Part shown: one piece after another, positions 1-64,000 of the stretch
Numbering within the stretch: position 1 is the first letter of the stretch
How the letters are laid out: each line of letters opens with the position of its first letter
Assembly (NCBI RefSeq): GCF_029350975.1
Contig: NZ_JARKMR010000003.1
Location: forward strand, 579,869 to 643,868
Source of the DNA: Maribacter zhoushanensis
GTDB lineage: Bacteria; Bacteroidota; Bacteroidia; Flavobacteriales; Flavobacteriaceae
Reading direction: 5' to 3'
DNA length: 64,000 nt
Notes under the pieces: generated by a model
Told to the model about the DNA's origin: nothing
Databases searched by the model: none
The model's input: the letters and a program-made list of their open reading frames with translations, nothing else
Program-made: the position numbers and the translations under genes

Positions 1-143
1 GCACCTAGAGCTCCTTTATCAAATTTTACTCTTACCATCATAATTTGATTGTCATATCCTAAGAATTTTCTTGACACTCCACCGCCAAGTACTTCCCATT
101 CCATGTCTTTTGTAATAACGTACTTTTCGCTAAATCTCTTCAT
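1..143 (-). CDS. kdgF: KdgF-like cupin, uronate linearisation enzyme (N-terminal part, runs off the window)
   Basis: An open frame starts with ATG at 141-143 and runs leftwards past base 1. The visible N-terminus reads MKRFSEKYVITKDMEWEVLG and continues through GGGVSRKFLGYD to KGALG. This matches the start of small KdgF-type cupins. KdgF turns the 4,5-unsaturated monouronate left by exolytic alginate or pectin lyases into its linear keto form. The gene starts 19 bp after the stop of the PL17 lyase in the same direction, so it is probably the third gene of that operon. Only about 47 codons are visible and the metal-binding half of the cupin is outside the window, so the call rests on the N-terminus plus context. 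Confidence 0.7.
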   Translation of the reverse strand, partial: MKRFSEKYVITKDMEWEVLGGGVSRKFLGYDNQIMMVRVKFDKGALG

Positions 144-162
144 AACTATTGATTTTCTGTTT

Positions 163-2391
163 TTATTTAAAATAATATGAGCCAGACCACTCATAGTTTT
201 TGTCGTTAATATTTAATGTATGTGTTGCCTTTTTCGAAGCATTGTTGTTTGCAATGATAAATACCTTAGTAATGTCGTTTACGGTAGTAATTGAAATAGC
301 AGTATAATCTACATTATCCAAAATTACTTTAAGTTCCTTAATATTACTATTAGAATTTATGGCAGATTCTGTAACGGGGCTATAGCTTCCGTGCGACTCT
401 GTAATTGAAACAAACATGGTGTTTTGAGTATCTTTTCTGCGGATTATAAAACCAGCTTCTCTTCTTAAGTTAAATTTAGGATCGTTTGCACCTATTCTAA
501 CGAATCTAAGTTCGTCATCTTTTGAAATTGTCGAGGTCAAGGTATAGAATTTACCTTTGTCTAACCAGCTTATTTTTGTGTTTTCTTCCGTTGTACTTCC
601 ACAACCTTCAGACCAAAGATGTTGATATCCATTGTCGTTACCTAAAGTTTCTAGCGTATTTGGTACTTCATACTCAAAATTAGTTTTTATTACTTGTCCT
701 AAGAAGTAAAAAGGCAAGTCATATTGATTTGTACTATCTGCGTCTACCTTTAAAATATCAAGCATAAAAGGATTTTCAAAACTATCATCTTTGATAATTG
801 CCATGGTTCTGTGCATTTCAGTTTCAGGGTAGGCATTGGTCTCTTTGGCGCTAACTATTTGTACTGAAGCATTAGAGTCATCAAATAGATAAAGATCTGG
901 ATGATATTTACTTCCAATATCATATTTACCTTGATAATGAGATTTCTCGTTTTGTACCAGCGTATTATGTGCAATAGTTTGCTTGGCCCAAGTTTTGTTC
1001 TCCTTTAGATAATTACCACCGCCTTTTTGTTCAATATTTACAAAACGGGCTAATCCATAATCTTGTAATACTTCATTGCCATTATTGTAAAAGGAATAGG
1101 ATAATTTATCATAATGACCATGACTTGATCCTTGTGAGGCGTATTTAAATACAAGCTCCAAATTCTCACTACGTAAAATACCTACACCACCTTGTTTTCC
1201 TTCTGGTCCGTCAGACAGATTAATAGATTTTTTATTGAAGGGGGTAGCTTTTCCATTTTTAACGCCTAGGGCTACTGCTAAACCAGAATCGTCTAATAAT
1301 ACTTTGTTTTGTTTAGCCGCTATACTTAATAAGCCAGGATCTTGTGATCCGTAGTAATAAGAAATATCAACAGCTGATACCAATGCGTCAGTGTAATAGG
1401 ACATTCCTTTTTGACCATCGTTCAGTGGAAAGAAGTCACCATCTGCATCAGATAAATTTAAGAGCGCGTTTATAGATTTTAACAACACACCATCTTTATA
1501 TTCAAAAATTTTGAGTTCAGGTTTTACATTGTGCAATCCTTCCGCAAAAATTAAGAAAGGGTACATGGCGTAGCGTTGATAATATGGTCCTTCATTATAA
1601 TATCCGTCTGGTGAAAAAGGTTCTTCTATATTGGCTAAAAATCCAGCTTTTCCTTCTTTATTAATGAATCCGCCATCATCGTCTTTTGCAGATTTATCCA
1701 TCTCTAATCCTGGAATTCCGTATAGTGCGCGATCAATTAATTCTTTATCGTTCATTACAAGACCGATCATACCAACAGCAGCATTACCCCATGTACTATG
1801 ATTGTGTACTCTCTGGTAAAATTGTGGGCTGTCTACAGAAATATGATCAGCAAATGGCCTAAAGAGATTGTTCTCCAATTTTTTTCTTTCTGCCTTGCTC
1901 AGGTAATTGTAAATACAATCATAAGCTTGACTCACATAAACAAGCCAGTTAGAATCATTTAAACACTGCCAAAATAACTTGCCACGCGCATATGATCTAG
2001 TTTTTGGGTGTAATGGTAATGTCTTGTACATTTCCTCATATTGCAATAACATGTCTTTTACATATTTTGCATATTTTTCATCATCTAAAATTTGGTATAG
2101 AGCACCGGCTTGCTGCATTACGTACATATTACGCTTATGACGTACATGTGTATAGCCGCCAGAATAATCTTTTGGAATAGGCGTATCTATGCCCAAGGCT
2201 ATTTCGGCATCTACCTGTTGTTTTAGTTTTTCTAAAGAAGCATCGAATAAAGGTACGTTACCCAACTCTGCTCTAATCTTCTCCACTCCAGATTTTGTTA
2301 GAATAAGACTTGGGTGTTCTTGAGCATTTGCGCTTAAGGTTATAAATATAGCGCAAACAAAAATTTGTAATGATGTTATGTACTTGTTCAT
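163..2391 (-). CDS. PL17 oligoalginate lyase (exolytic)
   Basis: A secreted or periplasmic protein of 742 aa with a Sec signal peptide ending near ANAQ (residues 21-24). An alginate-lyase (alpha/alpha toroid) domain fills roughly residues 60-330, and a heparinase II/III-like beta-sheet domain follows from about 400. Family PL17 cuts oligoalginate from the end to give unsaturated monouronate. Visible landmarks are the Asn197-His198 pair in HNHSTWGN, the Tyr264/Tyr265 region in DGYYNEGPYY, and a His-rich segment SSHGHYDKLSY starting the second domain. These correspond to the catalytic Asn/His/Tyr set known for the family. It starts 2 bp after the stop of the upstream PL6 gene and is followed by kdgF, giving a polymer-to-monomer order in one operon. 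Length is normal for PL17. Confidence 0.9.
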   Translation of the reverse strand: MNKYITSLQIFVCAIFITLSANAQEHPSLILTKSGVEKIRAELGNVPLFDASLEKLKQQVDAEIALGIDTPIPKDYSGGYTHVRHKRNMYVMQQAGALYQILDDEKYAKYVKDMLLQYEEMYKTLPLHPKTRSYARGKLFWQCLNDSNWLVYVSQAYDCIYNYLSKAERKKLENNLFRPFADHISVDSPQFYQRVHNHSTWGNAAVGMIGLVMNDKELIDRALYGIPGLEMDKSAKDDDGGFINKEGKAGFLANIEEPFSPDGYYNEGPYYQRYAMYPFLIFAEGLHNVKPELKIFEYKDGVLLKSINALLNLSDADGDFFPLNDGQKGMSYYTDALVSAVDISYYYGSQDPGLLSIAAKQNKVLLDDSGLAVALGVKNGKATPFNKKSINLSDGPEGKQGGVGILRSENLELVFKYASQGSSHGHYDKLSYSFYNNGNEVLQDYGLARFVNIEQKGGGNYLKENKTWAKQTIAHNTLVQNEKSHYQGKYDIGSKYHPDLYLFDDSNASVQIVSAKETNAYPETEMHRTMAIIKDDSFENPFMLDILKVDADSTNQYDLPFYFLGQVIKTNFEYEVPNTLETLGNDNGYQHLWSEGCGSTTEENTKISWLDKGKFYTLTSTISKDDELRFVRIGANDPKFNLRREAGFIIRRKDTQNTMFVSITESHGSYSPVTESAINSNSNIKELKVILDNVDYTAISITTVNDITKVFIIANNNASKKATHTLNINDKNYEWSGSYYFK

Positions 2392-2393
2392 GT

Positions 2394-4733
2394 TTATTGT
2401 TCCTTTTTTAATAGGCCTAGATTTTTACCATCAGTGCCTTTGCCTTTTAAAGGGGAATCTGCACTTAGTGAATAATTACTGTTTTTAGAAAATTTAGGTT
2501 CAAGCTCCCATTGGTTTTCTACTATATATTTTTGGTCACCTGTAACAATTAGTTTTTCAGAATTGCTAAGAGCATTGTTCAAAACCTTAACGATTGGCTC
2601 ACCAACGACCAAGTGCATAGTAATGGACTTACTATCTTTAAAAATATTGTTTTTTATTTCGGTTTCTTGAACGCCGTATAAGGAAACGGTAGCATCATAT
2701 TTATTTTTAGATCCGTAACCAACATGATCAAATACATTGTGTTCCATCTCTAAAAACGGACCAAAAGTACTTTCATCTTTACCACCTCTGTATAATCTTA
2801 ACGCAGCACCTTGTAGATCACTAATAGCATTGTTCTTCATAATAAAGTACTCAACATTATAAGCGCCAATATCATCTGTTTCTTTGTCTAAGGCGGCAAT
2901 GCTACCAGATATATTTTTAAACTTCGAATTTTGAATGCTAATAGTGTCGGCAAATGTGCCTTTAGAAACACGTAGTACGTCAAAAGAATGATTAACGACC
3001 ATATCTTTAAACTCGCATTTATCTATGAATAACTTGTAATTATCTATCATAGATTTTTTACTGGTGCTAATAACCGAGTTACCTGCGTAGTCTGGAGATT
3101 TAGTACCGTCAAAAGTGATGTTTTCCAAAGATAAACTTCCTCCATTTTCAATTTCAAAAGCCATCATTCTTTCAAATAAAATGGTTGCTTTTTCTTTTCC
3201 TACAGTTTTAAACGTAAGTGGATGGTTAATTTTTAATGCTTTAGTCAGTAAGTAAGTGCCGGCATCTTCTAAAACGATAATATCACCTGGCTTAGTTTCT
3301 TTTACTTTATCGTACAAGGTATTTATGCCTGCCGCTACATTTATGATATTACCAGAATTTAGTGCAACGGTGTTGTCTGCTTTTGAATACCATGAAGTAC
3401 CTGTATTTTCTTTGGTAGCAATTTTAGGGCTAATAGAAACCTTAGTTTTAATCTTGTTAGAAGTAGGGATTAAGAATCCGTTCTTATCTGTCACCAATTT
3501 AATTTTGGCATTTTTAAAACCTTCTTCTATTGTGGTATCTGAATTTTCACTAAGAATATTGTTTCTGAAAGTGATACCACTAATATCATCATCAATTGTA
3601 AATACATCTTTCTTGGTTTCGTTATAAATGATATTCTCTGAAAATTCAGAAGTCTTTGGAGCCTGACTTCTCTCTGCATCGCTACCTGCACCAAAAAGTA
3701 TATTGTCGCAGTTTACAAAAGTATTGTTGTTTACTTTAGAATCTATAACAGGTACATATCTATTTGGCGGCGAGTTTGGTACACCGTTCATCATAACGAA
3801 AGCACCTCTAAAACGATATCCGGTTAGACCTATGTGGTAGTTGTTGATTACCGTCTGCGTTTCATTAATTACACGTATACCACCAGTACTTGGCTTGTTA
3901 TTGCCAATAAATACATTACCGTCAACTAAGGTTTCATTTCCATGACGCATAGTTAGCGTACCTGTACATTCAAAAAAAGTGTTGTATTTGAAGGTGTTAT
4001 TACAAGATTTGTTTGAGATGATTTCATGTTCACCATTAGTTCTGTCAAAATAATTAGATGCTACTAAGGTGTTCGATTTTTCTAATGCGTGGTGACTGGT
4101 GCCTATTCTTAAAGTTTCACCGCCATTGTTACCGTATGTAGGGCGAGGTCCAAAGTAATTATGGTCTATTTGGTGATTATTGGCTCTACTTTCTTCCGTA
4201 TCCAAACCAACAATCATGGTAACTCCTAAATTCTTTTTACCCGCGATATGATTATGGTCAATACGGTTATTTTTTCCGTAGATGGTTATCCAGTAATCTT
4301 GAACTTGGCGTTCTGGGTTATTGAAGTTATCGATTACACACTCGGTCAGTCGAGAATTATTTGCCATGTGTTCTCTGCTTTTTCTAAAAGAAATAACAGC
4401 ATTAGTAGGGGTATAACCGTTTTTGAATACTAGTCCTTTAACGATTAAATGGTCACCTGCAATTCTAAGGTTGGAAGCTCCGGATAAAATTACTTTTCCT
4501 TTTTCTTCTGCAATAAGTGTTATAGGTTTTTCCGTAGTTCCGTTTGCTTCAAAAAGAAGTTCGGCATTCATCCATACTCCATTGGCTAAGATAATGTTGT
4601 CTCCTGGTTGAACTTTTTGCAAAACATCGTTAAACTCAGCTACAGTTTTTACTACATAATCTTGTTGTGGTGTAGTGTAGGAATATAATAGGCAAAGAAA
4701 AACAGATAAGAATAGAAGGTGGCGTTGTCTCAT
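2394..4733 (-). CDS. PL6 alginate lyase with two beta-helix domains
   Basis: This 779-aa protein has a short hydrophobic N-terminus (residues 5-20) as an export signal. A right-handed beta-helix of the chondroitinase B/PL6 family fills residues about 25-430, and a second beta-helix domain about 450-770. The size and two-domain layout resemble the PL6 exolyase AlyGC. Lys242 (in EIISNKS) and Arg263 (in TMRHGN) are 21 residues apart, as are the catalytic Lys and Arg known in AlyGC, and the family motif NGEHEIISNK is intact. It is the first gene of the PL6-PL17-kdgF operon and sits directly behind promoter and operators at 4743-4794. It shares its layout with the PL6 gene at 6058-8376 but is clearly diverged from it, so the two are probably not redundant. 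Confidence 0.9.
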   Translation of the reverse strand: MRQRHLLFLSVFLCLLYSYTTPQQDYVVKTVAEFNDVLQKVQPGDNIILANGVWMNAELLFEANGTTEKPITLIAEEKGKVILSGASNLRIAGDHLIVKGLVFKNGYTPTNAVISFRKSREHMANNSRLTECVIDNFNNPERQVQDYWITIYGKNNRIDHNHIAGKKNLGVTMIVGLDTEESRANNHQIDHNYFGPRPTYGNNGGETLRIGTSHHALEKSNTLVASNYFDRTNGEHEIISNKSCNNTFKYNTFFECTGTLTMRHGNETLVDGNVFIGNNKPSTGGIRVINETQTVINNYHIGLTGYRFRGAFVMMNGVPNSPPNRYVPVIDSKVNNNTFVNCDNILFGAGSDAERSQAPKTSEFSENIIYNETKKDVFTIDDDISGITFRNNILSENSDTTIEEGFKNAKIKLVTDKNGFLIPTSNKIKTKVSISPKIATKENTGTSWYSKADNTVALNSGNIINVAAGINTLYDKVKETKPGDIIVLEDAGTYLLTKALKINHPLTFKTVGKEKATILFERMMAFEIENGGSLSLENITFDGTKSPDYAGNSVISTSKKSMIDNYKLFIDKCEFKDMVVNHSFDVLRVSKGTFADTISIQNSKFKNISGSIAALDKETDDIGAYNVEYFIMKNNAISDLQGAALRLYRGGKDESTFGPFLEMEHNVFDHVGYGSKNKYDATVSLYGVQETEIKNNIFKDSKSITMHLVVGEPIVKVLNNALSNSEKLIVTGDQKYIVENQWELEPKFSKNSNYSLSADSPLKGKGTDGKNLGLLKKEQ

Positions 4734-4742
4734 AAGTTAAAA

Positions 4743-4794
4743 TTGGTTAACCAAATTGGTTGACCAAAAATAAGGATATTTGTAAGACTAGCAA
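4743..4794 (-). promoter_or_regulatory. Promoter with tandem GGTTRACC operators for the PL6-PL17-kdgF operon
   Basis: Reading leftwards, a -33 TTG (4792-4794) is followed after 19 bp by the -7 element TATTTTTG (4765-4772), an exact fit to the Bacteroidota consensus TTG-N17-23-TANNTTTG. Two palindromes follow immediately: GGTCAACC (4758-4765) and GGTTAACC (4745-4752), separated by 5 bp and 13 bp centre to centre. Extended, they read TTGGTTAACCAA (4743-4754) and TTGGTTGACCAA (4756-4767). Their place over the transcription start suggests repression. The TGGTNNACCA core resembles operators of FadR-type GntR regulators, but no regulator gene is in the window. The same arrangement recurs at 8453-8502. 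Confidence 0.75.
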
Positions 4795-4981
4795 ATATTT
4801 AACATAAAAAGGGCGGTTTAAATTACGAATCGATAATTATCTACTTTAGAAATCATCAATTCGATAAATTCTATTACTTGTATATCTATCAGTAATTAGA
4901 AGTCTATTTGGTCACATAAAGAATGATTAGTTTATGGTCTAAAATAAACTTTAAATAACAACCCGATAAGAAAACTTAATG

Positions 4982-6034
4982 TTATTCCTCATTTGGTTCA
5001 GTACCTGCACCAACAGTAGCTTCTCTAAACCATACTTCAGCGTAATCGCCATTTGCATATTGCTTTGCAATATCGCCATCATAAGTATCGGCACCAGTGC
5101 TCCATACAATATTGTCTTCTGGAGATTTGCCATTGGTTTGGTTATATGCCCCTTGTTTAAAATATTGAATTTCACCAGCGTATGCATTTTCACGTTCCAG
5201 ACCATCACGACCTATAGACGCATATAATGTTTTTATCTGTTCTGGTAATGTTTTAGTGAATTCAGATACCAATAGATTTTTAGTGAATTTAACCGTTTTG
5301 TGACCGTCACTTTTAAAAGTTAAGTACATAATACCCTTATGAACATTGATTTCATAACTAAACTCTTCTCCCAATTCAATACCATTTTCTGGTTCTTCTG
5401 GAGCGGTTGTTGAATCTGGTCCTACTACTGACATGTCATTACCCCAAACAGCTGAGGAGTAGTCCCATCTTTTTGAATTGTCTCCTTCAGTGTTAATTTC
5501 GTAATTCCAGAAAACAGAACCTTTTGTATGTCCTGGAAATTTCTTGTAGAATATTTTTATCGGCTCATTTTCGTGTCCTTCATCACTATGTATTTGTCCA
5601 ACAACAACAGCATAAGAAGCGGCAACTCTAGCGTCGCCGGAAGTTGATACGTGCTGTACTTTTAATGTGCCGGTCAATTTTCCGCCTGTTTCGGGTATCC
5701 AATGTGCTTTTTGACCTAGCTCTGTTCTAGTATTACTAGATGTTCTTGAGGTGATACCACTGTTTGGTGTTTTGTATACTACCCAATCCGTTTTGCCGTC
5801 GTTAGCAACGTAAAAGAAATCATCTTTAGCGTAATCTTTAAGATTATCTTCATAGGTGCCATCACCTAATAGAATTTTCCATTCATCCATAAATGGGATG
5901 ACATCGCTTGGGTATTTTGTGGTAACTACACTATCTTTTGTAGATTTTTCAGTAGTATCTGAAGCTTTTTTTGAGTTGTCTTTACAGGCAAATAAAGTTA
6001 TTACTGCAATGATGGAAACTATAGATTTTTTCAT
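4982..6034 (-). CDS. PL7 alginate lyase, lipoprotein
   Basis: A 350-aa lipoprotein: lipobox LFAC with Cys17, then a Ser/Thr/Lys-rich linker to about residue 40 and a beta-jelly-roll alginate lyase 2 domain. The three PL7 signatures are present: RTELGQ at 103-108 (usual form RxELR), QIH at 147-149, and YFKQGAYNQ at 291-299 with the catalytic Tyr297. QIH, not QVH, usually goes with activity on guluronate-containing bonds. The lipid anchor would place it on a membrane surface, where it would act endolytically and feed the PL6 enzymes. It lies 23 bp behind the PL6 gene at 6058-8376 and is probably its operon partner. The second Arg of RxELR is replaced by Gln, a variation worth noting. Confidence 0.9.
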   Translation of the reverse strand: MKKSIVSIIAVITLFACKDNSKKASDTTEKSTKDSVVTTKYPSDVIPFMDEWKILLGDGTYEDNLKDYAKDDFFYVANDGKTDWVVYKTPNSGITSRTSSNTRTELGQKAHWIPETGGKLTGTLKVQHVSTSGDARVAASYAVVVGQIHSDEGHENEPIKIFYKKFPGHTKGSVFWNYEINTEGDNSKRWDYSSAVWGNDMSVVGPDSTTAPEEPENGIELGEEFSYEINVHKGIMYLTFKSDGHKTVKFTKNLLVSEFTKTLPEQIKTLYASIGRDGLERENAYAGEIQYFKQGAYNQTNGKSPEDNIVWSTGADTYDGDIAKQYANGDYAEVWFREATVGAGTEPNEE

Positions 6035-6057
6035 ATTGTAATATATTTTGCGTGTTA

Positions 6058-8376
6058 TTAGTACATCAGTTTAAGAGGAAGGTTTTCTTGTACGATTAAT
6101 TTTCCGGAATTTTTTATTTCATTGTTAGATGACCTATTGTTCTTTGCTCCCCATAAACGCGCAACCAGTTGAACAGGATTATCAATGAATTTGTTATTCT
6201 CAAGATTTACATTGATAATTCCATATGTATTTAGAAGCAGACCTTCTTCACTTTTTAAACCACAATGAGTAAATGTGCTATTGAGGACAACTAAATTACC
6301 GCCAACGGTAGATTCGTCGTAGCCACCTCTATAGTAGTCGATCACGTTATTCGCAACACCGTCAAACAAACAGTTGTCAATGGTAATGTTCTCGGCATTA
6401 TATTCGCCCTTGTCATCTGTTTCTTCAGATAGTTCTAACCCGTTTGCACAATTTTTAATTTCCGTAGATTTAAAAGTGATGTACTCTGAAAACGATAATT
6501 TATATGCTTTTAAAACATAATCGAAATTGGATATTTCGCAATCGATAACATTTAGATTGTAAAGGCTAGACATGTTGTTTTTTAAACTAGCAAAAGCGTA
6601 TTGTTCTTTGTTACCTACAAGCTGAATATTCTTGAGCGTAAGTTGCCCTTTCGGATTCATTTCAAATGCCGGACTTTCAGATGCCCCTTTGTATTCAATA
6701 GTTGCTTTTGCATCTGCTGCAGTAGCCATTATAGTTATAGACTTGTCAATTTTTAATGGAGAACTTAAATCGTATCGTTGGGCGGTTAAGTTGATAGTGT
6801 CTCCATTGTTTGCAGATGTAAGTGCATTTACAAGTTCTGTTGTTGTGCCTGCTGCATGTGTTTTACCAGATTCGTTCTTAGAAGCTGTGTTAGAATACCA
6901 GTCTGTACCGTATTGAGATACATCCATCATATCCTTTTTGTTCACAGGTTTGCCTACTACTGCACCCACCATATTATTATCTGCCCTAGAATTACCGAAC
7001 AAATCTGCAGTGATCTGGTCAAATTCAAATCCGCTATAAAGTTCAAAGTTTGCCAATGAATTATCGGGCATAAGAATGTCGCCATCGGCTACAGTAGTAC
7101 CAAAATCTTTTTGGGTAAGTCCGTCGACATCATCAAACATAATTCCTTGGTTGTTAATGACATTACTTTTAAATCTAATGCCGTCTATAGAGTCATGTTT
7201 AACAATGGGTTGCTCATCTCCTTTGTCATTATAAATAAGATTGTTTGCTACAGTTGTTCGTATAGGTGTTGCCGATCTAATCTCAGATTTTGGCAGAATG
7301 TCTTTTTGGTTTGTGTTAGAACCTACTCCAAATTGCCAAGGCGACACACAATTTACCCAAGAATTGTTGGCTACAACAACATCGGTAACCTGTAAATATC
7401 TGTTCAAAGGTGATTTTGGAATACCGTTCATAACGGCAAGCGGACTCCTAAAAGTTTTTCCATTTAAATTGTAGAAATAGTTATTGGTTACCCAATGTCC
7501 TGTACCAATTAATCGTATACCACCTATTTGTTCAGAATTTTCATCCCCAATAAAAACATTGCCATCAATAATACAGTAGTTACCATGTCTTGTAACCAAT
7601 GAACCTTCACTCTTGTAAAAAACATTGTTTCTAAACTCATTGAAATTGGTTTTGCTAGAGATAATTTCTACTTCACCGTTACAGTGGTCAAAAAAGTTAT
7701 TTTCAACTAAAGTATAACTAGGCGCCATAGAGGTAAAACTATTGCCAAGTTGAATAGTTTCTGCACTAGGTCCGCCCTTAGGAGGTCTAGGACCAAAATA
7801 GTTATTGGTGATTTTGTGGTAGTTCTTTATACTGTTGTTACCGGCCAAGTCGATTCTTACTGTTGGTCCTCTATTAGATTTTCCGGCAATGTAGCAATGA
7901 TCTAGTTCATTGTGTCTCCCTTTAAACAAAACCCATAAATCTGTTTGATTACGTTGAGCCTTGTTGAAATCTATAATCGCACTGTTGGTAATTTTACAAT
8001 GGTTGGCTACCGAGTCTTCACTAATGCCAAAATCAATAACGGCTGATGAGGGAGATGATCCATTCGTAAAATGAAGCCCATTAATGTTCAAATATTCACC
8101 GGCAAGTTTTAAATCTGAAGTACCTGTAATCAAAACCTTACCAGGGGTTTCTGCCCGTAATGTGATAGGATTTTTCTCATTACCATATGCTACAAATTTA
8201 ATGTTCACATCTTTCCAATCTCCATTGGCCATAACAATATCATCGCCAGGTTTTGCCTGGGCAATTGCTGTGTTCAATTCATTTATATCGTTTACGGTTA
8301 TAGCGCTGCTACTTGATTGTTCACTGCAAGAAAACAGTATAAAAACAAATGCTAATAGTAAAAAATACTTTTTCAT
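6058..8376 (-). CDS. PL6 alginate lyase lipoprotein with two beta-helix domains
   Basis: A 772-aa lipoprotein with lipobox LFSC (Cys17). A PL6 beta-helix domain spans about residues 25-440 and a second beta-helix about 495-770. The catalytic pair is Lys242 (EIISSKT) and Arg263 (VTRHGN), at exactly the same residue numbers as in the PL6 enzyme at 2394-4733. The family motif NGEVEIIS is intact. It differs from its paralogue by carrying a lipid anchor instead of a plain signal peptide, which suggests one is surface-bound and the other soluble. It is the first gene of the leftward PL6-PL7 operon driven from the operator region at 8453-8502. Its ATG lies about 97 bp downstream of the -7 element, leaving a long 5' leader. 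Confidence 0.9.
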   Translation of the reverse strand: MKKYFLLLAFVFILFSCSEQSSSSAITVNDINELNTAIAQAKPGDDIVMANGDWKDVNIKFVAYGNEKNPITLRAETPGKVLITGTSDLKLAGEYLNINGLHFTNGSSPSSAVIDFGISEDSVANHCKITNSAIIDFNKAQRNQTDLWVLFKGRHNELDHCYIAGKSNRGPTVRIDLAGNNSIKNYHKITNNYFGPRPPKGGPSAETIQLGNSFTSMAPSYTLVENNFFDHCNGEVEIISSKTNFNEFRNNVFYKSEGSLVTRHGNYCIIDGNVFIGDENSEQIGGIRLIGTGHWVTNNYFYNLNGKTFRSPLAVMNGIPKSPLNRYLQVTDVVVANNSWVNCVSPWQFGVGSNTNQKDILPKSEIRSATPIRTTVANNLIYNDKGDEQPIVKHDSIDGIRFKSNVINNQGIMFDDVDGLTQKDFGTTVADGDILMPDNSLANFELYSGFEFDQITADLFGNSRADNNMVGAVVGKPVNKKDMMDVSQYGTDWYSNTASKNESGKTHAAGTTTELVNALTSANNGDTINLTAQRYDLSSPLKIDKSITIMATAADAKATIEYKGASESPAFEMNPKGQLTLKNIQLVGNKEQYAFASLKNNMSSLYNLNVIDCEISNFDYVLKAYKLSFSEYITFKSTEIKNCANGLELSEETDDKGEYNAENITIDNCLFDGVANNVIDYYRGGYDESTVGGNLVVLNSTFTHCGLKSEEGLLLNTYGIINVNLENNKFIDNPVQLVARLWGAKNNRSSNNEIKNSGKLIVQENLPLKLMY

Positions 8377-8452
8377 TATATATGTTATTAATCTGGTTTG
8401 AAACTAATTGTAGATTTTAGGAGTGTGATTTATGTTACAATCACACTAAACT

Positions 8453-8502
8453 GGTTAACCAGTTTGGTTGACCAAAAATACATATATTTGTAAGAATGAC
8501 AA
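8453..8502. promoter_or_regulatory. Divergent promoter region with tandem GGTTRACC operators
   Basis: Leftwards: TTG (8500-8502), 19-bp spacer, TATTTTTG (8473-8480), then palindromes GGTCAACC (8466-8473) and GGTTAACC (8453-8460) separated by 5 bp. Spacing and order are identical to the site at 4743-4794, and the flanks are also similar. Rightwards, TATATTTG at 8483-8490 with TTG at 8464-8466 (16-bp spacer, slightly short) could serve the isomerase-like gene at 8550; there the operators would cover the -33 region. At the 4.7-kb site, which has no rightward gene, this second -7 element is imperfect (GATATTTG). One regulator bound here could control both directions. Confidence 0.7.
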
Positions 8503-8549
8503 CTAATTAACACAAAACCTATTGATAAAATATAAAAGGGATATTAAAA

Positions 8550-9518
8550 ATGAGAGAAGATAAAAAAGGTATATCTAGGAGAAATTTCACCAAGAAGTCG
8601 GCTATGGCATTGGCAGGCTTGCCTTTAGTAAGGTTAGAAGGTGATTTTCTACAGCCAAAAATTGCTGCCAATGATGCTATTGAGGTTCACCTTTTTTCCA
8701 AACATTTACAATTTCTTGATTATAACGAAATGTCTGCTGCAGCTGCAGAAATAGGATTCAATGGATTAGACTTAACGGTACGCCCAAAAGGCCATATACT
8801 GCCCGAAAAGGTAAATGAAGATTTACCCGTAGCGGTAGCGGCAATGGAAAAATATGGGTTTACACCTAAAATGATGACCACCAATGTTTGGAATATTGAA
8901 GATGCCGGTCAACGCGAAGTATTGAAAACTGCCAGTTCTTTGGGGTTAAAGTATTATAGAACAGGTTGGTTAAGTTACCCTGAGGATATAGCTATTGATG
9001 AAAGTTTGGCTCAATATGCAGCCCAAGCTAAAAATTTAGAAGACTTAAATAAAGAGTTAGGATTAATTGGATGCTATCAAAATCATGCAGGTAATCACGT
9101 GGGCGCACCTATTTGGGATCTACCAACAATTTTTTCAAAAGCGAATGGTGAGTTTTTAGGTTGTCAGTATGATATAAGACATGCCGTTGTAGAAGGTGGC
9201 AAAAGTTGGGAGTTAGATTTACGCCGTATTCAATCTTACATAAAATCTATAGTAATTAAAGATTTTAAATGGGGGATAAAAGGTGATTCATGGGAGCCTA
9301 TTAATACACCTTTAGGTGAGGGTATGGTAGATTTTAATAGATATTTCTCTTTACTTAAAAAATATAAGATCAATGTGCCAATATCATTACATCTAGAATA
9401 TGATTTGGGTGGAGCAGAGCATGGGGCTACAAAAATATCAATGGATAAAAAAGAAGTGTTTGCTAAAATGAAAAAAGATTTGATCTTTTTAAGAGAAGCT
9501 TGGGCAAAGGCAGAATAA
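8550..9518 (+). CDS. Sugar phosphate isomerase/epimerase-like TIM-barrel protein with Tat-type signal
   Basis: A 322-aa protein of the xylose-isomerase-like (AP endonuclease 2) TIM-barrel family. The N-terminus has a twin-arginine motif SRRNF (residues 9-13) and a hydrophobic stretch MALAGLPLV, suggesting Tat export. The barrel starts near residue 42 (IEVHLFSKHLQFLDY). Likely metal ligands are within NHAGNHVGAPIWD, YDIRHAV and HLEYDLGGAEH, as expected for the family, which isomerises or epimerises sugars and keto acids. The substrate cannot be read from sequence. Being divergent from the PL6-PL7 operon and sharing its operators suggests a link with uronate metabolism. The downstream RraA-fold gene follows after 22 bp and is probably co-transcribed. 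Confidence 0.7.
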   Translation: MREDKKGISRRNFTKKSAMALAGLPLVRLEGDFLQPKIAANDAIEVHLFSKHLQFLDYNEMSAAAAEIGFNGLDLTVRPKGHILPEKVNEDLPVAVAAMEKYGFTPKMMTTNVWNIEDAGQREVLKTASSLGLKYYRTGWLSYPEDIAIDESLAQYAAQAKNLEDLNKELGLIGCYQNHAGNHVGAPIWDLPTIFSKANGEFLGCQYDIRHAVVEGGKSWELDLRRIQSYIKSIVIKDFKWGIKGDSWEPINTPLGEGMVDFNRYFSLLKKYKINVPISLHLEYDLGGAEHGATKISMDKKEVFAKMKKDLIFLREAWAKAE

Positions 9519-9540
9519 TATAAAATTTAGAAAATATACA

Positions 9541-10257
9541 ATGACCAAAATAGCTAAGGCAACAAAAGAAAAATTAAGAAAAGTAAGTACGGCAACCGTT
9601 GCAACTTGTTTATTTAAAAAAGGATTGAAAAATCAGTTTATACAACACGTAAAACCATTAAAATTGGGTAGACCCACTATGGTTGGTGAAGCATATACAT
9701 TACGTTACATACCTGCTCGTGAAGACTTAAACCCCATCTCTGTATTTAGAGACCCAAAGCATTTACAAAGAGTAGCTGTTGAAGAATGTCCAGAAGGCGC
9801 TGTAATGGTTATTGATAGTAGGCAAAATGCCAGAGCAGCATCTGCAGGATCTATTTTGGTTACAAGGCTAATGGTGAGAAATGCAGAAGGTATTGTTACC
9901 GATGGTGGGTTTAGGGATTCCGCAGAAATTGCCGACTTGGATTTTTCGTCATATCATAATAGACCTACGGCACCAACGAACTTAACGTTGCACCAAGCAA
10001 TAGCTATTAATGATCCTATAGGTTGCGGTGATGTTGCCGTATTTCCTGGTGATGTTATACTTGGAGACGATGACGGCGTAATGGTAATACCTGCGCATCT
10101 TGCCGATGAGGTTGCAGATGAATGTATACAAATGACAATGTATGAGGAATTTGTGATAGAGCAAGTTCAAGGAGGTAGGGCAGTAATAGGTCTTTATCCT
10201 ATGGTAGATGAAGGTATAAAGGCAGAGTTTGAAAAGTGGAAAGTAGATAGAAATTAA
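9541..10257 (+). CDS. RraA-fold protein, probable 4-hydroxy-4-methyl-2-oxoglutarate-type aldolase
   Basis: A 238-aa protein of the RraA/HMG-aldolase fold. The motif GIVTDGGFRD (about residues 120-129) carries the Arg-Asp pair that binds keto acid and metal in the aldolase or decarboxylase members. GDDDGVMVIPAHLADEVADE follows, also typical. The family is often annotated as ribonuclease regulator RraA. The intact DGGxRD site and the neighbouring sugar-isomerase-like gene favour a carbon-metabolism enzyme acting on a 2-keto acid, possibly from uronate breakdown. It has no export signal. Transcription ends at the strong hairpin at 10274-10316. Confidence 0.75.
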   Translation: MTKIAKATKEKLRKVSTATVATCLFKKGLKNQFIQHVKPLKLGRPTMVGEAYTLRYIPAREDLNPISVFRDPKHLQRVAVEECPEGAVMVIDSRQNARAASAGSILVTRLMVRNAEGIVTDGGFRDSAEIADLDFSSYHNRPTAPTNLTLHQAIAINDPIGCGDVAVFPGDVILGDDDGVMVIPAHLADEVADECIQMTMYEEFVIEQVQGGRAVIGLYPMVDEGIKAEFEKWKVDRN

Positions 10258-10273
10258 TATTAATCATTAGATA

Positions 10274-10316
10274 AAAAAAGGTGGTCAGTTCTTTAAAGAA
10301 CTGACCACCTTTTTAT
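10274..10316. terminator. Bidirectional intrinsic terminator
   Basis: A perfect palindrome with arms at 10279-10294 and 10295-10310 is flanked by an A-run on the left and a T-run on the right. It can terminate both the rightward RraA-fold transcript and the leftward peroxiredoxin-like transcript, which converge here. Confidence 0.9.
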
Positions 10317-10333
10317 TTATAGACAAATTTAAA

Positions 10334-10843
10334 CTATTCACCACCTCTTGCAGGGTAGTTGTTTTTGTTGACGTAATCTATCGCATTTAAGATATCGTCC
10401 CAATGAGGTCTTGCAAAAGGCATTGTTTGTATAGCACTTGCATAAAGGGTATTATCAGGGCGAATTAAAAACAACCCCGGTTCTGAAAATTCATCAGGTT
10501 CTTTATCAGATGTTTTTTTAGAAACATATAATCCCCATTCTCGTGCTGTCTCTATTGATAGATTGTAACCAACAGGCAATTCTGGAATATCCCATTCCTT
10601 ACCTGCTTTTTTTGCACGTTCTTCGCTATCGCTACTAATGGCAATTAAGTGAACACCTCTATCACTAAAATCTTTTAATCTTGTAGCAAGATCTTCTAAG
10701 TAATTTTTACAAACGGGGCAATGCAATCCTCTATAAAATACGACCATAGTAAAAGATGTACTGTCTTGTTCATGTAGGCTCCATTGCGTATCGTTAATTA
10801 AAGGTATTTTTAATTCAGATACTTCTGATGTGGGTTTTATCAT
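10334..10843 (-). CDS. Peroxiredoxin-like (AhpC/TSA family) thiol protein
   Basis: A 169-aa cytoplasmic protein with a thioredoxin fold. The motif FYRGLHCPVCKNYL (about residues 32-45) holds a CxxC pair at the usual position of the peroxidatic cysteine. Family members reduce peroxides or act as thiol-disulphide proteins. The segment LIAISSDSEERAKKAG is typical of AhpC/TSA. HCPVC replaces the classical VCPTE, so this belongs to the 'peroxiredoxin-like' subgroup and not to canonical 2-Cys AhpC; activity is not certain. It is monocistronic, ending at the shared terminator on its left. Confidence 0.8.
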   Translation of the reverse strand: MIKPTSEVSELKIPLINDTQWSLHEQDSTSFTMVVFYRGLHCPVCKNYLEDLATRLKDFSDRGVHLIAISSDSEERAKKAGKEWDIPELPVGYNLSIETAREWGLYVSKKTSDKEPDEFSEPGLFLIRPDNTLYASAIQTMPFARPHWDDILNAIDYVNKNNYPARGGE

Positions 10844-10957
10844 TGTAATATTAATTTATAATTAGTATTTCATAAAAGTATAAGAGCTGTATATTAAAGC
10901 TTTGTTGTATACCTTTTAGTAATAGTGCAAAAACATAAATAGAATAGGTTACTGTTG

Positions 10958-11338
10958 CTATTCATTTTCAGCTAACCATTGTTCGTATTTTGCGTACTGC
11001 GAACTAGATAAAATATTTTCCAGTTGGCGGGTGCGTTCACTCTCTATGCTGCCTAGCATTTCTCCACTTGCAGTATTGGCTTGTTTGTTTTTAAAACGAT
11101 TCATTTCAGAAGTAAAAGTGCTAATTTGTTCTTTGCTCATTTCTAATTTTGCGAACATGGTAGCATATTCGTCATTTAGTTTTTTGGAAGTATTTTGAAT
11201 GCCTGTAGTGCTTATGGTATTAGTTGATTCATTTTGAACTATGGACTTATCTGTAGTATTAGTTGAGTTCTTTTTTGTGCTTGAGCATGCTGTCAAAATA
11301 ACTGACAGCGCTAGTATAAATACAATATTAGTTTTCAT
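10958..11338 (-). CDS. Small lipoprotein of unknown function
   Basis: A 126-aa protein with a clear lipoprotein signal: hydrophobic segment to residue 17 and lipobox LTAC (Cys18), followed by a low-complexity Ser/Thr/Asn/Lys linker to about residue 55. The C-terminal half is mainly helical, with spaced Met and Lys (KLEMSKEQISTFTSEMNRFK), and ends in QYAKYEQWLAENE. That pattern recalls periplasmic Spy/CpxP-like or heavy-metal-responsive helical proteins, but no motif settles it. No operon partner is evident. Confidence 0.6.
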   Translation of the reverse strand: MKTNIVFILALSVILTACSSTKKNSTNTTDKSIVQNESTNTISTTGIQNTSKKLNDEYATMFAKLEMSKEQISTFTSEMNRFKNKQANTASGEMLGSIESERTRQLENILSSSQYAKYEQWLAENE

Positions 11339-11568
11339 GATTTCTTATTTTAAAATTCTTTTTGGAAAAATATATTTTAAAATAGATTGCGATAGATGCA
11401 ATCACATAAAAATTTGACTCTTCAGATAGGGGTCTTTTTAATATGTAAATACTGTTTATACTTATTATTGAAAAAAATGTAAGAAAAACAGTACTTGTTT
11501 GCAGTGGGTTTTCATTGAAAGGTAGTATCTTATAAACTTAATACGTAGCTCTTTATATTTTAGTTACC

Positions 11569-12009
11569 ATGTACAATCTGGTTTATAAATCAATAGCAAA
11601 TACCCTTACTTCAACTCAGGTTGATGAAATTTTATTGGAATCTAGAGATTTTAATAATAGACATGCTATTACGGGTTGTCTTATCTATCATGGCGGTTTT
11701 TTTATACAATATTTAGAAGGTAATGCGGAAGTAGTCTTGGCTTTGTTTGAAAAGATTAAAATAGATACAAGGCACAGAGAGGTCATTTTGCTCTCTAAAG
11801 GCAATATTTATTCTAGGGAATTTGATACTTGGAGTATGGCTTATTTGTCTAATCAATTACCAAATGAAGCTTTTAGGTATATTAAATTAATGGTTAGTCC
11901 AGAAGAAGAAATTCCAGATATGTCAGTTATACCTAATCCTACTTCAAAAAAATTCTGGCTTGCAGCGAAAAGGTTATTGAACAAAATAGGGCATGAGAAT
12001 TTTAATTAA
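11569..12009 (+). CDS. BLUF-domain blue-light sensor
   Basis: A 146-aa protein consisting of one BLUF domain (residues 1-95) and a short C-terminal extension. BLUF domains bind FAD and sense blue light. The photocycle residues are visible: Tyr6 in YNLVYKS, Asn in FNNRHAITG, Gln in FIQYLEG and Met in WSMAYL. No output domain is attached, so signalling must go through protein contacts. A second stand-alone BLUF protein of similar length is encoded at 23997-24419. Upstream, 230 bp of AT-rich DNA separates it from the divergent lipoprotein gene. Confidence 0.9.
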   Translation: MYNLVYKSIANTLTSTQVDEILLESRDFNNRHAITGCLIYHGGFFIQYLEGNAEVVLALFEKIKIDTRHREVILLSKGNIYSREFDTWSMAYLSNQLPNEAFRYIKLMVSPEEEIPDMSVIPNPTSKKFWLAAKRLLNKIGHENFN

Positions 12010-12055
12010 AAATCTTCCTTTTGTAAGGTCAAAAATTGTTTACAGTAACCGGCTG

Positions 12056-12328
12056 TTAAAATCTGGATTTTTTTACAATTAAAATAAGCCTTAATAAATT
12101 ATGGGCAAATTTTTTAGAATATTCATTCATATCGTTTAACTCTTCAATTTTTTTTAGATTTTCATATCGTTTGTGAAATTCTAACGAGCACTCTTCGCTT
12201 TTAAATTTGATAATGGGTAGTACTTCTTTAAGTATATTATGAACTTTTAACGCCTTTCCTCTTGTATAATAATCAAGCTGATAATGTTGTAGAATTATTA
12301 AAAGTTCATCACAATTTTTAAATGCCAT
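12056..12328 (-). CDS. Hypothetical 90-aa helical protein
   Basis: Starts MAFKNCDELLIILQHYQLDY. It is predicted mostly helical and mixed-charge, without signal peptide, membrane segment or recognisable domain. It is convergent with the BLUF gene at 11569-12009 and divergent from the broken response regulator. I do not recognise the family. The uninterrupted frame and normal codon use argue for a real gene. Confidence 0.45.
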   Translation of the reverse strand: MAFKNCDELLIILQHYQLDYYTRGKALKVHNILKEVLPIIKFKSEECSLEFHKRYENLKKIEELNDMNEYSKKFAHNLLRLILIVKKSRF

Positions 12329-12527
12329 AAGAAATAAATAATAGATGACAGAGCATCTGTTATAGTATAGAATATATCAAATGTAAGTAATTTACTACAA
12401 AAATATATTTTATTGAGTTCATATGTTTCACTAAAATGGTATAGAGTCAGTAATCATTTTTTTTGGCAAAAAATCATAGGATGATTGTACATAATTTTGA
12501 TGGTTGTACAGGTATTATGATGAAAGA

Positions 12528-12965
12528 ATGAAAGATTTAAGAATATATATAGCGGATGACGATTTTAATGATCGCGACTTTTTTATGGAAGCCTTAAGTA
12601 GTGTTCCTGTAAAAACAGAGGTATTTCAGTTTGATAATGGTGTCGATTTAATGGATAAATTGTTTTCTGATGTCACCTTACCTCACGTAATTTTTTAAGA
12701 TTTATATATGCCTATTATGGATGGGTTTGAATGCCTTATGGACATAAGAAATTTTAAAAAATTCAATAACATTTATATCATAGCATATTCTTCAATTTAT
12801 AGAGATAGAGAAGTAAACCAACTAAAACAAGATGGAGCCAATCAGTTCTTAAAAAAGTCGTCTTCTTTTAAAGAACTAAAAGAATTGTTATTAAAATCAT
12901 TAAAATCAGTTCCTATCAATAACACAAATATCTTGCCTAAAGAGGAGTTCGTTGTGCTAACTTAA
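12528..12965 (+). pseudogene. Single-domain response regulator interrupted by one in-frame stop
   Basis: A CheY-like receiver. The first half reads MKDLRIYIADDDFNDRDFF with the acidic pocket at IADDD, and continues to LPHVIF. A TAA at 12696-12698 follows, and then the frame continues unchanged with DLYMPIMDGFECL, the conserved Thr/Ser region IIAYSS and the Lys in NQFLKKSS. Family consensus (VIFLDLYMP) puts a Leu at the stop, so a single TTA-to-TAA change explains the break. The phospho-acceptor Asp is the codon right after the stop, so the truncated product cannot be phosphorylated. The start could also be 12504. A reinitiation product from ATG 12708 would lack the phosphorylation site. A sequencing error is the main alternative. 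Confidence 0.85.
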
Positions 12966-13056
12966 TTAGAATAGCCATTTTTACATGCCTTGACGGAGTA
13001 TTTAGGTATAAATTTCATTAATTTAGTTATTCAAATTACCCATCAAAACATAATCC

Positions 13057-13497
13057 ATGAAAAATATTCTTAGAACTCTTTTAGTAGTAATGTTAATGGT
13101 TGCCAGTGGAACCCAAGTTTTTGGACAGAAAAAACTAGACCAAGAAACTGTAGCAGATTTACAGAAAACTCCTAAATATGGTTTTATACTAACTACAGAA
13201 AGGCACTTTAAAGGTGTATTAAGTATGTATGACCTTTTAATTGAAAATGGTGTTAAAATAGAAGATTATGAAATTGTGGTCAAAGGTAAAGTAGTGACGC
13301 AATTGGTTAAGGATTCAGAGTTAGAAAAGTTCTTTCAAAAGTATAAAGGAAAAGTAAGAGTTAGTGTTTGCAGTGTGGCAATGGAAAAACTAGGAGTTGC
13401 TGAAGAAACACTGTTTGATGGTCTTGATGTTACACCAACCGCATCGGTTCGTATGTTGCAATTGCAAGCTAATGGTTATAATACATTAACATATTAA
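13057..13497 (+). CDS. Secreted DsrE-like protein
   Basis: A 146-aa protein with a Sec signal peptide ending near QVFGQ (residue about 24). The rest fits the DsrE/DsrF-like fold: YGFILTTERHFKGVLSMYDLL, EIVVKGKVVTQL and a single conserved-position Cys in VRVSVCSVAMEKLGV. DsrE-family proteins handle sulphur or act as small oligomeric binding proteins. Secreted stand-alone versions are common in Bacteroidota and their role is not established. It is monocistronic, with a weak terminator-like structure at 13581-13611. Confidence 0.65.
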   Translation: MKNILRTLLVVMLMVASGTQVFGQKKLDQETVADLQKTPKYGFILTTERHFKGVLSMYDLLIENGVKIEDYEIVVKGKVVTQLVKDSELEKFFQKYKGKVRVSVCSVAMEKLGVAEETLFDGLDVTPTASVRMLQLQANGYNTLTY

Positions 13498-13580
13498 GAA
13501 TATAATGGGTATAACGATTATATAATTTACTTTCTAATAAGGGAATCACATTTATTTTACCATGATCACATAAATTAAAG

Positions 13581-13611
13581 GTCGCTGAACTCTGTTTAGG
13601 CGGCTTTTTTT
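13581..13611 (+). terminator. Possible intrinsic terminator
   Basis: An imperfect stem pairs CGCTGAAC with GTTTAGGCG (one mismatch, one wobble, one bulge) and is followed by seven T. It lies 84 bp after the DsrE-like gene and before topB. Confidence 0.4.
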
Positions 13612-13691
13612 ATAATGGCTCTTTCGTTAAACAATTTCTATATTTGCTAGGCGCAAAACCAAACCTAAATCTATAATATCTAACACCTAAA

Positions 13692-15992
13692 ATGAAAGTC
13701 TGTATTGCTGAAAAACCATCTGTTGCTAGAGAAATTGCTGCTGTTCTTGGTGCAAGTTCTAAGCAAGATGGGTATTATGAAGGCAATGGCTATGCGGTTA
13801 CCTATACTTTTGGACATCTTTGTACACTTAAGGAGCCTAATGATTACAAGCCACATTGGAAAAGTTGGGATTTAAATAATCTACCCATGTTGCCCGATCA
13901 TTTTGAAACCAAAGTTTCTGGAGATTCTGGTATTCGAAAACAATTCAAGATTATTAAGCAATTGTTTGATAAAGCTGATGTTGTTATCAATTGTGGGGAT
14001 GCTGGCCAAGAAGGAGAATTGATACAGCGTTGGGTATTGAACGAAGCTAAATATAAAGGTAAGGTTGAGCGACTTTGGATTTCTTCTCTTACCACTGAGG
14101 CTATAAAAGAAGGTTTTAAGAATTTAAAACCGTCTACAGACTATGACAATTTATATTACGCAGGTTTCTCCCGTGCCATAGGCGATTGGCTTTTAGGAAT
14201 GAATGCCACTCGTTTGTATACTTTAAAACATGGTGGTTATAAACAAGTGTTATCCGTAGGTCGTGTGCAAACTCCCACTTTGGCAATGTTGGTCAATAGG
14301 TTTAAAGAAATAGAGAATTTTAAGCCACAACCTTATTGGGAGCTGCAAACATTATATCGCGATACTTTATTTAGTTACGAAGAAGGGCGTTTTCTTAAGG
14401 TAGAAGATGGTGAGAAATTGGCGAACATAGTAAAAGAACATGATTTTGAAATTGTTTCTACCACTAAAAAAGCAGGCAATGAATATGCTCCCAAGCTTTT
14501 TGATTTAACAGGGTTGCAAGTATACTGCAATACCAAGTTCGGGTTTAGTGCAGATGAGACGTTAAAGATCGTTCAGAAATTATATGAGCAAAAAGTAGTA
14601 ACCTACCCAAGGGTAGATACCACATTTTTACCGAATGATGTATACCCAAAAGTACCGGGCATACTCAAGAATCTTACAAAGTACGATACGTTGACAAAAC
14701 CATTAGATGGTAAGAAACTTAAAAAAACAAAAAAGGTTTTTGATGATAGTAAGGTGACGGACCACCACGCCATTATTCCTACTGGTCAACAAATGAACTT
14801 GCAATACAATCAGCAACAGGTTTATGATATTATAGTACGTCGTTTTATCGCTGTGTTTTATCCAGATTGTAAAGTCTCTAATACTACCGTAATAGGTAAA
14901 GCAGAAAAAGTAAACTTTAAAACTACCGGAAAAGAAATAATAGAGAAGGGGTGGCGTGTAGTTTTTGAAACACCTAATTCTACCACTAAAGAATCTGGAA
15001 TATTACCCACTTTTAAAAAGGGAGAGAAAGGTCCTCATGAACCTTCATTTCTTGAAAAGCAGACAAAACCGCCAAAACAGTACACAGAAGCATCACTGTT
15101 GCGTGCCATGGAAACGGCAGGGAAGAAAGTTGAAGATGAAGAGCTGCGTGAGCTTATGAAAGAAAATGGTATAGGTAGACCTTCTACACGTGCCAATATT
15201 ATAGAAACCCTGTTCCGTAGAAAATATATAAAAAGAAATAAAAAGCAAGTTATACCAACTGTTACCGGCATTCAATTAATAGAAACTATTCAAAATGAAA
15301 TGCTGAAATCTGCCGAGCTTACAGGTAAATGGGAGAAGCAGTTGAAAGATATTGAAAAAGGTACTTTTAATGCCGGTAGTTTTATTAAGCAAATGAAGCA
15401 AATGGTAGATCAATTGGTTTACGAGGTGCGGAGTGAAACTAGAAAGGCAAATATTTCAGCTGTAAATAATAAACCTGCTGCAGCGGCTTCTAAGAAGAAA
15501 GCAATAAAAAAATCTTCAGGATTGACTTCGGAAGCTTGCCCTAAATGTAAAAAAGGAACCATTCGTAAAGGAAAAGCTGCCTATGGCTGTTCAGAGTTTA
15601 AGAAGAGTTGTGATTTTGTAATTCCGTTTAAATTTGAAGGTAAAACCATATCAGAAAAGCAGTTTATTAGACTGTTTCAAAAAGGATCTACCGTTAATTT
15701 AAAAGGCTTCAAAGTTGATAGTGTTTCGGTAGAAGGTTTAGTTAGGTTTGACGATAGTTTTAAATTAAAGTTAGAGCCTAAGAAAGGAAAGATTCAGGCA
15801 AAGTCTAAATCTGAAGAAAATAGTTGCCCTAAATGTAAAAAAGGTACTATCGTTAAAGGGAAAACTGCATATGGCTGTAGCGAATACAAAGCAGGTTGCA
15901 ACTTTAGATGTAGTTTTGATACCATCCGCGAAAAAGCAAATGGTAGATCACTGACCAAAGATTTGGTTTATGAGATATTTAGAGAGGTTTAG
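13692..15992 (+). CDS. topB: DNA topoisomerase III (type IA)
   Basis: A 766-aa type IA topoisomerase that cuts and passes single DNA strands, resolving recombination and replication intermediates. The Toprim domain starts with the EKPSVAREIA motif (Glu7) and has the DAGQEGELI acidic motif at about 103-111. The catalytic tyrosine is Tyr305 in VVTYPRVDTTFLP. The C-terminus has two zinc-finger-like four-Cys repeats, CPKCKKGTIRKGKAAYGCSE and a near copy, joined by basic linkers. The length suits the TopB family of Bacteroidota. Such proteins can be chromosomal or carried on mobile elements; this copy lies beside the att-like repeat at 16052 but outside the repeat-bounded block. It ends at the hairpin at 15999-16029. 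Confidence 0.95.
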   Translation: MKVCIAEKPSVAREIAAVLGASSKQDGYYEGNGYAVTYTFGHLCTLKEPNDYKPHWKSWDLNNLPMLPDHFETKVSGDSGIRKQFKIIKQLFDKADVVINCGDAGQEGELIQRWVLNEAKYKGKVERLWISSLTTEAIKEGFKNLKPSTDYDNLYYAGFSRAIGDWLLGMNATRLYTLKHGGYKQVLSVGRVQTPTLAMLVNRFKEIENFKPQPYWELQTLYRDTLFSYEEGRFLKVEDGEKLANIVKEHDFEIVSTTKKAGNEYAPKLFDLTGLQVYCNTKFGFSADETLKIVQKLYEQKVVTYPRVDTTFLPNDVYPKVPGILKNLTKYDTLTKPLDGKKLKKTKKVFDDSKVTDHHAIIPTGQQMNLQYNQQQVYDIIVRRFIAVFYPDCKVSNTTVIGKAEKVNFKTTGKEIIEKGWRVVFETPNSTTKESGILPTFKKGEKGPHEPSFLEKQTKPPKQYTEASLLRAMETAGKKVEDEELRELMKENGIGRPSTRANIIETLFRRKYIKRNKKQVIPTVTGIQLIETIQNEMLKSAELTGKWEKQLKDIEKGTFNAGSFIKQMKQMVDQLVYEVRSETRKANISAVNNKPAAAASKKKAIKKSSGLTSEACPKCKKGTIRKGKAAYGCSEFKKSCDFVIPFKFEGKTISEKQFIRLFQKGSTVNLKGFKVDSVSVEGLVRFDDSFKLKLEPKKGKIQAKSKSEENSCPKCKKGTIVKGKTAYGCSEYKAGCNFRCSFDTIREKANGRSLTKDLVYEIFREV

Positions 15993-15998
15993 AAATAT

Positions 15999-16029
15999 AA
16001 AGCTTCTCAGTTTTCTAAAAGCTTTTTTT
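15999..16029 (+). terminator. Intrinsic terminator of topB
   Basis: The stem AAAGCTT (15999-16005) pairs with AAGCTTT (16019-16025) around a 13-nt loop and is followed by a run of T. It begins 6 bp after the topB stop. Confidence 0.8.
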
Positions 16030-16051
16030 CTTAGCAGAGTGCATTTGATTT

Positions 16052-16078
16052 GAACCAGCGACCTTCGGGTTATGAGTT
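16052..16078 (-). repeat. 27-bp tRNA-Met fragment, candidate old attachment site
   Basis: These 27 bp are identical to 24526-24552 and in the same orientation. On the minus strand they contain the anticodon loop CTCATAA, the 3' anticodon stem, the variable loop and the 5' T-stem up to TTC of a tRNA-Met(CAT). Beyond this, the T-stem complement and acceptor end are not tRNA-like. The match therefore stops sharply, as expected for a recombination core or relic. Confidence 0.6.
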
Positions 16079-16358
16079 CAAGAAAATTCCTACACTAAAA
16101 AATTAACTAACTAATTATCAGTAATTTATATTTTTGGTTTTTCCGAAAATCGCTTCTCTCCGTATGCGGTAGCGTATTCGGTCTTATTTAAAGTGAAGAT
16201 AATAAATACTTAAGGAGAGAGAAAAATTAGTCGTCTAAATAAAATCGAAATTCTAATTTGTGCTATTGGTAGACAATGATTCGGCAAGAACTAAAGCGTT
16301 ATAAACATTTACTACGCTTCCTGTTTTGGAAAGTTCATTGAAGGGTATTTTAATGTTG

Positions 16359-16544
16359 TTATCCGATGAGTCTTTCATAGAAACTTCTATATTGTATTGA
16401 ACTCCTGTTTTCTTCCTGTACTGATTTAAGCTTTTTAAGCTGTTGGACGTCCATATTCCCATATTTACGTTTCCAGCTATAAAACGTTGCTGTGGTGATA
16501 CCCTTGTCACGATAGATATTGGTTACCAACATTCCTGAATCTAC
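16359..16544 (-). mobile_element. Remnant of an IS3-family OrfA (transposase helix-turn-helix)
   Basis: On the minus strand the frame from 16544 reads VDSGMLVTNIYRDKGITTA and continues as TFYSWKRKYGNMDVQQLKKLK to EENR. This is the classical OrfA pattern with GIs-x-ATFYxWKxKYGGM and the leucine zipper start. Similarity ends after EENR, and a stop follows at 16359-16361. There is no OrfB and no clear terminal inverted repeats, so this is a decayed fragment. It lies 280 bp inside the att-like repeat. Confidence 0.7.
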
Positions 16545-16611
16545 TTAAGAAGTATAGATACTATCTTCACTTCGTTAAATCCACTTTTCTTATTAATTTA
16601 AAAGTTAGGTA

Positions 16612-17316
16612 TTACCATCTTTTTGCCAATTCTTTCTCAATTTGCTTTTGAAGTTTGATGACCTTTTTTTCTACTAAACGATATTCATAAAGCTTATTAT
16701 TTCTACTATTGTTCATTCTAAATAAATAACTATGTAGTAAATTTTTTTCTTTTAAAGTCAACTTCAATGGAAGTTGTATGTTTTTTAAATTTCCATTCTC
16801 ATCATAACTAAAAGAGTTTGCAAGTATATTTTCTATTGGAAAATAATAGTTTACAAAAGATTGATTCATTATAGAATTTTCTTCATAATTTTTTAAAATG
16901 ACATAATTATTTTCATATAAGGTTATGATCTGGGAGCGTATAGAATCATTTTTAATGATTTCTAGCCCTTTTGATTTTAAGCTTTCATAACCAGAAACAT
17001 TCATTACACTATTATTATCACCTGTTAAATAAAAATGATGTTCCATTAAAGAGTCTTGTGAAACAGGAACATTATTGAGAATTTTCTTAAAGTAAATTAT
17101 GGCATCTTTAGCAACTTTGTGCCCGGTTATGTTTGCTTTAATATCAACTAAGTCTAGTTTTAAACCATTATTTATTTCTAGTAGTACTTTTTCCTCTGCT
17201 AAGGCATCTCTTCTATTATCGTTCCAATTATTTAATGCAAAGGCAGAAATTACTGCTAAAAACATAGATGTAAATTCAAAAAAGTATTTTCCGAGTTTTG
17301 GCTTTTTAAACATCAT
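16612..17316 (-). CDS. DUF6090-like single-pass membrane protein
   Basis: A 234-aa protein with one N-terminal membrane segment (about residues 10-28, FFEFTSMFLAVISAFALN) directly followed by NWNDNRRDALAEEKVL. This 'TM plus NNWN' start is typical of a flavobacterial family usually annotated DUF6090, whose function is unknown. The rest is helical and extracytoplasmic, with ESLKSKGLEIIKNDSIRSQIITLYE, another family feature. The lysine-rich C-terminus ends in EKELAKRW. No operon partner is seen. Confidence 0.6.
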   Translation of the reverse strand: MMFKKPKLGKYFFEFTSMFLAVISAFALNNWNDNRRDALAEEKVLLEINNGLKLDLVDIKANITGHKVAKDAIIYFKKILNNVPVSQDSLMEHHFYLTGDNNSVMNVSGYESLKSKGLEIIKNDSIRSQIITLYENNYVILKNYEENSIMNQSFVNYYFPIENILANSFSYDENGNLKNIQLPLKLTLKEKNLLHSYLFRMNNSRNNKLYEYRLVEKKVIKLQKQIEKELAKRW

Positions 17317-17339
17317 AAGTAAAGTAAATTTTTAATGCT

Positions 17340-17950
17340 TTTCTAAAATATCAGAAAATTTGGTGTTGTTTCCTCAATTTTTAAGTTCTTCAGTTTTTTG
17401 GTATTTTCGTCTTTAAAAGTACGAATACATTTACAACATAGATAAAAAAGAAGATGCTATGGCACTTACAGAAAACTAAGTAAAAGATGTTATTGTAACA
17501 TCTTCAATAAGAGCTTGGGAAGACGAGTAATTTAAAGATCAGTTATTTGTAAAACCTTTAGAATCGATTGAAAGATTGACTTAGTGACGTATTAGTATTT
17601 TACGGAATTGAAAAATACTCGGTTTTGTGGAATTTAGTTCATACTCATCTGAAATAGAACTACCACCTTATGATATTGTGGTATATGAAGAATTAAATGA
17701 TGAAGCAGTAAATTTTGTTTCTGGTAAAATCTTTGATTATTCTGTTTTAGTTTTTATAGGAGTAAGTTAAAAATAACGTAATCACTTTACAGATTCTTTT
17801 TTTAAAATGATGATACAATATGTAGCTCAATAATCACTTTGAATCGTATTTAATATAATTTTTTTTAACTAATTTAATATTCCAAACTCCATAGTGTAAT
17901 TACTATTTATGAAAGAGTTAAATAGAGATAACAAATAAAGATGCAATTAT
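17340..17950. other. 611-bp gap with probable decayed coding sequence
   Basis: No intact gene is seen. At 17632-17770 on the plus strand there is an open stretch reading VEFSSYSSEIELPPYDIVVYEELNDE and ending FDYSVLVFIGVS. It looks protein-like, but a stop and frame changes cut it off upstream. I read it as the tail of a degraded gene of unknown family. Confidence 0.4.
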
Positions 17951-17951
17951 T

Positions 17952-18167
17952 ATGAGTTACATGAATAAATTTGGAGCTGAAGATTTAGATTATCTTTTAC
18001 ATCATGATGAGGGACTAAAATGCTGGCAAACCGATTATAGGTTATTAAGAGAACGAGATGAGGAATATGATACGCTTGTAAGATTAGGAGGTATGCAAGA
18101 TTTCAAAAACTTATGTGAATTGGACAAACCTAAATTAGTGCCGAGACAACGCCCCATGTTTGCTTAA
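17952..18167 (+). CDS. Hypothetical 71-aa protein
   Basis: A short acidic and charged protein, MSYMNKFGAEDLDYLLHHDE at the start and PKLVPRQRPMFA at the end. ATG 17961 is an alternative start. There is no signal peptide or membrane segment and I do not recognise the family. It ends 2 bp before the convergent exonuclease/GIY-YIG gene. Confidence 0.45.
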   Translation: MSYMNKFGAEDLDYLLHHDEGLKCWQTDYRLLRERDEEYDTLVRLGGMQDFKNLCELDKPKLVPRQRPMFA

Positions 18168-18169
18168 AA

Positions 18170-19567
18170 TTATTGCATCCCATTGGTTTCCAAAGGTTTA
18201 ATTTTCCATGGATTTCGCTGGGTATAACTTGAAATAATTTTGGCAGTATGATAAGAATGTTTTTTTGGGTCTAACATATCTTTTAAATGTTCTAAACTAG
18301 AAACCGATTGGGAGTTGTCTAAAAATCCATATCCTTGATAAACACCATGAAGAATTAAAACAAAACTACGTTCCTCTTTGGTGCGTCCTTTTTCAAAAAG
18401 TACATAATTGTCATTTTCATTGTTGAGATAATCCAAGGCATTTTCAACTTTAAGATTGTATTGTCCTATTTCTTCCTCTCCGGCGCAGATGCCATCACAC
18501 TCGGTATATTCGCCATGGGTACATCTACCCAACTTGCTTTTTAAACCAGTTTGTAACGGGCATAGTCTAAATTTCTCGGTCAGTGCTATCAACCGTTTAA
18601 TAGCATCGCCTCTTTTCAAGAATATTTCGGTGGGGGAGTGCACAAAAGGTCTTCTTTCAATCTTTAGTTGTAGTACCCCTTTTCTGTTTTTTTGAGGTAC
18701 GATATGGTAAGTAACATAACTTTTCTTTTGAATGTAATTAAACGGTGGGTCTAATTTATCGATCAGGTCCGCTTCTCGCAACAAGGCGATTAGTTCGCTG
18801 CCGGTAGGTTCAAAATCTATATGGTAAGTAGCATCGCAAAGTGTAATTTCTTTCTCGCTCGTATTATAGAAATGGCTCAATACCCTTTTTTTAATATCCT
18901 TCGCCTTGCCAACATATGTTACCTCACCCTTCTTATCTTGAAACTTATAAATGCCGGGGGAGTTAGGTAAAGCGTTTAGTTTTTGATAGGCTATGTTTTT
19001 GGGTGCTATACGTTCTTTCTCAACTTTAGGTTCTAAGAATTTAGAGATGACCATTTCGTCATCATCAAGCAAAATCAATCTTTGAAATAGTATGGCAACT
19101 GCGGCATTGTCATCATTTAAATCATTTGATGCTGTGTAGGGAATATTAAGAACACCGCTTAAATAGGGTAGTTCATAACTAGTCATGTTCGGAATCAATT
19201 TCTTCGCTAAGCGTACGGTACATAACTGGGGAGTTTTAAAAGAGTACCCTAAATACTTAAATTCCGATTGCAGGGCGTAATGTAGAAATGATGCGTTATG
19301 CCCTACCAGTATATGATTTTCAAGTTCTTGTAATATAGTATTAGCAACTTCTGAAAAAGTAGGGGCTTTTAAAAGTATGGTATCGGTCAAACCTGTTTTT
19401 TGCTGAATGTAATTTGGCAAACGTTCTTCAGGATTGATATTGGTAGTAAAGATAGGTTCATAATAATCACCCCTAAGTTTGCTTATAGATAGTTGAACAA
19501 TTCTAAGAGGGTTAGGCTTATTACCAAAAGTGGTCATGGAGATAATGGCAAATTTTCTTTCCTTCAT
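18170..19567 (-). CDS. Exonuclease-fold/GIY-YIG fusion nuclease (UvrC/Cho-related) with degenerate exonuclease site
   Basis: A 465-aa protein. Residues 1-170 resemble the DnaQ-type DEDDh exonuclease fold. From about 198 (LPNSPGIYKFQDKKGEVTYVGKA) there is a GIY-YIG nuclease as in UvrC/Cho, with its Arg after the loop (KKRVLSHF) and the catalytic Glu in GSELIALLREADLI. The C-terminal part has a Cys cluster in FRLCPLQTGL...GRCTHGEYTECDGICAG. The exonuclease half has lost its motifs: the first acidic pair DxE reads SMT (FAIISMTTFG) and motif II reads HNASFLHYAL instead of HNAxFD. So only the GIY-YIG half looks catalytic. It is in tandem with the helicase upstream (9-bp gap), suggesting a joint DNA-repair function. 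Confidence 0.8.
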   Translation of the reverse strand: MKERKFAIISMTTFGNKPNPLRIVQLSISKLRGDYYEPIFTTNINPEERLPNYIQQKTGLTDTILLKAPTFSEVANTILQELENHILVGHNASFLHYALQSEFKYLGYSFKTPQLCTVRLAKKLIPNMTSYELPYLSGVLNIPYTASNDLNDDNAAVAILFQRLILLDDDEMVISKFLEPKVEKERIAPKNIAYQKLNALPNSPGIYKFQDKKGEVTYVGKAKDIKKRVLSHFYNTSEKEITLCDATYHIDFEPTGSELIALLREADLIDKLDPPFNYIQKKSYVTYHIVPQKNRKGVLQLKIERRPFVHSPTEIFLKRGDAIKRLIALTEKFRLCPLQTGLKSKLGRCTHGEYTECDGICAGEEEIGQYNLKVENALDYLNNENDNYVLFEKGRTKEERSFVLILHGVYQGYGFLDNSQSVSSLEHLKDMLDPKKHSYHTAKIISSYTQRNPWKIKPLETNGMQ

Positions 19568-19576
19568 ATTTGATAT

Positions 19577-21637
19577 TTAACTGAAATCCATCCCTGAGGA
19601 GAGGTCTATACTATTAGGTTTTGCAGCATCTTTAACTTGCTTAAAATCATAACCAATAGTTTCTTGTTTTACCAATCCGTCAGGTATAGTCGTCAAAAAA
19701 TAAGTTTCCGCAGCATCTTTCTGTTGTTCCATATTGGCGGGAATAGATTTACCGTGAATTGCCGATATAGAAGCGGTATTTCTAGTAATTATCAATCTAT
19801 TCTTAGCACGGGTCAGTGCAACGTAGAGCACTCTACGGTCTTCCTCAATGGCATCTACATCATCTAAAGACCATGCGGAAGGAAATGCTTTAGGTGATAC
19901 ATTTAAAACAATACAAACATCGGCTTCCAATCCTTTTGCAGAATGAATGGTGGAAATAACTACATGGTCTTTTTCTTCATCGGTCTCTAATTGAGTTTCG
20001 CTTAAAACTGGTGCGCCGTTCATTTTTTCGGCATTATCCAATAGTCCTTCACCTATAAACTCACCTAAGCTAGCATAACTATTCGCCAAAAGTTTTAAAA
20101 CAGGGAAATCACCTTTACGCTTCTCGATCCAATCTTTGCGATATCTAAAAGCCAACCCTAAGGACATGGCATCATAGGCAATGTCCACCATTTTACCCAC
20201 TTTGCCTTTCTCTTTTTGAACGGCGTTATAGAGTTCTGCAATTTTGATTCCATCCTTTCCGGGTATGGCACCCTGTAATAAGGTTGGGATGTCGGTTTTG
20301 CCTTCATCCGCAATAATTACCGCCATAATTCTAGAAGCCCTTACTTCACCTATACCTTCCCAAAAAGTCAAGAATCTTACCCAGGCAATTTCATCGTATG
20401 GGTTGTTGACTATTCGCAATAATGAAACCAAATCTTTTATATGGGCGGCCTGTAAAAATTTACGCCCGCCGTAGGTAACGTACGGAATCTTTCTTCTAAT
20501 GAATACCGCTTGCAATGTTTTCGTATAATATTGAGAACGCGATAAAATTAAATGGTCTGCAAACTTGCGGTCCTCATCGGTATAATTTTTTAAGATTTCA
20601 TCGGCTACCCAATTAGCTTCTTGCCATTCATCGCTTACGTTCAATAGCACAGGTATTTCTCCGCTTCCTCTAACAGACTGCAATTGTTTTTTATAATCTA
20701 TAGGCGATTTGTCTAACAACCAATTCGAAATATCCAATATCTCTTGCGTAGAGCGGTAATTTTTTTCAAGCTTATAAACTTCAGAATTGGGTACACGTTC
20801 TTTAAACTGATGTACATTTCTAAAATCTGCACCTCTAAAAGAATAGATAGATTGCGCATCATCACCAACACAGAATAAACTACAGATATCAATGAACGGG
20901 GAAAGCAGTTCCCATTGCAATGGGTTGGTGTCTTGCATTTCATCGACCAACAGATAATCAAGGTCTTGAGATAAAAGCTTTCTAGCTTCTGGATTAGATT
21001 TTAACTGTGTAGACACTACCAGCAATAAATCATCATAATCAAGATAATGTTGTTCCATTTTCTTTTTCTGATATGCCCTTAGTAAAATTTCTACATTAGG
21101 TTTCATGGCGGTTATCTCATACTCGGTATCCTTGTCTTCTTTGCCTTTGTATACTAAAATGCGTATAGATTCGGTCAAATTCTTTTTGGTGTTTCTGGCG
21201 TAAGAATAAATATCTAGCAGTTGCTGAGGTTTAATGCGAAGTTTGCCATATACCTCGCCATGGCTACCAGAAACCATTTTCATTAAACCTAATTGATCAT
21301 CCGGGTCAATAACCGTAAAGTTGGCGGCGCCGAACAGATTAGGGTATTTAATGATTAGTTGGTTACACCAAGAGTGGAAGGTGGCACCGTTGAGTGAACG
21401 CCCATTAGATTGTGGTAAGCTGGCTTTTACACGTTCTACAATTTCATTGGCAGCTTTCTTGGTAAAAGTTAGGATCTGAATCTTTGACGGGTTTGCCCCA
21501 TTTTCTATTAGGTAGGCAGCCCTGGCGATAATGGTGCGTGTTTTTCCCGTACCGGCACCTGCCAAAACCAACAGGTGTTTGCCTGAAAATTCAACTGCTT
21601 TTAATTGTTGCTTGTTTAGTTCCTCTTTTAAACTCAT
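19577..21637 (-). CDS. UvrD/Rep-type superfamily 1 DNA helicase
   Basis: A 686-aa SF1A 3'-5' helicase that unwinds DNA using ATP. Motifs visible: Q-motif LNKQQLKAVEF, Walker A AGAGTGKT at residues 26-33, Walker B LLVDEMQDT, motif III VGDDAQSIYSFRGAD, motif IV LEKNYRST, motif V VVISTIHSAKGLEAD and motif VI VLYVALTRAKNRL. The length is close to UvrD/PcrA. It is the first gene of a two-gene leftward unit with the exonuclease-fold/GIY-YIG gene, which would fit nucleotide excision repair or processing of branched DNA. It may be accessory and not the housekeeping UvrD. Confidence 0.9.
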   Translation of the reverse strand: MSLKEELNKQQLKAVEFSGKHLLVLAGAGTGKTRTIIARAAYLIENGANPSKIQILTFTKKAANEIVERVKASLPQSNGRSLNGATFHSWCNQLIIKYPNLFGAANFTVIDPDDQLGLMKMVSGSHGEVYGKLRIKPQQLLDIYSYARNTKKNLTESIRILVYKGKEDKDTEYEITAMKPNVEILLRAYQKKKMEQHYLDYDDLLLVVSTQLKSNPEARKLLSQDLDYLLVDEMQDTNPLQWELLSPFIDICSLFCVGDDAQSIYSFRGADFRNVHQFKERVPNSEVYKLEKNYRSTQEILDISNWLLDKSPIDYKKQLQSVRGSGEIPVLLNVSDEWQEANWVADEILKNYTDEDRKFADHLILSRSQYYTKTLQAVFIRRKIPYVTYGGRKFLQAAHIKDLVSLLRIVNNPYDEIAWVRFLTFWEGIGEVRASRIMAVIIADEGKTDIPTLLQGAIPGKDGIKIAELYNAVQKEKGKVGKMVDIAYDAMSLGLAFRYRKDWIEKRKGDFPVLKLLANSYASLGEFIGEGLLDNAEKMNGAPVLSETQLETDEEKDHVVISTIHSAKGLEADVCIVLNVSPKAFPSAWSLDDVDAIEEDRRVLYVALTRAKNRLIITRNTASISAIHGKSIPANMEQQKDAAETYFLTTIPDGLVKQETIGYDFKQVKDAAKPNSIDLSSGMDFS

Positions 21638-21890
21638 GTAATCTTATAATTAAATTGGAGCTTGTATTTAGTAGCTTCAAAAAGACAATTCAAGCTTTAA
21701 ATTATTATGTTTCTACTCAAAAACATAACGCTAACTAATTAATAATTAGCTTTATTAAGTATTGGGTCAGATATACTTTTTGTGCTAAAAATTTACTCAA
21801 AACCATTATTTACGATATGTATTTTTGTGCTTTCAATTAAGTTTTTGAGTCTCTTCAATTCATTTGAAGGGTTATTGATTGGATTTGGAT

Positions 21891-21922
21891 AACCACCTCG
21901 CCTCGAGGTGGTTTTATATTTT
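21891..21922 (+). terminator. Strong orphan intrinsic terminator between divergent genes
   Basis: A perfect 10-bp stem (AACCACCTCG at 21891-21900 pairing with CGAGGTGGTT at 21904-21913) with a 3-nt loop is followed by a T-rich tail. No protein gene precedes it on the plus strand, since the helicase runs the other way. A consensus -7 element TATTTTTG lies at 21820-21827 and a small hairpin CTTCAA-N5-TTGAAG at 21853-21869. Together they suggest a short untranslated RNA of about 85 nt ending here. Confidence 0.75.
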
Positions 21923-21986
21923 TTATGGGCATTGTTAATAATATTTTCAAATTTACATTAAATTATTTGGAATATATCCTGAAATT

Positions 21987-21999
21987 TGGACAATGTCCA
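21987..21999. promoter_or_regulatory. Palindrome over the start codon of the first gene of the umu cluster
   Basis: TGGACAATGTCCA is a perfect 6-1-6 inverted repeat that contains the ATG at 21993. It could be an operator or a translational hairpin. No known LexA consensus for this group was available to compare. Confidence 0.35.
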
Positions 22000-22271
22000 T
22001 TACAGTATTTAGAAATTATGATATCAAGAGTATAAAAGGTCTTCTTAAAGAGATAGGTCAAGAACGTTATGAGTGTGCTCTAAAAGATTTAGGGCTTTTA
22101 GAGCAAAGACCTATTTCAATGAAAGGGTTCTTCGTAGAATATGAAACAGACACCCAGGACATTTATTTATACTATAGGTACCCCTCTCGCGTCGTATTTA
22201 AGATTTTGCCCGTTTTAGGCTTTTGGCAAGTGCCCCATGATCATTGGGTAAGGGAAAGAAAAGAAAAATAA
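21993..22271 (+). CDS. Hypothetical 92-aa protein upstream of umuDC
   Basis: Reads MSITVFRNYDIKSIKGLLKE at the start and PVLGFWQVPHDHWVRERKEK at the end. It is soluble and rich in aromatic residues in its second half. It lies 10 bp before the UmuD-like gene in the same direction, so it is probably the first gene of a three-gene operon. I do not recognise the family. The context suggests a role in, or regulation of, translesion synthesis. Confidence 0.5.
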   Translation: MSITVFRNYDIKSIKGLLKEIGQERYECALKDLGLLEQRPISMKGFFVEYETDTQDIYLYYRYPSRVVFKILPVLGFWQVPHDHWVRERKEK

Positions 22272-22281
22272 TCGATAGTTT

Positions 22282-22647
22282 ATGATTGATTTAGATAATC
22301 GTTTAATTAAAAAATCTGAGAATAACCATAGGGTCAAAAGTCCTACGCAGACCGGTTTTTCCAGTCCGGCTACGCATTATAGTGAACCTAGAATAGATTT
22401 GAACGAAGTATTGGTAACCAACTCTTCTTCCACATTCTTTATAAGGGTTGCAGATGATGAGTTCAAGGAGCATAATGTGCTTACCAATGATGTGCTCATT
22501 GTAGACAAATCGCTTGCTCCAAAATTAAATCTATTAGTGCTGGCAACTGTAGATGATAGTTTTAAGATCGTACGTATAGATCAAAATGCTACGGAAGTAC
22601 TGAATATATGGGGAGTTATAACCTTTGTAATAAAATCTGTACTATGA
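22282..22647 (+). CDS. umuD: UmuD-like protein with lost protease residues
   Basis: A 121-aa LexA/UmuD-fold (S24) protein. The family track is clear: [35 protein letters not shown], and a final [10 protein letters not shown] matching the UmuD C-terminus. The key positions are changed. The catalytic Ser (Ser60 of E. coli UmuD, GDSM) is Glu60 (DDEF), the catalytic Lys97 is Val97 (FKIVRI), and the Cys24-Gly25 cleavage site reads Thr24-Gly25. About 20 residues between these strands and the final strand are also missing. It cannot self-cleave like UmuD. It overlaps umuC by 4 bp (ATGA), so the pair is still translated together. It may act as a constitutive UmuC partner. Confidence 0.8.
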
Positions 22648-23912
22648 TAGCATTGGTAGACTGCAATAGTTTTTATGCATCTTGCGAACAGGTATTTAGA
22701 CCAGATTTGATAAACAGACCTGTGGTTGTTTTAAGTAATAACGACGGATGTATCATTGCGGCCAATAAAGAAGCAAAGGCGTTAACAGATATTCCTATGT
22801 TTCAGCCCATATTTAAAATCAGGAAATTGTTAGATGCCAATAACGTCACCTATTTTTCTTCTAATTACACCTTGTACAGCGACATGTCTAGAAGAGTGAT
22901 GGATACCTTAATGACATTTTCTCCAAGAGTAGAAGAATATAGTATTGATGAAAGTTGGGTTGATTTGGCATGTTTAAAAATCGATAATTACAATACCATA
23001 GCCCATACCATTAAGAATACGGTTCATAAAAATACGGGAATATCGGTGGGTGTGGGTGTTGCAAAGACAAAATCCTTATCCAAGTTAGCGAATAAATATG
23101 CCAAAAAAATACCCAAGAACAATAATGTTTATGTGGTAGATAGTGAACAGAAAAGACAACATTTGTTATTGCAGCTGCAGGTAAAGGATATTTGGGGAAT
23201 CGGTAAGAAACACGCTATTCGTTTACAGAACAATGGCATACATACCGCATTAGACTTTGCCAATATGCCCGTTGCATGGGTACGAAAAGAAATGACCGTA
23301 ATAGGGGAGCGACTTTGGAGAGAATTAAACAATATTCCCTGTCTGAATTTAGAGACCGAACCAAATGCCAAAAAGGGAATTGGAACGGCTAAATCTTTCG
23401 GGTTTAAACTAACGGACTATTCGTTGATAGAGGAGGCATGTAGTTATTACGTAGCGGAAGTTGCAGATCTATTAAGACAGCAACAAAGCTTGGCATCTCA
23501 AATAGAAATATCGTTACAGACCAATCAACATAGCGCCGTTGATAGGCAGTATCGAAATAGTATTGGCATTCAGTTAGATACACCGACCGATAGTACCGTA
23601 AAACTCACAAAAGAAGCACTTAAAGGGTTAAGGCAGATATTTAGACCAGGCTACAGGTACAAGAAAGTAGGGGTGAACCTTACCCAATTGGTACATCAAA
23701 AAGAGGTGCAGACCAACCTTTTCCATAATCCGCATAAAAGCGAAAGCAGTACCATCACCAATGTTATAGATACGCTGAACGGAAAGTTCGGGAAGAACAA
23801 GATAAAAGTGGCAAGCGTAGGAAACCGAAGTAAGGAATGGGCATTGATAAAAGAACATCGTAGTCCTAGGTATACTACCCAATGGGGAGAGTTAATGACC
23901 ATTGGCAAATAA
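22644..23912 (+). CDS. umuC: Y-family DNA polymerase V catalytic subunit
   Basis: A 422-aa error-prone translesion polymerase. The start at 22644 overlaps the umuD stop as ATGA and gives the canonical N-terminus [20 protein letters not shown]. The frame is open further upstream, but that part overlaps UmuD. Catalytic acids are visible: Asp6 in ALVDCNSFY, and the pair in [12 protein letters not shown]. The steric/finger region ([15 protein letters not shown]), the helix-hairpin-helix ([18 protein letters not shown]) and a little-finger domain (about 240-350) follow. The length matches UmuC. Coupling to a UmuD-like protein without protease residues is unusual. Confidence 0.95.
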
Positions 23913-23996
23913 TAATGACATCTTTTGTTGAGTTAATCAGAAAAGAACCGGCTTTTTTAATTAACTTAATGTCTGTTAAATATAGTACTAGAATAA

Positions 23997-24419
23997 ATGT
24001 TTCAATTAACCTACCAATCTAAAATATCACCAGAACTGACGATAGGCGAAATTGAGAATATCCTTGTAGACGCACGAAAAAGAAATAATACGCGCGAAAT
24101 AACCGGATGCCTCGTGTACTTTGAAGAAAGTATCGTGCAGATTTTAGAAGGTAAAAAAGAGGATGTTATGGATTTGTTCGGTAAAATTGAAAATGACCAT
24201 AGGCACCATACTTTAGACCTCTTGTGGGAAGGTCCGTCAAGACAAAGATATTTTCCAAATTGGGATATGGCGCTATATGCACCGGCTGATGATTCTGAAT
24301 ATTATGATTCAAAGGAGACCTTTATTACCAATATGACCTTGCTCGCCGATCTTTCCAAAAAAACAACTTCTGCCTTGTTATCCTTTTGGTCTACTGTTCG
24401 CAAGAATTTGAATGGGTAA
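23997..24419 (+). CDS. BLUF-domain blue-light sensor, second copy
   Basis: A 140-aa stand-alone BLUF protein (FAD-binding blue-light sensor) starting MFQLTYQSKISPELTIGEIE. Photocycle residues are present: Tyr6, Asn in KRNNTREITG, Gln in SIVQILEGK, and Trp-Asp-Met in NWDMALY. It resembles the BLUF protein at 11569-12009 in length but is diverged in sequence. It lies 84 bp behind umuC in the same direction, just before the att-like tRNA fragment. The position beside a lesion-bypass polymerase is suggestive but does not prove a shared role. Confidence 0.9.
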   Translation: MFQLTYQSKISPELTIGEIENILVDARKRNNTREITGCLVYFEESIVQILEGKKEDVMDLFGKIENDHRHHTLDLLWEGPSRQRYFPNWDMALYAPADDSEYYDSKETFITNMTLLADLSKKTTSALLSFWSTVRKNLNG

Positions 24420-24469
24420 ATCTACTGGCGGCTAAAGCAAATATATACTGCATATATATTGTTGTGCAT

Positions 24470-24499
24470 AAAAAAAAGCCACTGAAATTTCAGTGGCTT
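24470..24499 (-). terminator. Intrinsic terminator behind the tRNA-Met 3' half
   Basis: A perfect 24-bp palindrome (24476-24499) is followed, on the minus strand, by a run of T. It lies about 10 bp beyond the tRNA 3' end and would have ended the tRNA transcript. Confidence 0.85.
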
Positions 24500-24508
24500 C
24501 TTAACTAG

Positions 24509-24552
24509 TAGCGGGGACTGGACTCGAACCAGCGACCTTCGGGTTATGAGTT
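24509..24552 (-). repeat. 3' half of a tRNA-Met(CAT) gene, probable attL of the ICE
   Basis: On the minus strand the sequence starts at the anticodon loop CTCATAA. It continues with the 3' anticodon stem CCCGA, variable loop AGGTC, T-arm (GCTGG, loop TTCGAGT, CCAGT), acceptor strand CCCCGCT and discriminator A at 24509. CCA is not encoded. The 5' half is missing and is replaced by AT-rich element DNA. The integrase gene starts 165 bp away. This is the usual picture of a tyrosine integrase using the 3' part of a tRNA gene. The intact tRNA should then lie at the other end of the element, outside this window. The inner 27 bp also occur at 16052-16078. Confidence 0.75.
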
Positions 24553-24717
24553 TTTGATACTAATGCATCATAATAATATAAACATACTGATATTCAATTA
24601 TTTAATTAAAAATTAATATAATTTGGTATCAAATAATATCAAACGAAATCAACAAATGTTGTACCTATGTTGTACCCAAAATGATTACCTTTATACTGAA
24701 GATTTAATAAATTCGAT

Positions 24718-25923
24718 ATGGCAACAATTAGAGCAGTTACGAGAAAGAAAAAAAACAAAGCTGGACAGCTTCCTATTGCTATTCGAATCACAAAAGACCG
24801 TAAAAGCACCTTTCTAAATACGGGTCAATACATCGATGAAAAGTTTTGGGATGAAAGGAATCGTAATGTTAGAAAATCCCACCCTAACTCCAAAGTCCTC
24901 AACAATTTTATAACAGGTAAGCTAGCCGAAGCAAATGACAAGGTTCTCAAATCGGAAATGAAATCTGAGTATGAAACTGTATCAGAAATAAGAAATAAAA
25001 TAATTAAGAAGAAGGGTTTAGACTTTTTTACGGTTGCAGATATGCATCTTCAAAATCTTAAGAACAGAAACAAACACCATCAGTACGATACGGAATTTGG
25101 TCGATTGAAAAAGTTTAAAGAGTTTCTAGGTAAGGATTCACTTCCTTTTAACAAGCTGGACGTTACAATCCTAAAGAAGTTTGAAACACACTTATTACAT
25201 CGCAAAAACCTATCGCCTAGAACTGTTGTGAATTATCTGATTCTTATAAGAACCATTTATAATTTAGCTATTTCAGAATCTATTGTAGATAGGGGGTTGT
25301 ATCCTTTTGGGAAAGGTAAGATGACCATTAGAATTCCTGAATCTCAAAAAATAGGGTTTACCGCCGATGAAATACAAAAACTTGAAAATGCGCAAGGTAT
25401 AACGGAAGCCCAACAAAAGGCAATTCATATTTGGCTTATTAGTTTTTATTTCGCTGGCATACGAGTTGGGGATGTACTTCAACTAAAATGGTCGGATTTT
25501 AATGATGGTAGGCTACTTTATAGAATGAATAAAAATAGCAAACTGGTTTCTCTAAAGGTTCCTGAAAAAGCAATTGAAATAATCGAAAATTATAAGGATG
25601 AATCAGAAAGCAACGGATTGGTGTTTCCTCAATTAAATCATATAGACCTAAATAATACCGAGGAAGTTTCAAAAAGGACACAATCCATTACCAGAAACCT
25701 AAACAGAAGGCTAAAAATTGCAGCAAAGCAACTAGGCATAACTAAAAACATAAGTATGCATATAGCTCGACATAGTTTCGGAAATATTTCTGGGGATAAA
25801 ATACCAATTCAAATGTTACAAAAATTATATCGTCATTCTTCGGTGACCACAACAATACGCTACCAAGCAAACTTCATCAATAAAGATACTGATGATGCGC
25901 TTGATAGTGTCATTAATTTCTAA
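24718..25923 (+). CDS. int: Tyrosine-type site-specific integrase of the ICE
   Basis: A 401-aa tyrosine recombinase of the Bacteroidota phage/CTn type. It has an N-terminal arm-binding domain (about 1-95, with TRKKKNKAGQLPIAIRIT), a core-binding SAM-like domain (about 100-195) and a catalytic domain (about 205-395). Catalytic residues are visible: Arg249 (GIRVGD), His348-x-x-Arg351 (HIARHSF), His373 (YRHSS) and Tyr382 (TIRYQANF). It cuts and rejoins DNA at att sites to integrate and excise the element. It faces into the element next to the tRNA-Met fragment, the typical end position. Confidence 0.95.
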   Translation: MATIRAVTRKKKNKAGQLPIAIRITKDRKSTFLNTGQYIDEKFWDERNRNVRKSHPNSKVLNNFITGKLAEANDKVLKSEMKSEYETVSEIRNKIIKKKGLDFFTVADMHLQNLKNRNKHHQYDTEFGRLKKFKEFLGKDSLPFNKLDVTILKKFETHLLHRKNLSPRTVVNYLILIRTIYNLAISESIVDRGLYPFGKGKMTIRIPESQKIGFTADEIQKLENAQGITEAQQKAIHIWLISFYFAGIRVGDVLQLKWSDFNDGRLLYRMNKNSKLVSLKVPEKAIEIIENYKDESESNGLVFPQLNHIDLNNTEEVSKRTQSITRNLNRRLKIAAKQLGITKNISMHIARHSFGNISGDKIPIQMLQKLYRHSSVTTTIRYQANFINKDTDDALDSVINF

Positions 25924-26027
25924 TCATACTTGTATGTTTAATCTTAAAATTTATCTACATTAAATCCCCTCAAAACCATTATAAAATATTTCGGTTAACT
26001 TTAAAAGTATTACAATGACAATTAATT

Positions 26028-26513
26028 ATGATACATATATTCACAACGGGCGGCACAATCGAAGGTTTGGATTATGAAAATGACCAAGGTGTTACAGAAA
26101 CTAATATAACAATTAAAGACTTTTTAGATAGTGCAAATGTTGACTTTGAATATACCATCGAAAGTATCTTTAAAAAGGATAGTCGAGCTATTACTGAAAA
26201 TGACCTTGAATTGCTTCTCAGTAAGATAATTGGAACTAATGCGACCAAAGTATTAATTACACACGGTACTTTCACGATGGAAGCTACCGCAAACTATATA
26301 GGAAAGCTCAATATTGGCAAAACTATAGTTTTAGTTGGGTCTTTCATTTTAGGGTCGTCTGCTAATACGGATGCCCCATTTAATTTAGGGTATGCAATTA
26401 GCTCACTACAATTTCTAAAGCCAGATGTTTATATTGCTATGAACGGAAAAGTATTTCATTGGAACAATGTTGTAAAAAACTTAGAAACCAACAAATTTGA
26501 GCATAATGAATAG
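26028..26513 (+). CDS. Short asparaginase-like protein (N-terminal domain only)
   Basis: A 161-aa protein matching the N-terminal domain of L-asparaginase I/II. It has the nucleophile-Thr motif TTGGTIEG (residues 6-13) and the second catalytic block THGTFTMEATANYI, where the usual GTDTMEET carries Asp instead of Phe. Full asparaginases are about 330 aa, and the C-terminal domain is absent here with no sign of a frameshift. Replacement of the catalytic Asp makes normal amidohydrolase activity doubtful. It is 11 bp upstream of the membrane LuxR regulator and probably co-transcribed, so a regulatory or sensing role within the ICE is possible. Confidence 0.7.
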   Translation: MIHIFTTGGTIEGLDYENDQGVTETNITIKDFLDSANVDFEYTIESIFKKDSRAITENDLELLLSKIIGTNATKVLITHGTFTMEATANYIGKLNIGKTIVLVGSFILGSSANTDAPFNLGYAISSLQFLKPDVYIAMNGKVFHWNNVVKNLETNKFEHNE

Positions 26514-26524
26514 TAACATTATAA

Positions 26525-27439
26525 ATGTTTGGGACATCTATACATTGGACAACGTTTTTCTATCTATTGCTAGATACGTTCATTGTATTGTTTGCGATTT
26601 ACGCTTCCAGAAAACAGAACTGTAGGAGCCTTAAACGTTTTATCAGTCTTGGCTTACTTTTTATTACATACAATATTACAGGGGGTTTACTTCCCATAGA
26701 TAGCTTACCAGATCCAATTATTCTTCAATATATCGTTACCTACAGCGTGGCCATTACTCTTTGCGTTTTCATAATATACCACTTATATAAAGAATACGAT
26801 ATAGTAGTTCTATCCTTCAAATCATCTGTTCGGAATGTTGCTATAATGGTAGCAGTCTGTTTTTTAATATTATTTATAATTCCTTATTTGCTAACGGACA
26901 ATCTTGATACGGCAAGACTTTTTTTTACGATTCCGATTTCGATAATTGCCTTCATTTTTCTAGTCATTTTCTATCGTCGAATATCAATACCAAATAATCC
27001 TAAGCCCGTTATCTTGAGAAGGAACAAACTTTCATTAATTGGCGCATCAAGTATTGCATTGCTTCCCGTTTGCACGCTGATAGGCGATTATCAATGGCTT
27101 ACATTTAGCGTAATGAATATTGCATTTTACGCCATTACGACCATAGAAATCGACAGGTATCTTTATTTTATCGAAAACAAGAACAGAATGTATCAGGTTT
27201 TTGCGTTGAAGAAAAAGCATAGAACCGAATTAATAAAGAATAAGATTATCTATGAAGATTTGACCCGTCGTGAAATCGAGGTTGCAGTTTCCATTTTAAG
27301 TAACTTGAGCTACAAAAATATCGCTAAAGATTTATTCATCGCGGAAAGTACAGTATCAAAACACGCTTCCAATATTTTTAAAAAGAGTGGCGTGAAAAAT
27401 AGAACTGAATTTTTAAAACGATTCCGGAAGAAAAAGTAA
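26525..27439 (+). CDS. Membrane-bound LuxR-type transcriptional regulator
   Basis: A 304-aa protein with about seven hydrophobic segments in residues 8-215, followed by a C-terminal LuxR/FixJ helix-turn-helix (about 238-300: LTRREIEVAVSILSNLSYKN, then IAKDLFIAESTVSKHASNIF). The layout suggests a membrane sensor that binds DNA with its cytoplasmic end. It lies in the control region of the ICE, between integrase and rteC, and may govern its transfer functions in response to an envelope or small-molecule signal. It is coupled to the asparaginase-like gene upstream. Confidence 0.8.
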   Translation: MFGTSIHWTTFFYLLLDTFIVLFAIYASRKQNCRSLKRFISLGLLFITYNITGGLLPIDSLPDPIILQYIVTYSVAITLCVFIIYHLYKEYDIVVLSFKSSVRNVAIMVAVCFLILFIIPYLLTDNLDTARLFFTIPISIIAFIFLVIFYRRISIPNNPKPVILRRNKLSLIGASSIALLPVCTLIGDYQWLTFSVMNIAFYAITTIEIDRYLYFIENKNRMYQVFALKKKHRTELIKNKIIYEDLTRREIEVAVSILSNLSYKNIAKDLFIAESTVSKHASNIFKKSGVKNRTEFLKRFRKKK

Positions 27440-27710
27440 TAGCTACCAAAGACTTCAATCCTAGTGTTTACAGTAAATGACTGTAGTTCCGTAGAAAAAT
27501 ACGGTATATTCCGTAATTAAGTACGTCACAGTTTCTTGACTTTATTTTACTAAAAAAGTAAATTAACAAGAATTCCATTACAACCCTTGCTAAACTTGAT
27601 TTTTTTAGAATATGGGTGCGATTTAATCTAGTTTAGATCACGAAAATATCCTTTTTTAAACCTTCAATTAAAACACGTTAATATGTTTTACAATTTTAAT
27701 ACGCCTTCTT

Positions 27711-28547
27711 ATGAATTTACAATTATTATCAAAAAAGCTGATAAAAGATTTGGATGATGTTAGAATTCAAAATGATGACATCTTGGAAAGGGCGTATCAA
27801 TCCATCGCATTATGCAGCAGTTTACTCAGCACCTTTAAGAAAGAAATTCTTAGAGAAGGATTTAATTCCATCAAGGACGAAATAACATTCTTTAAGGAAA
27901 CCAAGCAAATTCCGCTAACAGCACTAATTTATTTTTCAGAGATACATTCTTTTGAAACACAGTTCCCGAAGGCGGGTAAAAATTATCAGTTAAAATATAT
28001 CAAAAAGAAAATCAACAAACTCAATCGTTTCTTCTTATACAATATCGATTTTGGGCGTTATATTAATTCTGAAGCAGTTCATTTTGATAAAGAGTATTAT
28101 ACAAGAGACCATATGAATACTTTTCGCATTATTACCTCAAAATTCTATTTTCAAGACCCAGAATTTTGCACACCAAGAGATATGCTTTTAGGAAAGTTCA
28201 AGGCGTTCAATTCTCTGATAATTTATCTGGATGAAAAAAAAACTCGAATTCAGAATGGTTCAAATGGCCCTTTAACTTCAGCTACATCTTTTCAAAAAAT
28301 CCGGTGGCCGTTTTCTAATACGGATTGGGTAGAATTGGTCTATGCCCTTTGTGCAAAAGGTTTAGGCAAGCAGGATAATCAAAGTATAATGAAAGTTTCT
28401 AAGCGATTGCAGCAGGTATTCGATTTTGAGCCAAAAGACATTTACAAAACATTTCAGGACATTAAAAATCGGAAAAATAGTAGAACTCTTTTTCTTGACG
28501 ACCTTTCGATAGCACTTCAAATCGAAATAAAAAAGAGCGAAGAATAA
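27711..28547 (+). CDS. rteC: RteC-family regulator of ICE excision
   Basis: A 278-aa protein of the RteC family, which in CTnDOT binds inverted repeats and activates the excision operon. Typical features are the N-terminal helical part (LLSKKLIKDLDDV, FFKETKQIPLTALIYFSEIHSFE) and the central YLKYIKKKINKLNRFF-like block followed by FYRYINS-type residues (here FGRYINSEAVHFD). The C-terminus contains WVELVYALCAKG and the helix-turn-helix-like DIYKTFQDIKNRKNSRTLFL. It is followed by a hairpin and then by the Xis-like gene, as in CTnDOT-type elements. Confidence 0.85.
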   Translation: MNLQLLSKKLIKDLDDVRIQNDDILERAYQSIALCSSLLSTFKKEILREGFNSIKDEITFFKETKQIPLTALIYFSEIHSFETQFPKAGKNYQLKYIKKKINKLNRFFLYNIDFGRYINSEAVHFDKEYYTRDHMNTFRIITSKFYFQDPEFCTPRDMLLGKFKAFNSLIIYLDEKKTRIQNGSNGPLTSATSFQKIRWPFSNTDWVELVYALCAKGLGKQDNQSIMKVSKRLQQVFDFEPKDIYKTFQDIKNRKNSRTLFLDDLSIALQIEIKKSEE

Positions 28548-28590
28548 GCCTTTAATGATTTCCTTAAACTCAATTTTAAAATGTTAAAAT

Positions 28591-28624
28591 AAGACCGTAC
28601 TACGGTAGACCTACGGTCTTTTGA
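28591..28624 (+). terminator. rteC terminator hairpin containing a CCGTACTACGGT palindrome
   Basis: AAGACCGTA (28591-28599) pairs with TACGGTCTT (28612-28620) and is followed by TTTT. The left arm also contains the 12-bp near-palindrome CCGTACTACGGT (28595-28606), which recurs at 28733-28744, so the site may have a regulatory function as well. Confidence 0.65.
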
Positions 28625-28732
28625 TTTTGAATACTTTTTTCATTTATTTTACTATGATTTGGCGTGTGATTTCTATTTTATGACCTTCAAAACACTACAG
28701 AACATATCAAATTTCAATATGTTAAATTTTGC

Positions 28733-28754
28733 CCGTACTACGGTCGTACTGGGG
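28733..28754. promoter_or_regulatory. Candidate RteC-type operator upstream of the xis-like gene
   Basis: CCGTACTACGGT (28733-28744) is followed directly by CGTACTGGGG, giving two CGTACT half sites in direct orientation 11 bp apart. The first 12 bp repeat the sequence at 28595-28606. The rest of the 320-bp interval between rteC and the HTH gene is AT-rich without a gene. In CTnDOT, RteC acts in the equivalent interval, so this is a reasonable candidate operator. Confidence 0.45.
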
Positions 28755-28867
28755 AATAAAATCCAATAAACCTATTCAAATTTGCAGAACGAAAGTCAAA
28801 TCAGGTCAGGGGCTATCAATTAAAAGTTCAAACTCAGATAGTCCCTCACCATTAAACCCGTTTTATT

Positions 28868-29152
28868 ATGCCGACAAGTATTATTACCACAGACGACCTT
28901 CGGGAATTCAAACTAGAATTACTCGATGACATTAAAAAACTATTGACCAATCAGGCCAAGGGAAAGCTCAAGAAATACCTCAAATCTTCCGAGGTTATGG
29001 ATTTATTACAAGTAAGTCCAGGCACCTTACAAAACCTACGTATCAATGGTACATTGCCTTACACCAAAGTTGGGGGAATCATTTACTATGATTCTGAAGA
29101 AATTCAAACGATAATGACCGCCAACCGAGTGCAGCACGGTCTTAATTCTTAG
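28868..29152 (+). CDS. Excisionase-like helix-turn-helix protein
   Basis: A 94-aa protein with a MerR/HTH_17-type DNA-binding domain in its second half: YLKSSEVMDLLQVSPGTLQN, then LRINGTLPYTKVGGIIYYDSEEI. This is the usual form of Xis-like recombination directionality factors and DNA-binding proteins in Bacteroidota ICEs. The N-terminal 40 residues are helical and basic (KKLLTNQAKGKLKK). It follows rteC and precedes the replication-type gene by 3 bp, forming the start of the excision/replication operon. Confidence 0.8.
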   Translation: MPTSIITTDDLREFKLELLDDIKKLLTNQAKGKLKKYLKSSEVMDLLQVSPGTLQNLRINGTLPYTKVGGIIYYDSEEIQTIMTANRVQHGLNS

Positions 29153-29155
29153 GCG

Positions 29156-29908
29156 ATGAACTATATAAAGCTACTCAATGCGGCTTTTGAAAAGTTCTTT
29201 TTTGATGACCGGCTCAATCCTACACATATCAGTTTGTATATGGCGCTGTTCCAAGAATGGAACAGCTCTAGATTTGCGGATGAATTTTACGTGAACCGCA
29301 GGGATTTGATGCTTGCGTCTAAAATAGGCTCAAAATCCACATACCACAGATGTGTGACCGATTTAAATGCTTGGGACTATCTAAGCTACTTTCCTTCCAA
29401 CAATCCATATAAGGGCAGTAAAATCAGGATGTCCATTATCGGGACAAGTGATGAACCGGATATGGGACGGTACAATCCCATATTAGAACAGGTTGCGGAA
29501 CAGTACCGTCCCAATGGTGTACCGCTTACGGGACAGCTCCATCCCATAAACGGACAAGTTGTGGACTCGCACCGTCCCATAGGTGGACAAGCATTGGTAT
29601 CTAATACAAACAATACCAAACAAGTAAATAATATAAAACAGCCAAAGGGCTGGCAGGCTGTTATTTTATTTTTTGAAGAAAAAGGTTTTGATGCAAATGA
29701 AGGAAAAAAATTCTTTGAGCACTATGAAAACCGAAGTTGGCAAACAAGCGATGGTAAGGCGATTCGTGATTGGCGAGCTCTAGCAACAAATTGGATGGAC
29801 AGAACAGAATTATTCGACGAGAAAAACGATTCAAACAAAAAACAAGCGTCCCAAATCAAGGACAACTTGCGAACCACTAAAAACAAAGATTATGGACAAC
29901 CCCTCTAA
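29156..29908 (+). CDS. Replication-initiator-like protein of the ICE with 11-aa linker repeats
   Basis: A 250-aa protein. Residues 1-100 form a winged-helix-like domain (FDDRLNPTHISLYMALFQEW, then YVNRRDLMLASKIGSKSTYHRCVTDL) as in primosomal/DnaD-like initiators. Residues 106-146 are a linker of about four 11-aa repeats (see 29471-29592). Residues 160-220 (WQAVILFFEEKGFDANEGKKF, then AIRDWRALATNWMDR) resemble a DnaD-type domain. The gene is followed, with 17 bp overlap, by a DnaC-like ATPase, so the two probably load a helicase on the excised circular ICE. The function is inferred from fold and context. Confidence 0.65.
   Translation: MNYIKLLNAAFEKFFFDDRLNPTHISLYMALFQEWNSSRFADEFYVNRRDLMLASKIGSKSTYHRCVTDLNAWDYLSYFPSNNPYKGSKIRMSIIGTSDEPDMGRYNPILEQVAEQYRPNGVPLTGQLHPINGQVVDSHRPIGGQALVSNTNNTKQVNNIKQPKGWQAVILFFEEKGFDANEGKKFFEHYENRSWQTSDGKAIRDWRALATNWMDRTELFDEKNDSNKKQASQIKDNLRTTKNKDYGQPL
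29471..29592 (+). repeat. 33-bp tandem repeats inside the replication-type gene
   Basis: Units at 29471-29503, 29504-29536, 29537-29569 and a partial at 29570-29592 share a core like TACCGTCCCA...GGACAG. They encode 11-aa units beginning (Y/H)xPI or (Y)RPN and containing GQ. They are in frame and form the inter-domain linker. Confidence 0.75.
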
Positions 29909-30554
29909 AATAACCGAAGGTGGTGTTGAATATTCGCTGGGTAAATTTGATGGCAAAAGTATACTCTATGATTTTCCGAAAATTTTGATTTATCTGAATG
30001 ATAAAGGAAAGCTACTTTTTGGTAAAAAATTCAAGATTTACGATGAAGACAAAGAGATTTTATTGAAGCTCTGTTCTTATTTTATAAAAGACAAAGAAAA
30101 TTGCAAAACCTATGGAATTGATATTGACAAAGGCATTTTACTTTCTGGTCCCGTAGGATGTGGTAAAACCAGCCTGATGAAATTGCTACGCCATATTGTA
30201 CCGATGCAACGACCTTACGAAATGATTCCTTGTCGGAATGTGACTTTCGGTTTTAACCATCTTGGTTTTAAAACTGTTGAAGAATACGGTAACACCAAAT
30301 TCTACTGCTTTGATGATTTGGGCGTTGAACCTGCAGGACGGTTTTATGGTAAAGACCTGAATGTAATGGGCGAAGTACTCTTATCTCGATACGAGCTTTA
30401 TCTACAAACCAAACATAAGATTAAAACCCACGCTACCACAAACCTAAATGCGGAAGAATTAGAAGAACGCTATGGCAATCGTGTTCGTAGCAGAATGCGA
30501 GAACTGTTTAATTTGATTGCTTTTGATAAAGGTGCTGGTGATAAGAGGAAATAA
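29892..30554 (+). CDS. DnaC/IstB-like AAA+ ATPase of the ICE
   Basis: A 220-aa ATPase: Walker A LLSGPVGCGKTSLMKLL (about residues 85-101), Walker B FYCFDDLGVEP (about 134-144), sensor region THATTNLNAEELEERYGNRV and arginine finger RSRMRELFNLIAF. The fold is that of helicase loaders. It overlaps the previous gene by 17 bp and is translated with it. A diverged copy of its last 87 bp is found at 30731-30817, on the other side of a 176-bp spacer. Confidence 0.85.
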   Translation: MDNPSKITEGGVEYSLGKFDGKSILYDFPKILIYLNDKGKLLFGKKFKIYDEDKEILLKLCSYFIKDKENCKTYGIDIDKGILLSGPVGCGKTSLMKLLRHIVPMQRPYEMIPCRNVTFGFNHLGFKTVEEYGNTKFYCFDDLGVEPAGRFYGKDLNVMGEVLLSRYELYLQTKHKIKTHATTNLNAEELEERYGNRVRSRMRELFNLIAFDKGAGDKRK

Positions 30555-30563
30555 AGTGCTATT

Positions 30564-30613
30564 GTAAATTAAGTTTTGGCACAAACTCAATATTTTGCCA
30601 AAACTTAATTTAC
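30564..30613. repeat. 18-bp perfect inverted repeat behind the ATPase gene
   Basis: The arms at 30564-30581 and 30596-30613 are fully complementary, with a 14-nt loop. The site starts 9 bp after the ATPase stop. It lacks a T-run, so it may be a factor-independent stop only weakly, an mRNA 3' stabiliser, or the border of the inserted cargo. Confidence 0.7.
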
Positions 30614-30730
30614 ATACCCTCAATTAGAACAAGGGTTTTAAAGTATTAAAGTCACTTTTTGTTTTACGGACTACTTTAATTAAAATAGTCTAATGAGAAT
30701 AATATTTCTTCCAATGTTTAAAAAAATATA

Positions 30731-30821
30731 AGAACGCTACGCAACCGGTATTCGTAGCAGAATACGAGAACTGTTTAATCTAATTGCTTTTGAGAAGCGT
30801 GCTGGGGATAAGAGGAAGTGA
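30731..30821 (+). pseudogene. Diverged duplicate of the 3' end of the ICE ATPase gene
   Basis: The first 87 bp align without gaps to 30464-30550 of the ATPase gene with about 15 mismatches. They still encode a C-terminus like ERYATGIRSRIRELFNLIAF ending GDKRK and a stop. There is no start or Walker region, so it is a scar, probably brought in with the cargo from a related ICE. The surrounding interval (30614-30730) holds no gene. Confidence 0.8.
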
Positions 30822-30828
30822 ATATTCT

Positions 30829-31617
30829 TTATTCTCCCCAAACGATACTAAGTGCTCTGTTTCTGAAAGTAATACAATGCTCAAAGAATTTTTTATTAAT
30901 ATCATCATCTTTGACATACTTAAAAATATCTACCGCCCATATTTCTTCAGTTTTAAATATATCATCTGTAATGTCTTTAAAAAACTCTCCCATTACGGAA
31001 TTAGGTGCTACGTTTTTTTCGTGAAGAAGATATTTATATGGAAAATCTTCACTGCAGTTATACCATTTAATTTTTCCTGCCTCTCCATAAATTATCATTA
31101 TTGAATGGTTGCCTATGTCAGCGAATCTGAAAGCAGCAGCCGTTCTACTTACTTTATACTCTTCTTTCAAAAAATCAATTAGCCCTATATCAAAGGGCTT
31201 TTTATAAACATCCTTAGAAAATCTTGTTTCTGGCATTAATAAACAAGAAGCAAAAAAATCTGCTTCGCGCTCAATTTTATTAAACTGTTGTCTATTAGTT
31301 CGAGAAGGGTGTGGTTTTAGTAAGCCCTTTTTTAGACCTATTCTATGCGAATCTATATAGTAGTGACCGAGTTCGTGCCCTAATGTGAATCGGCCTTTGG
31401 CTGAATCATGTGAATTTCCTAAATCCGTATTTATATGAATGGAAAATCTCCCATTTTCATAAAGAGTCATACCATCAAAAGTATTCTTGCCATAACTATC
31501 ATAGAACACCCTTAAACCTTCATCTTCAACAATCTTATCAAGTGGAGTTATTTTTTCTTGATATTCAGAAGCAATTATTTCAGCTAGATTTTTTATTCCA
31601 ATTCTTTTATTAATCAC
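30829..31617 (-). CDS. ImmA/IrrE-family zinc metallopeptidase
   Basis: A 262-aa protein with the zinc site HELGH at residues 81-85 (FTLGHELGHYYIDSH) and the third-ligand block EREADFFASCLLMPE. ImmA/IrrE proteases cleave a repressor or partner protein in response to DNA damage or other stress. It is the last gene of a three-gene leftward operon and overlaps the 112-aa gene by 8 bp. The divergent neighbour is a CBASS operon. In other CBASS loci an IrrE-like peptidase (CapP) cleaves the repressor CapH, so a control role is likely here. Its target would be one of the two upstream gene products. Confidence 0.85.
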   Translation of the reverse strand: MINKRIGIKNLAEIIASEYQEKITPLDKIVEDEGLRVFYDSYGKNTFDGMTLYENGRFSIHINTDLGNSHDSAKGRFTLGHELGHYYIDSHRIGLKKGLLKPHPSRTNRQQFNKIEREADFFASCLLMPETRFSKDVYKKPFDIGLIDFLKEEYKVSRTAAAFRFADIGNHSIMIIYGEAGKIKWYNCSEDFPYKYLLHEKNVAPNSVMGEFFKDITDDIFKTEEIWAVDIFKYVKDDDINKKFFEHCITFRNRALSIVWGE

Positions 31618-31948
31618 TAGGGTCTTGATTATGTTTTCTTCTCATCTTTTCGATAATGTGCTGAGGGAGGTCTTCATTACCTTTTCTAGCAACCATTCTT
31701 AAAGTATCAACTTCTTCATCAACATCACTACTAAACATCTCAATAACTTTAGGAACCCTATGAAAGGTATTGTTTATTATAGAAATAGGGTCGATAGAAA
31801 TATTATCTAATTTATATTCATAATCTTCATAAATCTTATTAAATCTATCAAGTTCAACCTCATTCCTCGGAAACGAAAATCCTGTAGAACTCAACCAACT
31901 ATCTAATTGACTAACTTCAATTACATCTATTTTTCTAGGCTTTGCCAT
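31610..31948 (-). CDS. Unknown 112-aa protein between sigma-like and metallopeptidase genes
   Basis: Reads MAKPRKIDVIEVSQLDSWLS at the start and IIEKMRRKHNQDPSD at the end. It is acidic, soluble and without a clear helix-turn-helix. It overlaps the genes on both sides (14 bp with the sigma-like gene, 8 bp with the peptidase), so the three are translationally coupled. By position it could be the cleavage substrate or an anti-sigma-like partner. I do not recognise the family. Confidence 0.55.
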   Translation of the reverse strand: MAKPRKIDVIEVSQLDSWLSSTGFSFPRNEVELDRFNKIYEDYEYKLDNISIDPISIINNTFHRVPKVIEMFSSDVDEEVDTLRMVARKGNEDLPQHIIEKMRRKHNQDPSD

Positions 31949-32618
31949 TGATAATATTTAAATAATTATTGATGTGTCTGTCTGCATCTCCGTAGTAAGT
32001 ATTTACGGATTTTTGAGTCAAAGAAAGTTTTTCTCTTAAAAGTGCGGTTATTGTTCTTGGTACTTTCTTCCCTTCTTTTTGGTAAGCTCTGTATGTAAAA
32101 TAAATAATACGATGCTTCTCCGTTAATTGAGTTAATGCTCTTTCTATTGTTCTTAATTTGGCAACAATTTCTCTCTTCGATTCTAAATCGGGAAGATTCA
32201 TTTTATCAGCCAATTCTTCGGCATTATTAACTATACTTAAATCTTCTTCCTCTGATGGTTCCGCACAAGTGTTTTCTTTTCCATACTTTATTATTTGAGT
32301 ATATAGAATTGGATACATCCATAGAAGAATTGCTTTATCCATATCCTTGGACTTAGCTTTTTCCTTTTTAAAAGTGGGGTACTTCCAAACTCGTGCAAAA
32401 GTACAATGTGCTATTTCCAACGCAATAACTTCACTATATCCATATTTGTTGCAATAAATTTCTGATTTACGCTTCAGCTCTTTTTCAAACCTAAAACAAA
32501 ATTGCACAAAAGCATTCTGCGCTTCGACAAGAAACTCATTTCTAAAAGAAATGTATTCAAGCAATTCAATGCTAGTTGTTTTTTCGAAATCTATGTCTTT
32601 ATTAGGTTCTGTATTCAT
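31935..32618 (-). CDS. Sigma-70-like (ECF-type) protein
   Basis: A 227-aa protein with the general plan of ECF sigma factors. A region-2-like helical block (QNAFVQFCFRFEKELKRKSE, then YGYSEVIALEIAHCTFARVW, matching the 'A-I-E-I-A-Q-E-T-F-x-R-V-W' pattern) is followed by an acidic linker. A region-4-like helix-turn-helix follows (ALTQLTEKHRIIYFTYRAYQ, then LSLTQKSVNTYYGDADRHIN). It is first in the operon with the 112-aa protein and the ImmA/IrrE peptidase. It could drive its own operon or the divergent CBASS genes. Assignment is moderate because region 2 is weakly conserved. Confidence 0.6.
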   Translation of the reverse strand: MNTEPNKDIDFEKTTSIELLEYISFRNEFLVEAQNAFVQFCFRFEKELKRKSEIYCNKYGYSEVIALEIAHCTFARVWKYPTFKKEKAKSKDMDKAILLWMYPILYTQIIKYGKENTCAEPSEEEDLSIVNNAEELADKMNLPDLESKREIVAKLRTIERALTQLTEKHRIIYFTYRAYQKEGKKVPRTITALLREKLSLTQKSVNTYYGDADRHINNYLNIINGKA

Positions 32619-32620
32619 CT

Positions 32621-32677
32621 ATATACCAAAACGGATATATCTATTAGGGTATATGAGTAGCTAGGTTGCATATATCC
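32621..32677. promoter_or_regulatory. Nested inverted repeats between the sigma-like operon and the CBASS side
   Basis: ATATACC (32621-32627) pairs with GGTATAT (32648-32654), and GGATATAT (32633-32640) pairs with ATATATCC (32670-32677). They start 2 bp upstream of the sigma-like gene's ATG. They are plausible operators for autoregulation of the leftward operon or for divergent control. The AT-rich setting allows chance matches. Confidence 0.4.
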
Positions 32678-32763
32678 TTAGTTAAAACAATAAAATGCTT
32701 GTAAAAAATTAATAGGGAGATTCAAATGTAGTGAAAATCCTAAGAAACTTAAAGATAAATATT

Positions 32764-32889
32764 ATGGCAAAAGATGCATCAGGTAAAAAGTTCAATAGAA
32801 TTCCAGAACACAAGAGAAAAGTAGGTAGTAAAACAATAACTATTAAAGAACATATAAGGAGTAACAGAAAAGACAGCAAGGGAAAATAA
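32764..32889 (+). CDS. Small basic protein (41 aa)
   Basis: An ORF of 41 codons from ATG 32764, MAKDASGKKFNRIPEHKRKV to RKDSKGK. It is strongly basic (Lys/Arg/His about one third) and would bind nucleic acid or acidic protein. It lies in the 616-bp interval between the divergent sigma-like operon and the CBASS operon, in CBASS orientation. No known family; coding is inferred from composition and intact frame only. Confidence 0.4.
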   Translation: MAKDASGKKFNRIPEHKRKVGSKTITIKEHIRSNRKDSKGK

Positions 32890-32944
32890 CGAGCGGAACT
32901 CCACAGCTCTAAATGGAGAATGTCTAATATTTAAAATTCATTTT

Positions 32945-33100
32945 ATGAATACTATTAATTTCTCCAAGGGAGAGCTAAGTATCTGTCATAAAAATAATTG
33001 TGTAAATGTAAGAGGTGATGTAGCTAAAACTATCGTCTTTTTTCTTGCAACTCTCGTTGTTATTAGTGGCATAGCTTCAATGTTAGCGAAGTCTAACTAG
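32945..33100 (+). CDS. Small single-pass membrane protein (51 aa)
   Basis: An ORF of 51 codons from ATG 32945. The N-terminal half is polar and contains two Cys (LSICHKNNCVNV). The C-terminal half is a hydrophobic helix (TIVFFLATLVVISGIASML) ending AKSN. It is directly followed by a stable hairpin at 33105-33144. Small membrane peptides of this kind may be toxins, sensors or effector partners. Here it sits just upstream of a CBASS operon with a membrane effector. No family recognised. Confidence 0.45.
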   Translation: MNTINFSKGELSICHKNNCVNVRGDVAKTIVFFLATLVVISGIASMLAKSN

Positions 33101-33104
33101 AAAG

Positions 33105-33144
33105 TTGATTATGGTGGTTTTGATAAAATAGCCACCATAATCAA
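33105..33144 (+). terminator. Hairpin between the small ORFs and the CBASS operon
   Basis: The 13-bp stem TTGATTATGGTGG (33105-33117) pairs with CCACCATAATCAA (33132-33144) around a 14-nt loop and is followed by ATTTGA. It starts 4 bp after the 51-aa ORF. It may end that transcript or attenuate read-through into the CD-NTase gene 90 bp downstream. Confidence 0.6.
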
Positions 33145-33234
33145 ATTTGACTAACAGCCACTTTGTCATAAATAATAAAAATTAACGGTTGGCGTAAAAA
33201 TTGAAATACAAATGTTAAATAAATACAAATTATA

Positions 33235-34215
33235 ATGAAATTAGATAATAATATGATGCGCCCATTTATTGATAAAATAAGGTTGCACAAAGATAATATG
33301 GGAAAATATCGAGACCAAATCAACAACTTAAAGAAGAAGTTAGAGGATAAAATCAAAAATGATGATAGTAATGGATTAAAGGTTACAAAGTTCCTTTTAG
33401 CTGGTTCTTGGAAAAAACATACAATTCTGCGTCCAACTGGTGACAATCCGATAGATATAGATTTAGTCCTTTACGTATCTGGTGACGATAACATCCAGAA
33501 TGACCTAACCAAATTACACGACTTTATCGTGGGGTACTTAGAAGAAATATACCCACAAAAGGATATAAAGCGTGATGTTGATGCCAAAGGCAACACCAAA
33601 TCTATTAAAATTAAATTCTCTGGTTCAGGCTTAGAAGTTGATATAGTCCCGGTAGTACCTATAGAGAGTCCAGAGAATTACGTTTGGCAACCACAAAGAG
33701 GTGGCGGCGGAAAATATATCACAAGTGTAGAAAATCACCTTAGTTTCTCAAATAGTTTACGCAGAGATAATCCGTCCTACACTTCTATTGTAAGAGCATT
33801 AAAATGGTGGAAAAATTACAAAGAGCTTAAGCCATATGAAGATGAACCTGGCATTTCATCTTTTTCTATTGAATTAATTGTAGCTTACTTAGATATCACA
33901 AGAGGTATAGAAACAGGAATCGAAGAAGGAATTATAAGGTTTTTTCAATTTTTGAGTGAACCAAATTTTCCAGAGATTTCTTTTGACCACGCTATAAATA
34001 GTATTCCATACTATAGTACACCTGTTTATATTTCGGATGACACCAATAATGAAAATAATTCTGCAAAAAAAATTGATACTTCTAAATGGCAAGAAATTAT
34101 TGAAGAAGCTGAGGATGCTTTTGATTCCCTCAATCTTGCTCAATCGAGAAATAATGATGGCGCGACCACCGAAGAATGGAAGCGTGTTTTTGGTCCAACT
34201 TTTAGTTTAAATTAA
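33235..34215 (+). CDS. CBASS CD-NTase (cyclic oligonucleotide synthase)
   Basis: A 326-aa cGAS/DncV-like nucleotidyltransferase that makes a cyclic nucleotide signal upon phage infection. The active site is complete: Gly57-Ser58 in LLAGSWKKHT, Asp74 and Asp76 in NPIDIDLVLY, and Asp136 in GLEVDIVPV. A helical lid domain follows (ALKWWKNYKELKPY, SSFSIELIVAYLD). The C-terminus EEWKRVFGPTFSLN is typical of the family and is exposed, so it may bind the HORMA partner. It is the first of a tight operon with HORMA, TRIP13-like and effector genes, which defines a type III CBASS. The nucleotide product cannot be read from the sequence. Confidence 0.92.
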   Translation: MKLDNNMMRPFIDKIRLHKDNMGKYRDQINNLKKKLEDKIKNDDSNGLKVTKFLLAGSWKKHTILRPTGDNPIDIDLVLYVSGDDNIQNDLTKLHDFIVGYLEEIYPQKDIKRDVDAKGNTKSIKIKFSGSGLEVDIVPVVPIESPENYVWQPQRGGGGKYITSVENHLSFSNSLRRDNPSYTSIVRALKWWKNYKELKPYEDEPGISSFSIELIVAYLDITRGIETGIEEGIIRFFQFLSEPNFPEISFDHAINSIPYYSTPVYISDDTNNENNSAKKIDTSKWQEIIEEAEDAFDSLNLAQSRNNDGATTEEWKRVFGPTFSLN

Positions 34216-34217
34216 TT

Positions 34218-34733
34218 ATGTACAATACTCAGACAAATACAAACACCTATACAATAGTAGATATTAGAAAAACTTTTGAAAGCTGTGAAGCGGATATTAG
34301 AACAATAGCGAGAAGAACTGACAAGTGGTCCACCGATTATGTTGACAAAATAATGCATGATATTATAAAACTTGGTGAAAATAAATACCTTGATAAAGTG
34401 TCTATTGCTCTTAAACGTAGGTCAAATGACTATACTATAAGAGCTGCCAAGTTTCAGGTAAATGAAGAAGGTAATAAAACTGATAGTGAAAGAGCTGGGC
34501 GTAATAATGATTGGCAAAACATTGAAGACACCTACTTGACAGTTTATCTTTCTTATACCCCTAAATGGCACAAACTATCAAGTCAAGAAAAGAAAGATTT
34601 TTATTCCAATAATAACTTCAAAATTGGATGGACTACGACATCTGACGACACAACATTTTCACATTTAACCTCTAGTAATGCACAATTGTATGCAAGCAAA
34701 GGATATGAATTACAAAAAACAAACTTTAAATAA
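34218..34733 (+). CDS. cap7: CBASS bacterial HORMA-domain protein (HORMA1 type, Cap7)
   Basis: A 171-aa protein of the bacterial HORMA family 1. Matching features are TYTIVDIRKTFESCEADIRT near the start, WSTDYVDKIMHDIIKLGENKYL, VYLSYTPKWHKLSSQEK and the C-terminal GYELQKTNFK. In type III CBASS the HORMA protein binds a closure peptide, probably from phage protein, and then activates the CD-NTase. It follows the CD-NTase by 2 bp and overlaps the TRIP13-like gene by 1 bp. Confidence 0.85.
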   Translation: MYNTQTNTNTYTIVDIRKTFESCEADIRTIARRTDKWSTDYVDKIMHDIIKLGENKYLDKVSIALKRRSNDYTIRAAKFQVNEEGNKTDSERAGRNNDWQNIEDTYLTVYLSYTPKWHKLSSQEKKDFYSNNNFKIGWTTTSDDTTFSHLTSSNAQLYASKGYELQKTNFK

Positions 34734-35617
34734 TGGCCGCAATATTTGATAATACCATTGAACTCCCAAGTAAAGAGATACAAAAACAAACAATGTCTCT
34801 TGTGGGTTTTGAAACTAAGTTTAAGCGCATCTATAATAATCTAAAATTACTATTAGACCAAGACAGCTTAACTGAATGGAGCAAGAAACATCATAAAACC
34901 GAGCTTCCTATAATAAAACAATTAAAAGAAAAATACCCTTTAATAATTCTTGCTGGAGATGCGGGTACGGGTAAAACTATTTCTGCTGCATCTATTGCTG
35001 ATAAGATGACCCGAGAACTTAATAAAGAGGGCTTTTTCTTAAAGTTAAGTACTCGTGTAAGAGGTGAAGGTTTGCACGGTGAAATGGGAAAACTTGTTAA
35101 TGATGCATTTTCAGAATTAAAATCAAAAGCAGGGAAAAGACGTTTCGCCTTCTTATTAATTGATGAAGCTGATGCAATAGCGACAACTCGCGGAACTAAC
35201 CAAATGCATCAAGAAGAAAAGGCGGCAGTTAATACTTTGATACAGAAAATTGATGAAATCAGGGAATTAAACGGAAGAGCGATTGTTTTTATGTCAACGA
35301 ATAGACTACATTATATTGATGAAGCTATTCTTAGAAGGGCAGCGGTCATTTTAGAATTTGAAAGGCCAACTAATGAAGAGTGTAGAGAGTTATATTCTCA
35401 GAGTTTAGAGGGGCTTAATTTTTCCAGTAAAGAATTGGATGAGTTAGCTTCTATGTCAGCCACCGAAAAAGAATCAGGTTTAGGATATTCATTTTCGGAC
35501 ATTCGCCTAAAAGTGCTCCCAGAAGCCATCGCCAATGCCTATCCAGATAAGCCGCTTTCTTTCAGTATTTTGAAAGAAACGATTAAGTCAATAAAACCTA
35601 GCCCAGAAATAAAATGA
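34733..35617 (+). CDS. cap6: CBASS TRIP13/Pch2-like AAA+ ATPase (Cap6)
   Basis: A 294-aa AAA+ ATPase. Walker A AGDAGTGKT at 74-82, Walker B FLLIDEADAI around 139-148, sensor-1 FMSTNRLHYID and arginine finger region EAILRRAAVILEF. Cap6 opens the HORMA protein and so shuts off CD-NTase activity, the bacterial counterpart of TRIP13 acting on HORMADs. It overlaps the HORMA gene (TAATG) and the effector gene (ATGA), so stoichiometry is coupled by translation. Confidence 0.92.
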   Translation: MAAIFDNTIELPSKEIQKQTMSLVGFETKFKRIYNNLKLLLDQDSLTEWSKKHHKTELPIIKQLKEKYPLIILAGDAGTGKTISAASIADKMTRELNKEGFFLKLSTRVRGEGLHGEMGKLVNDAFSELKSKAGKRRFAFLLIDEADAIATTRGTNQMHQEEKAAVNTLIQKIDEIRELNGRAIVFMSTNRLHYIDEAILRRAAVILEFERPTNEECRELYSQSLEGLNFSSKELDELASMSATEKESGLGYSFSDIRLKVLPEAIANAYPDKPLSFSILKETIKSIKPSPEIK

Positions 35618-36462
35618 GTACAAGATTTTCTAATTTAACTGTAGTATTAATTTTTGGAGGATTTATTCTCTACAGAACAATATTTCCACCTGAACCAGAT
35701 GATGCCATTTCAAATACCCTTTTTAACCTGTCTATTGAGATAACAGGCGGTATAATTCTATTTGGAATTTTGCAGTTTCTTAAGAACATCAAAAACCTTC
35801 CCCTCTATTTCCAAACTCAAGTATTACATAGAAAAAAGAAGATTCGTATTTCAATAGCCTATTTGTTTAGAATCAAAGTTGACGGTAAGTACTTATTAAT
35901 TAAAAGTTCTCGTAGAAATTATTTTCAACCTGTCGGTGGGGCATTTAAAACATTGCCTAGTTCAAAACGGATATTTGAAAAACTAAATATAGAATCGGAT
36001 AAACTTATAGAGACGGAAAAAGGAATAGCTAAAGGTGATTTGCGAGTTTTTACGAAAGGAGTAAATGTTATTGATTTTATTAAATGGTTTAATTCTAAAA
36101 AAGATAGAGAAACATCACCTTGGAGAGAATTTTGCGAAGAACTGCTATCAACAAAAATATTACCAAAAAAACCTTTTAGGTATATCGATTATGAATATAA
36201 AAATACCGTACGCTCACCTTTAATCACCTTAGATAGTGGCGATAAAGGTTTGTTTATACACGAAATATATGATTTAATACCAAATATTGAGCAAGAGCAA
36301 AAACTAAGAGAATTAATTGAGGTTAAAAATTCTGATAAGTTTATTTGGGCTGATGAAAATTTAATAAATAGGTTAGGACACAATGCTGGCACTAAAGAAT
36401 ATGAACACGAAATTGCCCTTCACACTAAATGGGCGCATAACTTGAAATGGAGCAAGGAATGA
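35614..36462 (+). CDS. cap16: CBASS effector with two membrane helices and a NUDIX-like domain (Cap16 type)
   Basis: A 282-aa protein. Two membrane helices are at about residues 6-24 and 38-56. From about 78 (RISIAYLFRIKVDGKYLLIK) there is a NUDIX-like fold with YFQPVGGAFKTLP and a NUDIX-box-like helix SPWREFCEELLS. This fits the CD-NTase-associated 2TM-NUDIX effectors. They are thought to sense the cyclic nucleotide at the soluble domain and damage the membrane or degrade a nucleotide. The canonical Gx5Ex7REUXEE box is incomplete, so ligand sensing may be its role and not hydrolysis. It overlaps the Cap6 gene by 4 bp. Confidence 0.85.
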   Translation: MSTRFSNLTVVLIFGGFILYRTIFPPEPDDAISNTLFNLSIEITGGIILFGILQFLKNIKNLPLYFQTQVLHRKKKIRISIAYLFRIKVDGKYLLIKSSRRNYFQPVGGAFKTLPSSKRIFEKLNIESDKLIETEKGIAKGDLRVFTKGVNVIDFIKWFNSKKDRETSPWREFCEELLSTKILPKKPFRYIDYEYKNTVRSPLITLDSGDKGLFIHEIYDLIPNIEQEQKLRELIEVKNSDKFIWADENLINRLGHNAGTKEYEHEIALHTKWAHNLKWSKE

Positions 36463-37274
36463 GAGAGAAGGTAAAAACAGTAGTCGAATTTCGAAACCCT
36501 TATCATATTGAGCCGCCGGGAACATTGCGTCAAATACTATCTCATCCAACTCAGGAAAATGGTGTTATTGAATTAGCCATTTTTCAAGAACATAGATATG
36601 CTTTTTTCTTTTGGAATAAATGGGTTCAGAAATGTAAAACACCTGAACCCCCTTGTTTGGTTTCTTTAGATTGGCATCAGGACCTATGTTATCCTTGTGA
36701 AACTGAAAAAGAATGGCTAAACGAACTTGATTTATTAAATGACGCTGACGTCTCTGCATTTACTTGGTCAAAACTAAATGGGCTTAATGATGGACAAATT
36801 TTAGCTGCTGCATACTTAAACCTCGTGGGAAACATATATGTTCATTGCAGGCAAGGCAATTCAAAAGATGCTTGGAAAGATGAGGAATTAATTGACAAAT
36901 TTGGAAATGCACATATAATTAGGAAGTTTGAAGAGTTTGAAGAGCTTGAAAGTTTTTTATTGAATTCCAATGAAGAAAAAGTGTTCTTTGACATTGATTT
37001 AGATTTTTTTGTTCTTGATAGTGGACTACATAATGGCATATTTGAATTCACTTATCTCAAAAAAGGCAGAATAAAAGAAATATTGCATTCTGAAAGGGCC
37101 CTAATGAAATGGATTTTCAAAAGACTTGAAGGCTTTACAATTGCAACCGAACCAGAACATTGTGGTGGTCTTTTAAAAAGTAATAAATTTCTGGATACAA
37201 TTAATCAGTTCTATTTTAAGCCTGAATTATTTTCACCCAAAGCTAATTGGAAATGGAAAAATGGAGACACTTAA
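36459..37274 (+). CDS. UPF0489/peptide-arginase-like protein, fifth gene of the CBASS operon
   Basis: A protein of 271 aa (start 36459, ATGA overlap with the effector stop, as for the preceding gene pair; 36447 would add four residues). The arginase/ureohydrolase-like UPF0489 fold is indicated by three metal motifs. They are EHR in AIFQEHRYAFFFW, DWHQD in LVSLDWHQDL (compare DAHxD of arginases) and DIDLDFF in VFFDIDLDFFVLD (compare SxDxDxxDP). A conserved late block TIATEPEHCGGLL follows. All likely ligands are intact, so it is probably an active metallohydrolase. Relatives include peptide arginases that turn Arg into ornithine in proteins. It is not among the CBASS accessory enzymes I know (E1/E2/JAB, HORMA/TRIP13, QueC-like). 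Its target is unknown. Confidence 0.75.
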   Translation: MREKVKTVVEFRNPYHIEPPGTLRQILSHPTQENGVIELAIFQEHRYAFFFWNKWVQKCKTPEPPCLVSLDWHQDLCYPCETEKEWLNELDLLNDADVSAFTWSKLNGLNDGQILAAAYLNLVGNIYVHCRQGNSKDAWKDEELIDKFGNAHIIRKFEEFEELESFLLNSNEEKVFFDIDLDFFVLDSGLHNGIFEFTYLKKGRIKEILHSERALMKWIFKRLEGFTIATEPEHCGGLLKSNKFLDTINQFYFKPELFSPKANWKWKNGDT

Positions 37275-37400
37275 AAGTTTGATATTCTATACTTCAAAAA
37301 AACTTAATTCTTCATAAAAGATGTTTTTATTTCTAAATAAAAATCTTTCAATAATTGTTTAATACATTTTATTATTTCACAATACAACTGTCCCATGACA

Positions 37401-38042
37401 TTAAAATTTTATATACAGTGTTTGGAATAATTTTTCTGCCATTACTTTACAATTCGTTAAGCTCTCATAGTATTCACTCTCATCCCAATTACTCAAAAAC
37501 CCCAATTCCAAAAGCACAGCTGTACAATAGTTAATAGTTTTCCGCAATACCTGAAAATTTGCAAACTTCACACCTCTACTCTCAAAACCTAGACCCTTAT
37601 TTAATGCATCTTGAATCTGAAAAGCAAACCAAGTAGACTCATCAGAATATTTAGATGCAGCGTTAGCCACATAAACTTCAACACCTCTCGCATCCGGATT
37701 TTCAGAATGGTTACAATGCAGCGAAACAAACAAATCAGCATTCAAGGCTTTAGCCAATTTCGTTCTATCCGATAATGAAATAAGCGTATCATTATATCTA
37801 GTCAAATAAATATCCAAAGGGGTTTCTAGTTTATCATTTAGCTTTAAAATGGCGTTCGCAATATTCATTACCACATCCTTTTCTTGGATGCCATTTATAC
37901 CTATCGCACCAGCATCTTTTCCACCGTGTCCCACGTCAATAACAATTCGTTTTTGAACACTCGTTTCTTGTCCAAAAATGACACACATTTTCAGAAGCAA
38001 AAAGACAAAACTGACGTTTTTAAGCACTTTTTTCATTTTCAA
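37401..38042 (-). CDS. N-acetylmuramoyl-L-alanine amidase (Amidase_3)
   Basis: A 213-aa secreted zinc amidase with a signal peptide ending near IFGQE (about residue 25). Ligand motifs are IVIDVGHGGKDAGAIG (first His), the Glu in GIQEKDVV and DLFVSLHCNHSENP (second His), with the catalytic Glu in AVLLELGFLSN. It cleaves the stem peptide from peptidoglycan, probably opening the wall for the conjugation machine, as amidases in Bacteroidota ICEs do. It is divergent from the tra operon, with a 183-bp AT-rich interval that holds two ATATCAAATAATA-like repeats. Confidence 0.85.
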   Translation of the reverse strand: MKMKKVLKNVSFVFLLLKMCVIFGQETSVQKRIVIDVGHGGKDAGAIGINGIQEKDVVMNIANAILKLNDKLETPLDIYLTRYNDTLISLSDRTKLAKALNADLFVSLHCNHSENPDARGVEVYVANAASKYSDESTWFAFQIQDALNKGLGFESRGVKFANFQVLRKTINYCTAVLLELGFLSNWDESEYYESLTNCKVMAEKLFQTLYIKF

Positions 38043-38225
38043 TTTTCACATTATCAACAACTTACCTTTCAAAATTCATAGCATTTGATGCCAAATAATA
38101 GCAATTAAATTCAATTGATATCAAATAATATTTTATTCACAAATAATTGATTTTCAGTTATTTATAAACAAATATATGTAAATTTCACATAACGAAAACA
38201 ACACAAAAATTTAAACTGTTACGTT

Positions 38226-38513
38226 ATGAAAAAATCAATCTATTTAGCAACTTTTTTATCGTTGCTCTCAACATCGCTTTTTGCTCAAATTGGTGGTATC
38301 GAAGATTCTGTAAATGATGTTTCCGATACTATAAGAACAATTTTTCCAATCATTTTGGGTGTCATTTTTCTAGTTGGTTTCCTATTTAATGCAGGGCACT
38401 TCTTTGGGGAAAACGCAGACCTTAAAAAAGGGATTACTCGCGTCCTTGTATTTGTTTTAATCGCAGGTGCGGTTGTCGGCATATTTACCTATCTCATTTC
38501 AATCGTAGTCTAA
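38226..38513 (+). CDS. traE: Conjugation protein TraE (DUF4134, VirB2-like)
   Basis: A 95-aa protein: signal peptide to about residue 20 (SLFAQ), then a short soluble part and two membrane helices (about 40-62 and 72-92). It matches the CTnDOT TraE/DUF4134 family, proposed as the pilin-like VirB2 component. It is the first gene of the traE-to-traN operon, and order and direction agree with CTnDOT-type elements. Confidence 0.85.
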   Translation: MKKSIYLATFLSLLSTSLFAQIGGIEDSVNDVSDTIRTIFPIILGVIFLVGFLFNAGHFFGENADLKKGITRVLVFVLIAGAVVGIFTYLISIVV

Positions 38514-38544
38514 CCCTTAAAGAGGGATTTAATTGACAAGCTGT

Positions 38545-38823
38545 ATGAAGAGATTTGAGGTCTATAGAAACATTAGAAAACGGGCAGTCATTTTTGGATT
38601 GCCCATTTCCCTATTTGCCTTAATGATGATGTCGGTACTCGCATCATTAATGGTCATCATTTTCTCGTTCAGCTTTGGGGTGATTATAGGTGTTGCCATT
38701 TTCAATGCAGCCTTATACATCGCCCTCACAAGAATCACCAATAACCCACAACTGTTTCAGTTAGCAAAAGCCTTCCCTAAAATTATTAGTAACAAAAGAA
38801 ATTCAGGCATCCATTATGAATAA
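38545..38823 (+). CDS. traF: Conjugation protein TraF (DUF4133, VirB3-like)
   Basis: About 92 aa from ATG 38545 (MKRFEVYRNIRKRAVIFGLP); TTG 38533 would add four residues and has AGAGGG before it. Two adjacent membrane helices (about 16-58) and a short basic tail make the usual VirB3-like TraF. It overlaps traG by 8 bp, which couples it to the ATPase. Confidence 0.85.
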   Translation: MKRFEVYRNIRKRAVIFGLPISLFALMMMSVLASLMVIIFSFSFGVIIGVAIFNAALYIALTRITNNPQLFQLAKAFPKIISNKRNSGIHYE

Positions 38824-41218
38824 GATTAACCTTTCGGCATATCAACCCATCACGGATATTCAGGACAATATCATTTTTGCCAATAATGGTAATGTAGTGG
38901 TATGCTATGAAGGGAATCTACCAGAAATCTATTCGCTTTCTGAAAAGGATTTTGAGGATATACACGGTGCTTGGTTTCAAGCGCTGAAGTCTTTACCGAT
39001 TGGTACAATAGTACATAAGCAAGATGTCTACCTGAAGAAATCCTATACCTCGGAACAACTTCCGAATACCACTTTTTTAGAAAAAGCTACCCACAAACAT
39101 TTTAAAGGACGTGGACATATAGAACATAAATGTTACTTGTTCTTTACCCTGACCAAAAACAGGGCGCTTAACAATCCAAAATACGTCAATCCGTTCCGTA
39201 AAGTTTCAAAAGGAATCATACAAGAATTGGACGATACTATAAAAAGCTTCGTCAACTCGGTAAGCGATTCGGTTTCCTTCATCAACAATAGCCGAAAGAT
39301 GGATTTTGTTTCGCTTAAAACTGGCGACATTCAGCAACTAACAAACAGTTATTTCAACGGTTTTAATGAAGGATTCGATACCGATATTCTGCTAGAAAAG
39401 AAAAGCGTCAATATTGGCGAAAACCATTTTGATGCCCTTGCCATCAATAGCGAACTGTGCTTTGGCGAAAGTGTACAGAGTAGCAAGACCAATGAGAAAT
39501 TCACTTCTGACGATTTTGTGTTTCATCAAGGGTTTATTGATGGCTTAGGGCTTACGCTTAACGAAAATCACATCGTCAATCAAATCCTATATCTCGATGA
39601 CAAGCAAAAGTGGCGCAAGCTGCTCGACAAAAAGGTTGAGGAACTCAACAAAAGTTCCAACTTCGGTTCTCAGAATAAAGTAGTTCTCGGGAAAATTCAG
39701 CACATTCTTGACCAAATAAATGCCGATGATAATGCCCGTATTGTTCGTGGTCATTTAAATATTGTCTATTGGGCGAAGGAAGCTAAAGAACTGGAAAAGA
39801 TAACCTCAAAAATCAAGACAGAATTTAAGGAACTGGACATTATCCCATACTATCCAAGAGGGGAAGAACGGAAGAATTATATACTAAATAGTTACTGCTG
39901 TTTTTCGTCCAATTTCTCAAACAACGATTTGTATGTAACCGATTTAAAACACGCTTTATGCCTGTTCATCAATAATACCAATTACAAATCTGATTCCACG
40001 GGAATCATCTTTAACGACCGTGAACATAACATTCCCGTTTTAAAGGATGTTTGGGACGAAAAGAAGAAACGTATTAAAGCTCGAAACTTCGCCATTTTTG
40101 CGCCAACAGGGGAAGGGAAATCCTTTTTGGCGAATAACATTCTACGTCAGTATTTTGAAAGCGGTGTTCGGTTGGTCATCATTGATTTAGGTGGTTCTTA
40201 CACCAAGTTCGCAAAGCTCTATCCTGAAAAATATACAGTACTTCGCTATGAAAGTGGAAAAAACTTAGGTATCAATCCATTTTATATAAGTGATATAAAT
40301 GACCTCACACCTGAACGGTTAGAGGATTTATCGGTGTTTCTTTTTGAACTGTTCGCCTCGGACTTAAAAGTTACAAAAGCACAATCGGTATCGGTTAAAA
40401 AGATACTGCGGCATTATTATAACAATACTCCAGAAAATCATTCTTTAGATGGTTTCTACAATTATATAGAAAGGAATCAGAAAGACCTTCTGGACACCTT
40501 GAAAATCCATCCCGACTACTTCAATGTTACAAGCTTTTTACACGTAATGTCCGAATATGTCGGCGATGGTCTATATAGTTTCCTTTTTGAAGTGAGTGAA
40601 GACCAGACCTATAAAATCGAGGATAAACGATTGATTGTTTTTGAACTGGATGAAGTCAAGGACAATAAGGAAATCCTATCCGTAATGTTAAAGCTGATTA
40701 AGTCCGCCATCCAAAGAACCATTTGGAAGAACAGAGCTGAAAAGGGTATCATTCTATTTGATGAGTTTGCAAAACAACTCAAGTTTGATAACGTACTGGA
40801 AAGCGTGGAATTCTATTATCAAGCCATCCGTAAACAAAATGGTGCTATTGGTATTATTCTTCAGTCGATAAATCAGCTTCCAAATAATGCAACATCGGCA
40901 AGCATACTTGAAAACACACAAGTCATTTATAGCCTGAACAATGAAAAGGGTTATGACGAATTGGTCAAAAGACTCAACCTATCCAGCCACGATTTAAACC
41001 AATTAAAATCCATCAAAAACAATCTTTCTGGTCCACGGAAATACACCGAAATGTTCATCAAAATAGGCAAGGAAAGCAACATTTTCAGGTTAGAAGTTCC
41101 CAAAGAAGTGTATGCAGCTTACTTAACGGATGGACAAGAAAACGAGGAAATAATGAAGCTCTACGATGAGCATCACGATATGGAAAAAGCAATAATTGAA
41201 TTCACATCTAAAACATAA
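38816..41218 (+). CDS. traG: Conjugation ATPase TraG (VirB4 type)
   Basis: An 800-aa VirB4-family ATPase that powers the type IV secretion channel. The N-terminal domain is typical (YQPITDIQDNIIFANNGNVV). Walker A FAPTGEGKSFLANN is at about residue 430, and VIIDLGGSYTKF follows. Walker B is in KGIILFDEFAKQL, followed by QNGAIGIILQSINQLP. The length is normal for TraG of Bacteroidota. It lies between traF and traI in one operon. Confidence 0.95.
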   Translation: MNKINLSAYQPITDIQDNIIFANNGNVVVCYEGNLPEIYSLSEKDFEDIHGAWFQALKSLPIGTIVHKQDVYLKKSYTSEQLPNTTFLEKATHKHFKGRGHIEHKCYLFFTLTKNRALNNPKYVNPFRKVSKGIIQELDDTIKSFVNSVSDSVSFINNSRKMDFVSLKTGDIQQLTNSYFNGFNEGFDTDILLEKKSVNIGENHFDALAINSELCFGESVQSSKTNEKFTSDDFVFHQGFIDGLGLTLNENHIVNQILYLDDKQKWRKLLDKKVEELNKSSNFGSQNKVVLGKIQHILDQINADDNARIVRGHLNIVYWAKEAKELEKITSKIKTEFKELDIIPYYPRGEERKNYILNSYCCFSSNFSNNDLYVTDLKHALCLFINNTNYKSDSTGIIFNDREHNIPVLKDVWDEKKKRIKARNFAIFAPTGEGKSFLANNILRQYFESGVRLVIIDLGGSYTKFAKLYPEKYTVLRYESGKNLGINPFYISDINDLTPERLEDLSVFLFELFASDLKVTKAQSVSVKKILRHYYNNTPENHSLDGFYNYIERNQKDLLDTLKIHPDYFNVTSFLHVMSEYVGDGLYSFLFEVSEDQTYKIEDKRLIVFELDEVKDNKEILSVMLKLIKSAIQRTIWKNRAEKGIILFDEFAKQLKFDNVLESVEFYYQAIRKQNGAIGIILQSINQLPNNATSASILENTQVIYSLNNEKGYDELVKRLNLSSHDLNQLKSIKNNLSGPRKYTEMFIKIGKESNIFRLEVPKEVYAAYLTDGQENEEIMKLYDEHHDMEKAIIEFTSKT

Positions 41219-41222
41219 TATT

Positions 41223-41810
41223 ATGAACACAAAAATCAAAACAATCTTGTTCGGGCTAATCTTCACGGTAGCCATTTTATTGCCTGGCGGTGCTACCGCC
41301 CAAGGAATGCCCACTTACGACAATACCAATTTTATCAGTTTAGTAAAACAACTTGTAGAATCTGGAAAGCAGACGGCTCAAATGATTAAGTCAGTACAGT
41401 TCTTAAAAGATGCAAAAGAAAGCATTGAGAAAGTATCGAGTGTGGTGCAACAACTCAGAGCGGTTCAGGAAATTGCACAAAATAATCAACGCCTTATTAA
41501 TGTAATGCAAGACGATTTACAGGATATTTTAAACTCGCCTTACATCAAGCCCGAGGAAGTCACACGGGTTGCGGAATCATTTGATGCTATAGTCCAAAAC
41601 TCTTTAGACACGGTTGATTTTATGGGAGAAATTTTATCAAGTGATAATCTAAAAATGTCTGATGCAGAACGTGCTGAAGTGTTAGAACAGAAAAAACAGG
41701 AATCTAAGGAAATGGTTTCCAATATCAACACGAGAACCAAACGATATAGGGACATTATTTCCTTCAGAAAAATGCAGGATAAAATGAATAATCGCGAAAC
41801 AGAATACTAA
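41223..41810 (+). CDS. traI: Conjugation protein TraI (DUF4141, VirB5-like)
   Basis: A 195-aa protein. ATG 41223 is preferred because it gives a clean signal peptide (TILFGLIFTVAILLPGGATAQ); the frame is open 27 bp further upstream inside traG. The mature protein is a long helical coiled-coil (LVKQLVESGKQTAQMIKSVQ, SVVQQLRAVQEIAQNNQRLI), as expected for the VirB5-like periplasmic component. It is 4 bp behind traG and 2 bp before traJ. Confidence 0.8.
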   Translation: MNTKIKTILFGLIFTVAILLPGGATAQGMPTYDNTNFISLVKQLVESGKQTAQMIKSVQFLKDAKESIEKVSSVVQQLRAVQEIAQNNQRLINVMQDDLQDILNSPYIKPEEVTRVAESFDAIVQNSLDTVDFMGEILSSDNLKMSDAERAEVLEQKKQESKEMVSNINTRTKRYRDIISFRKMQDKMNNRETEY

Positions 41811-41812
41811 AA

Positions 41813-42655
41813 ATGACCGCAACTATACTTTTAGGGATTGGGTTGGAATACATCGATACGGTGTTTCAAACCATCCAGAACAGCAGTTTCTCACAATACA
41901 CTATTGCAGGAATGAAAACGCTTGCTATATTGTTTTTTCTGATCAATATCCTTAAAAAGTATAACGAGGGCATTGCGGACAAATATGGGTATACTTGGGG
42001 ATTAAGCCCAGAGGAATTGATGAAGAACTTTGCCATTGTCGTGCTGATCATCTTTTCTACACAAGTATTAGGTTTCTTCGATAGTATATTGGTTTCCATA
42101 GAAGGACAATATCGAGGCACCGCACCAGCCTTACTACCCTTGCAGATGCAAGATATTCCTATTGAGGAAGATGTAAGTATCATTGAGGTAGCGCAAGCAG
42201 CCATGACGCTTTTATACGAAGCCTTAGTTACACCACTTTACGGATTCAAAATATTTGCATTTATCATTAGTTTTTTCCTTTGGATTCTGGATTTGTTCAT
42301 CTACCCATTATTTCTTGCAGAACGCTACTTTTTACTTGGAATAATGCAAGCTTTCTTTCCGTTGGTTATAAGTTTGGCCGTTTTTGAAAAGTTCCGCTCG
42401 CTTGCCTACACATTTTTCAAATTGTACGCTGCCGTTTATATGTTGGTGCCAGCCTTCTTTTTGGTCAATGTATTTGTGAATGCCCTCTATACGGAAATCA
42501 ATACTAATTTCTGGACAAACCTTTTTGGGACAGATGTTGGCCAGGGCTTTTTTGCGCCAGTCGTTCAACTTGGGTCAGTTGGTTTCATTGTTTTTCTGAA
42601 ATTCAAATTATACAAACGCGCCACATCATTTACACTTAGGTTATTTACGGCTTAA
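41813..42655 (+). CDS. traJ: Conjugation protein TraJ (VirB6-like membrane protein)
   Basis: A 280-aa polytopic inner-membrane protein with about six helices, clustered at residues 30-45, 70-90, 150-185 and 195-270. The sequence FDSILVSIEGQYRGTAPALL and the C-terminal FKLYKRATSFTLRLF are family-typical. It is thought to form part of the inner-membrane channel. It follows traI directly. Confidence 0.85.
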   Translation: MTATILLGIGLEYIDTVFQTIQNSSFSQYTIAGMKTLAILFFLINILKKYNEGIADKYGYTWGLSPEELMKNFAIVVLIIFSTQVLGFFDSILVSIEGQYRGTAPALLPLQMQDIPIEEDVSIIEVAQAAMTLLYEALVTPLYGFKIFAFIISFFLWILDLFIYPLFLAERYFLLGIMQAFFPLVISLAVFEKFRSLAYTFFKLYAAVYMLVPAFFLVNVFVNALYTEINTNFWTNLFGTDVGQGFFAPVVQLGSVGFIVFLKFKLYKRATSFTLRLFTA

Positions 42656-42675
42656 AGCAGATTAAAGATAGAATT

Positions 42676-43299
42676 ATGAAAACACCATACAAAAACATAT
42701 ATGCCGTTCTAAAAGTGAACCGATTTATAGTAATAGCAGTTATTGTTTGCGCTTTTCTGTCCAGCACCTTTTCGGTTTGGATAGCGTTCAATACCAATCA
42801 AAAAGCACTTAATAGCGCCTTCGCCATAAATACCGATGGCAGTATTATTCCGCTGAAGATCGTTACGCAAAAAGAGAATTTTAAGGTTGAAGCTTTAGCG
42901 CATTTAGACATGTTCCACAACTACTTCTATAATATCGATGCCAGCAATTATGAACGCAATCTAGAAAAGGCGCTTTGGCTCGGCAATAGTTCCGTGGATA
43001 ACCTATACCGACAAAAAAAGGCGGATGGTGTCTACAACCGGTTGTTACAGTATTCTTTGGTAGAAAAGGTAGTTAGCATCGATTCCAAAATAGAAGAAAA
43101 CAAGGGGTCATATAGCTTTACCACAACGACCATTTTTGAAATCAACAGAGGGACTATTATCGATAAATATGAGTTGGTTTCTACTGGAAACCTGATAATG
43201 GTTGACCGGAACTTTCCAAATAATCCGCACGGATTGTTGATTACAAACTATTTCGAGAACACTTTAAAAAAACTTACAGATGAAGATAGAAAAAAATAA
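42676..43299 (+). CDS. traK: Conjugation protein TraK (VirB8-like)
   Basis: A 207-aa protein: short cytoplasmic N-terminus (MKTPYKNIYAVLKVNRF), one membrane helix (about 17-38) and a periplasmic NTF2-like domain (HLDMFHNYFYNIDASNYERN, IDKYELVSTGNLIMVDRNFP). This is the VirB8-type scaffold protein of the secretion channel. It overlaps traM by 20 bp. Confidence 0.85.
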   Translation: MKTPYKNIYAVLKVNRFIVIAVIVCAFLSSTFSVWIAFNTNQKALNSAFAINTDGSIIPLKIVTQKENFKVEALAHLDMFHNYFYNIDASNYERNLEKALWLGNSSVDNLYRQKKADGVYNRLLQYSLVEKVVSIDSKIEENKGSYSFTTTTIFEINRGTIIDKYELVSTGNLIMVDRNFPNNPHGLLITNYFENTLKKLTDEDRKK

Positions 43300-44209
43300 A
43301 ATTGTCTTTGCAGCTGTATTGGCTGTGATTTTCATATTCCTGATTTCCTATTCTATGATGGTTATGGGCGATGATGAAAGCGAAAATGATAATCTAGAAC
43401 AGACCTTAGTTCCAGATTTGGATGAAAACCAAAAAGAATATGATTCCAAACTAGATGCCATCAACGATTTGAAGGAAGCAAGGGAAACCAATGCACCGAG
43501 TATCTATGACGAAAAACTAATTGATTCTTTAGGCTTCTATGACTCTGACCTTCCGGGACGTGAAAAAGAACGCATTATAGATAGTATTTACGATGCTGGT
43601 AAAATTCAATATTCCGAAAAGCAGTATCAAAATATTGGACAAAGGAAAGTTGCACAAAAAAATGTACAACAGATTGACTCAGCCGAAATAAAACGAGAAC
43701 AAAAGATTGAAGCTAAAGAATTAGGACTAGAACATCAACTGTTCTTTGCTGCATCGCCAAAACCAAATGAATTTTCAATTTTAGGCACTACAGATGAAAC
43801 TATTTACGTGGTCGTTGACGGCGACCAAATAGTTATGGCAAATACCCGATTAAGAATGCGCCTGACCAAGTCTGCACTAATCAATGGCAAACAGATACCA
43901 AAGAACACATTCATTTTCGGATTCATAAGCTTTCAACCCAACCGTGCCTTGATTGAGATTAAAAACATAAAGCATCATCCCACCAAACTTAAAGCTTTTG
44001 ATTTGCTGGATGGTAGTGAAGGTATCTATGTGGAAAATAACTTTCGAGCAGAAGCCACCACCGAAGTTTTGGATGATGTTATTGGCGACATCAACATACC
44101 TGCCGTTCCGCAAGTAGGTGGAATTACAAAAGTTCTTAGACGTAGTAATCGTAACGTAAAAGTTACGGTTTTGAACAATTACAAATTAATCTTAAAACCA
44201 AAATTATGA
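43280..44209 (+). CDS. traM: Conjugation protein TraM (VirB10-like)
   Basis: A 309-aa protein with an N-terminal membrane helix (about 7-28), a charged proline-poor stalk rich in Asp/Glu/Lys (30-160), and a C-terminal beta domain beginning about 165 with TIYVVVDGDQIVMANTRLRM. This is the family layout of TraM, which spans the periplasm and connects the inner and outer parts of the channel. Its start lies inside traK. Confidence 0.85.
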   Translation: MKIEKNKIVFAAVLAVIFIFLISYSMMVMGDDESENDNLEQTLVPDLDENQKEYDSKLDAINDLKEARETNAPSIYDEKLIDSLGFYDSDLPGREKERIIDSIYDAGKIQYSEKQYQNIGQRKVAQKNVQQIDSAEIKREQKIEAKELGLEHQLFFAASPKPNEFSILGTTDETIYVVVDGDQIVMANTRLRMRLTKSALINGKQIPKNTFIFGFISFQPNRALIEIKNIKHHPTKLKAFDLLDGSEGIYVENNFRAEATTEVLDDVIGDINIPAVPQVGGITKVLRRSNRNVKVTVLNNYKLILKPKL

Positions 44210-44241
44210 GGCCTATAATGGGTATTTAAAAACGCACTCTT

Positions 44242-45075
44242 ATGAAAAATTCAGTCTTAATAATAGCAGTCATATGTATTTCCCCTTTCGCGAAAGCACA
44301 AACAACCAAAGTTCTCGACACCATTTATGCCAACGACACCAAAAACGTTGCGCTGTTCTTCCCAGAACCTATTAGGCAAGGTGTAACTGGTTCGGATAAT
44401 TTTGTCTTTACCTACAATCGTGAAAAAGAACAGTACTTTGGATTGCTTCAGGCAACCCCTGGGAAAGAAAGTAATTTATTGATAATCAATAGAAATGGGG
44501 CGATTTTTTCGTATATTATAAGATATAGAAAGCAGCTATCGAAGCTCAATTATTTCGTATCACAATCAAGTAGAATAGGCAATGAAAAACCCATCATCAT
44601 TGACAATACCGAAGTAATTGAAGTTGAAAATTTAGTAGATAACAGCACATTTTACTACACAAAATTCTCTTCTTATCTTCTTGAAAGAAAGCAACGAATA
44701 GGTACGATACAAAAACGAAATGAAAGCATCGTTTTGAGTGTTGAGAATATAGTTTTTGATAAGGAAGAACTCTACTTTGTTATCCAGATTGAGAATAAAT
44801 CGAGTTTGGATTACGACTTAAATTTCTTAAATCTCTCGCTAGAAACAAGACAAAAAGGCAAAAGAAAATCGTTACAAAAGCTGCTTCAAGAACCCATTTT
44901 TAAGCACAACGTACCGTCCAGAATAGCTGAGGGCGAAGTTGTAAAATTAGTTTATGTAATGCCTAAATTTTCAATAATTAATGACCGTAGATTAGTGGTT
45001 GAGCTGAATGAGAAAAATGGGGAAAGGGATTTAAAATTGAAGGTATCGCATAAGTATATCAATAACCCAAATTAA
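44242..45075 (+). CDS. traN: Conjugation protein TraN (DUF4138, VirB9-like)
   Basis: A 277-aa periplasmic protein with signal peptide ending at FAKAQ (residue about 19). Typical motifs are LDTIYANDTKNVALFFPEPI, FGLLQATPGKESNLLI and the C-terminal VELNEKNGERDLKLKV. It should form the outer-membrane part of the channel with TraM. In CTnDOT, TraO, TraP and TraQ follow; here a lipoprotein and a short unknown protein follow, so those genes are absent or elsewhere. Confidence 0.85.
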   Translation: MKNSVLIIAVICISPFAKAQTTKVLDTIYANDTKNVALFFPEPIRQGVTGSDNFVFTYNREKEQYFGLLQATPGKESNLLIINRNGAIFSYIIRYRKQLSKLNYFVSQSSRIGNEKPIIIDNTEVIEVENLVDNSTFYYTKFSSYLLERKQRIGTIQKRNESIVLSVENIVFDKEELYFVIQIENKSSLDYDLNFLNLSLETRQKGKRKSLQKLLQEPIFKHNVPSRIAEGEVVKLVYVMPKFSIINDRRLVVELNEKNGERDLKLKVSHKYINNPN

Positions 45076-45082
45076 AATTGTT

Positions 45083-45445
45083 ATGAAAAAAATCGTCATT
45101 TGCTCGCTTGTACTGTTGTTCCTTTCTTGTTCAGAAAGCACAACAAAATCCCCTTCTGAAACTGCCAAGGCAGTTGCGGGAAGTTTTTTTTCAAAAGATG
45201 AATCAGCTTTAAAAAAACATACTACTACAGAAGGCTATGCCAGTTTGATTACTGTACAGAATATGATACCGGATTCTGATAAAAACATCGAAGTGGAAAT
45301 TTTAGATGAAGCTGTTGATGGCGAAATTGCCTGGATAAAATACAGCAGCACCTACGATGGGAAAACTGGAATTTTCAAGTTGGTTAAAGAAAACGGTCAA
45401 TGGAAAGTTACCAGTAAAAGACCGAGGGAAAAAGGGCCTTTTTAA
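45083..45445 (+). CDS. Lipoprotein with a DUF4878-like domain
   Basis: A 120-aa lipoprotein (lipobox FLSC, Cys16) with an NTF2-like fold pattern: PSETAKAVAGSFFSKDESAL, then WIKYSSTYDGKTGIFKLVKE, ending WKVTSKR. It is 7 bp after traN and probably part of the tra operon as an outer-membrane-associated accessory protein. Confidence 0.7.
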   Translation: MKKIVICSLVLLFLSCSESTTKSPSETAKAVAGSFFSKDESALKKHTTTEGYASLITVQNMIPDSDKNIEVEILDEAVDGEIAWIKYSSTYDGKTGIFKLVKENGQWKVTSKRPREKGPF

Positions 45446-45448
45446 GCT

Positions 45449-45709
45449 ATGGATAATGAACAGGTCCATAACAATAATATCCCTGATACCGCGTTTATAG
45501 TGCTGGATATTTTCAAGAGTATTATAAAAGGTAAAATTGAAGCCTATACCGCTTTTGGTCATAACCAATCAGACTTAATTGAACTCAACGATATTTTGAA
45601 AATTAATATCAAAGATATGGTCATCTCATCTAAACAAATTTCGGATGAAATCAGCGATGAGGATGTTGTGGAATTTGTATCCTATTACAATCGGTTAGTC
45701 CATGAATGA
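45449..45709 (+). CDS. Hypothetical 86-aa protein at the end of the tra operon
   Basis: A soluble acidic protein starting MDNEQVHNNNIPDTAFIVLD, without signal peptide. It lies 3 bp after the lipoprotein gene and is the last gene before a 370-bp gap. I do not recognise the family. Confidence 0.5.
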   Translation: MDNEQVHNNNIPDTAFIVLDIFKSIIKGKIEAYTAFGHNQSDLIELNDILKINIKDMVISSKQISDEISDEDVVEFVSYYNRLVHE

Positions 45710-46040
45710 TGGTGTAAACTGAACTCTGTCTAAAATAGATTTTATCGTTAATTTTATCTAGAAGAGATTACTTCACTATTTGCACCTTTTATGTAATAGT
45801 CCTCTATGCAAAAACTTTTTATTAAAAGTGCTATTTGTAAATAGTTACTAAATAATGTTGAGAAAGGTCCATTTAAACGGTCGTTATAAGTAGACTAAAT
45901 CTGCAATTTTGAAAGTCTAAATAAAGGTGGGTTTAAACGTACTAGTTAAATTCTGTGGAAATACCCTTATTTGAACTTTAGAAATTAAATGCAGTCCCGT
46001 ACAACTTTCTTTTTTTAGGAACTCATAGCATAGTAAAGCT
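45710..46040. other. Gene-free interval between tra operon and metal cassette
   Basis: AT-rich, with no ORF of coding character. Two TTTAAACG elements (near 45872 and 45933) are the only repeated motif seen. The metal-cassette operator begins at 46042. Confidence 0.5.
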
Positions 46041-46041
46041 T

Positions 46042-46056
46042 TGCAACACAGTTGCA
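46042..46056. promoter_or_regulatory. Candidate operator of the Fur-family regulator (upstream of the efflux operon)
   Basis: TGCAAC-ACA-GTTGCA is a perfect inverted repeat. A related site, TGCA-N5-GTTGCA, occurs at 52510-52524 upstream of the P-type ATPase, just behind the Fur-family gene. A -7-like TATCTTTG is at 46069-46076, only 5 bp before the GTG start of the next gene, so the operator would overlap the promoter. Confidence 0.55.
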
Positions 46057-46080
46057 TGAATTTCTTGTTATCTTTGGAAA

Positions 46081-46392
46081 GTGAAATCAATCGCAATCAT
46101 ATTATCGCTATATTTTTTGGCACTCAATTTCATTCCGTGTAATGATGGGAAGATGTCAAGTGATGATGCGGAAATCGAAAATGTAATCGCGATGGATGGA
46201 AATCATGACCATGGCGCAACCGACCTGTGTTCCCCATTTTGCAATTGCCATTGCTGCCATATCCATACCATCGAATCCAACATTATTTCGTTCGAACCCT
46301 TGATTCTTATGAATTTCAAGGAAAAATTTGCGCATTTCGATAGCTTCGGCAATGACATTTCACACTCTCTTTTCCAGCCTCCAAAGGCATAG
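46081..46392 (+). CDS. Small Cys/His-rich exported protein (DUF6660-like)
   Basis: A 103-aa protein from GTG 46081, chosen because it gives a full signal peptide (SIAIILSLYFLALNFIPC). The centre is rich in metal ligands: HDHGATDLCSPFCNCHCCHI. Proteins of this kind sit upstream of CusA/CzcA efflux genes in Bacteroidota and probably bind metal in the periplasm or on the membrane. It lies 118 bp before the RND pump gene. Confidence 0.65.
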   Translation: MKSIAIILSLYFLALNFIPCNDGKMSSDDAEIENVIAMDGNHDHGATDLCSPFCNCHCCHIHTIESNIISFEPLILMNFKEKFAHFDSFGNDISHSLFQPPKA

Positions 46393-46510
46393 TCAGTTTT
46401 ACACTAGGATAACTATATCCGATTTTGACCGAGAAAGGTCACACTCCGCTGCGGACAATTGCAATTTTTTGGCATAATTCCGTGATGTTTAACTGTATTA
46501 AATTCTTTCT

Positions 46511-49500
46511 ATGCTTAATAAAATTATTAGGTATTCCATAACCCATAAGCTGGTTATTGGTTTACTCACTCTAGCCTTGATTATCACGGGTGCTTATTCA
46601 TTGCAACAGCTTCCTGTAGATGCCGTTCCGGATATTACCAATAATCAAGTACAGGTCATTACGACCTCGCCAACACTTGCAGCCCAAGAGGTTGAGCGAT
46701 TAATCACTTTTCCCATTGAACTCACAATGGCAACCATTCCCCAAATCGATGAAATTCGTTCTTTTTCACGTTTTGGATTATCGGTTGTAACCATTGTTTT
46801 TGAGGAGAATGTAGATGTGTATTGGGCAAGACAACAGGTAAACGAACGTCTGGCGGATGCTCAATCCCAAATTCCAGAGGGCATCGGTAAGCCAGGAATC
46901 GCACCATTGACTACGGGACTTGGTGAAATTTATCAATATGTCATTGCTACAAAGCCTGGTTATGAGGACAAATACACAGCAACAGAGCTTAGGACGATAC
47001 AAGATTGGGTCATTAAACGCCAGCTATTGGGAACTAAAGGCGTTGCAGACGTCAGTAGTTTTGGTGGCTATCTAAAACAATATGAAATTACAGTTCGTCC
47101 AGAACGCTTGAACGGTATGGGTGTTTCCATTTCCGACCTTTTCAGCGCACTCGAAAATAACAATCAAAATACTGGCGGTGCTTATATTGAAAAAAATGAC
47201 AAAGCACTTTTTATTAGAAGCGAAGGCCTTGTTGGTTCGATAGAAGATATCAAGAATATTCTTGTAAAGCAGACAGAAAGTGGCATTCCTATTTTGATAA
47301 GTGATGTTGCAACAGTTCAAACAGGAAAGGCGATTCGTTATGGCGCAACAACCCGAAATGGCGAAGGCGAAGTGGTTAGTGCGATTGTTATGATGTTGAA
47401 AGGCGCTAACTCCGCCAAAGTAATAAAGGATGTAAAAGATAGAATTGAAACCATTAGCAAAACCTTGCCCGAAGGTGTGGTTATCGAACCCTTTCTGGAT
47501 AGAACTAAATTGGTGGACAATGCCATTGGTACAGTTACCACCAATCTTGTGGAAGGTGCGCTTATCGTGATTTTCATTTTACTTTTATTGTTGGGCAATT
47601 GGCGTGCTGGTTTGATTACAGCATCCGTTATTCCTCTCGCTTTACTATTTGCGTTTAGTATGATGCATATTTTTGGTGTTTCGGCAAACCTGATGAGTTT
47701 GGGAGCAGTTGATTTTGGTTTAATTGTGGATGGTGCGGTCATTATTGTGGAAGCGACCCTATTCCATTTAGGGGCGTTAAAAATTTCCAGAAAATTGACG
47801 CAGGCTGAAATGGATGAAGAAGTGTATCAATCTGCAAGTAAAATTCGAAATTCAGCAGCTTTCGGAGAAATCATCATCCTAATTGTATATCTACCTATTT
47901 TAGCCTTGGTGGGAACGGAAGGCAAAATGTTCGGACCGATGGCGCAAACGGTAAGTTTCGCTATTTTGGGAGCATTCTTATTGTCGCTGACTTACATTCC
48001 AATGATGTCGGCATTGGTCTTGAGCAAAAAAACAGAACACAAGCGGAATATTTCCGATAAAATAATGGACTTCTTTTATTGCATTTACGAACCAATCATA
48101 CATTGGGCAATGCGTACAAGAATTATTGTAGTTGGTAGTACCATTGCACTTTTCGTCACCGCTTTTTTAGTGTTCCAAGGCTTGGGTGGCGAATTTATTC
48201 CAACACTTGAAGAAGGCGATTTTGCGGTAGAAACACGAGTTATTACGGGAAGTTCCCTTTCAAATACAATAAAAGCGACTACCAAAGCTGAAAAAATCCT
48301 CTTGGATAATTTTCCAGAGGTGGAACAAGTCGTATCTAAAATTGGTTCGGGAGAAATCCCAACAGATCCGATGCCGATTGAGGCTGCCGATTTAATGATA
48401 ATTCTTAAAGATAAATCAGAATGGGTTTCGGCATCCAACAGGGAAGATTTGGCAAATAAAATGGCTGAAGCACTTGAAGTTATTCCTGGTGTTACCTTTG
48501 GTTTTCAACAACCGATTCAAATGCGTTTTAATGAGTTGATGACAGGTGTGCGTCAAGATGTCGCCATCAAGATTTATGGCGAAGATTTAAATCAACTTTC
48601 TACCTATGCAAGCCAAATCGGAAAATTGGCAGGAACGGTGGAAGGTGCTGTGGATGTCTATACGGAGGAGGTCACGGGAGTGCCACAAATAGTCATCAAC
48701 TACAATCGTGGACAACTTGCAAAATACGGATTGGATATAAAATCGGTAAACAATACGATTCAAGCTGCATTCGCTGGAGCTTCCACAGGCTTGGTGTATG
48801 AAGGCGAAAAGCAGTTTGACTTGGTAGTACGTTTGGAAAATAAAAACAGAACAGACCTTCACGATGTCCAGAATCTGTATCTCAATGGTGCCAATGGCCA
48901 ACAGATTCCCTTGCAACAGGTAGCAAATGTTTCCATAAAAGATGGACCTTACCAAATTCAACGAGATGATACACGACGACGAATAATCGTAGCCTTCAAT
49001 GTGCGTAATCGGGATGTGGAAAGCGTTGTTGATGAAATAAGTTCAAAAATCGATTCACAAATCAATCTGAAACCAGGCTATACTATTTCGTATGGAGGGC
49101 AGTTTGAAAATCTTGTGGAAGCACGAGAACGTTTGGCAATTGCAGTTCCACTCGCATTGTTGCTCATTTTTATTCTGTTATACTTTACGTTTGGGTCAAT
49201 CAAACAAGGTGTGCTCATTTTTACGGCAATTCCATTATCAGCCATTGGGGGTGTGTTTGCACTTTGGCTTCGAGATATGCCATTTAGTATTTCTGCAGGA
49301 GTTGGATTTATTGCTTTGTTTGGTGTAGCGGTCCTAAATGGTATCGTTTTAATTGCGGAATTTAACCGACTTAAAAAAGACGGAATTTCAGATATTTTCC
49401 AACGCATCTATCAAGGCACAAAGACCCGTTTACGTCCTGTAATTTTGACCGCTTCCGTAGCCTCTCTAGGGTTTTTGCCAATGGCAATTTCCCAAACTTC

Positions 49501-50896
49501 TGGCGCAGAAGTACAGCGACCTTTGGCAACCGTAGTGATTGGTGGTTTGATTACAGCAACCTTTTTAACGCTCGTGGTATTGCCAATCCTCTATTATTAT
49601 TCTGAAAAAAAATTAAAGATGAAACCTAATAAGACAGCTCTTGTTATGCTGATGGCATTATTCGGAAGTGCCTTTTCCATAAATGCGCAGACAACTTCTC
49701 AAGTAAAAGTCTATCAAAATATTGATAAAGTAATTGAAACAGCATTAAAAAACAATCCCAATATCAAGGTGTCACGTTTGCAGACAGAACAGCAGCAGGC
49801 ATTGAAAGGCAGTAGTTTCGATTTACCTAAAACTGATTTTGGTTTGGAATATGGACAAATCAATAGCATTGCAGATAATGATACACGTTTTAGCGTTAGT
49901 CAAAAGTTTGCGTTCCCAACACTTTATGGAAGCCAAAATAAATTGGTAAAAACCAAAATTGAGGCAAGCGAACTGAATGAAGCGGTTCTAAAAAATGATT
50001 TGATTACCCAAGTTAAATCCACGTATTACGAATTGTGGTATATCAAGAGCAAACAAATGGTACTGCAAAAACAGGACAGCATTTATGAACGGTTTGCCTA
50101 CGCCGCGAACTTGCGTTATAAAACAGGCGAAAGCAATGCATTGGAGCAGGCAACAGCCAATGTGGAACTGGCAGATATTCAGATTATGATTTTGGATAAC
50201 GCTTCTGTCCTTAAAAACCATCAACTACAATTGCAAAATCTGATGAATACAGATAGTTTGGTTGATATCAATGTAGGAAATTTAGAAGTAAAAACTGAAA
50301 TGTTACCCCAGTTGAAGGATTCCACAGCAATCTCAAATAATCCAACGCTAGCTTTTTACCAAAAGCAAATCGAACTTGCCGAAAATGAAAAATCCGTGGC
50401 TGTTTCAAAACTATTACCAGATATCACATTGGGTTATTTCAATCAATCCTTTATAGGCAATGGCGAAACCGCAAACGGAACACCAACAGTATTCGATTCT
50501 GGAGATAGATTTACAGGTGTGCAATTGGGTTTGAGTATCCCAATTTGGTTAAAACCACACACAGCGAAAATCAAAGCTGCCAAAATCCAAAAAATGGAGA
50601 ACGAAGCACAATTGGAAGCTATAAAAAACAGAGCGCAGACCCAGTTTGATACCTTATGGGAAACGCTTCAAACGGAGCAAACAAATCTGGAATCGTACAA
50701 AAACAATGCTTTGCCGCAAGCAGAATTGCTGTTGAAAAATTCCCAACGTGGATTTCAGGAAGGGGAAGTTGGGTATATCGAATACATCCAAGGGCTTAAC
50801 AGGGCAATGACTATTCAAGTGAAATATTTGGATTTTGTAAACCAGTACAATCAAACACTCATAAAAATCGAAGAACTCATCGCTAATAATCAATAA
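46511..50896 (+). CDS. czcA: CzcA-type heavy-metal RND pump fused to a TolC-like outer-membrane channel
   Basis: A 1461-aa fusion. Residues 1-1035 are a complete HME-RND pump with 12 membrane helices. TM4 has the proton-relay motif DFGLIVDGAVIIVE, which is the DFGxxxDGAxxxxE form of divalent-metal (Zn/Cd/Co) pumps and unlike the CusA form. From about residue 1037 the sequence restarts with MKPNKTALVMLMALFGSAFS and INAQ, a complete signal peptide, followed by a TolC/CzcC-like protein (coiled coils, SVSQKFAFPTLYGSQ, LGLSIPIWLKPH). Such fusions are known in Bacteroidota. The retained internal signal peptide suggests cleavage into pump and channel, or internal initiation at ATG 49619. The adaptor gene follows after 1 bp. 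Confidence 0.92.
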   Translation: MLNKIIRYSITHKLVIGLLTLALIITGAYSLQQLPVDAVPDITNNQVQVITTSPTLAAQEVERLITFPIELTMATIPQIDEIRSFSRFGLSVVTIVFEENVDVYWARQQVNERLADAQSQIPEGIGKPGIAPLTTGLGEIYQYVIATKPGYEDKYTATELRTIQDWVIKRQLLGTKGVADVSSFGGYLKQYEITVRPERLNGMGVSISDLFSALENNNQNTGGAYIEKNDKALFIRSEGLVGSIEDIKNILVKQTESGIPILISDVATVQTGKAIRYGATTRNGEGEVVSAIVMMLKGANSAKVIKDVKDRIETISKTLPEGVVIEPFLDRTKLVDNAIGTVTTNLVEGALIVIFILLLLLGNWRAGLITASVIPLALLFAFSMMHIFGVSANLMSLGAVDFGLIVDGAVIIVEATLFHLGALKISRKLTQAEMDEEVYQSASKIRNSAAFGEIIILIVYLPILALVGTEGKMFGPMAQTVSFAILGAFLLSLTYIPMMSALVLSKKTEHKRNISDKIMDFFYCIYEPIIHWAMRTRIIVVGSTIALFVTAFLVFQGLGGEFIPTLEEGDFAVETRVITGSSLSNTIKATTKAEKILLDNFPEVEQVVSKIGSGEIPTDPMPIEAADLMIILKDKSEWVSASNREDLANKMAEALEVIPGVTFGFQQPIQMRFNELMTGVRQDVAIKIYGEDLNQLSTYASQIGKLAGTVEGAVDVYTEEVTGVPQIVINYNRGQLAKYGLDIKSVNNTIQAAFAGASTGLVYEGEKQFDLVVRLENKNRTDLHDVQNLYLNGANGQQIPLQQVANVSIKDGPYQIQRDDTRRRIIVAFNVRNRDVESVVDEISSKIDSQINLKPGYTISYGGQFENLVEARERLAIAVPLALLLIFILLYFTFGSIKQGVLIFTAIPLSAIGGVFALWLRDMPFSISAGVGFIALFGVAVLNGIVLIAEFNRLKKDGISDIFQRIYQGTKTRLRPVILTASVASLGFLPMAISQTSGAEVQRPLATVVIGGLITATFLTLVVLPILYYYSEKKLKMKPNKTALVMLMALFGSAFSINAQTTSQVKVYQNIDKVIETALKNNPNIKVSRLQTEQQQALKGSSFDLPKTDFGLEYGQINSIADNDTRFSVSQKFAFPTLYGSQNKLVKTKIEASELNEAVLKNDLITQVKSTYYELWYIKSKQMVLQKQDSIYERFAYAANLRYKTGESNALEQATANVELADIQIMILDNASVLKNHQLQLQNLMNTDSLVDINVGNLEVKTEMLPQLKDSTAISNNPTLAFYQKQIELAENEKSVAVSKLLPDITLGYFNQSFIGNGETANGTPTVFDSGDRFTGVQLGLSIPIWLKPHTAKIKAAKIQKMENEAQLEAIKNRAQTQFDTLWETLQTEQTNLESYKNNALPQAELLLKNSQRGFQEGEVGYIEYIQGLNRAMTIQVKYLDFVNQYNQTLIKIEELIANNQ

Positions 50897-50897
50897 A

Positions 50898-52082
50898 ATG
50901 AAGAATATATATATAACAATCTTTTTTATCGTCGCTTTAATGTCAACAGGTTGTAAGGATAATGCACAACCAATGGTTGAAGATGACCACAAAGGAGAAG
51001 AAAATCAAGTTGAACTCACCGATGCGCAAATGGAACAGACCAACATTGTCATTGGTAAGGTTGAAAAACGAAAAATAGGACACGAAATCTCGGTAAACGG
51101 AATGATTGATGTGCCACCACAAGGCAATATTTCAGTTACAGTACTGTACGGGGGATTTTTGAAATATACCGAAATGCTTCCTGGTAGCAGAATTAAAAAG
51201 GGTCAGGTAATAGCAAGTGTGGAAAATCCAGAATTTATCGAGTTCCAAAGGGAATATTTGGAAGCTCTGGCAAATAATGATTATCTCAAAGCAGATTTTG
51301 ACCGTCAGCAAACCTTGAACGATGAAAATGTAACATCAACAAAAGTATTCCAAAAGGCGAAAAGCATGTATTTGACCAATCAGGCAAACATCAAGTCGCT
51401 TGAAAGTAAACTTCGATTGATAGGTATAAACCCAACAAGTGTAAATAATGGTAATCTATCAACTGTCGTGAATGTGTATTCGCCCATAAATGGTGTGGTT
51501 CGGGATGTTTATATCAACACAGGAAAATATTTCAATCCCCAAGATGTAATAATGGATATTACCGATGCAACAGATTTACATGTAGAACTTAAGGTATATG
51601 AAGATGATATTCCCTTGATTCGTAATGGGCAACGCATTCGCTTTAGACTGGCAAATGCACCGGAAGAATGGATGGAAGCCGAAGTATTTCTCATTGGAAA
51701 CAACGTGCGTGACGATAGGTCTATTACGATTCACGGTCATTTAAAGGAAAAAAATGAAGACTTATTGCCAGGAATGTTCGTCAATGCAGCTATTGAAGTG
51801 GAAGCGCAGGAACGATATGCCGTTCCAGAAGAAGCCATAGTTCGATTTGAAGCAAAACAGTATATTTTTAAATCCCTCGGAAAACGGAGAGAAGATGAAA
51901 ACCCGATGAATGATTTTGAAATGCTCGAAATCACAAAAGGTAACGAGGAAGAAGGTTTTGTTGCGTTCGAATTTGTCGATGAAACGCAGGACATTACTTC
52001 TATGGAAATTGTTTTAAAGGATTCTTTTACCCTTTTGGCAAAAGCAAAGAATAGCGAAGAAGAAGGCGGTCACGGCCATTAA
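50898..52082 (+). CDS. czcB: CzcB-type periplasmic adaptor of the metal efflux pump
   Basis: A 394-aa lipoprotein-like adaptor (hydrophobic start, lipobox STGC at residue about 18). It has the usual membrane-fusion-protein order: barrel-sandwich strand (GNISVTVLYGGFLKYTEMLP), helical hairpin (about 110-170), lipoyl half (VNVYSPINGVVRDVYINTGK), beta-barrel (LHVELKVYEDDIPLIRNGQR) and a C-terminal His-containing tail (EEEGGHGH) that may bind metal. It connects the RND pump to the channel, and lies directly behind the fusion gene. Confidence 0.9.
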   Translation: MKNIYITIFFIVALMSTGCKDNAQPMVEDDHKGEENQVELTDAQMEQTNIVIGKVEKRKIGHEISVNGMIDVPPQGNISVTVLYGGFLKYTEMLPGSRIKKGQVIASVENPEFIEFQREYLEALANNDYLKADFDRQQTLNDENVTSTKVFQKAKSMYLTNQANIKSLESKLRLIGINPTSVNNGNLSTVVNVYSPINGVVRDVYINTGKYFNPQDVIMDITDATDLHVELKVYEDDIPLIRNGQRIRFRLANAPEEWMEAEVFLIGNNVRDDRSITIHGHLKEKNEDLLPGMFVNAAIEVEAQERYAVPEEAIVRFEAKQYIFKSLGKRREDENPMNDFEMLEITKGNEEEGFVAFEFVDETQDITSMEIVLKDSFTLLAKAKNSEEEGGHGH

Positions 52083-52091
52083 TAATAAAGC

Positions 52092-52508
52092 ATGAAGGAA
52101 ATAGAAAAAACATTGGAAAATAAAAATGTGCGTCCTACGGCAATGCGCATCTTGATCTATAAATATATGGCCGAAAAGGAAATTGCGGTCGCCCTTACGG
52201 ATATTGAGAACGCTTTCGCGAAATCTGACAGGACTACGTTATACCGAACGCTGAAAACCTTTGAGGAAAAAGGAATCGTACACCAGATAGACGATGGCAC
52301 TAGCACAACCAAGTATGCCTTATGTGAGCCCGGTTGTAACTGTGAGATTGAACAGGATTTACACCTTCATTTTCATTGCAGCAACTGCAATGAGACGGTC
52401 TGTCTGACTGAACATAAGATTCCACATATCAACCTCCCGGACGGTTACGTTGCCGAAGACGCAAATTTGGTTTTGAAGGGAATCTGTGACAAATGCAGCA
52501 GGCAATAA
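52092..52508 (+). CDS. Fur-family metal-responsive repressor (probably Zur-like)
   Basis: A 138-aa Fur-family protein. Residues 1-80 form the winged helix (VRPTAMRILIYKYMAEKEIA, SDRTTLYRTLKTFEEKGIVH). The regulatory metal site is in EQDLHLHFHCSNCNETVCLT, and the structural Cys4-like site uses CSNC and CDKC near the end. An unusual CEPGCNCE insert adds three Cys just before it. The position inside the Zn/Cd cassette indicates control of efflux by metal. Two related TGCA...GTTGCA sites (46042 and 52510) are candidate operators. Repressor and target operon are directly joined, which suggests derepression by metal excess. Confidence 0.85.
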   Translation: MKEIEKTLENKNVRPTAMRILIYKYMAEKEIAVALTDIENAFAKSDRTTLYRTLKTFEEKGIVHQIDDGTSTTKYALCEPGCNCEIEQDLHLHFHCSNCNETVCLTEHKIPHINLPDGYVAEDANLVLKGICDKCSRQ

Positions 52509-52509
52509 A

Positions 52510-52524
52510 TGCACTTCTGTTGCA
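52510..52524. promoter_or_regulatory. Second candidate operator upstream of the P-type ATPase
   Basis: TGCACTTCTGTTGCA shares the TGCA-N5-GTTGCA frame of the site at 46042-46056 and extends in both cases to GTTGCAT. It lies 25 bp before the ATPase start, directly behind the Fur-family gene. Confidence 0.5.
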
Positions 52525-52549
52525 TCAAAATAATTAGGAAATTGCACTC

Positions 52550-54517
52550 ATGAAAAAGAAAAAAGTAAACTTACGGGATTTAGACCCAAAGGAACACCAA
52601 GGCGGGCACAATCACGATGACGGACACAATCACGGCAGTCCAGAAGAAGCCTCCAATTTCAGAACTTATTTACCAGCGATTTTTAGCTTTGTAATGTTGA
52701 TAGCAGGAATCGCCATTGATTATTTCGATGCTTTTCCATTTTTTAAGGGTTGGATTCGTGTTGTCTGGTATACGGTAGCCTATATTCCAGTTGGATTTCC
52801 AGTCATAAAAGAAGGATGGAACAGTATCAAGAATGGCGATTTCTTTACAGAATTTTTTCTAATGTCCATTGCAACCTTGGGCGCATTTGCCATAGGCGAA
52901 TATCCCGAGGGTGTTGCGGTAATGCTTTTCTATGCCGTTGGAGAACTGTTTCAGAATGCTGCCGTTAACCGTGCTAAAAGAAATATAAAAGCATTATTGG
53001 ACGTGCGCCCTAATGAAGCCTTGGTAAACCGTGATGGCGATTTCATTTCGGTCAATCCCGAGACTGTTCAGATAGGCGAAAAGATTCAGGTGCGTGTGGG
53101 CGAAAAAGTACCACTCGATGGTATTCTGCTTTCTGATAAAGGTTCATTTAATACCGCAGCTTTAACAGGCGAAAGCAAACCCGATACTATCGCCAAAGGA
53201 GATAGTGTTTTTGCCGGAAGCATAAATCTCGATGGTGTAATCGAAATCGAGACCACAAAAGAGTTTAAAGATAGTTCCATTGCACGAATTCTTGATATGG
53301 TACAGAATGCGACTGCAAGAAAATCAAAGACGGAATTATTTATAAGGAAGTTCGCAAGGATTTATACGCCTATCGTTGTTTTTCTCGCTATCGGTCTGAC
53401 ATTCTTGCCTTACTTTTTCGTGGATGATTATGTGTTTCGTGATTGGCTGTACAGAGCTTTAATATTTCTCGTGATTTCGTGTCCTTGTGCATTGGTCATC
53501 TCGATTCCTCTCGGCTATTTCGGTGGTCTGGGTGCAGCCTCGCACAACGGTATACTATTTAAAGGAGCTTCATTTTTGGATGCAATGACCAAAGTGACTA
53601 CTGTGGTAATGGACAAAACGGGAACCGTGACCAAAGGTGTTTTCAAGATTAAGGAAGTAATAAACAGTTCCAATTTCTCGGAAGCGGTATTTATGAAATA
53701 CTTGATGGCAATGGAAGAACAATCTACCCATCCTATTGCAAAAGCAATTCTGGAATATAAAGCTGAAGGTGCAGATTTAGATGCCACGAATGTTTCTGAG
53801 GTTGCTGGAAAAGGCTTATTGGGAACGGTTAATGGTAAGACTGTTCTGGTAGGGAATAAGGCTTTGATGACCTCAAATAACATCGAAGCTCCATCTGCAA
53901 CCAATGACATTGTGGAATCCATCGTCATGGTCGCCATTGATGGAAAATTTGCGGGCTATGTGACCATTGCCGATGAACTAAAGGAAGATGCGCACCAAGC
54001 CATAAAGCAAATTAGGGATTCTGGGATTTCCAAAATCATTATGCTTTCGGGCGATAAGGATTCCATAACTCAACAGGTCGCAAAAGAATTAGGCATAGAT
54101 TGGGCTAAGGGCGGTCTATTACCGGAAGATAAATTGAACGAAGTCGAAAAGCTCAAAGCACAACCAGATACGAAGGTTGCCTTCATAGGCGACGGTATCA
54201 ACGATGCACCGGTATTGGCAGCAAGTGATGTAGGTATCGCGATGGGCGGTTTGGGTAGCGATGTTGCCATTGAAACGGCGGATGTTATTATCCAGACGGA
54301 CCAACCTTCAAAAATCGCAAGAGCAATTAAAATTGGGCGTTCTACCCGAAAAATTGTTTGGCAAAATATTGGTTTGGCATTTGGTGTAAAGATTATAGTT
54401 CTTATTCTTGGTGCTGGTGGACTTGCCACAATGTGGGAAGCCGTTTTTGCGGATGTGGGGGTGGCGTTGCTAGCTATATTGAATGCGGTGCGATTGCAGA
54501 AGATGAAGTGGAGTTAG
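52550..54517 (+). CDS. zntA: P1B-type Zn/Cd/Pb-exporting ATPase
   Basis: A 655-aa heavy-metal P-type ATPase. The N-terminus lacks a ferredoxin-like metal domain and has a His-rich stretch (HQGGHNHDDGHNHGS). Motifs: TGES (ALTGESKPD), the membrane CPC site (VISCPCALVISIPLG), phosphorylation loop DKTGTVTKG, GDGINDAP hinge. TM7-8 contain Asn, Lys and DVG (RKIVWQNIGLAFGVKII, VFADVGVALLAILNA), the signature of the Zn/Cd/Pb subgroup. It moves metal from cytoplasm to periplasm, where the CzcA/TolC complex can expel it. The next 315 bp hold no gene. Confidence 0.92.
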   Translation: MKKKKVNLRDLDPKEHQGGHNHDDGHNHGSPEEASNFRTYLPAIFSFVMLIAGIAIDYFDAFPFFKGWIRVVWYTVAYIPVGFPVIKEGWNSIKNGDFFTEFFLMSIATLGAFAIGEYPEGVAVMLFYAVGELFQNAAVNRAKRNIKALLDVRPNEALVNRDGDFISVNPETVQIGEKIQVRVGEKVPLDGILLSDKGSFNTAALTGESKPDTIAKGDSVFAGSINLDGVIEIETTKEFKDSSIARILDMVQNATARKSKTELFIRKFARIYTPIVVFLAIGLTFLPYFFVDDYVFRDWLYRALIFLVISCPCALVISIPLGYFGGLGAASHNGILFKGASFLDAMTKVTTVVMDKTGTVTKGVFKIKEVINSSNFSEAVFMKYLMAMEEQSTHPIAKAILEYKAEGADLDATNVSEVAGKGLLGTVNGKTVLVGNKALMTSNNIEAPSATNDIVESIVMVAIDGKFAGYVTIADELKEDAHQAIKQIRDSGISKIIMLSGDKDSITQQVAKELGIDWAKGGLLPEDKLNEVEKLKAQPDTKVAFIGDGINDAPVLAASDVGIAMGGLGSDVAIETADVIIQTDQPSKIARAIKIGRSTRKIVWQNIGLAFGVKIIVLILGAGGLATMWEAVFADVGVALLAILNAVRLQKMKWS

Positions 54518-54832
54518 TAAAGAAATAAAATACATAGATTTTAGTTCTTTAAAACGGCCGTTTTACGAAATGACATTGAAAATGTTGCTAACATATTCGC
54601 TTCCAGTTCAATTTGTCGTTCTTTTTAGTAGTTCCTGTAATTCACCTTTTACGGAACTAAAAAAGTATAATTAAATGATTGTTTAAATGTACTCTTAACA
54701 TTATACTTGTTGTGCTTCGTTTCGTTATTGCAGTCAAACTCATTAAAGTATGCTTCAAAAATGCCACATTCTTTACAAAATCCGCTTTTTGCTAAGAGTA
54801 CAAAGAACGTCGGAGCTTTAACTCACATACAG
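54518..54832. other. Gene-free convergent interval
   Basis: Lies between the convergent P-type ATPase and coupling-protein genes. A GAACTAAAA-like inverted element (near 54543 and 54652) is visible, but nothing here looks coding. Confidence 0.5.
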
Positions 54833-56416
54833 TCACTTTTCAAATATCGAACGCGCTTCATCATAAACCCGTTCAAAATTAGCTGCTAAATCAGCCTGTG
54901 CAAACTGTTTCGATTCCTTTGGTAATTCTCTTTGAATATCATCCAATTTAAATTGAATTTTCTTATCCTTTCCATCCGCGTAAGTAATAAATTCGCCTTG
55001 TTTCAACCTGAAGAAAACATCAGCTCTAATCTTTGGAATTTCCTTTTCGCCCGTAGTAATACGCGTATCAAAATCAAGGTTATGTCCTCGACTGATACTC
55101 TTGGTTGGGTCTTTAATAATTTCAAAAAAGCGTTCGTAATATTTGGCGGTGTCCGGGTCATTGACCTTACCGAAGAATTGATAGGATAAATTGCTCAAAA
55201 TCGCTTTACTTGCTTTATCGCCATACATCATATCATTCTGAATTTTGTCTTGCATCACATAAATAGTTGAGATGTTATAACTACGTAATGTTGCCGGAAT
55301 ACGGTGCATATTCAACAGTCGTATGGTTGGCGCTTCTTCCATTAATAGAAATGATGGTTTTGAATTCCGAACGCTCATTTGCTTGGTAATAGTATGAATG
55401 ATGGTAGCGATGACGGGCGAATAGGAGGTTTCAAATTTTGGGTTGTTCACTATTGAAATTACTGATGGATTTTCTTCGCTATTTATATCGAGTGGCACTT
55501 CATCTGCGGACAATGCCATAAAAATACGTTGGGTACTAATTCGTTTGAGCGCATTGGCCAAGGTGCTTTTTACACCAGCAGTCTGTCTTTCAGAATCCTT
55601 GCCACTAATAAAAGCATCTGCCATCGCCCTTGAGGTGGTGTTGGTTTCCAGAAACTGGATTAGGCTTTTTGTATCAAGAAACTGGTAAACTGCTATCAAA
55701 TGTGGTAGCGTACAGTATTTAGGGTAGTCGGTTTTCAATTTCCAAATTAACCCACCAATCAAACCTTCCGCAGCATCATTGAAAAATTTTGTTGTTCCCG
55801 TAGTTCCGCTTTCCCTTTGCTCTAATAGGTTTTCGATTAAGACCCTTGAAACCTCATTAACGCTTTCCTCGTTCTCTAAATAACGTGGCGCAATAGGATT
55901 TACCATATGGATGATTTTATCAAAGGAAATGACCTTAAACGGGATATCACTATCCTTAAAAAGTGGATATGCCATTTCGGTCAATTCAAAATCTTTGTAA
56001 TCGTGAATGATTCCGCAAAAGCCTTCTTTTTGGAAGTGTTTAAGAAATCCGTAAACGACACTTTCGGTTTTTCCGCTTCCAGCGGATCCGATGACGGATG
56101 CGCCACGTTTAATATTATCCAATTTAAAATTCCCTTTGCTCGTAGCAAAGTTGACTTGGTATTTACTATCGCCATTTTGCGAATTTTCAGTTTTATGCAG
56201 AAAAACGTATAGTCCTGTATTAATTAATAGTATCGGACAAACTAGATACAACAAAATGAATGTTAATTCATTTCCAGCAGCAACATAGAATACGAAAAAT
56301 GACAGTATTGCGATATTCAAAAGAAACGCAAACTTACTTACCCGAAACATCGCATAGAAAACAGTACTGGTAAAACCAATAATTGAAAGTGTCGTTATGA
56401 TATTATCTATCTGCAT
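54833..56416 (-). CDS. Type IV coupling protein (VirD4/TraG-like ATPase)
   Basis: A 527-aa protein: two or three N-terminal membrane helices (about 5-75), Walker A VIGSAGSGKTESVVYG (about residue 108), Walker B SFLLMEEAPTIRLL and C-terminal acidic/coiled tail. It brings the relaxase-DNA complex to the conjugation channel. It is the last gene of the leftward mob operon BfmA-like/relaxase/coupling protein, with a 5-bp gap to the relaxase gene. It corresponds to MobC-type proteins in other Bacteroidota elements. Confidence 0.9.
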   Translation of the reverse strand: MQIDNIITTLSIIGFTSTVFYAMFRVSKFAFLLNIAILSFFVFYVAAGNELTFILLYLVCPILLINTGLYVFLHKTENSQNGDSKYQVNFATSKGNFKLDNIKRGASVIGSAGSGKTESVVYGFLKHFQKEGFCGIIHDYKDFELTEMAYPLFKDSDIPFKVISFDKIIHMVNPIAPRYLENEESVNEVSRVLIENLLEQRESGTTGTTKFFNDAAEGLIGGLIWKLKTDYPKYCTLPHLIAVYQFLDTKSLIQFLETNTTSRAMADAFISGKDSERQTAGVKSTLANALKRISTQRIFMALSADEVPLDINSEENPSVISIVNNPKFETSYSPVIATIIHTITKQMSVRNSKPSFLLMEEAPTIRLLNMHRIPATLRSYNISTIYVMQDKIQNDMMYGDKASKAILSNLSYQFFGKVNDPDTAKYYERFFEIIKDPTKSISRGHNLDFDTRITTGEKEIPKIRADVFFRLKQGEFITYADGKDKKIQFKLDDIQRELPKESKQFAQADLAANFERVYDEARSIFEK

Positions 56417-56421
56417 ACTAC

Positions 56422-57453
56422 TTATATTCCGATGGAACTTGATTTAATTGCTATTTCTGCACCACGTCTTAACCGTTTGAAAACCCGAAGCGCAATTTGT
56501 GCTTGGCTTAAAGGAATACTAGGTATTACTGGCAAGCCTGTTTTTGTAATCATTTTAAAAGCCAATGCCTTTTCGTTAGCTGGTAGTTTCATCAAGGCAG
56601 CAAAATAGAGGTTAGGGTTTTTAACAAAATCTTTTCTTGCTTTATAGGTCTCGGCAAAATTGCGTTTATATCCAAAAGTTTTGTCAAACGTCTTTTCCGC
56701 TTTAACGAAAAAGGCATCCCTATCAAAACCTCGCTTTACCTTTTTGCCGTGCATCTCTACTTCAGAAGCTTTGTGTTTACTACCAGGCGAAAGACTTACC
56801 GAATTGGAAGCATCCTTTCTGCTTACGATAATATGGATATGACTTTGGTTTCCATCTTTTGACATTCCTTGGACAATGCGTTTTCCATTTTGTTGATGCG
56901 GTGCTTGGCGTTCCAGTTTGGCAATTTCCCTGTTCATCTTTTTAATATTCCCTTTTGCTCGTCCATCTTGAATATTTCGGATTTCTGTTTTTAGCTGAAG
57001 TATTTCTGTCGCGAAAGGTTGGTTCTCTTTTACCTGAATATCTGTGCCTTTAAAGGTTCGTTGATGTTCAATTTTCGCATAGTATTTTATGTCATCAATA
57101 GTTATAGGTCGCCCATTAATTTCACGGTTGAAACTGGCAACATAATCCTTCATCAGCTCACGCGTGTAGGTTTTTAAATCTTGGCTATTGTTCTTTAGTT
57201 TTCGTAATTCATACTTTGAAGGACTGACCGTAATCGAATAAAACTTGGGTTCTTTCTTTTTTAATTTTGCGGTATTTCCATCAATTTCTTTGACCACTTC
57301 TTCAGCGGAAATTTCATCGCCATATAGGTTAAAAAAGTGTTCTACATCTTGTTGTTCCAAACCTTGATTTTCTTTCTCTAAATAGCCTACAAAATCCGCT
57401 GAACCCTGACTATAAGTGCCGCCTAATTTTTGAGGTGTTATTGTGATGTACAT
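56422..57453 (-). CDS. Relaxase of the DUF5712/MobB type
   Basis: A 343-aa protein. The start MYITITPQKLGGTYSQGSADFVGYL and the central His motif SHIHIIVSRKD (HxH) fit the Bacteroidota relaxases annotated DUF5712. The Tyr in the FYSITVSPSKYEL segment is a candidate nucleophile, and the C-terminus is basic. It should nick oriT and pilot the single strand. It lies between the BfmA-like gene (11 bp upstream) and the coupling protein. Confidence 0.8.
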   Translation of the reverse strand: MYITITPQKLGGTYSQGSADFVGYLEKENQGLEQQDVEHFFNLYGDEISAEEVVKEIDGNTAKLKKKEPKFYSITVSPSKYELRKLKNNSQDLKTYTRELMKDYVASFNREINGRPITIDDIKYYAKIEHQRTFKGTDIQVKENQPFATEILQLKTEIRNIQDGRAKGNIKKMNREIAKLERQAPHQQNGKRIVQGMSKDGNQSHIHIIVSRKDASNSVSLSPGSKHKASEVEMHGKKVKRGFDRDAFFVKAEKTFDKTFGYKRNFAETYKARKDFVKNPNLYFAALMKLPANEKALAFKMITKTGLPVIPSIPLSQAQIALRVFKRLRRGAEIAIKSSSIGI

Positions 57454-57464
57454 AGCTCAAAAAT

Positions 57465-57845
57465 TTAAAGTTGATTACTTGGGTTTTTCTTTTGACGAAA
57501 GCGTACTTCCTTTTTCTCTTTGGCATATTTCTTTTCCACAATCAGAGGCTTTTCATTTGGTTCTTCTGTCTGAAAAAGAGATTGAATCATCGCTACCGTA
57601 GGTTTGGTTTGTGTCTTTTCCACATCCCTCATTATGGCAATTACAGCATTGATTCTTTTAAGCAATTTGGCTTCGATGGTTCGCCCTGTTGGTCCTAATT
57701 TTTCCTTTGGCGATATTTCGTTATAGAAGAAAAAATCGAGCATCGTGGACATTGCCTCGGTGTGCGATTTGAAGTAAGTGCGTGAGAAAGTTTGGAAACG
57801 TTTTGCAGTTTCCTTTTTGAATCTAATTCCAATAAATGAGTCCAT
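57465..57845 (-). CDS. BfmA/BtgA-type mobilisation accessory protein
   Basis: A 126-aa protein. The N-terminal part (FIGIRFKKETAKRFQTFSRT) looks like a ribbon-helix-helix domain that binds oriT. The rest is helical and strongly basic near the C-terminus. In related elements such proteins help the relaxase at oriT. It is the first gene of the mob operon, next to the candidate oriT. Confidence 0.75.
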   Translation of the reverse strand: MDSFIGIRFKKETAKRFQTFSRTYFKSHTEAMSTMLDFFFYNEISPKEKLGPTGRTIEAKLLKRINAVIAIMRDVEKTQTKPTVAMIQSLFQTEEPNEKPLIVEKKYAKEKKEVRFRQKKNPSNQL

Positions 57846-58231
57846 ATTTCGCCGATTTGTCGCAAAATCTTCCCTAAAAATGGGCGTTTACAGCCCGTTT
57901 GTCGCAAATCTCTGATTTTCAGGAAATTAAAATATCTTCAAATCGCTGGCAATCAGCTATTTGAAAACGAAAAGGAATCCGAAACATCGCGCAGCGTGTT
58001 ACCCTCTTGCTATTCCTTTTCGTCACGCGCAAGCGTGACAAAAATCCATACAATCCGGCTAAAAAGCCGATTGCCATTTTCAGGGAAAATGATTTTCCGA
58101 TATGTTATTTTTCGATGTGTACGGTTATCGGCGAAAGTCGAAAAGTGGATAACCCTACTTAAATTTGAATGCTGAATTTCAGCGAAATAAAGATACGTTT
58201 TTTTCTTGACTATATATTAATTGCATAGAAA
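57846..58231. other. Candidate oriT region
   Basis: 386 bp without a gene, directly upstream of the mob operon, and less AT-rich than its surroundings. It holds GTCACGC-GCAA-GCGTGAC (58022-58039), a 7-bp stem with 4-nt loop, and CGGCT-AAAA-AGCCG (58056-58069), extended by CAAT/ATTG. Inverted repeats next to accessory and relaxase genes are usual for oriT. The nic site cannot be given. Confidence 0.5.
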
Positions 58232-58257
58232 AACACCTCTAAAATTTTAGAGGTGTT
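58232..58257 (-). terminator. Terminator of the 58.3-59.3 kb operon
   Basis: A perfect 26-bp palindrome (13-bp arms) followed on the minus strand by TTTTTC. It ends leftward transcripts from the genes at 58278-58868 and separates them from the mob region. Confidence 0.8.
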
Positions 58258-58277
58258 CGTTGCTCTATATAATAGTG

Positions 58278-58475
58278 CTAAATATTGAAAACGAAATTAT
58301 AGGTGTATAAGTTTTTAATCATTTCCTCGTCAATCAAGTTTTCATAATCTGCACCAGTTTCTTCCACATATTTTTTTATGGATTCCCCATAAAGATGTGT
58401 TACGTGCTCTCTCGAAACCTGTAAAAGTTCCTCTTGTTTTTCCTCGCTCAAATCCTGAAATTTTATGTAAATCAT
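58278..58475 (-). CDS. Hypothetical 65-aa protein
   Basis: Starts MIYIKFQDLSEEKQEELLQV. It is acidic and helical, without signal or membrane segment. It follows the DUF6876-like gene by 12 bp. Small proteins in this position are common in Bacteroidota ICEs. I do not recognise a function. Confidence 0.5.
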   Translation of the reverse strand: MIYIKFQDLSEEKQEELLQVSREHVTHLYGESIKKYVEETGADYENLIDEEMIKNLYTYNFVFNI

Positions 58476-58487
58476 AGCTTCAAAATT

Positions 58488-58868
58488 CTAATATTCGCTT
58501 GGTAACATCAGCGTATCATTTACAAAAAATAAACGCAGTTCATCGAGTGGAAAATCGGTTGCTTTGTACCCTTGCTTTTCCAAAACATTGTCATTGCCAT
58601 CGCTGTAAATTATCTCGGCTTCATATCCCGAATAATCTTGTTTTTCTTCGGGCAATCTTTTAAAATCGATTGTGATAAATTCGCTTCGGTTCATCAGACT
58701 TTTTGCAATTACGGACGTGTCCGTAATGAGCCAAAAACAATCTGCCACGTTAGCAAGGTATTTTAGACCGTCTGTAAAACGTGTTTTTAATAATGGGATT
58801 TGATAGAACATTTCCGTTCCTTGAAAATGTTGCAATCCTTCTTTGATTTCGTTAACTTGTGCTTTCAT
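58488..58868 (-). CDS. DUF6876-like ICE protein
   Basis: A 126-aa soluble protein with LQHFQGTEMFYQIPLLKTRF and TDGLKYLANVADCFWLITDT, the pattern of a family found in ICEs and plasmids of Bacteroidota and named DUF6876. Function unknown. It is 31 bp from a terminator that separates it from ssb, so it has its own promoter in the interval. Confidence 0.6.
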   Translation of the reverse strand: MKAQVNEIKEGLQHFQGTEMFYQIPLLKTRFTDGLKYLANVADCFWLITDTSVIAKSLMNRSEFITIDFKRLPEEKQDYSGYEAEIIYSDGNDNVLEKQGYKATDFPLDELRLFFVNDTLMLPSEY

Positions 58869-58899
58869 TGTACATATTATTTAAAGTGTGAATAATGAA

Positions 58900-58935
58900 A
58901 AAGAGGGCGCATCTTTCGACGGTTACGCCCTCTTT
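58900..58935 (-). terminator. Terminator of ssb
   Basis: The 10-bp stem AAAGAGGGCG (58900-58909) pairs with CGCCCTCTTT (58926-58935); on the minus strand it is followed by a T-rich run. It begins 12 bp behind the ssb stop. Confidence 0.85.
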
Positions 58936-58946
58936 CATTTTAAGAT

Positions 58947-59291
58947 TTACTTGTCGTCTTTGCTTCCAAGTAATAGAATTTCATCGGCTACAACTTCCGT
59001 AACATAGCGTTGTTCGTTATCATCACTTGTATAACTTCGGGTTTTAAGTTTTCCCGATATTCCAACTTCTTTGCCTTTAACAACATACTTCTCTACAATT
59101 TCGGCAGTCTTGCCCCAAGCAACTACCGTATGCCAATTAGTGTCAGTTTGTTTTTCGCCTTTGGCATCTTTGTAATACTCATTTGTGGCGAGTGAAAAAC
59201 GGGCTACTTTCTTTCCGCTTTCAAGGTTCGTAATAGTTGGTTCTTGTCCAACGTTTCCAATTAACTGTACGTGATTTTTAATAGTACTCAT
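58947..59291 (-). CDS. ssb: Single-stranded DNA-binding protein of the ICE
   Basis: A 114-aa OB-fold SSB. The core is VQLIGNVGQEPTITNLESGK, FSLATNEYYKDAKGEKQTDT and NWHTVVAWGKTAEIVEKYVV. It is shorter than housekeeping SSB and lacks the acidic C-terminal tip that recruits repair proteins, which is usual for element-borne copies. It probably covers the transferred strand during conjugation. Confidence 0.9.
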   Translation of the reverse strand: MSTIKNHVQLIGNVGQEPTITNLESGKKVARFSLATNEYYKDAKGEKQTDTNWHTVVAWGKTAEIVEKYVVKGKEVGISGKLKTRSYTSDDNEQRYVTEVVADEILLLGSKDDK

Positions 59292-60217
59292 AATAAAAAG
59301 ATTTGTGTCTGCTTTGTTACAGACTGGTTTATATTTCCCCTATTTGATTTAAACTGAATTAAGTTTTAAGGGGTGTTTGTTCTTTTCTTCTGTGCACCGC
59401 ACAATGGATAGAGTGGGTTTTGTCCAGACTTTTCGGGAACAAATCAGGTGTGTTTGCGACGTAGTAAAATCCTTGGATTTTCAAGGAAGTAGAAACCTTA
59501 TTTTTCACTAAAACTTGTATAGTCTTGACAAGTTCCATAAGGGCATTAGCAATTCTTTTAAGCGCAGTTGCGTTTGAGCGTACCGACAGTTAAGCGAGAT
59601 AAGCAGCTGTGATTAAATTAGAATTGGTTATGTCGTGCCTGTTTTTCGACGCCCCGAAAAACAACAAAGGCTTTATCCATTATAAACCCCTTAAAATGTG
59701 TAAGGCAGCGGTTCGGTTTTTAAGGATTTTCGAGTGAAGGCTCAAGAAGACTTCGCCGAAAATCCTGTTAAGAAAATCGAGTCGATGGCTTTCCGATGTT
59801 TTGTTGGACTTACCTATTTTTTCTAACGAAATGAAGTGTCCCAAACCAGCGTAGCGGTTCGGGTTAACGTAATGAAGGAAGCAAAACAATAGGTGTGTCC
59901 AAGACATTTGTAGAGAAGCTCTTTTCACGGAATGAAGTTTTTTAAGGAATGTAGGGGAATGTGCTGAACGGATTGTGAAAACGAATTAACCTCTTTAGCA
60001 GAATTTAAAGCGGACTAAATTTCAAATATGTAGATTGGGAATGAAGCGTTTCCTGCTTTTGGGCGGGATTAGCGTAGTGGAAATCGGAATCTTTGGGATT
60101 GTGTCTAAGACCTTTAATGAAGCGCTTTTCCCGAAATAAAGCTCTTCGCGGAATGTTGGGGTATGTGCTGACGGATAATATTTAAGATTTTTTAAAGTAA
60201 TTGATTAATAAGAAAGA
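59292..60217. other. 926-bp gene-free region with imperfect direct repeats
   Basis: No convincing gene. Segments at about 59896-59972 and 60101-60174 are imperfect direct repeats (shared TGTC-AAGAC, GAAGC-CTTTTC, GGAATGT-GGGG-ATGTGCTGA). Their base composition is higher in G on the plus strand than that of the neighbours. A replication or transfer-related, or strongly structured RNA, function is possible. Confidence 0.5.
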
Positions 60218-61012
60218 CTACAATTTCAATGAATTAGAATCTATCTTTGGTGGCATAAAATACATAAAGACCAACATTATTATAAAGTAAAGAACCGCAA
60301 ATATAGTATAGGTATGGTCACCCGCATCTGGTGAAATCGGCAACAAAACAAGAGACATATTTAACATCGATTGTATTACCAGTACACATATTCCACTTCT
60401 GGTTTTTGAATATACAATAGCACACATACCAGCAGCTCCCATCATATTTAAAAACAACGGCCATACAGGAAGGTCTTCAATTACACCAACATTTATATAA
60501 ACGGAAGGTAGCCACCATAAAGACCATACAAAGCCGATAACCTGAGTTGCGTAAAATGGTTTAGTAATTTTCGAAAGTTCACGAAATGCATAACCAATCC
60601 ATACCACTTCACCTAGAAATGCCCAAGACAAAAGAAACAAAGTGAATTTTAAGGTAGGTATATAAATTTCGAAATCAAGAATGGACATATCTCCATTATA
60701 AAAAGCTACAATTACTAAAGTTATTAAACCTATGGTAAATGCGAACAGTAAGCTAAATACATACCACTTTGGGTGTACTTTCCAAACTAGCATAGGTCTA
60801 AATAAATTCTTTATGCCTTCATTACCTTTTGTAATTTTTACAATAAATAACAACAAAAACATTAAAGCGTAAAAGCGACCATTGGTGTACGGGAAAAATT
60901 CTATTACGCCTTTGCTTTTAGCAAAAGTTATTACAAAATTCAGCATTGGTGCAAGTGTTAAAAACACCCATATTTCGTACCTCTTTAAAAAGTCTATCAT
61001 TTTTGTGGTCAT
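60218..61012 (-). CDS. CPBP-like membrane protein with degenerate protease motifs
   Basis: A 264-aa polytopic protein with about eight helices, resembling the CPBP (CAAX protease and bacteriocin-processing) family. Active members have EExxxR, FxxxH and HxxxN/D. Here the first motif reads GEVVWIGYA (first Glu and Arg lost), the second WSLWWLPSV (His replaced by Trp) and the third VIQSMLN (His replaced by Gln). It is therefore unlikely to be a protease. The gene is monocistronic and is accessory cargo of the ICE. Confidence 0.65.
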   Translation of the reverse strand: MTTKMIDFLKRYEIWVFLTLAPMLNFVITFAKSKGVIEFFPYTNGRFYALMFLLLFIVKITKGNEGIKNLFRPMLVWKVHPKWYVFSLLFAFTIGLITLVIVAFYNGDMSILDFEIYIPTLKFTLFLLSWAFLGEVVWIGYAFRELSKITKPFYATQVIGFVWSLWWLPSVYINVGVIEDLPVWPLFLNMMGAAGMCAIVYSKTRSGICVLVIQSMLNMSLVLLPISPDAGDHTYTIFAVLYFIIMLVFMYFMPPKIDSNSLKL

Positions 61013-61177
61013 CAGTAAATTTCTAGTTATGGTTTGGTGTTATTTTGATTTAATCTCTTTGTAAAAAAATCGTTTGCCAAGATAGTCTTGTCATTTTTTT
61101 ATACAAGACCTTTTGGTTATTCGAAATGTTATGTTGGATTAAACGTCAATTTCTATGTAATTATTAATGAATAACAT

Positions 61178-62008
61178 TCATTTATTTATTGCTCCAAAAA
61201 CCCCAAAATAATCTTCATGCATCTTGCCTGGTGCCTTAGACTCGTGCCATAAATTAAAACCTGCATTTTTAAAAAGGCGTGCATAATCATGAGAAAATGA
61301 TCGCTCAACACCATAAGGTTGAGAATTTGGATTCTTGCTAAAGTCAATATTTGCTCCAATGGGCTCAATTGCAATAAATATTGAAGTCCCTAATTTGTTT
61401 AGGTAAGAAAAGAACTCTTGCAATCGTTGTTCTGAAAAATATTCTAGGACACCACCTGAAGTAAAGATTATCATATTATTGGTTCCGTTTTCTTTAATCC
61501 AATCAAATCCATCTGCGGCTACAAATTCGATTTTAATATTCTCAACATACTGTTTTTTATTAAATTTAATTTGCTCAACACTTAAATCAATACCTATAAA
61601 TCTTTCAATTTGTAAAAATTCAGCGCTCAAGTAATCTAAAACATCCCCATTGCCTGTTCCAATCTCGACAATGGTGTGAAATTCATGTGATGTATCTTTT
61701 AAAATATTCTGAAGCTTTTCAAATACTGGTAAACAATTAGGAAGAAAAAAATCTTTCAATACATTCTCTTTATCTGAAAAATATTTTCTACCTGTCTCTT
61801 TCCAAAAATTTTCATGATAATCTGCCAGCATATCGAAGTCTTGGTTTTTTTCGGCATTTTTTAAAAGTGCCGAACGCATGAATCGCTCACTTAAACTGAG
61901 TTCATTTTTGACATTAAAACTGATGCCTTTTTTTATTAATATTTCAACTTTTTGGGGTTGTAACTTAATCAAAATTGCTCCAATGAATTCTTTAATTATT
62001 TTTTTCAT
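61178..62008 (-). CDS. Class I SAM-dependent methyltransferase
   Basis: A 276-aa protein with a Rossmann-type methyltransferase core. Motif I is TIVEIGTGNGDVLDYL (about residue 110), the acidic ribose-binding loop is FIGIDLSVEQIKF, and IEFVAADGFDW and MIIFTSGGVLEYF follow. The N-terminal 100 residues are helical. The substrate cannot be read. It is cargo of the ICE beside the CusB-like gene, without an obvious functional link. Confidence 0.8.
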   Translation of the reverse strand: MKKIIKEFIGAILIKLQPQKVEILIKKGISFNVKNELSLSERFMRSALLKNAEKNQDFDMLADYHENFWKETGRKYFSDKENVLKDFFLPNCLPVFEKLQNILKDTSHEFHTIVEIGTGNGDVLDYLSAEFLQIERFIGIDLSVEQIKFNKKQYVENIKIEFVAADGFDWIKENGTNNMIIFTSGGVLEYFSEQRLQEFFSYLNKLGTSIFIAIEPIGANIDFSKNPNSQPYGVERSFSHDYARLFKNAGFNLWHESKAPGKMHEDYFGVFGAINK

Positions 62009-62153
62009 TTGCTAGTGTGCTATAACATTTATTTCTTTAATTCTATAGTTTGGTTCTTTTTATATCCTAGAAAAATTTATCTTTCCTAAGGTTTTAGCTT
62101 AAACTATTTTAATCTGGACTATTTGAAAAATTTGTGTTCTATTCTTTGACAGT

Positions 62154-63896
62154 TTACTTAGTTATGTTAATGATACTTCCACAAGTCAACATTTCATCTC
62201 CATAATATGGATTTCGAATATCCTTATCTTTACTTAGCCAAAAAGCACCTTTATTTTTATTTGCCATAGGACATTTTTGCAAATATAGTATGGGATCAAC
62301 ATTCTCAATATTCATAGCAATGGGCACTAAATTTTCATTCAGAATTACAAAATGGTCACGTTGATTTTCCAGATTATCATTTTCTACAATGGCGTCAAAC
62401 ATTTTAATAGTTTTATTTAAGTGTGCTTGCTCCATCTTTCCTAAACCACTAATATCTATAGATTTTAAGGCCTTGGATGTCTCTTTTGCAAAAGCTGCAA
62501 CTTGGTTAGCATCGTTTGAGACAAATGCATCTTTCATTTGAAGATAGGATGTGAGCACTTTTTCAAAGTCCTTCTGAAAACTTGATGGTAAGTCTATTAT
62601 CATTTGAGACAATGACATATCCGATGTTTCCTTTTTGCTCTTGTTCATCATCGATTTTTTCCCTTGTAATTGTGCGGCGGCATCTACTGAGAATGTTCCA
62701 TTTGTCACGATTTCATCGCCATTTTCAAGCCCTTCTTTTACCCTAAAATTTTCTCCATTACGATTCGCAATCACAATTTCACGCATTTCAAAAATTGGTT
62801 CGTTAGGATTGGTCTTTATATACACCAATGAGCGTTCTCCTGTCCACATCACTGCACTTGCAGGAACGGTAATTAAATCGTCATTCATTTTGGATTCTCC
62901 TTTGAGTTTGCCCGTGACAAACATTCCTGGCTTAAATAGGGCATCTATATTTTTAAGTGTTGCTCTTACGGTAACAGTACGCGTTGCGTTGTTCAGCATA
63001 GGGTCAATAAAAGAAATCGTGGCGTCAAATTCTTTATTGGCATAGGCATTGGTTACTATCATCATTTTCTGACCTACTTTTAGATTAGAGATTTGACTTT
63101 CGTAGGCATCAAATTCTGCCCAAACTGAATTCAAATTACTCACTTTTAAAATTGGTTGACCTTGTTTTACATAGTCTCCTTCTCTTGCCGCAACTTCTGA
63201 GACAGTTCCTGAAACAGTAGCATAAATGGGGAAATTATCACGAACCTTCCCAGAAGTTTCAATAGCATTAATTTGACTTTCTGAAAGCTTCCAGAGTTTC
63301 AACTTGTTTCGCACAGCTTTATACAAAGCAGGTTGCGATTCTTTTAAAGCAGTCGTAGTTAAAAGCTCTTGTTGTGCCGCTACTAAATTAGGCGCATAAA
63401 TAGTAGCCAGTAATTGACCACGATTTACTTTTTGACCTTCATAGCTTACATTCAATTTTTCCAGACGACCATCAAAATAGCTTGCTTGTACAGCGTTATT
63501 TTCTTCGTTTGTAGCAATCTTTCCTGAGAGTGAGATCATTCCGTCTTCATCAGAAGGTGCACCACTACCTACAACTGTAGTTTGAATATTGGCCAGCGCC
63601 ATTGCGTTATCTGTCATTTTTATCTCATTCAAAGCGAGACCTTCAGCACCAGACTCAGCAGGTATCAAGTCCATCCCGCATATAGGACAGTCGCCTGCTT
63701 CTGGTTGCATAATCTGTGGGTGCATTGAGCAAGTCCACATTTGGTTTGCCGTATCGCTAGAGTGGTTGTGGGAATCTGACATATTAGACGAATCCTTGCT
63801 TGCGTCAACATCAATCTCAGAATTTCCGAAAATGAGCCAGCCTGCAAATAATCCCACTATTACTGCGACTGTTATATATAATATGTTTTTGTTCAT
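62154..63896 (-). CDS. CusB-type RND efflux adaptor with heavy-metal-binding domain and DUF3347
   Basis: A 580-aa periplasmic adaptor with N-terminal membrane anchor (about 5-23) and a His/Ser/Asp-rich linker. A heavy-metal-binding segment MWTCSMHPQIMQPEAGDCPI plus CGMDL (about 53-77) contributes Cys, Met and His ligands. The membrane-fusion core spans about 130-410 (LEKLNVSYEGQKVNRGQLLA, PIYATVSGTVSEVAAREGDY). The C-terminal part (about 435-575) is a DUF3347-like domain ending in YLQKCPMANKNKGAFWLSKD. This architecture belongs to copper/silver CusB adaptors. Its pump gene is probably downstream of transcription or outside the window; it differs from the Zn/Cd-type CzcB at 50898. Confidence 0.85.
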   Translation of the reverse strand: MNKNILYITVAVIVGLFAGWLIFGNSEIDVDASKDSSNMSDSHNHSSDTANQMWTCSMHPQIMQPEAGDCPICGMDLIPAESGAEGLALNEIKMTDNAMALANIQTTVVGSGAPSDEDGMISLSGKIATNEENNAVQASYFDGRLEKLNVSYEGQKVNRGQLLATIYAPNLVAAQQELLTTTALKESQPALYKAVRNKLKLWKLSESQINAIETSGKVRDNFPIYATVSGTVSEVAAREGDYVKQGQPILKVSNLNSVWAEFDAYESQISNLKVGQKMMIVTNAYANKEFDATISFIDPMLNNATRTVTVRATLKNIDALFKPGMFVTGKLKGESKMNDDLITVPASAVMWTGERSLVYIKTNPNEPIFEMREIVIANRNGENFRVKEGLENGDEIVTNGTFSVDAAAQLQGKKSMMNKSKKETSDMSLSQMIIDLPSSFQKDFEKVLTSYLQMKDAFVSNDANQVAAFAKETSKALKSIDISGLGKMEQAHLNKTIKMFDAIVENDNLENQRDHFVILNENLVPIAMNIENVDPILYLQKCPMANKNKGAFWLSKDKDIRNPYYGDEMLTCGSIINITK

Positions 63897-64000
63897 AATA
63901 AAAATTGTTTAATGTGTAGCACGATGTGTGTTAGGGATTGTAGCGGCATCCTTTTTTTGCTATTTCTGCAAACAAAAGATATAGCGAAAAGACTGCTCGA

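Follow-up and report, generated by a model that had tools for sequence, protein, structure and literature searches.

The window, a stretch of 64,000 nucleotides from Maribacter zhoushanensis (contig NZ_JARKMR010000003.1), holds a short umuD homolog that overlaps the umuC gene behind it and is preceded by a small open reading frame and two repressor boxes (Table 1). Residues 22 to 103 of this UmuD align without a gap (HMMER) with residues 22 to 103 of Escherichia coli UmuD (PDB 8gmt), so that the numbering is exact and the substitutions are C24T, which leaves a T24-G25 bond, S60E, and K97V. The original prediction, made from the letters of the DNA, had read all three correctly, and the loss of some 20 residues that it placed before the last strand comes to about 18 (121 residues vs 139 in the UmuD of 8gmt). 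Between positions 98 and 128, only 10 to 16 residues are left in the truncated class to which the window protein belongs, compared with 29 in E. coli and 30 in the canonical flavobacterial UmuDs (36 aligned), homologous proteins which keep the A-G or C-G bond, the Ser, and the Lys in 36/36.

Table 1. Features of the umuDC locus, numbered along the window
Feature	Position	Strand	Remark
GGA-N5-TCC box 1 (GGAATATATCC)	21969..21979	+	motif from PMC8565304
GGA-N5-TCC box 2 (GGACAATGTCC)	21988..21998	+	19 bp from box 1; shares bases with the 92-aa ORF start codon
92-aa ORF between boxes and umuD	21993..22271	+	no clear family
umuD homolog, protease-dead, internal loss before the last strand	22282..22647	+	121 aa
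Thr24-Gly25 codons (acc-ggt) at the former cleavage bond	22351..22356	+	HMMER alignment to E. coli UmuD
Glu60 codon (gag), replaces catalytic Ser60	22459..22461	+	HMMER alignment to E. coli UmuD
Val97 codon (gta), replaces catalytic Lys97	22570..22572	+	HMMER alignment to E. coli UmuD
umuC, intact Y-family motifs	22644..23912	+	422 aa; start overlaps the umuD stop (ATGA)

The protein matches the Pfam S24 family (PF00717) at 26.7 bits, above the cut-off of 23.3, and the similarity is therefore not due to chance. The NCBIfam UmuD model, which retrieves 25/25 members of set A2 at E <= 0.001, aligns with the window protein over profile positions 2-81 of 115 (E 4e-22, 78.3 bits, below the cut-off of 110), and it matches non-cleavable UmuDs under the name "autoproteolytic subunit." Beyond the one-to-one stretch, the window UmuD shares with E. 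coli UmuD/UmuD' of Pol V the arm sequence GFxSPA, the position directly before umuC, and, in the model described below, the LexA/UmuD' core fold; it differs in its basic tail and in the losses listed above. The class lacks the Ser-Lys dyad and the Cys/Ala-Gly bond, and the window protein lacks a score above the curated cut-off, whereas the predicted core fold and the operon with umuC are present. Given the loss of the dyad, RecA-stimulated self-cleavage is not expected, and a protein with these residues cannot cut itself by the known chemistry.

UmuC appears intact, as had been predicted. It keeps the D6, YSIDE, and QTNLF motifs, which we take to be elements of the active site and of clamp binding, and its IMS domains are in place (PF00817, 1.4e-35; PF11799, 7.5e-20; PF13438, 5.1e-16); with the UmuC model, it scores 381 bits, under the cut-off of 431.

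Conservation of the truncated class

A scan of genome contigs identified 11 relatives in Maribacter, Cellulophaga, Zobellia, and Pseudozobellia, with 63 to 83% identity and the same architecture. The truncated class occurs in 32 of 299 Flavobacteriaceae genomes, at bit scores of 90 to 232, the next match being at 74. When 395 genomes from across the phylum were scanned, only three Flavobacteriaceae showed the truncated form among the matches listed, and the next matches, at 101.5 bits or less, have longer frames among the best-scoring ones listed. Within the GTDB genus, 12 of 36 genomes carry the class, one has a weak match of canonical length, and 23 have no match, which makes the umuDC operon an accessory one. 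When the window UmuD was compared with plasmids by tblastn, all matches in the best 5000 records were below 60% identity.

The class was examined at 42 loci, namely, the window, the 11 named relatives, and 30 of the 31 other genomes of the 299-genome scan, L075 being dropped as coming from the same genome as L013. None of the 42 UmuDs has Ser60 together with Lys97 (8 have Ser only, 3 have Lys only, and 31 have neither), and all 42 carry T-G at the cleavage site. Among the residues at position 60 are Glu (12 loci), Gly (9), Ser (8), and Ala (6); among those at position 97 are Ile (13), Val (11), Leu (5), and Lys (3). Whether Glu60/Val97 proteins form a conserved clade with UmuC had been proposed as a check; the clade is conserved, but these two residues are not. 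Both positions drift, nothing but the absence of the pair is shared throughout, and Glu60/Val97 was rejected as a signature of the class.

Of the 66 pairs formed by 12 Maribacter-type sequences, 33 were unsaturated, and their median dN/dS was 0.10. Median dN was 0.05 at residues 24 to 56 vs 0.35 at residues 57 to 70, around the former Ser60; constraint is strongest on the nearly invariant arm that follows residue 24 and weakest on the former Ser60 loop. This is the pattern expected if the protease was lost and a binding function was kept. The missing catalytic residues and the missing internal sequence could also be taken as marks of a decaying pseudogene, a reading to which we give practically no credence in view of the low dN/dS, of a frame that is open in every truncated-class locus read, of the common architecture of the 11 named relatives, and of the recurrence of the class in 32 of the family genomes sampled. 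The same conserved clade and its purifying selection rule out that one copy is simply decaying; normal Ser and Lys in close relatives, which had been named as the sign of decay, were found together in none of the 42 loci.

The umuC gene lies directly 3' of umuD in 43/43 truncated-class loci (one of them from the duplicate genome), and this arrangement, with the ATGA overlap in the window, bears out the predicted coupling of the two genes. In a quick tree, the UmuC partners of the class form one clade (40 rows, SH-aLRT 100), with YSIDE in 40/40 rows and QxxL[FL] in 35/40; this tree has thinned canonical rows and leaves out L074, L075, and L092, whose UmuC is cut by a contig end, as well as L181 and L182, which were removed by a filter, and those loci of family f24 (see below) that have no umuC. 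Judged by these comparisons, the UmuD-UmuC pair is real, conserved, and under selection. The canonical flavobacterial loci (27: L210-L229, L105-L110, and L188) have umuC directly upstream of umuD in 16 cases, downstream in 4, and non-adjacent in 7, so that their usual order, umuC and then umuD, is the reverse of that in the dead class.

Promoter boxes and the S24 repressor

According to the available part of a study of the Bacteroidetes SOS response, S24 repressors act in place of LexA in this phylum and bind GGA-N5-TCC (Flavobacteriaceae) or CTAA-N5-TTAG, and the umuDC operon is already among the predicted targets (PMC8565304). The window operon has a box at its promoter and a repressor in its genome. 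Tandem boxes with the exact 19-bp spacing occur at three places in the source genome, at the umuDC operon, at a Y-family polymerase, and at a radical-SAM gene. The repressor gene (L104:5256-6023) has three GGA boxes upstream and encodes 255 aa with HTH and S24 domains, in which Ala-Gly, Ser, and Lys are intact by eye; no other PF00717 protein besides UmuD was found in the genome. The boxes, the self-boxed S24 repressor, and the Y-family polymerase and radical-SAM targets all resemble the LexA-like regulon described earlier, in whose available text a UmuD without catalytic residues is not mentioned (PMC8565304).

Within the class, 37/42 promoters have a GGA box and 31/42 have two in tandem at a spacing of 15-25 bp, compared with 5.6% and 0.05%, respectively, of dinucleotide-shuffled promoters. 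The scan ran from -380 to +15 of the start codon in the dead class and from -350 to +120 of the ORF opening in canonical loci, which were scanned with longer flanks at the first gene of the operon because umuC usually comes first there. Among the 27 canonical flavobacterial loci, a GGA box occurs in 3 and a CTAA box in another one, L221; the Fisher test (p 1e-11) was run with 2/27, without the distant GGA box of L211. GGA boxes also lie close to the start of L108 and L109, two canonical umuDC operons with the dyad, and are thus not confined to dead UmuDs.

The box also tracks the repressor. A repressor match at 54 to 99% identity was found in 11/11 box-bearing genomes tested, of which 8 are among the 42 and 3 (G689, G708, and G703) have tandem boxes just upstream of umuD; in one box-bearing genome, G144, the match was read through a TAA. 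A close match was absent from 5/5 genomes with box-less class loci (G125, G294, G091, G193, and G112), which gave no match or one at 27-31% identity, the G112 assembly being only 64% complete, and the exact 19-bp tandem box was not found in G125, G294, and G193, the genomes scanned for it. Taken together, the shuffled promoters and the co-occurrence in these 16 genomes rule out boxes by chance. We favor the view that the umuDC operon would be under SOS control through the GGA-N5-TCC repressor. The original prediction had left the pair either always active or controlled in another way; the tandem SOS-repressor boxes speak for the latter, and their presence at 37/42 promoters speaks against the former.

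Four of the genomes with a box-less dead umuDC (G125, G294, G193, and G091) also hold a canonical cleavable UmuD (L105, L106, L107, and L110), with no umuC in the 5-9 kb read around it; these UmuDs are possible partners or inhibitors. LexA-looking proteins were seen in three Flavobacteriaceae genomes (L314, L315, and L316, from G111, G243, and G102). The one tested, L316, has a LexA DNA-binding domain and reaches 145.6 bits with TIGR00498 LexA (cut-off 110.95), in contrast to complete Bacteroidetes genomes, in which no LexA homolog was found according to the available part of the earlier report (PMC8565304).

Relatives and possible role of an uncleaved UmuD

UmuDs without the dyad also exist, at full length, in two other Bacteroidota families, designated f4 and f24. 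S60A/K97R is present in 9/9 f4 loci (L150-L158); of the 20 f24 loci, 12 have A at position 60 and 17 have R at position 97, most being S60A with K97R or K97C. T-G occupies the cleavage bond in 71/71 dyad-less UmuDs aligned (truncated class, f4, and f24) and A-G or C-G in 46/46 dyad-bearing ones, numbers that are not prevalences because the rows were chosen for high score: the f4 and f24 loci were the top scorers of the phylum scan (9/10 matched f4 and 20/32 matched f24 genomes, counted by eye, plus 10 other loci). This strict link in 117 aligned proteins suggests that T-G could serve as a one-residue marker for non-cleavable UmuDs. A further dead class was not seen, by eye, in 7 genomes with intermediate UmuD-model scores that the A1 search had missed or scored low, which hold 3 dyad-bearing A-G UmuDs and 4 repressors whose S24 site is intact and which have an N-terminal domain.

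A same-strand umuC accompanies 8/9 f4 and 16/20 f24 loci; it is on the opposite strand in one f4 locus, and none was found in the 7 kb read around each of 4/20 f24 loci (L171, L175, L176, and L177). The CTAA-N5-TTAG box is present in 9/9 f4 loci, which would place f4 in the Sphingobacteriaceae or a neighboring family, and in 0/20 f24 loci, where the GGA box occurs in 2/20. On the UmuC tree, the truncated flavobacterial class, f4, and f24 each form one clade, and a single origin is not rejected, either for all three (AU p 0.46) or for the flavobacterial class with f4 (AU p 0.54). We tentatively propose, with somewhat less than even confidence, that the Bacteroidota hold a broad and possibly ancient branch of Pol V without UmuD self-cleavage, marked by T-G and the missing dyad in these three groups, in which the uncut tail would have become a lasting component of the mutasome and LexA-like S24 repressors would switch on two or more of the three groups through GGA or CTAA boxes.

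An AF2 model of the window UmuD has a pLDDT of 74, about 87-90 over residues 51-100; a model from 12 rows (pLDDT 41.5) was set aside. It superimposes on 8gmt with Z 11.6 and rmsd 2.3 over 80 residues and on 1ay9 with Z 11.4 and rmsd 2.7 over 90 residues, so that a UmuD' core fold with the last strand kept is predicted with fair confidence. The tail consists of 23 residues before the Thr in 37/42 loci, and the window umuD has no alternative start codon near residue 24. The median net charge of the tail is +3 vs -2 in canonical flavobacterial UmuDs and its GRAVY -1.1 vs +0.4. Such a basic, hydrophilic tail has probably ceased to dock in the former active site and may run along UmuC or the DNA. 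In a model of Pol V, as given in the available part of its description, one UmuD' carries the UmuC C-terminus, and the second has its N-terminal arm next to the UmuC active site (PMC11791011). The YTTQW-EL motif at the UmuC C-terminus is mostly retained in the truncated class.

We consider it likely that the window UmuD is a structural, uncleavable subunit of a Pol V formed with the adjacent UmuC and that its SOS control is exerted by transcription, because YTTQW-EL is largely kept, a UmuD' core is predicted, and the arm is nearly invariant. DNA damage would lead the XRE-S24 repressor, with its intact Ala-Gly, Ser, and Lys, to cut itself; its cleavage would free the tandem GGA-N5-TCC boxes and allow the umuDC operon to be expressed, and the uncut UmuD dimer would bind UmuC directly. 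The second, RecA-triggered switch (UmuD to UmuD') would be gone, and SOS control would be transcriptional. In some marine flavobacteria, damage-triggered expression is apparently the main control left.

For E. coli, the available part of the relevant article states that UV mutagenesis is much lower with the uncleavable S60A form of UmuD and that the full-length protein prevents mutagenesis (PMC3901139), so that activity of the uncut form would have to be a derived property. Either the flavobacterial tail would have evolved compatibility with synthesis or UmuD would be a restraint. A third option overlooked in the original prediction, and the naive one from E. coli S60A (PMC3901139), would be a pair that is always off. 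UmuD would then be a permanent inhibitor or checkpoint form that holds UmuC non-mutagenic, and the tail length kept in 37/42 loci would fit selection on the full-length form. We regard this as unlikely, given that the tail lacks the hydrophobic, acidic character of that of cleavable flavobacterial UmuDs and that the strongest constraint, at residues 24 to 56, includes the arm placed beside the UmuC active site (PMC11791011); an SOS-induced inhibitor overlapping the gene of its own polymerase would, moreover, be an awkward design.

That the tail is cut off in trans, whether by a different S24 protein (the repressor or, in genomes that have one, a canonical UmuD) or by a housekeeping protease, seems quite improbable to us. 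E. coli UmuD can be cut intermolecularly, and at least 6 of the 32 class-bearing family genomes also carry a dyad-bearing UmuD (L105-L110); against this stand the source genome, where the repressor is the only candidate of the PF00717 family found, and the contrast between A-G/C-G and T-G, according to which the site changed along with the loss of the dyad. Least probable of these readings is an always-active mutator, a constitutive Pol V without a switch: the loss of cleavage does strip one layer of control, but the SOS boxes and their association with the repressor argue otherwise, and RecA activation of the polymerase itself may remain. RecA-stimulated cleavage of UmuD counts as the switch that defines Pol V, and if a lineage that lacks it is conserved and under selection, Pol V can do without this switch. 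The dead class would set apart the roles of UmuD as timer and as structural subunit and would offer natural mutants for testing what the tail and cleavage do.

In the open-licence literature, no report of a protease-dead UmuD clade was found by title or abstract start. The HumD family (phage P1 UmuD'-like; NF051876) is a UmuD relative, with which the window UmuD scores 56.8 bits vs a cut-off of 120. P1 HumD is a naturally tail-less UmuD', and the dead class differs from it by keeping the full 23-residue tail. By eye, 15 viral UmuDs keep Ser and Lys.

Neighboring genes

The 92-aa ORF between the boxes and umuD is conserved in Maribacter-type genomes and is probably cotranscribed with umuD. It accompanies umuD in 10/43 loci searched (Maribacter, Cellulophaga, and G236), so that the system does not depend on it. 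The idea that it encodes a subunit resembling UmuD or YolD found no support in the profile matches, which were limited to PSP1 (E 0.023) and phrog_9803 (E 0.0097). A second copy of the ORF, with one TAA inside, lies in the same genome (G000:C13:39357-39584), and distant relatives occur in 3/199 family genomes.

Divergent from the umuDC operon, at 18170-21637 on the minus strand, are genes for a UvrD-like helicase and for a protein of the RNaseT/GIY-YIG type; the SOS genes predicted in the available part of the regulon study include a GIY-YIG exonuclease and, for several species, UvrD (PMC8565304). Directly 3' of umuC, at 23997-24419, lies a gene for a protein with a BLUF blue-light sensor domain.
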